In this document: piece after piece, positions 1 to 19,784 of the stretch
Layout of the letters: each line of letters opens with the position of its first letter
How positions within the stretch are numbered: position 1 is the first letter of the stretch
Assembly (NCBI GenBank): GCA_020024985.1
Contig: JAHHSW010000003.1
Location: forward strand, 1 to 19,784
Length of the DNA: 19,784 nt
Source of the DNA: Anaeroplasmataceae bacterium
Lineage (GTDB): Bacteria; Bacillota_I; Bacilli_A; Acholeplasmatales; Anaeroplasmataceae
Direction of reading: 5' to 3'
Translations under genes and position numbers: made by a program
The notes under the pieces: generated by a model
Database searches by the model: none
Told to the model about the DNA's origin: nothing
Seen by the model: only the letters and a program-made list of their open reading frames with translations

Positions 1-548
1 GGATATCCACCACGCTCACTCTTGCCATCTACTATTTCATCATTAGCTAAAACAGTACCTAGCTCCTCACACCAGTTAACTGGCATGTCTACCTGCTTAG
101 CTAAGCCCTTTTCAAATAGCTTTTTAAAAATCCATTGTGTCCACTTATAATACTTTGGATCACAAGTTGATATTTCCTTATCCCAATCAAATGAAAGTCC
201 AAGCATCTTTAGCTGATGAGTAAAGGTTGCAATATTCTTTTGAGTAAACCCATCTGGATGGTTACCTGTTGTAATTGCGTATTGCTCAGCTGGAAGACCA
301 AATGCATCCCATCCCATTGGATGTAAAACATTATATCCTTGCATTCTTTTCATTCTTGAAATTATGTCTGTAGCTGTATATCCTTCAGGATGTCCTACAT
401 GTAGACCATGTCCTGATGGATATGGGAACATATCTAGGGCATAGTACTTAGGCTTAGAAAAATCCCAAACATCTGTTTTAAATGTTTGATTTTCATCCCA
501 ATACAATTGCCATTTTTGTTCAATTTCCTTATGATTATAATCTCTCAT
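1..548 (-). CDS. leuS: Leucyl-tRNA synthetase, N-terminal part (partial, cut by left window edge)
   Basis: Class I aminoacyl-tRNA synthetase that charges tRNA-Leu in the cytoplasm. About 182 codons are visible from the ATG at 548; the rest lies beyond base 1. The translation begins [17 protein letters not shown] and continues through the class I signature region [21 protein letters not shown] (split here as residues 41-61; the HIGH-type motif is HVGH at 50-53), then the LeuRS-typical segments [14 protein letters not shown] and [15 protein letters not shown]. This is a clear family match over the whole visible length. An AAGGAGG ribosome binding site lies 8 nt before the ATG. It follows the terminator of the upstream minus-strand operon and probably has its own promoter. 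No T-box leader is present in the space of roughly 100 nt upstream. Confidence 0.97.
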
Positions 549-586
549 TAAATTTCCCTCCTTAGGGTCACACTTTTACTTGTACT

Positions 587-617
587 ATTCTATCACAAAT
601 CAATCAAATTTTGTAGA
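587..617 (-). promoter_or_regulatory. Candidate leuS promoter
   Basis: On the minus strand a TAGAAT (-10-like, 587-592) lies 38 nt upstream of the leuS ATG, with TCTACA (-35-like, 612-617) at a long spacing of 19. The match is weak; it is proposed because a terminator lies just upstream and leuS needs a start point in this gap. Confidence 0.3.
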
Positions 618-645
618 GAAAAATGCAAAAAGGTGAAAAAACTCT

Positions 646-682
646 TTTATAAAATAAAAGGCCCCCTATTTTTCAAGGGAGC
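646..682 (-). terminator. Rho-independent terminator of the walJ-rlmH-pncC-4TM operon
   Basis: Read on the minus strand, GCTCCCT (676-682) pairs with AGGGGGC (661-667) around an 8-nt loop, 7 pairs including one G-U, followed by a T-rich tail CTTTTATTTTAT. It starts 10 nt after the stop codon of the 4-TM gene (693) and separates that operon from leuS. Confidence 0.75.
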
Positions 683-692
683 ACGCAGCTTT

Positions 693-1097
693 TTAATGTC
701 TATTTGAAATGATTTTAGGCTTATCATCCTTGGCCCTTTTATTAAGCACCAAAAACAAGCAAATAAAGCCAATATTAATGACTAAAAGCCCACACCAATA
801 TAGGTATCCATACTCGCTAAAATGCTTCAAATTTTTGCATAGATAATACATTAAAATTGAGCCTATTAAATAGCTAGCATGAAGGTAGGGGGTATACCTT
901 TTAAAATCATAATTTTCAAGTAAGGAAAGCTTGATTATTATAAAAATAAGCTCTAGGAAGGCAGCAGCCGAAAACAAGCCTATTACAACGTAAAATGAGG
1001 TCTCATTAAACCTGTTTAATGCACTAAATATAATGCCAAAAATAGCCAATATGGCTAATAGGAAATATTCACTATATTTTATAATTTTTTCCTTCAT
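693..1097 (-). CDS. Small four-helix integral membrane protein, unknown function
   Basis: 134 aa, not recognised as a named family. Four hydrophobic segments are visible at about residues 10-28, 34-57, 72-88 and 97-118, with a basic cytoplasmic-looking tail (KRAKDDKPKIISNRH). The first residues (MKEKIIKY) are charged and no cleavable signal is evident, so it should sit in the cytoplasmic membrane. It is the last gene of the walJ-rlmH-pncC operon, starting 10 nt after the pncC stop, with only a weak ribosome binding site (AGGT/GGAC-like) before the ATG, and it is followed by a terminator. The context gives no clear function; the partners are housekeeping genes, so co-transcription may be incidental. 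The gene call is well supported by the operon position and membrane pattern; the function is open. Confidence 0.8.
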   Translation of the reverse strand: MKEKIIKYSEYFLLAILAIFGIIFSALNRFNETSFYVVIGLFSAAAFLELIFIIIKLSLLENYDFKRYTPYLHASYLIGSILMYYLCKNLKHFSEYGYLYWCGLLVINIGFICLFLVLNKRAKDDKPKIISNRH

Positions 1098-1107
1098 TTT
1101 CTAGTAC

Positions 1108-1572
1108 CTAAAGGACCTCATTTAAATACTCAAAAACATAGTCTACAGCCATTTTTCTAACCTTATTTCTACCGACATTTCCAAGCCTTAGGGTAGTGAC
1201 GAAAACATCGTTTTCAATAGCGACACCAATGCATACATTTCCAATAGGAATAATGCCATCAGAGGTAGGACCTGCCGCTCCTGTAATACCTACACCTATA
1301 TTACTTTTAGCTTGGTTTTTTATGCCCTTAGCCATCTCATAGGCAACCTCTTCACTTACTACATTATACTTATCAATAGTTTCCTTTTTTACACCTAAAT
1401 ATTTAATTTTAGCTTCATTTGCATAGGTAACAATGCTCTCATTTAGGACCCATGAGGCACTCGCTACATCAACAAGCCTTGAGACGCACATACCACCTGT
1501 GCAGCTCTCAGCAAAGGCTATTTTATAGCCCTTATTAATAAGCTTATTAACTACCATTTCTTCTGTTGTCAT
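1108..1572 (-). CDS. pncC: Nicotinamide-nucleotide amidase (stand-alone CinA C-terminal domain)
   Basis: Family knowledge: PncC/CinA-C enzymes deamidate nicotinamide mononucleotide to nicotinic acid mononucleotide in pyridine-nucleotide recycling. The 154-aa protein shows the hallmark AESCTGG at residues 21-27 (Ser23 is the expected nucleophile), SIVTYANEAK (46-55), VSEEVAYEMAKG (72-83) and ITGAAGP (96-102) followed by PIGNV. The length matches the stand-alone amidase; the MoCF-like N-terminal half of full CinA is absent and there is no remnant of it upstream, so this is a normal one-domain version, not a truncation. The ATG at 1572 follows an AGAGGT site. It lies 16 nt after rlmH in the same operon and 10 nt before the 4-TM gene. 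Confidence 0.93.
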   Translation of the reverse strand: MTTEEMVVNKLINKGYKIAFAESCTGGMCVSRLVDVASASWVLNESIVTYANEAKIKYLGVKKETIDKYNVVSEEVAYEMAKGIKNQAKSNIGVGITGAAGPTSDGIIPIGNVCIGVAIENDVFVTTLRLGNVGRNKVRKMAVDYVFEYLNEVL

Positions 1573-1588
1573 ATAATATCAACCTCTT

Positions 1589-2068
1589 TTATTTATGATA
1601 TGTTTCATTATTATTTATCTTAAATGCTCTATAAATTTGCTCAAGCAAAATAACCTGCATAAGTTGATGTGGAAATGTCATTTTAGAAAAGCAAAGCTTA
1701 TAATCCACCGTATCAATAACCTTTTTTGCTATACCTAATGACCCTCCAATTATAAAGGAAATATGTGAAGAATTATAGGAAAAAACATTACTAATTTTGC
1801 TAGCAAGCTCCTCACTTGATAGCATTTCTCCACGTAAATCTAAGGCTATTTTATAGCTATTTTGAGGGATAAGCTTTAATATTTTTTCTCCCTCCTTATT
1901 CTTTACGATTTCAATTTCCTTTTGACTTGGGTTATCACATATTGGCTCATCTGAGGCACTTAAAAACTCAATTTTAGTATATTTAGATAATCTTTTTGAA
2001 TACTCATTTATAGCATCCCTTAAATACTTTTCCTTGATGCTACCAATAGAAATTATACTTATTTTCAT
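1589..2068 (-). CDS. rlmH: 23S rRNA (pseudouridine1915-N3)-methyltransferase RlmH
   Basis: SPOUT-class methyltransferase that methylates pseudouridine 1915 in helix 69 of 23S rRNA on the 70S ribosome. The 159-aa protein matches the family end to end: MKISIISIGSIKEKY at the N-terminus, LDLRGEMLSSEELA (77-90), the SAM-binding knot loop FIIGGSLG (105-112), SKMTFPHQLMQVILLEQIYRA, and the invariant C-terminal YHK. Its ATG overlaps the stop of walJ (ATGA), so the two are translationally coupled. A walJ-near-rlmH arrangement is also known from Bacillus (yycJ ... yydA). Nothing is unusual in length or key motifs. Confidence 0.97.
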   Translation of the reverse strand: MKISIISIGSIKEKYLRDAINEYSKRLSKYTKIEFLSASDEPICDNPSQKEIEIVKNKEGEKILKLIPQNSYKIALDLRGEMLSSEELASKISNVFSYNSSHISFIIGGSLGIAKKVIDTVDYKLCFSKMTFPHQLMQVILLEQIYRAFKINNNETYHK

Positions 2069-2904
2069 ACAATAAATTCTCCTGATGCTGATGGTCTTAA
2101 AATTACAAATTCTATATTGTCTGTAGGGATTCCATAGTCCTTAAAAACCTTACCTCTTGTAAGCTCTAGAACTCTACTTAAATTGCATTCCTGAGAAATA
2201 TGGGCATGCATAACAAGCTTAGTTTTAGGGCCAATAACATTACATAATGTAACCATGCTATCCTCATTTGACATATGGCCATGCTCCGATAAAATACGCA
2301 TTTTTAACGGGTACGGTCTAGAGGAATGCATAAGAATTTCTGGGTCATGATTACTCTCTAAAATATAAGCCTCAGCATTGTTTATAAATGGGTAAAGGCT
2401 CTGGTGAACATAGCCTGTATCAGTTATATAAACAAGCTTCTTTTCACCCTCATGAAACACAAAGCCAATCGATTCTGCCGCATCATGAAATGTAGGAAGA
2501 ATATTAACTAATACATCATCTAAAGCTACATCCGGGTACAAAATAGAGTCTTTTATTCGACTAATTAAATGAATTTCTCCAGCCCTATACTTCTTTTCTA
2601 AAAGCTCACATTGCTTAACCTTTGAGCTATTTTTGTATATTGCATAAATTGCATTAAAGGCACCCTTAGAAAGATAAATATGAAGCCCATCAACCTTTAA
2701 AAGCATAGCTAAGCCCTTAATGTGATCTATATGCTCATGGGTAATAAAAAGAGCATTCACATCATTTATGCTTAGATTATAGTTTGATAAATTTAAATCT
2801 ATTTGCCTTTTAGATATTCCTGCATCTATTAAAATGTTTAAATTATTAGCTCTAAGAAGGGTACAATTTCCTTCTGAGCCACTTGAAAATACTACAATAT
2901 TCAT
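2065..2904 (-). CDS. walJ: WalJ/YycJ-type metallo-beta-lactamase-fold hydrolase
   Basis: Cytoplasmic MBL-fold protein of the YycJ/WalJ group, in Firmicutes linked to the WalRK cell-wall regulon and proposed to act as a DNA 5'-exonuclease affecting cell division and DNA repair; the exact role is not settled. From the start chosen here (279 aa) it shows FSSGSEGNC (6-14), LIDAGIS (25-31), and the zinc motif HEHIDH (His56, His58, Asp60, His61), then further metal-ligand regions around FHDAAESIGF, ITDTGYV and a late SEHGHMS and MHAHISQE. An upstream in-frame ATG at 2922 is possible, but it has no ribosome binding site and coincides with the transcription start predicted from the TATAAT at 2928-2933; the ATG at 2904 has GAGG 5 nt upstream and starts the conserved fold. 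First gene of the operon; overlaps rlmH. Confidence 0.93.
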   Translation of the reverse strand: MNIVVFSSGSEGNCTLLRANNLNILIDAGISKRQIDLNLSNYNLSINDVNALFITHEHIDHIKGLAMLLKVDGLHIYLSKGAFNAIYAIYKNSSKVKQCELLEKKYRAGEIHLISRIKDSILYPDVALDDVLVNILPTFHDAAESIGFVFHEGEKKLVYITDTGYVHQSLYPFINNAEAYILESNHDPEILMHSSRPYPLKMRILSEHGHMSNEDSMVTLCNVIGPKTKLVMHAHISQECNLSRVLELTRGKVFKDYGIPTDNIEFVILRPSASGEFIV

Positions 2905-2927
2905 AATAACCTCACTAATCATAGGCT

Positions 2928-2955
2928 ATTATATCATACTTGCTAGAAAAGACAA
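2928..2955 (-). promoter_or_regulatory. SigmaA-type promoter of the walJ operon
   Basis: Minus-strand TTGTCT (-35, 2950-2955), a 16-nt spacer, and a perfect TATAAT (-10, 2928-2933). Expected transcription start about 2921, leaving a leader of about 17 nt before the preferred walJ ATG at 2904, which is enough for its GAGG site. Confidence 0.75.
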
Positions 2956-3020
2956 TAAAACGTGCATATTCTTATACGTGCTTAACCTATTAAATATACA
3001 ATGGCGACAAAAAAGCTTGT

Positions 3021-3040
3021 AATATATATGTATATATATT
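3021..3040. repeat. A+T-only inverted repeat between divergent promoters
   Basis: AATATATA and TATATATT form an 8-bp inverted repeat around TGTA, followed by AAC and a T run. It sits between the walJ and lipoprotein promoters (intergenic 2956-3079). It could melt or bend easily or bind a regulator, but in such A+T-rich DNA it may be chance. Nothing else stands out in this gap. Confidence 0.3.
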
Positions 3041-3079
3041 AACTTTTTTTTAAAAACAATGCTAAAATTTATCTTTTAA

Positions 3080-3108
3080 TTGATTTTTAATTTCATTAAT
3101 GATATGAT
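3080..3108 (+). promoter_or_regulatory. SigmaA-type promoter of the tandem lipoprotein operon
   Basis: TTGATT (-35, 3080-3085), exactly 17 nt spacing, and TATGAT (-10, 3103-3108). Expected start about 3115, giving a leader of about 40 nt that carries AAAGGAG at 3138-3144, 10 nt before the lipoprotein ATG. Confidence 0.7.
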
Positions 3109-3154
3109 ATTATGTGCTATGGTTTAAAAAAATTAGAAAAGGAGTTCAGTATTA

Positions 3155-6100
3155 ATGAGTAAGAAAATTAACAATACACCGCGAAGATTATTGACTGCCT
3201 CAATGTCTGTTGCGTTATTAATATCTTTATCATCATGTTCTGGAGCTGTTAATACAAGTGGTAGCCTAGATGTTAACAAGGAATATGCTAAATCAGGCAA
3301 TTATAATGTAACATATGGTGAGCTTTGGAACGAGTTACAGTGGAATGCAAACACTGTGCTTAGTGAGCAAATAACTAATGTAGTCTTAAACAAATACGTT
3401 ACAAATGTAAACACAGTAATTAATAAAGACTATAAGGACCTTACTGATGATGAAAAGAAAAACCTAGGCCTAACTGAGAATGAGTCAGATAAGGAGGCTA
3501 AATTTGCAAAGCTAAAGAATCACTATAAGGACAGATTAGTTGATTATGTTGTACAGGATATTTATGAGCAAAGCTTCAATAAGGATGGCTATTGGTCAAC
3601 CATATCTAAGCTAAAGCCTGTAAAGAATGAGGTTTCAATTGAAAAGTACATCGATCAAATGTACACTGATCATCATATGTACTATGGTGATAGCAGAGAT
3701 TCTTTCAAGAATTTATTAATCGATGCTTGGAAGCTAGACAAGGAAAATGAAGAGGAGCTTAATACAGCTAAGGCTAAGTACCTAGAGGTTGCTAATGCCT
3801 ATAAGGATGTTTATTATCCACTTCTTGCCAAGGAGCTTTTAGCATTTGCTGATCTTCAAGAGGATATCGATAAGGCCTATAAGGAGGACGACGATAAGGA
3901 TGATGATAAGGATGGTTACTTCACCCATTCTCAATTCAAGACAGCCCTTGAGGAAAAGTACACTAACACATATGATTTAAATATGGTTATGATCAGATTT
4001 ACATCTGAGGAGGAATTCCAAAATACATTACGTGCTTTTGGTTTAAAGGTTTATAATAAGAAATTCTACTTCATCCAGGATGCTAAGGATAGTACAGAAA
4101 GCATCCCATATGAAGAGTATATCGATAGATATGATGAAATAACTGCTAGCTCAGATTTCACAAATCAAAATGGTGTACAACCTGTAAATAGCAATGCCTT
4201 ATTAGAAATCTATATTCAAATGTATAACTATATTTATGGTGGATATAGAGAAACTCTAAAGACAAGCTATAATCAAGATTTCAATGATATCAATGAACTA
4301 AGAGCATTAACAAAGAAAATAATCAATGATTATGCAAGTGATGATGCACAGGATAAGTATATTGCTCTTAAGGATAGCTTAATGGCTAACAATAGTAAGG
4401 AAACTACCTTTACCTCTAAAGATCTTGATAAGATTTCATCTTCATTAAAGAATTATCTATATGAGACTCTTGATGACAACAAGCCTTATTCTACATCTAC
4501 TCAATCTGCAAACGGTGGATACTATGTAGCCTATAAGTTTGAGGATCAAATGGATGAAATAACTGATGAAACTACTAAGAAGTATGAGGAATATTTCAAA
4601 AACGATCCAGATGTTACTTCATTTGAGGTAATGGAAAAGATTAAAGAGGATGAAAAGGTATATAATGAATTACTAGAGGAATTAAAGTTTGATCAATTAA
4701 ATGATTCATTAATTTCTACTGCTCTTAATGAAAAGACTAAAGAGGTTACAGTAAAGATTTATAATGAGCCTCTAGAAATAGCTTATAAGAAGGATCATCC
4801 TGATTATTCTAAGACTCTTGGTAAGCCTTCAAATAAAAATCTATTAGCTACAATTGAGTATGAAAAGCAAACAAAGAACCTAAACATTGTTGCAGACGCA
4901 AACGATAAGAAGGCACTTAAGACAATCAATGGCGAGGCTATTGGTGCCTTTGATGTTTTAGAAAAGAAATTAGGTCCAACTGTTTCTATCGATTTATTAG
5001 CTGATAAGATTGTAAAGGATAACCCTAAATATCAAGAATCATTAAAGGATAAGGAAACTATTAAATACTATAATGATTATCTAGAAATGCTATTAGTTAA
5101 TTTTGCAGCTGGTGGCTTAGCTCAACAGGGCTATGATGCAGCATTAGGTAAGTACAATTTCTTAATGCTTTACTTCCATACTGCTGATGTAAAGAAGATT
5201 ATAAATGATACATTCCTAGTTCAATATACAGCACAAAAGCTTTTAACAGATTATTCAAGCAAATCACTTGCTGAGTTCTTTAATAAGTACACTGATGTAG
5301 CTTATGATAACTACTTCTCATTAAGTGGTACAAGATTAGTTGTATATATGGATAAGGATGATGACAACATTCCAGATGAGACAAGCACAAACTGGGCAGA
5401 TGAAACTGTTACATTTGAAGGTGGCGAGTGCACATTAGAGTATGTTGCAAAGTCATTAATATTCAAGGTATATACAAAGCTAAGTGCTTCTTCAGCTTCA
5501 CATACTGATAGATTAAATCAATTAGTATCTGAAATTAACAATTCAGCAAGAGTTAACTTCCAGGATAACGTAATTGCTCCTGAAAATACATGGGCTGAAT
5601 ATAGACACCTAGGCTTAAAGGTTAAGACTGAGGAATTCTCAGCTACAAACTCAGATGTTGATATTGATAGAAACCTAAAGGATCGTTTATATGGATATGC
5701 AACAGGTCAAAGTGTTACTAACCCAGATAAGAAGTATGAATACTTTAAGAATGGCGAGGCTCCTACAATCTATATGGAACCACTAAATAAGGTTGATTCA
5801 TTAAAGGCAGATAATGATGATATCCTAAAGACTAATGATGGCTACAACCTAATCTTAGTTACAACTGGTTCAAAGAAGCCTTCAGCTAAATGGGAAGACA
5901 AGGATAATTTATTTAAGGATTTCTCAATTAAGTACAATAATCATTATGTAACTGATATTGATGGAATTTCTAATGAAACTGATAAATTAAATCTTAACCA
6001 AATAAGATTATACATTTTAGATAATGCAGTTAACGGTTCATCAAAGCTATCTCCAGCTTCTACTTCATCTGCATTAACTACATTCCTACAACCAGTTCTA

Positions 6101-6358
6101 TCAAGATACAATAGTGCTGAAACACAAAGAATTATCTTATTAAACTTCATAAAGCTTTCGACTAATAATAGTGAGCTTACATTTGATGATAGTAAGACTA
6201 ACGATTATTTAAAGAATGTGATTGAAATTAGTCAAAAGATAGTTGATGACTACAACACAATCTATGATGATCCAAGAACAAATATTTTCCCTGATTGGTG
6301 GAAGGAATTAAATGAACAAGTTTCAAAATTCTTAACTAATAAGGAAGAGGTGAAGTAA
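3155..6358 (+). CDS. Very large lipoprotein, PrsA/SurA-like foldase relative (paralogue 1)
   Basis: 1067 aa. A basic N-terminus, hydrophobic stretch 12-25 and lipobox LSSC (Cys28) mark a lipoprotein anchored on the outer face of the membrane. After it, NVTYGELWNELQ resembles the start of PrsA/SurA N-domains. Two stretches have the beginning and end of a parvulin-like fold: 273-465 (LNMVMIRFTSEEEF ... GGYYVAYKF) and 726-905 (TRLVVYMDKDDDN ... KTNDGYNLILV). The second lacks both histidines usually found in parvulins (Arg727 and Asn898 at those places). Residues 249-260 resemble an EF-hand loop, and 733-742 a DxDxDxxPDE calcium-type loop. The rest is charged, helical and rich in Lys, Asp, Asn and Tyr. 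It is followed 2 nt later by a paralogue aligning along most of its length. Likely an extracytoplasmic chaperone or surface protein; the foldase link is inference from weak similarity, and enzymatic activity is doubtful here. Confidence 0.85.
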   Translation: MSKKINNTPRRLLTASMSVALLISLSSCSGAVNTSGSLDVNKEYAKSGNYNVTYGELWNELQWNANTVLSEQITNVVLNKYVTNVNTVINKDYKDLTDDEKKNLGLTENESDKEAKFAKLKNHYKDRLVDYVVQDIYEQSFNKDGYWSTISKLKPVKNEVSIEKYIDQMYTDHHMYYGDSRDSFKNLLIDAWKLDKENEEELNTAKAKYLEVANAYKDVYYPLLAKELLAFADLQEDIDKAYKEDDDKDDDKDGYFTHSQFKTALEEKYTNTYDLNMVMIRFTSEEEFQNTLRAFGLKVYNKKFYFIQDAKDSTESIPYEEYIDRYDEITASSDFTNQNGVQPVNSNALLEIYIQMYNYIYGGYRETLKTSYNQDFNDINELRALTKKIINDYASDDAQDKYIALKDSLMANNSKETTFTSKDLDKISSSLKNYLYETLDDNKPYSTSTQSANGGYYVAYKFEDQMDEITDETTKKYEEYFKNDPDVTSFEVMEKIKEDEKVYNELLEELKFDQLNDSLISTALNEKTKEVTVKIYNEPLEIAYKKDHPDYSKTLGKPSNKNLLATIEYEKQTKNLNIVADANDKKALKTINGEAIGAFDVLEKKLGPTVSIDLLADKIVKDNPKYQESLKDKETIKYYNDYLEMLLVNFAAGGLAQQGYDAALGKYNFLMLYFHTADVKKIINDTFLVQYTAQKLLTDYSSKSLAEFFNKYTDVAYDNYFSLSGTRLVVYMDKDDDNIPDETSTNWADETVTFEGGECTLEYVAKSLIFKVYTKLSASSASHTDRLNQLVSEINNSARVNFQDNVIAPENTWAEYRHLGLKVKTEEFSATNSDVDIDRNLKDRLYGYATGQSVTNPDKKYEYFKNGEAPTIYMEPLNKVDSLKADNDDILKTNDGYNLILVTTGSKKPSAKWEDKDNLFKDFSIKYNNHYVTDIDGISNETDKLNLNQIRLYILDNAVNGSSKLSPASTSSALTTFLQPVLSRYNSAETQRIILLNFIKLSTNNSELTFDDSKTNDYLKNVIEISQKIVDDYNTIYDDPRTNIFPDWWKELNEQVSKFLTNKEEVK
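3893..3916 (+). repeat. Tandem 12-bp repeat inside the EF-hand-like loop of lipoprotein 1
   Basis: GATAAGGATGAT is followed directly by GATAAGGATGGT (one mismatch). The in-frame duplication encodes DKDD-DKDG and builds the acidic run at residues 247-254. Looks like a replication-slippage product and could vary in copy number between strains. Confidence 0.7.
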
Positions 6359-6360
6359 TC

Positions 6361-9342
6361 ATGAAACTAAAAAGATTATTTTTAGGCGCTGGAATTGCAA
6401 TTCTAGGTGTTTCATTAGCTTCTTGTTCAGAAAAAGAAATAAGAAATACTACAACACCTTATGGCGCATTATATAACCAATTAGACAAAGAAATTGCTAC
6501 TGCTAATAATGGCAAGAGCAAGATGACAGTTGGTACTTATTACAACAAACTAAAATCTCTAGGCTATGACAAGGTTTCAACTGCAATTAATTCAAGACTT
6601 TATGAACCAGAAATTAAAGCTCTTAAGGCCCTTTTAACAAAAGAAAATTTAAATGATTATAAGGATGCCCTAACAATTAAAATTGAAGGCAAGGATGGTG
6701 CCTCACTTTATGAATTAACTGAGGAAAAGATAGCTGAGCTTCGCCGTGAGCTTTTAGAGGAAATCAACCTAGTTATCGCTACAAAGGTTTATGGAACTGC
6801 TGATTTTGAGGCAATTTCTAAGAAGACTCCTATGGAAATGAATAAGGCTATTCAATCATTCATTGATTCTCAAGCTAAGATAGGTATTTTCCTTGAGGAG
6901 GCTGATTTAAAGAATTACTTAATTCCTACAGATTCAAATTATGAATTAAATAAGGAAAAGAAGCTAATTCAATTTAAGAAGGAAACTCTTGATAAGCTAG
7001 AGCCTGCAGTTGATGCAGTTATTCTAGAGCAAGCAAAGCTTCTTTCTGCAAAGAAGGCATTATTCCAAATTGCTGAAAAGGAATATATTACTAAGACTGT
7101 TGAAGAAAATGGTAAGGACGTTGAAAAGACAGTAAAGAATGATTACTATATTTTCAAGGATTCAAACTATAAGTCTGAGTATGAAAGAACCTTTAAGACA
7201 TATGGTACCTATAATGCTATAGTTATTCAATTCAACTCATTAAAGGAAGCACAAGCTGCATTAAAGGCTAACCCTATTGATACATCATCATTAGAAAATG
7301 CTAAAAAGAGCTATGCTAACCTTTATAATATGTACTACAAGTACAAAACACCTGCAAACACTAGTGCAGATGATCCTATTCATATTTATGAGGTAAACGA
7401 ATTTAAGGATGACTTTGCTGATTTACCAGCAAGCGTATCTACATTAATTAAATCAACATTAAAGGATGATGAATACCTTACAGAGCCTAGAAATGTTAAT
7501 AATAAGTATGTATTAGCATTTAGAGGAAAAACAGTTTATTCTGTTAGTGAGGATAAGGATGAAACTGATTACAATGATTTAACTGAGGCACAAAAGGACA
7601 AGTACCTTCCTAAGATTAAGGAAGCCTTAATTGATTCAAATGCTAAGTCATATCAAGCAACTGATTATCAAAAGAAGCTTGAGGATGCTAAGCTTAAGAT
7701 TTATGATCCATATTTCGAATATAAGTTTGAATATGAGAACGCAAGCTTCTATGATCATGTAACTGAGGTTACTAAGCCAGAAAGCAATCTAATCTTTGAG
7801 ATGGAAGGCTCAAGCGCATATACAGTAGATCAATTCTTTGTAGATGCTTCAGATAGCTATGCTTCTTCTATTCTAGTAGATTACTTCCAGCTTGATTATG
7901 CAAATCAATATTATAATGATTATGTAGACCTTCATTTAATAAATAAAGATGCTAAGAAGGATAATAAGAAGGCTTTAGATGAGGCTATTAAGGCATTTAA
8001 CTCAAATAAGAATTCAACATATCCTGCTGAAATTGGGCTTGAGACATTCCTAATTGCTAACTATGGTTATGCAAACAAGGATGAGGTATTAAAGTACTAT
8101 TATGATGCAAAGTCTGCATTAACAACCTATAAATCAATCGTAGTATTTGATCAATGGGCTACTGAGGATCATAAGATTAATACTGAAAAGACTAATATTT
8201 TAAATAACATTCTAGAAACTGGTAATAAGACTTATAATGATATTTTCAATATAAATCTAGACCATCTATTAATCAACATTGACGATAATGGTGATGGCCA
8301 ACCAGATGATCCAGATGATTTCTTCCAAAAGAATCCAAGTATAAAGGCTGACTTTGAGCAAGCTGTAGCAAATTTAGCTCAAGCTATCTATACTGAGGCA
8401 GTAAATGAAGCCTATAAGAACAATACTTTATTTGAAACATTAACTTATATTAAGAGCCAATATGAAGAGGGTGGCGCTATTCTATCTCAGCCTGGTAAGA
8501 CATGGGATGACTTCAAGAATGATGATAAGAATGGTCATTTCAACTTCCTATTAACAGTTGAGCAGCTAGCTTCAAATGGTGATATTACTCAAGATTCAGT
8601 TAATAACTTCGTAACTCCATTCAAGGATTATGTTAAGAATATTTATAAGACTGCTAGCAACAATAAGGATTTACCTAAGGAATTTGATAATGGTACCTTC
8701 TACATTGTTTCTGGTAGTGGTGAATCATTAACAGGTGAGCAATTAACTACACCTGAGCAAGCTACAAAGATTACTAATGAAACATTATGTAAGACAAACT
8801 TTGGTTACCATCTATTAGTTTTAAATAGCTTCAGTGGTCCAAAGTCAACTAAGTATACTGAGAATGACGATGCTGGTGGATTCCAAAAGGATCTTCAAAT
8901 CGTACTTCGTAAGTATGAGGATGCAGATAACCAGGATAAGAACGAAATTGTTTATATTAACACTTCTTCTTATAACCAAAATGATAATCAAGCTTCATTC
9001 GAGCAATTATTCATTTACTATGTACAACAAGCAAATGGTGTTGATTCATCATTAGACTCAGATGTTAAGCAAATTATGAGCTCATTATTTGATAACGCTA
9101 TTAGTACATATAAGTCTTCTAATTTCCAAACCTTCCTACTTCTAAGATTATTAAATGTTCAAATTAATGATCTTGCATTATTCAGTGCTACTGATAGTGT
9201 AAATAAGGATTATAAGATTAATACTAAGGCTGTTTCAGCTGAAATTGAAAATCTAAAGAATCAAATCATTTCATATGATCAAAATTCTCCTTATGTAGCA
9301 TGGGTTACAGATATGGACTGGACAAGACCAGATTCAAAGTAA
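6361..9342 (+). CDS. Very large lipoprotein, PrsA/SurA-like foldase relative (paralogue 2)
   Basis: 993 aa. Signal peptide with lipobox LASC (Cys22). MTVGTYYNKLKSLGYDKV near residue 55 resembles the PrsA/SurA N-domain start. Parvulin-like segments: 284-390 (YNAIVIQFNSLKEAQ ... NNKYVLAFRGK) and 633-822 (LDHLLINIDDNGDG ... KTNFGYHLLVLNSF). The second keeps both positions typical of parvulin histidines, His635 in strand 1 and His817 in the FGYH motif, so a prolyl-isomerase activity is conceivable. A DxNxDGxPDD loop (641-650) directly after strand 1 looks like a thrombospondin-type-3/dockerin-type calcium site. The matching segments occur in the same order as in the preceding gene, indicating tandem duplication and divergence. 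It begins 2 nt after that gene, with GAGGTGA inside the upstream coding end, and is followed by two terminators. Lgt, needed to lipidate it, is encoded at 17568-19166. Confidence 0.85.
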   Translation: MKLKRLFLGAGIAILGVSLASCSEKEIRNTTTPYGALYNQLDKEIATANNGKSKMTVGTYYNKLKSLGYDKVSTAINSRLYEPEIKALKALLTKENLNDYKDALTIKIEGKDGASLYELTEEKIAELRRELLEEINLVIATKVYGTADFEAISKKTPMEMNKAIQSFIDSQAKIGIFLEEADLKNYLIPTDSNYELNKEKKLIQFKKETLDKLEPAVDAVILEQAKLLSAKKALFQIAEKEYITKTVEENGKDVEKTVKNDYYIFKDSNYKSEYERTFKTYGTYNAIVIQFNSLKEAQAALKANPIDTSSLENAKKSYANLYNMYYKYKTPANTSADDPIHIYEVNEFKDDFADLPASVSTLIKSTLKDDEYLTEPRNVNNKYVLAFRGKTVYSVSEDKDETDYNDLTEAQKDKYLPKIKEALIDSNAKSYQATDYQKKLEDAKLKIYDPYFEYKFEYENASFYDHVTEVTKPESNLIFEMEGSSAYTVDQFFVDASDSYASSILVDYFQLDYANQYYNDYVDLHLINKDAKKDNKKALDEAIKAFNSNKNSTYPAEIGLETFLIANYGYANKDEVLKYYYDAKSALTTYKSIVVFDQWATEDHKINTEKTNILNNILETGNKTYNDIFNINLDHLLINIDDNGDGQPDDPDDFFQKNPSIKADFEQAVANLAQAIYTEAVNEAYKNNTLFETLTYIKSQYEEGGAILSQPGKTWDDFKNDDKNGHFNFLLTVEQLASNGDITQDSVNNFVTPFKDYVKNIYKTASNNKDLPKEFDNGTFYIVSGSGESLTGEQLTTPEQATKITNETLCKTNFGYHLLVLNSFSGPKSTKYTENDDAGGFQKDLQIVLRKYEDADNQDKNEIVYINTSSYNQNDNQASFEQLFIYYVQQANGVDSSLDSDVKQIMSSLFDNAISTYKSSNFQTFLLLRLLNVQINDLALFSATDSVNKDYKINTKAVSAEIENLKNQIISYDQNSPYVAWVTDMDWTRPDSK

Positions 9343-9353
9343 TTAAATAACTA

Positions 9354-9386
9354 AGAGGTATTAGCTTTGCTAATGCCTCTTTTTTT
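9354..9386 (+). terminator. Strong rho-independent terminator after the lipoprotein operon
   Basis: AGAGGTATTAGC (9354-9365) pairs with GCTAATGCCTCT (9369-9380), 12 pairs with one G-U, loop TTT, then T7. It begins 11 nt after the stop codon of paralogue 2. Confidence 0.92.
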
Positions 9387-9387
9387 G

Positions 9388-9415
9388 ACTATAGATCAAC
9401 TTCTATAGTTTTTTT
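9388..9415 (+). terminator. Second, back-up terminator
   Basis: ACTATAG (9388-9394) pairs with CTATAGT (9403-9409) around an 8-nt loop, followed by a T run to 9415. It starts one base after the T tract of the first terminator. Weaker stem, A+T-rich. Confidence 0.6.
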
Positions 9416-9708
9416 CTTATTAGTTAAGAAATGGTACATATTAAATGGTAATTATAGAAATGAATTATTATCCATATATATGCTCAATAATACAAAATAG
9501 TGCAAAAATCGTACCGATATTACTAAATTAAATAATCTAAAATAGGCATATTCTACACAAATAACAGTAAAGAGTAAATTTACACATCCCGCTATATAAT
9601 CATCCCATTTTCTTATTTTATATGTTCAATCAACCTACAATAGTACAAATTATTAGCATTTTTATTAATTCTAAGTGCATAATTTGTAAGTGCTATTATT
9701 CTTCCTGG
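9416..9708. other. Non-coding A+T-rich gap without recognisable gene
   Basis: No open frame with a ribosome binding site and no known RNA was seen on either strand. The only pattern noted is a direct repeat TAAGTGC at 9672-9678 and 9687-9693, just upstream of the promoter for the GH3 operon, where a regulator could bind. Confidence 0.5.
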
Positions 9709-9717
9709 TGCTATAAT
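9709..9717 (+). promoter_or_regulatory. Extended -10 promoter of the 4-TM/GH3 operon
   Basis: TGCTATAAT: a perfect TATAAT (9712-9717) preceded by the extended -10 TG (9709-9710). No good -35 at 16-18 nt; the position is partly covered by the second TAAGTGC repeat, which suggests activator dependence. Predicted start about 9724, giving an unusually long leader of about 220 nt. Confidence 0.55.
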
Positions 9718-9797
9718 CTAGAATAAAGAACAGATATGAATTTTCAACAAATGGGGTTAAAGTTCATTACTATTCTAATTTAATAATTTTTATAATT

Positions 9798-9913
9798 GGT
9801 AGCTTTTTTGTAAGCTTCCGTTTAACTAAAATCATTTTCTAGATTTTAGCTTGATCTGGGAGGCACTAAATTGATGCTTAAAAAAGCACTACAAATCTGG
9901 TACCTCTAGGATT
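9798..9913 (+). promoter_or_regulatory. Hairpin-rich 5' leader of the 4-TM/GH3 operon
   Basis: Three successive foldable units are visible. GGTAGCTT (9798-9805) pairs with AAGCTTCC (9812-9819) with one mismatch. CTAAAATC (9826-9833) pairs perfectly with GATTTTAG (9842-9849). ATCTGGGAGG (9854-9863) pairs with CCTCTAGGAT (9903-9912), 9 of 10 positions including two G-U, enclosing a 5-bp hairpin TGCTT-AAAA-AAGCA (9875-9888). The last unit ends about 34 nt before the start codon and its 5' arm contains GGGAGG, an anti-SD-like purine run. There is no U-tract directly after it, so any control would be at translation or RNA stability. I match it to no known riboswitch class. Confidence 0.4.
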
Positions 9914-9946
9914 CTTTTAAAAATTCAAGGAAGGGGAAGAAAAATA

Positions 9947-10369
9947 ATGAATTTTTTTAAGAAATTATTAGCTGATAAGAGCTATGGTTTTTATGTAACT
10001 ATCGCATTATCAGTACTAGCTGTAATCACTGCTATTATTTACAATGTTGTTTATGGTGGATCAAGAGATTACAATTTATTTGCAAACATTTGTTTGTATT
10101 TATGCTTAATACCTTTAGTATTAGCCTTCATCAAGCCAGCTTCAAAGATTAGCCATTACGTTTTATATGGTTTAGTTCTTCTAGCATTCTTAGGATATGT
10201 TATGGGTATTTACCTATACGTTTCAGAGGTTTTTGTTGGAATTGATGAGCATGAATTTAGCGCTCGCTTTATTTTATGCACAATTTTATTTACTATCACA
10301 CTAGTTTGTGGTACAGCAAATTGCTTTTTTAAACAAGCTAAGGAGGAAATAGCAGATGAGCAAGAGTAA
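9947..10369 (+). CDS. Four-helix membrane protein coupled to the GH3 enzyme
   Basis: 140 aa, no family recognised. Four hydrophobic segments at about residues 13-36, 43-62, 68-95 and 104-128, a short basic N-terminus (MNFFKKLLADK) and an acidic C-terminal tail (KQAKEEIADEQE), which predicts both ends in the cytoplasm. The ATG follows an AAGGGG-type site. Its last 14 nt overlap the GH3 gene, and the strong AAGGAGG used by GH3 lies inside this gene, so the two are translated together. The tight coupling suggests a membrane partner for the anchored glycosidase (assembly, stability or uptake of products); that is inference from context only. Nothing suggests it is a complete transporter by itself. 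Confidence 0.88.
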   Translation: MNFFKKLLADKSYGFYVTIALSVLAVITAIIYNVVYGGSRDYNLFANICLYLCLIPLVLAFIKPASKISHYVLYGLVLLAFLGYVMGIYLYVSEVFVGIDEHEFSARFILCTILFTITLVCGTANCFFKQAKEEIADEQE

Positions 10370-13364
10370 TTTAATAATAAAAATTGGTATGGTTTCATCA
10401 TCATTATTATTTGGTGTTGCATTAACCGGTACCAACATTGCAAGAGCTAATAGAACAGCTATTTCTAATGAGCTAGGTACTCCAACCTTTGAAATCATTC
10501 AAAAGGAGGATGGAGAAAAGGTAGATAATGTCTACTATAAATCAAAATACACAAAGCTAGGTGGCCAAGATGGCTTAATCCAAGCTGGTAAGAATATGTG
10601 TAAGGAAATTGAAGAGGAGGGTGCTGTATTACTTGAAAATAGGAATAATGCCCTACCTCTTAAGGAAGGAACTAAGGTATCATTATTTGGTACTGCTTCA
10701 TTCCGTATTTCAGTAGGTGGACGTGGTTCCTCTCATACAAGAAATCCACAGCCTGCTACAAGCCTAAAGGAGGCGCTAGAAAATGCTGGACTTCAGGTTA
10801 ATAATGTTCTTAATGATTTCTACGATGAAAAATATAATACAGTAGATGGTAAGAATAAGCCTTATCAGCCAAGTGGCTGGACACACCATACTAATGATGT
10901 TCCATTTAGTGAAATTCAAGCTAACAAGGAAGCCTATGATTCTATTAAGGAATATGGTGATGTTGCAATATTCACTGTAACTCGTATGGGTGGTGAATCA
11001 AACGATCTACCTACAAAGGGGAGTGAGGGTATTGATGGAGACTTCTTAAATTTAACTGAGAAGGAAGCATCAGTTCTACAGGGCTTAGGCCAATTAAAGA
11101 AAAATGGTGTAATCAAGAAGATTGTAGTTTTATTAAATACTACTAACCAAATCCAAACTAGCTCACTAAACAAGCCTGAATATGGTATCGATGCTACTAT
11201 GTGGATTGGTCATGTCGGAATTACTGGTACTGAGGCTATCGGTGAAATTCTTACTGGTAAGAAGAGCCCATCTGGACATCTATCAGATACCTTCTGGTAT
11301 AAGCATACTGATAATCCAGTATTACAAAATCAGGGTGTATTCACTTATGCTAATAGAGGAGATTTCCCAGAGCTTCCTGAGGCTTCAAAGGGCAGGGGTG
11401 GAAATAGCGATAAGTACGGTACCTACGTTGCCTACCAAGAGGGTGTATATTTAGGCTATAGATATTCTGAGACCAGATATACAGATGTTATCACTAAGAG
11501 AGAAAACGCTGGTGAATTTGATTACAATAAGGTAATTAGTGCACCATTCGGCTTTGGCTTATCTTATACAGACTTCAGCTTCAGCGATTTCAATGTCGAA
11601 AGAAATGGTAAGGACTTTGTTGTAACTGTTAAGGTTACTAACACAGGCACTGAATACCATGGTAAGGATGTAGCTCAAATTTATCTACAAAAGCCTTATA
11701 GCAATTTTGATATCGAGCGTGGAATTGAAAAGCCAGCTGTAGAGCTTGTTGGCTATGCTAAGACAGATGAGCTAGCTCCAAATGCAAGCCAAACTCTTAC
11801 TATCCCAGTATCTGGTGAATGCCTAAGAGTTTATGATAGAAAGGTTAGCCAAACCTACATTGTAACTGAGGGTAAGTATTTATTTACTGCTGCTCATGAC
11901 GCTCATGATGCTGCTAATAACTTCCTAGCACATGAGGGCTACTCTAAGAAGGATGGTATGACTAGTGATGGTAATAAGAACCTAGTTAAGTCATTCAACC
12001 AAAAGTTCGATGAGGAAACATATTCACATTCTAGAGGAACTGGTCATAAGATTCATAATCTATTTGATCATTCTGATATTAATTCATATGAGGGTAATAC
12101 TCTTGACTTCTTATCAAGAAGCAATTGGACAAAGCCTTTAGCTAAGGATTTAAAGCTTACTAAGGAAATGGTTGATTTAATCCTTAAGCAAGAGGATTCA
12201 AGCTCAATTCAAAAGGATGATGGCAAGTATCCAACCTATGGTGCAGAAAACAATCTACAGCTTATCGACCTATTAATGGATGAAGACAAGAATCCAATTA
12301 GCTATGACGATCAGCTTTGGGATAAGTTCCTAGACCAGCTAACCTGGGAAGAAACTGTAAAGCTAGTATCATTAGGCTTAAGATGTAGTGCTGGCCTTGA
12401 TAGATTAGGTAAACCACAAACTAAGGATCACAATGGTCCTACAGGATTAACTCAAAAGTATAATGAGGATAAGCGTGGTCTTGCTGCTACAACTAATGAC
12501 CCAGACGGTGATAAGGCTCCAGTCTACTATCCATCAATTCCAGTTTTAGCTGCTACATTCAATAAGGATGTTGCAAAGAGATTTGGTGAATGTCTTGGTG
12601 AGGATGCTTTATGGGCAGGCTATAATGGCTTCTATGGTATCGGCTTAAATTCACACCGTTCTCCATATGAGGGACGTCATTTCGAATACTTCAGTGAGGA
12701 TCCATTCCTAGCTGGTACATTAGCTACTGAAGAGGTTCTTTCATTACAGGCTAAGGGCTGCAACGCTTATATTAAGCACTTCGCTTTAAATGATCAGGAA
12801 AGCCAACGTAGTGGTATTCAGGTTTGGTCAAATGAGCAAGCATTACGTGAAATTTCATTAAGACCTTATGAATATGCAGTAATTGATGGTCATGCAGTTC
12901 ATGCTATGGCATCATTCAGCCGTATCGGTCTTGAGCTATGTCCTGCTTCTCATGCCCTTCTTACTGACTACCTACGTGGTGAGCTTGGTATGACAGGCTT
13001 CGTTGTAACAGATATGTATTCAATTGGTTATAAGGAAGAGCAAATGCCAGCATTCCTAATGGCAGGCTGTGATTTACCAGATGGTGAATTAGGAACAAAG
13101 GTTGCTAATCCATTTAATGACTTTAAGAGTGGATATTCAAATGTTGCATGGCAAATGAGAGAGGCTTGTAAGCGTACAATGTACTCTACACTTCATTCAA
13201 ATGCTATGAATGGCATTGATAGTAATACAATTATGAGAGCAATCACTCCAACATGGGAGGTTGCTGCTATTACAGGTACATCAATTCTTGGTGTAATCTT
13301 TGGTGGATTCACTATTTGGTGTGCAGTTGCTATCTTCCTAGATTATAGAAGAAAGCACATTTAA
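10356..13364 (+). CDS. Domain-permuted glycoside hydrolase family 3, membrane anchored
   Basis: 1002 aa, beta-glucosidase-type GH3 with the domains in reversed order. A signal-like N-terminus (hydrophobic 10-24, possible cleavage after ARA31) is followed by the alpha/beta-sandwich domain usually found C-terminal (about 60-405; GAVLLENRNNALPL start, GGES with Glu214 as candidate acid/base, FGFGLSYTDF end), a fibronectin-III-like domain (about 410-500; VTVKVTNTG, VAQIYLQKP), a linker, then the TIM-barrel domain (about 640-900; DHNGPTGLT, KHFALNDQE with Lys807-His808, and GFVVTDMYS with nucleophile Asp886). A hydrophobic segment at 973-995 plus YRRKHI anchors the C-terminus. Permuted GH3 enzymes are known, for example in Butyrivibrio and Ruminococcus; the terminal anchor is less usual. 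Retention of catalytic residues suggests activity on glycosides outside the cell; the precise sugar cannot be told. Strong SD AAGGAGG inside the preceding gene. Confidence 0.93.
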   Translation: MSKSNLIIKIGMVSSSLLFGVALTGTNIARANRTAISNELGTPTFEIIQKEDGEKVDNVYYKSKYTKLGGQDGLIQAGKNMCKEIEEEGAVLLENRNNALPLKEGTKVSLFGTASFRISVGGRGSSHTRNPQPATSLKEALENAGLQVNNVLNDFYDEKYNTVDGKNKPYQPSGWTHHTNDVPFSEIQANKEAYDSIKEYGDVAIFTVTRMGGESNDLPTKGSEGIDGDFLNLTEKEASVLQGLGQLKKNGVIKKIVVLLNTTNQIQTSSLNKPEYGIDATMWIGHVGITGTEAIGEILTGKKSPSGHLSDTFWYKHTDNPVLQNQGVFTYANRGDFPELPEASKGRGGNSDKYGTYVAYQEGVYLGYRYSETRYTDVITKRENAGEFDYNKVISAPFGFGLSYTDFSFSDFNVERNGKDFVVTVKVTNTGTEYHGKDVAQIYLQKPYSNFDIERGIEKPAVELVGYAKTDELAPNASQTLTIPVSGECLRVYDRKVSQTYIVTEGKYLFTAAHDAHDAANNFLAHEGYSKKDGMTSDGNKNLVKSFNQKFDEETYSHSRGTGHKIHNLFDHSDINSYEGNTLDFLSRSNWTKPLAKDLKLTKEMVDLILKQEDSSSIQKDDGKYPTYGAENNLQLIDLLMDEDKNPISYDDQLWDKFLDQLTWEETVKLVSLGLRCSAGLDRLGKPQTKDHNGPTGLTQKYNEDKRGLAATTNDPDGDKAPVYYPSIPVLAATFNKDVAKRFGECLGEDALWAGYNGFYGIGLNSHRSPYEGRHFEYFSEDPFLAGTLATEEVLSLQAKGCNAYIKHFALNDQESQRSGIQVWSNEQALREISLRPYEYAVIDGHAVHAMASFSRIGLELCPASHALLTDYLRGELGMTGFVVTDMYSIGYKEEQMPAFLMAGCDLPDGELGTKVANPFNDFKSGYSNVAWQMREACKRTMYSTLHSNAMNGIDSNTIMRAITPTWEVAAITGTSILGVIFGGFTIWCAVAIFLDYRRKHI

Positions 13365-13401
13365 TTAGATTCAATTTTTCTCCTAAATAAAATTGATCAC
13401 A

Positions 13402-13438
13402 GGTGAGGCATAGGCTACCCCTATGCCTCACCCTTTTT
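13402..13438 (+). terminator. Strong terminator of the GH3 operon
   Basis: GGTGAGGCATAGG (13402-13414) pairs perfectly with CCTATGCCTCACC (13420-13432), 13 bp, loop CTACC, then C and T5 and further T-rich sequence. It stands 37 nt after the GH3 stop. Confidence 0.93.
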
Positions 13439-13470
13439 ATTTTTAAATATAGCTAGTATAAATATACCTA

Positions 13471-13531
13471 AAATAAAAAGCGATAGAAATTAGAACCAAT
13501 TAAATTAAATTTAGCCCTATTCTATCGCTTT
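13471..13531 (-). terminator. Terminator of tex (long-loop hairpin)
   Basis: On the minus strand, AAAGCGATAGAA (13520-13531) pairs with TTCTATCGCTTT (13477-13488), 12 bp around an A+T-rich loop of 31 nt, followed by a TTTTATTT tail. It starts 10 nt after the tex stop and faces the GH3 terminator. Confidence 0.75.
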
Positions 13532-13541
13532 AATTATCTAA

Positions 13542-15722
13542 TTACGCTTCCTTTATTAATGATAAGCCCATCTTATGCTTAGTATAATCAATGTCTATAA
13601 CATAAGCATGAACACTATCACCTACTGCTAATATTTCACTAGGATGATTTATCCTCTTTGTAGACATCTTAGAAATATGAATTAAGCCATCATATTTAAC
13701 ACCACAATCAACAAAGGCACCAAAATCTACAACATTTCTAACTGTACCATCAAGCTCCATACCAACCTTAATGTCCTCAAAATGCATTACATCACTTCTA
13801 AGCTTAAGCCCTTGATAATCATCTCTTATATCTCTAAGTGGAGACACAAAGGCCTCTAATATATCATTAAGGGTATATTTATCAAGCTCTAGCTCCTTAA
13901 TAACTCTTTCCTTATCTAGGCTAAGAACTGCATTTTTCATTTCCTCAGTACCTAAATCAGCTTCTGTAAGGCCCATCATTTTTAATATTTCTCTAGCCTT
14001 ATCATAGCTTTCAGGATGAATTGGCGTCATATCTAGGGTACAGCTTCCATCTAAGATTCTTAAGAAGCCTACACATTGCTCATAGGTTTTAGGTCCTAGC
14101 TTACTAACCTTCTTAAGCTCACTACGAGATTTAAAGCTACCATTCTCCTCACGGTAGGCAATAATATTTTTACTAACTGTCTTAGTAATACCAGAAACAT
14201 ATGATAAAAGGCTAGGGGATGCAGTATTAAGATTTACACCAACCTTATTAACGGCATCAACAACAACGTCATCCAAGCTCTTATTTAGCTTACTTTGGGT
14301 TACATCATGCTGATACTGACCAACACCTATGCTCTTAGGATCAATCTTAACAAGCTCAGCTAATGGATCCTGAATACGTCTAGCAATAGAAATAGCTGAT
14401 CTCTTTTCAACCGTTAAATCTGGGAATTCCTCAATGGCTAGCTCACTTGCTGAATAAACTGAAGCTCCAGCCTCACTAACAATAACATATTTAGCATTTA
14501 AATGATTTTCCTTGATAACCTCAGCAATAAAGCTCTCTGTTTCTCTAGAGGCAGTACCATTACCAATTGCTATAATAGTTACATTATATTTCTTAACTAA
14601 GTCAACAATAGTCTTTTTTGATTGCATAACAAGCCTTGGATCTACCTTGCTATCCTTAGCCTTCTCATTAGGATAAATCACTCCTATTTCTAAGACATTG
14701 CTGCTTTCTGATATAACCGCAAGCTTACAGCCAGTTCTAAAGGCTGGGTCAACACCTAAAACAACATGTCCCTTCATTGGAGCCTGTAGTAATAGATTTT
14801 TTAAATTTAATGAGAAGATATTGATTGCCTGCTCCTCGGCCTTCTCATTTAAAATACCTCTAATTTCACGAGCTATAGATGGAGCAATTAATCTTTTATA
14901 TGAATCATCAATCGCTTCAATAAGCTCATCCTTAAATAAAGAATCCCTATTTCTAACTACCTTATATCTTAAGTACTCAATATCTCTTTCTGGCTGCAGG
15001 GTTAAGCTAACGCTAATTACTCCCTCATCCTCAGCTCTATTAATAGCTAAAAGCCTATGAGGCTTAATTCTACCAACAGATTCAGTACTATCATAATAAT
15101 TCTTATACTTTTCCTCAGGATCTAAATCATTATTCTTTTTCTTAGCTGAAATAGTACCATACCTTAAGGCTGCATCTCTAATATGCTTACGATATAGAGC
15201 ATTATCACTTATCCTTTCAGCTACTATATACTTAGCTCCCTTAAGAGCCTCCTCAATAGTAGAAACCTTATCATTTAAATAGCGTTCTACTATTTCAGTT
15301 TTATCGCCTCTCGTCCAAAGCTTAAGCATTATATCAGCAAGTGGCTCTAAGCCTAAGGCGATTGCCTCGGTAGCCTTAGTTTTCTTCTTTTCCTTAAATG
15401 GTCTATATAAATCCTCAACCTCAATTAGCTTAGTGGCATTATTTATCTCCTCTCTAAGCTCTTCAGTCATTAGGCCCTTTTCATCAATTAATCTTATTAC
15501 ATCAGCCTTTTTCTTTTCTAGATTTACTCCATAGCTATATCTATCGCTTATAGCTCTAATTTGCTCCTCATCTAGTCCACCTGTTGCTTCCTTACGGTAT
15601 CTTGCGATAAAAGCGACTGTCTTATCGTCAGCTAGCATATCTAATACCTCTTTTATTTGCTGAGGCTTAATGCTAAGCTCCTTAACCATTTCATTAATTA
15701 CATTTTCATTTAATATTTCCAT
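13542..15722 (-). CDS. tex: Tex-type S1 RNA-binding protein
   Basis: 726 aa, the usual length of Tex (YhgF/YdcI) proteins, cytoplasmic nucleic-acid-binding factors linked to transcription. Domains in order: the N-terminal helical region beginning with VINEMVKELSI and containing FIARYRKEATGGLDEEQIRAI; a YqgF/RuvX-like RNase H fold starting around GVDPAFRTGCKLAVI (Asp325); helix-hairpin-helix region about 495-560 (LNTASPSLLSYVSGI and KLGPKTYEQCVGFLRI); and an S1 OB-fold at 652-724 (GTVRNVVDFGAFVDCG, DGLIHISKMS). All expected parts are present. The ATG at 15722 follows AGAGGTTAAGG. It lies downstream of a palindromic hairpin after the neighbouring membrane-protein gene, so it may be read through from there or have its own weak promoter. 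Clear identification; the physiological role of Tex is still loosely defined. Confidence 0.97.
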   Translation of the reverse strand: MEILNENVINEMVKELSIKPQQIKEVLDMLADDKTVAFIARYRKEATGGLDEEQIRAISDRYSYGVNLEKKKADVIRLIDEKGLMTEELREEINNATKLIEVEDLYRPFKEKKKTKATEAIALGLEPLADIMLKLWTRGDKTEIVERYLNDKVSTIEEALKGAKYIVAERISDNALYRKHIRDAALRYGTISAKKKNNDLDPEEKYKNYYDSTESVGRIKPHRLLAINRAEDEGVISVSLTLQPERDIEYLRYKVVRNRDSLFKDELIEAIDDSYKRLIAPSIAREIRGILNEKAEEQAINIFSLNLKNLLLQAPMKGHVVLGVDPAFRTGCKLAVISESSNVLEIGVIYPNEKAKDSKVDPRLVMQSKKTIVDLVKKYNVTIIAIGNGTASRETESFIAEVIKENHLNAKYVIVSEAGASVYSASELAIEEFPDLTVEKRSAISIARRIQDPLAELVKIDPKSIGVGQYQHDVTQSKLNKSLDDVVVDAVNKVGVNLNTASPSLLSYVSGITKTVSKNIIAYREENGSFKSRSELKKVSKLGPKTYEQCVGFLRILDGSCTLDMTPIHPESYDKAREILKMMGLTEADLGTEEMKNAVLSLDKERVIKELELDKYTLNDILEAFVSPLRDIRDDYQGLKLRSDVMHFEDIKVGMELDGTVRNVVDFGAFVDCGVKYDGLIHISKMSTKRINHPSEILAVGDSVHAYVIDIDYTKHKMGLSLIKEA

Positions 15723-15745
15723 ACCTTAACCTCTATTAAAAATTA

Positions 15746-15765
15746 AAGACCTCAGCTGAGGTCTT
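15746..15765 (-). terminator. Perfect 20-nt palindrome between the membrane-protein gene and tex
   Basis: AAGACCTCAG is followed directly by its reverse complement. On the minus strand it lies 10 nt after the stop of the 15776-16507 gene and is followed by TAATTTTTAAT, a poor U tail, so it probably works as a partial terminator or RNA-stability element in front of tex. As a perfect palindrome it could also be a protein-binding site. Confidence 0.6.
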
Positions 15766-15775
15766 ATTTTAAATA

Positions 15776-16507
15776 TTACTTATTGTCTTTAAAATTAGCA
15801 TCAATAAATAGCTTAGCATTATTTACTACACTTTGAATTAAGCTCTTACTTAAGCTATCAGCAAATAATCCCTTTTCCTTATCATCAGCAGTAGTAAAGT
15901 TTTCAATAAATCTATCACCATTTACTAAAGATAAAATTGTAGTAAGCTCAGATTTACCACCATTAAACTTTGAATCACTAAAAATTGACATATTATCAGA
16001 AGCTTGGTTATCCTGGGTATCAACAATATAAAGCTTTACCTTATAGTCGCCATCATATAAATTGATTGAATCCTGAAGGAATATTAGATACTCAAGAATA
16101 GACTCATGGTTCTTATCCTTTAAATCAGTTTCATTTTGCATTAAGGTCTTTGGATAGAACTTAGATAAATCAGTTGCAAAAACAAATACATAATCAATGA
16201 AGGTAGACTCAAAGTTAGGGTTTGTATGCATTGCTACCTCTGCATAGCTAGCCTTCTCAAAGTTAACCTTTCTTTCTTCACTAGTATTCTTATCCTTGTA
16301 AGTATACTCCATTGCGAAATAATCCTCAACCTTAGGCTCAGAATTTGTATTAGAATTACCCTTTAAACCAAATACTAATCCTAACACTAATGCGATGATA
16401 GCTACTACACCACATGAAATACCAATCCAAAAATTCTTATTATATAATATACCCTTCTTTTGACCACGAACGGCCTTTCCAGATACCTTTCTAACTACAC
16501 GTGCCAA
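15776..16507 (-). CDS. Single-pass membrane protein with extracytoplasmic domain, unknown function
   Basis: 243 aa, no family recognised. The N-terminus is very basic (MARVVRKVSGKAVRGQKKG), followed by one transmembrane helix at about 26-48, then an Asn/Ser-rich linker and a soluble domain, giving an N-in, C-out topology. The soluble part has a strand-helix-strand pattern (DYVFVFATDLSKFYP at 105-119; helix ILEYLIFLQDSINLY; YKVKLYIVDTQDN at 155-167) reminiscent of a thioredoxin fold, but no cysteine lies in it; the only Cys (32) is in the membrane helix. Thus it would be at most a non-redox relative, and this is a tentative idea. The start is TTG at 16507, with AAGGAG about 10 nt upstream; the nearby ATG runs straight into a TAA, so TTG is the only sensible start. 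Lies between whiA and tex, separated by hairpins on both sides. Confidence 0.8.
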   Translation of the reverse strand: MARVVRKVSGKAVRGQKKGILYNKNFWIGISCGVVAIIALVLGLVFGLKGNSNTNSEPKVEDYFAMEYTYKDKNTSEERKVNFEKASYAEVAMHTNPNFESTFIDYVFVFATDLSKFYPKTLMQNETDLKDKNHESILEYLIFLQDSINLYDGDYKVKLYIVDTQDNQASDNMSIFSDSKFNGGKSELTTILSLVNGDRFIENFTTADDKEKGLFADSLSKSLIQSVVNNAKLFIDANFKDNK

Positions 16508-16573
16508 ATTAATTCATCTCCTTAAAATTTTAGCTTGTTACAACATATGATAGGGAAAAAATTATCCAAATTT

Positions 16574-16591
16574 AACCCAAAGCCTTGGGTT
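16574..16591 (-). terminator. Weak hairpin after whiA
   Basis: On the minus strand AACCCAA (16585-16591) pairs with TTGGGTT (16574-16580) around GGCT. It starts 28 nt after the whiA stop; the following sequence (AAATTTGGATAATTTTTT) has only a late T run. Possibly an attenuator or weak terminator; the next gene may have its own promoter here, but none is convincing. Confidence 0.4.
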
Positions 16592-16619
16592 TATAATAGA
16601 TAATATATAACAATTACAA

Positions 16620-17564
16620 TTAATTGTTATCACCATCTCTTTTTTCCATTAGTTCTAATGCAAGCTCCTTAATTTTTCTAAATCTATGGTTAAGCCCAGA
16701 CTTAGTTAAATTAGGGTCATATTCATCATGAATTATATCTAATAATTGGGTTAATGAATGCTCTGGATTTTCCTTCCTAACCTTCATTACCATTAGAATT
16801 TTAGAATCTAAATCCTCTAGTGGATAATTATATTCTAAATATCTAATATATTTTAGCTGCTCACGCGCTGCGTCATTTGTTTTATCCTGATTAGCTATAT
16901 CAAGATTAATAGACCTTTTGGTTGTAGCCGCAATATCCTTTCTTATAATTACATCCTCATAATATGACATTGTTGATGAGGCCTTAATTCTATAAAGAAA
17001 ATCTGCAATACTTCCTCTTGCCTTTAAATAGACTAAAAGATAGCTTTTTCTTTTAGAAATTCTAGCATTAAGCTCAAATATATTCATTAGCCTTTGAATA
17101 TATAATATTTCATGCTCAGAGGTAGAGGCAATCTCTAAATGAGAGGTTTTAGCCTTAGGGTCATTTACACTACCCTTAGTAATAAATGCTCCTCTTAAAT
17201 AAGCACTCATTTCCTCATCCTTAAGATTACCCTCTCTATATTTACTCATAGAGCCAATTAAATTTAGCTCCTTAATTATTTCCTCCGCTCCACTTATTAT
17301 CTCACAGCAATAAACAGTGTGACTATCAAAGCGGTCTATTTTCCTTGAGAATATCTCGGTTTCTATTTGATAATATCTTTTAACAACTGTAATAAAATAT
17401 CTAATAATACCCATATTATTTGCAGTAAATAAAAGCTTCATTGGTCTTGAAATAATAACCTCTCCACCAAGCCTTAGCATAGCCTCTAGCTCAAGCTTAT
17501 CCTCAATCATTGTTGAATTTGTAACCTGTAATAGGTCCATTTTGACCTCTAGTGAAAAGCTCAT
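16620..17564 (-). CDS. whiA: DNA-binding protein WhiA
   Basis: 314 aa, normal WhiA length. WhiA is a conserved Gram-positive DNA-binding protein (sporulation control in actinomycetes; cell division and chromosome segregation effects in Bacillus). It has the N-terminal MSFSLEVKMDLL, the degenerate LAGLIDADG homing-endonuclease-like half with YLRGAFITKGSVNDP (122-136), the RSINLDIANQDKT segment (217-229) linking the domains, and a C-terminal helix-turn-helix region (about 260-305: SLTQLLDIIHD, LTKSGLNHRFRKI). Starts 3 nt after the Lgt-fusion stop with GGAG 6 nt before the ATG, so it is co-transcribed with hprK and lgt. Nothing is missing. Confidence 0.96.
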   Translation of the reverse strand: MSFSLEVKMDLLQVTNSTMIEDKLELEAMLRLGGEVIISRPMKLLFTANNMGIIRYFITVVKRYYQIETEIFSRKIDRFDSHTVYCCEIISGAEEIIKELNLIGSMSKYREGNLKDEEMSAYLRGAFITKGSVNDPKAKTSHLEIASTSEHEILYIQRLMNIFELNARISKRKSYLLVYLKARGSIADFLYRIKASSTMSYYEDVIIRKDIAATTKRSINLDIANQDKTNDAAREQLKYIRYLEYNYPLEDLDSKILMVMKVRKENPEHSLTQLLDIIHDEYDPNLTKSGLNHRFRKIKELALELMEKRDGDNN

Positions 17565-17567
17565 ATG

Positions 17568-19166
17568 CTACTCCACACAAATAGTGATTAAATCATTTAG
17601 CCTATTAATAACATAGTCTGGCTCAGCCTCTAGCATTATCTCAGGCTTCTTTATATATAAGCAGCCTATAGAATGAACACCAGCAGCCTTTGCTGACGCC
17701 ATATCGTTTAGAGTGTCACCAACATAAGCAACATTCCTTACCTCCTTAATAGGTCTTCTAGTAAGCTTCTTAAACCATCTTAAAACCGGATTTAAGCCCT
17801 TTATTTCCTCTTGGAAGCTGTTCTCCTTATTAAGATTCATTTCCTTTAGCTTATCAACTGCTAATAAAATTCCATCTGGAGCTGGCTTATGGTTTTTAAC
17901 CTCATCAGCACCAATAATAATATCCATGAACTGATCAAGCTTAAATAGCTCTAATCCATGAATTACTAAATCAGTTTTCTTAGAGGAAACTACACCTAAA
18001 TTATAGCCCTTCTTATGAAGAGTCTTTAGGGTATCATAAGCACCATCAAAGACCTTAACAATCTCATCATGATGTGGAATATTCCACTCTCTATAGTACT
18101 TAATCATCTCTTCGATTTCCTTTTCATCATCACTATATCTACTAAAGCTTTGATATAGGGTAGGGCCAAAGAAGGAATCTATTTCATCATCAGTAAGCTG
18201 ATATCCTGGTCTAAACTTCTCAAAAACATGAATAAAGCTCTTATCAATTAAAGGCTTAGTATTTAATAGGGTTCCATCTAAATCAAATAATAGGGTATCA
18301 AGCTTATTTCCCTTAACCTTATTAACGATATCATAATAATTATCCTTAGGGCCTACAAATCTCTTTACTACTAGGAAGGTAATACCAGCCACAATAAAGA
18401 TTACACTTGTTAAAATTGATACCGGCACAGGTCCTAGCATTAATGGCTCATCAACACCACTTTGTAGACGTAGGCTCTCTGTAAATATTCTAACTATACC
18501 ATACCAAATACCATAAATACCAATAGTATCTCCACTCTTTAATAGGGTCTTAGACTTTCTTCTTAATACTAAAATAGTAATTAATCCTACTAAATTAAGT
18601 GAGCTTTCATATAAGAACACTGGGTGACGATAGTAACCATTTATAAGCATATTTGGACCTATAATAGGAATAGAGCCTAAAAAGCTTTGTCCCCATTCAG
18701 ATGTTACAATTGAGCCATATAGCTCATGGTTACAGAAATTACCCCATCTACCACAAATTTGACCAATTAATAAGCCTGGAGCTAGAATATCAAATACCTT
18801 ATATAAGGCAATTTTTCTTTTCCTACAATAAATATAAACAGTAATTAAGGTAACTATAACAGCACCCTGAATACCTAAGCCTGCCAAGCCCTCAAAGCGG
18901 CCATTTCTAAAGCCTAAAACCTCAAGGAAGCTATCAAAGCTAGAGATATTAAATAAAACATACCAAAGCCTAGCACCAATAATAGCTATGGGCAAGGTAA
19001 TTACTACTCCCATATATACATAATCAGAAGGTATACCTAATCGCTTACCCTCCTTAACACCCATTATAACCGCTAGTATTACACCAATAAGTATAAATAC
19101 TGCATACCAGGCTATTTCTAAGCCAAATATGCTAAATGTTGGATCAATCCATTGTGAAAGAAACAT
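17568..19166 (-). CDS. lgt: Fusion of prolipoprotein diacylglyceryl transferase (Lgt) with a PpaX-like HAD phosphatase
   Basis: 532 aa in one open frame. Residues 1-270 are Lgt, the membrane enzyme that moves diacylglycerol from phosphatidylglycerol to the lipobox Cys of prolipoproteins: several membrane helices, the Lgt signature GRWGNFCNHELYG (139-151), HPVFLYES (181-188) and RIFTESLR. A short linker (271-288) leads to a cytoplasmic HAD domain: motif I DLDGT (Asp295, Asp297), motif II SS (394-395), motif III Lys427 (KPAPDG), motif IV GDTLND (Asp484, Asp488). In Bacillus hprK, lgt and ppaX are separate neighbouring genes; PpaX hydrolyses pyrophosphate made when HprK dephosphorylates HPr-P. 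An extra basic segment (about 446-476, RWFKKLTRRP) precedes motif IV. The ATG shares one base with the hprK stop and has GGAGG inside hprK. Both halves keep catalytic motifs, so both should be active. Confidence 0.95.
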   Translation of the reverse strand: MFLSQWIDPTFSIFGLEIAWYAVFILIGVILAVIMGVKEGKRLGIPSDYVYMGVVITLPIAIIGARLWYVLFNISSFDSFLEVLGFRNGRFEGLAGLGIQGAVIVTLITVYIYCRKRKIALYKVFDILAPGLLIGQICGRWGNFCNHELYGSIVTSEWGQSFLGSIPIIGPNMLINGYYRHPVFLYESSLNLVGLITILVLRRKSKTLLKSGDTIGIYGIWYGIVRIFTESLRLQSGVDEPLMLGPVPVSILTSVIFIVAGITFLVVKRFVGPKDNYYDIVNKVKGNKLDTLLFDLDGTLLNTKPLIDKSFIHVFEKFRPGYQLTDDEIDSFFGPTLYQSFSRYSDDEKEIEEMIKYYREWNIPHHDEIVKVFDGAYDTLKTLHKKGYNLGVVSSKKTDLVIHGLELFKLDQFMDIIIGADEVKNHKPAPDGILLAVDKLKEMNLNKENSFQEEIKGLNPVLRWFKKLTRRPIKEVRNVAYVGDTLNDMASAKAAGVHSIGCLYIKKPEIMLEAEPDYVINRLNDLITICVE

Positions 19167-19784
19167 TATTCTTCTCCTCCTTTTTTACTTACATTAGCAT
19201 CTACTGAATTTACAAAATGCTCAGCCGCATTAAATCCTAGGTACTTAAGCTTTTCATTCATTGCAGCAGATTCTACAAGTAAGGCTACCGTACGTCCAGG
19301 TAGTACTGGGATAGTTACCTTAGTAATTTCTGTATTAAAATACTTAATCTTAGAATTATCTAAGCCTAATCTATCATAATACTTATCTGTATCCCATTTT
19401 TCAAGCTCAACAACAAGCCTAATCATCTTTCTATCTCGATAGGCGGCAGTACCATACATATGGACTACATCTACTATACCTATACCTCTAATCTCCATAT
19501 ATTGCTTTAAAATATCTGGAGCTGAGCCAATTAAATTACCTGGCTCCTTTTCTAATATTTCAACTAAATCATCGGCAACTAGCTGGTGTCCTCTATTAAT
19601 TAGCTCAAGAGCAGTCTCAGATTTACCAATACCGCTTTTACCGATTATCAATGTCCCCATTCCATTAATATCCATAAGAGTACCATGAACGCTTATTCTT
19701 TCCGCAAGCCTTTCCTGTAAATAGGTATAAAGCTTTGAAGAAATTGTAGTAGTTCTCAAATTAGAACGGTACATTGGAATATTA
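19166..19784 (-). CDS. hprK: HPr kinase/phosphorylase (partial, N-terminus beyond right window edge)
   Basis: HprK phosphorylates HPr on Ser46 with ATP or pyrophosphate and reverses this by phosphorolysis releasing pyrophosphate; it is the sensor of carbon catabolite repression in Firmicutes. Only the C-terminal catalytic part is in the window (about 206 codons of a usual total near 310); the frame stays open to base 19784 (N-I-P before the first visible Met at 19774, and HprK proteins have a matching IP-x-x-R-S/T context here), so that Met is not the start. Visible: SVHGTLMDI, Walker A GKSGIGKS, the VADDLVEI acidic pair, the HprK signature MEIRGIGIVDV, and ITKVTIPVLPGR. The stop overlaps the Lgt-fusion start. 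First visible gene of the hprK-lgt/ppaX-whiA operon. Confidence 0.96.
   Translation of the reverse strand, partial: NIPMYRSNLRTTTISSKLYTYLQERLAERISVHGTLMDINGMGTLIIGKSGIGKSETALELINRGHQLVADDLVEILEKEPGNLIGSAPDILKQYMEIRGIGIVDVVHMYGTAAYRDRKMIRLVVELEKWDTDKYYDRLGLDNSKIKYFNTEITKVTIPVLPGRTVALLVESAAMNEKLKYLGFNAAEHFVNSVDANVSKKGGEE

Follow-up and report, generated by a model that had tools for sequence, protein, structure and literature searches.

Two adjacent genes of an Anaeroplasmataceae bacterium encode predicted lipoproteins of about a thousand residues each, and the question is what such giants derive from and what they may do. We analyzed the whole 19,784-nucleotide stretch that carries them (contig JAHHSW010000003.1 of assembly GCA_020024985.1; hereafter the window). 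A preliminary description of this DNA had proposed that the two genes are duplicates, related to foldases, and that each protein consists of one N-domain followed by two degenerate parvulins. Our findings support the duplication and the foldase relation but point to a different domain plan, with two fused PrsA modules as the best reading of each chain.

A conserved locus with two related lipoprotein genes

Gene A (3155..6358, plus strand) encodes 1067 aa and gene B (6361..9342, plus strand) 993 aa, and both were annotated as double-PrsA lipoproteins from their open reading frames, profiles, and predicted models. Each has a lipoprotein signal with an invariant cysteine, a mark of PrsA: the lipobox is LSSC in A (3227..3238, plus strand), with Cys28 present in 96/96 aligned A sequences, and LASC in B (6415..6426, plus strand), with Cys22 in 81/81 aligned B sequences, as expected from the adjacent lipobox-bearing proteins described beforehand. 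Since the genes share a strand with 2 bases between them, each is preceded by a Shine-Dalgarno-like site, and a terminator-like hairpin follows B, the pair looks like a two-gene operon. The first site, AGGAG (3140..3144, plus strand), was read from the sequence 10 bases upstream of the A ATG; the second, GAGGTG (6347..6352, plus strand), lies within the 3' end of A, whose stop codon is at 6356-6358 and is followed by the B start at 6361. The hairpin, of 13 pairs with a T tail, stands directly 3' of B (9353..9381, plus strand). Within 2900-10400, terminator-like sites numbered 7 versus a shuffle mean of 2.4, promoter-like sites showed no excess over shuffles, and scanning the window against Rfam and for tRNAs returned nothing.

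Divergent from the pair are two conserved neighbors on the minus strand, an MBL-fold gene (2065..2922), which from its position we take to be WalJ/YycJ-like, and the SPOUT methyltransferase gene rlmH (1589..2068). Across 49 genome loci, A was followed by B in 47, the contig ending in the other two, and the MBL gene lay 46-475 bases from the pair in 44, while the remaining five contigs begin at A or less than 220 bases away. The MBL gene and rlmH stand downstream of B on the same strand in L039, L041, L042, L043, and L047, and are divergent from A in the other loci shown. Relatives of A and B with a readable name are proteins of Anaeroplasma sp., Acholeplasmatales, and similar sources, annotated as "hypothetical protein" or lipoprotein.

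Several other genes of the window were observed alongside. The CinA gene at 1108-1572 holds the C-terminal domain only (154 aa, PF02464). A GH3 glycosidase at 10356-13364 has a swapped domain order, with Glyco_hydro_3_C (91-368) ahead of an Fn3-like domain (438-512) and the Glyco_hydro_3 N-domain (725-907), and by eye ends in a hydrophobic stretch. At 15776-16507, a membrane-anchored-looking protein without a Pfam match adjoins the Tex gene, as its matches do in many of the 49 loci. A single open reading frame at 17568-19166 joins a prolipoprotein diacylglyceryl transferase (LGT) to a HAD phosphatase, and the matching frames of several relatives adjoin WhiA and HprK.

As single sequences, A and B are weakly similar by BLASTP (E 2e-5 for the C-terminal part and 0.001 for the N-terminal part). 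When the A family (profile A1; 96 sequences, made of the window protein and 95 of 100 matches, with P0001, P0027, P0032, P0035, and P0036 omitted) was aligned by hhalign with the B family (profile A2; 81 of 87 matches used), the two matched at E 3e-41 across 826 columns with 19 percent identity of aligned columns, compared to 0.15-0.83 when the columns of the B alignment were reversed (one control) or shuffled (five controls; all hhalign E-values here are per single comparison). First halves matched first halves (1e-20) and second halves matched second halves (2e-17), while crossed halves gave no match (0.3). The shared blocks reported earlier are therefore real and collinear: LNMVMIRF and YNAIVIQF are the first strands of parvulin 1, and the tryptophan of the TW(A/D) block is invariant in each family (W813 and W715). 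A terminal D-W pair, also reported, appears in the BLASTP tail but falls outside the profile alignment. Together with the mirrored paralogue clades that A and B form at one locus, these findings uphold the proposed duplication.

Module content of the two chains

The PrsA link emerged through more conservative single-copy relatives. Among 20 same-order stretches that we fetched, 18 hold one relative (946-1089 aa), L055 holds an independent tandem pair, and L056 repeats L049. The single-copy genes adjoin the MBL gene in 18/18 loci; in 16 of these rlmH lies beyond it, and in the other two the contig ends. For comparison, a canonical PrsA alignment was built from the same class; 30 loci yielded 18 open reading frames, 12 loci having none, and 5 frames outside 280-400 aa were set aside to leave 13 sequences of ~330 aa.

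Against this alignment, the single-copy profile (20 single-type rows) gave two tandem matches. In local mode, columns 542-879 aligned with PrsA 41-280 (9e-12) and columns 22-257 with PrsA 3-174 (4e-11), and in global mode, where the full PrsA length is forced, the matches covered columns 20-545 (3e-16) and 486-960 (6e-15). A 56-member profile behaved likewise, with local matches at columns 481-814 (2e-12) and 13-470 (PrsA 10-329; 5e-12) and global E-values of 4e-18 and 7e-17. As a control, reversed PrsA was compared with four profiles, in local mode alone, and scored no better than E 0.1. We also cut the modules out of a deep single-copy set, in which 40 of 140 sequences were left after redundancy filtering; module 1 matched PrsA at 2e-8 (local) and 6e-11 (global) and module 2 at 8e-14 and 1e-16, whereas the reversed modules scored 0.045 or worse in both modes.

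The window's own families match PrsA more weakly than the single-copy profile does. Profile A1 as a whole gave one match, on the module 1 side (local 5e-7, global 2e-8), and profile A2 gave two (global 1e-9 and 3e-5). In local comparisons of slices, B reached 9e-4 with module 1, 3e-6 with module 2, and 4e-4 with parvulin 2; A reached 0.007 and 0.03 with modules 1 and 2; and the remaining three parvulin slices lay at 0.018-0.18, the last value, for A parvulin 1, being no match. The double-PrsA plan is thus demonstrated in the single-copy family, and homology extends it to A and B. Compared directly, modules 1 and 2 have no detectable similarity to each other in A, B, or the single-copy family.

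By sequence, profile A3 (19 of 20 single-type rows, L059 omitted) retrieved the PDB entry of B. subtilis PrsA (4wo7) at E 5e-5, mainly via its N-terminal part; its next match, a toluene-tolerance protein at 0.001, was taken as chance. At E up to 0.1, SurA_N_2 and SurA_N_3 each matched 3 of 19 single-type members (best 9e-4 and 0.004). Pfam, NCBIfam, and PDB sequence scans with A, B, or profiles A1 and A2 returned weak or chance matches only. The curated parvulin models PF00639 and PF13616, which recognize PrsA, matched neither A nor B and were not among the families listed for the 19 single-type relatives.

On the resulting map (all features on the plus strand), module 1 of A, an NC domain with parvulin 1, spans about aa 40-547 (3272..4795, borders approximate), and its parvulin-like domain, placed by secondary structure order and family alignment at aa 275-464 (3977..4546), has a long insertion and lacks the active-site histidines. 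Module 2 of A covers about aa 560-1060 (4832..6334), where six PrsA entries align at aa 558-1025, with parvulin 2 at aa 722-905 (5318..5869). In B, seven PrsA entries align across module 1 (aa 39-460, 6475..7740), which includes parvulin 1 (aa 282-393, 7204..7539), and module 2 lies at about aa 477-931 (7789..9153, borders approximate), with parvulin 2 at aa 630-825 (8248..8835).

The predicted models of A and B are confident (pLDDT 87.7 and 90.1, respectively), although they match known folds only moderately well and at large rmsd. The structure prediction and fold search proposed beforehand matched the model of B to PrsA, PEB4, CBF2, and parvulins and, more weakly, that of A to PrsA and Par14. 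The search gave no row for A parvulin 1 alone or for B module 2 as a PrsA module; since one domain can fill the match list, these missing rows are no evidence either way. Like PrsA, A and B have an NC chaperone domain flanking a parvulin, but with two modules in 1067 and 993 aa they depart from its ~300-350 aa and one parvulin. The fusion of modules is well supported, and the alignments favor reading each chain as two fused PrsA modules rather than as one N-domain with two parvulins. The foldase relation proposed earlier therefore stands, with PrsA matches of the single-copy profiles well above reversed controls and fold matches of A and B behind it, while its domain plan gives way to the two-module reading, even though some fold rows of A still fit the old one.

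Active-site histidines and the acidic loop

Canonical PrsA carries the HILI and GYH histidines in 13/13 sequences. B parvulin 2 is the only parvulin of the pair with both: His635 (codon 8263..8265, plus strand) takes the place of the histidine in HILI and His817 (codon 8809..8811, plus strand) that in GYHII, each in 81/81 sequences. A parvulin 2 has neither in 96/96, with R727 (90/96) and N898 (95/96) at those positions, and in the family alignments the first parvulins of A and B are without the pair, B parvulin 1 having A286 (70/81) and Y383 (81/81) there. Degeneration, claimed beforehand for both parvulins of each chain, thus does not extend to B parvulin 2. The third active-site position, an Asp or Cys in parvulins, has no clear conservation in B. 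Since the parvulin 2 histidines are kept in 18/18 single-copy tree proteins and in both copies of the independent pair, parsimony suggests that the ancestor had a histidine-bearing parvulin 2, which B would have kept and A lost. Passages of a study of PpiC (PMC12524980) report that several streptococcal, lactococcal, and enterococcal PrsA proteins also lack the first histidine, and that a hydrophobic residue at the first position and Tyr at the second are found in PrsA of streptococci, lactococci, or enterococci.

The acidic loop noted earlier follows the first strand of the second parvulin and forms a conserved motif of the DxDxDGxxD type, located at aa 641-649 of B (8281..8307, plus strand) and, as DxDxDxxxD, at aa 733-741 of A (5351..5377, plus strand). 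The strict pattern D.[DN].[DN]G..D occurs in 81/81 B, 41/96 A, 34/40 single-copy, and 0/13 PrsA sequences, compared to a shuffled expectation of less than one sequence per set. A looser pattern, which shuffling would produce about 10-11 times in A and in B, occurs in 81/81, 78/96, 39/40, and 2/13, respectively. The window's A misses the strict pattern and fits the looser one, and the first and last Asp of the A loop are present in 96/96 sequences. Since the loop persists in sequences that have lost the histidines, it is probably structural, and its motif suggests that it may bind Ca2+.

Distribution, origin, and proposed function

The giant family is not confined to the window but occurs widely in the order and also outside it. 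Among 160 genomes of the order, taken as that of the Anaeroplasma bactoclasticum genome, the A profile matched 121 and the B profile 124, and where the pair is missing, both profiles often fall on the same gene. Of 20 genomes listed without an A match, 18 are 0.3-0.9 Mb in size, and there are 19 further non-matches. PF00639 and PF13616 each matched 0/160 order genomes, with B. subtilis positive as the control. In the class (395 genomes), the A profile matched 102 (many of those outside the order being weak, partial matches) and PF00639 matched 148, yet the two coincide in a single genome (G190) versus 38 expected, and the A match there is weak (E 4e-4). The Fisher p-value of 1e-23 for this exclusion is overstated, since the pattern is clade-wise. 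G190 also has two canonical PrsA-like genes in tandem (L118:7171-9206, open reading frames of 350 and 325 aa), which possibly picture the state before fusion.

Outside the order, 19 of 20 fetched stretches hold giants, 23 open reading frames of 811-1193 aa in all. A giant adjoins the MBL gene in 11/19 loci, and four loci (L100, L104, L105, and L116) have two in tandem; 10/23 giants carry the strict loop pattern and 9/23 match a plain PrsA HMM (23-48 bits). PBP transpeptidases (PF00905) were found in 22/160 order genomes, 20 of these with the A family, and in 16/55 A-positive genomes outside the order, G190 included; these counts come without genome completeness. As far as these counts reach, giants are found whether or not a genome has PBPs, which makes it unlikely that they exist solely to fold PBPs.

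How the pair arose was addressed with a tree of 56 of the 111 open reading frames of at least 850 aa, which leaves out L056 (the second copy of L049). The tree is unrooted and was made by a quick method; 12 of its 56 rows, including the window's B, failed the composition test, and the B of L049 is long. A, B, and single-type rows each fall on their own side of a branch (SH-aLRT 99, 99, and 91), and the A and B subtrees are largely mirrored. The tandem pair of genome G160 (L055:7552-13410), with two histidines in both copies, falls inside the single-copy group and represents a second, separate event in which the single-copy double-PrsA gene was duplicated in tandem.

The simplest reading of these sequences is that A and B arose by tandem duplication of a single-copy gene. 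Since the midpoint root places the single-copy rows with A, we also weighed an older duplication, predating the split from the single-copy lineage, which would then have lost B, or an origin of A and B as separate PrsA fusions; together these are a serious alternative, to which we assign somewhat less than an even chance. In its favor, the A profile gives the single-copy rows roughly double the score that the B profile gives them, tandem pairs also occur outside the order, and A-B identity is low. On the other hand, the single-copy rows have B's histidines rather than A's loss, and B may simply evolve faster. Separate fusions are disfavored since the alignment of A with B runs through the full chains and is not limited to single modules.

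We consider it likely that A and B are membrane-anchored extracytoplasmic foldases, each with two fused PrsA modules. One chain would then have the content of a PrsA homodimer, two NC chaperone domains and two parvulins, and the fusion would make that dimer permanent. The NC-domain cleft may hold clients as they leave the membrane, prolyl isomerization, if any, would be carried out by B parvulin 2, and A may act as a holdase partner, while the DxDxD loop could bind Ca2+ and stiffen the parvulin. Gene duplication would have let catalysis stay in B and holding in A. Within this model, the dimer geometry, the division of labor, metal binding, and the clients are inferred.

Two other readings of the proteins themselves have to be set against it. 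A SurA-like plan, with one N-domain, two successive parvulins, and a C-terminal segment closing the N-domain, fits some fold rows of A, and the SurA and LIC12922 rows span the whole of A. Identical rows would be expected, though, if the first hairpin docked onto module 2 in the manner of the PrsA swap; each half of the single-copy protein alone matches PrsA, with a hairpin-and-helix start and C-terminal helices, and in the models module 2 opens with a strand or hairpin and a long helix (A 563-622, B 477-515). Two PrsA-like N-terminal starts per chain thus speak against this plan, and we regard it as improbable. Still less credible, in our view, is that the pair are PrsA-derived surface proteins that lost foldase function and are now structural or adhesive lipoproteins. 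They are large and highly diverged, and three of four parvulins are without the histidine pair, but their pairing and locus are constant, no other rotamase was detected in the order, and B has both histidines in 81/81. Nor are lost histidines an argument against a foldase, since secretion in B. subtilis is little affected by mutations in the PrsA active site and the essential function is proposed to reside in the NC domain, according to passages of a review (PMC12445088).

We therefore retain the double-PrsA foldase reading, in which the pair likely does the job in Anaeroplasma and Acholeplasma relatives that PrsA does in other Bacilli. The giants are a widely distributed, foldase-derived family of new architecture that apparently replaces PrsA. 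In a bolder scenario, offered tentatively and with more doubt than confidence, this branch of the Bacilli and its neighbors swapped PrsA for single-chain dimers with a Ca2+ loop, and one branch doubled them, leaving isomerization to B and holding to A, perhaps with all four modules forming a cage about clients as they emerge. The core clients would then not be PBPs, since the replacement is common to genomes with and without detected PBP transpeptidases, and Mpn444 and other giant, essential lipoproteins of mycoplasmas may be remotely related. This lineage, in which canonical rotamases went undetected, would have as its foldase a fused and duplicated double PrsA with the histidine pair in one of four parvulins, and its giants occur also in genomes without a detected PBP transpeptidase. 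It offers a natural setting for testing what PrsA cannot do without, be it the NC cleft or catalysis, the dimeric or the monomeric state. It also gives a proposed function to a large set of "hypothetical proteins."

Among the papers listed by literature searches, no title or abstract opening describes a double-PrsA family; prsA in the passages of one paper (PMC11535214) is ribose-phosphate pyrophosphokinase, not the foldase. Among known systems, A and B share a SurA-N-like NC domain with E. coli SurA and the SurA-like PEB4, CBF2, and LIC12922. SurA has two parvulins, one of them inactive, and one NC domain for both, whereas in A and B every parvulin appears to have a separate one. The essential giant lipoprotein Mpn444 of Mycoplasma pneumoniae (PDB 9gn0), presumably of the MG307-MG309-MG338 family, matches A and B weakly and partially by fold, and profile searches of the PDB gave no sequence match to it. 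PF12506 (DUF3713), which we assume may represent the Mpn444 family, found nothing in 149 genomes, a scan that says nothing because the controls were silent too.

The closest likeness is to PrsA of Bacilli (B. subtilis PrsA, 4wo7; E. faecium PpiC, 9ibn), with which A and B share the lipobox, the NC domain with an inserted parvulin, a profile match, and a fold match. Passages of a review (PMC12445088) describe PrsA as ubiquitous in Gram-positive bacteria, essential in B. subtilis under normal growth, and serving PBPs among its clients, with the B. subtilis chains pairing into a bowl-shaped dimer, which chaperone activity is believed to require; in E. faecium PpiC, the N-terminal hairpin-helix is swapped between chains (PMC12524980). 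Compared to PrsA, A and B are missed by the Pfam rotamase models, form a tandem gene pair, carry a DxDxDGxxD-type loop in the second parvulin that is rare or absent in canonical sequences, and have two modules in a chain of ~1000 aa rather than one in ~330.
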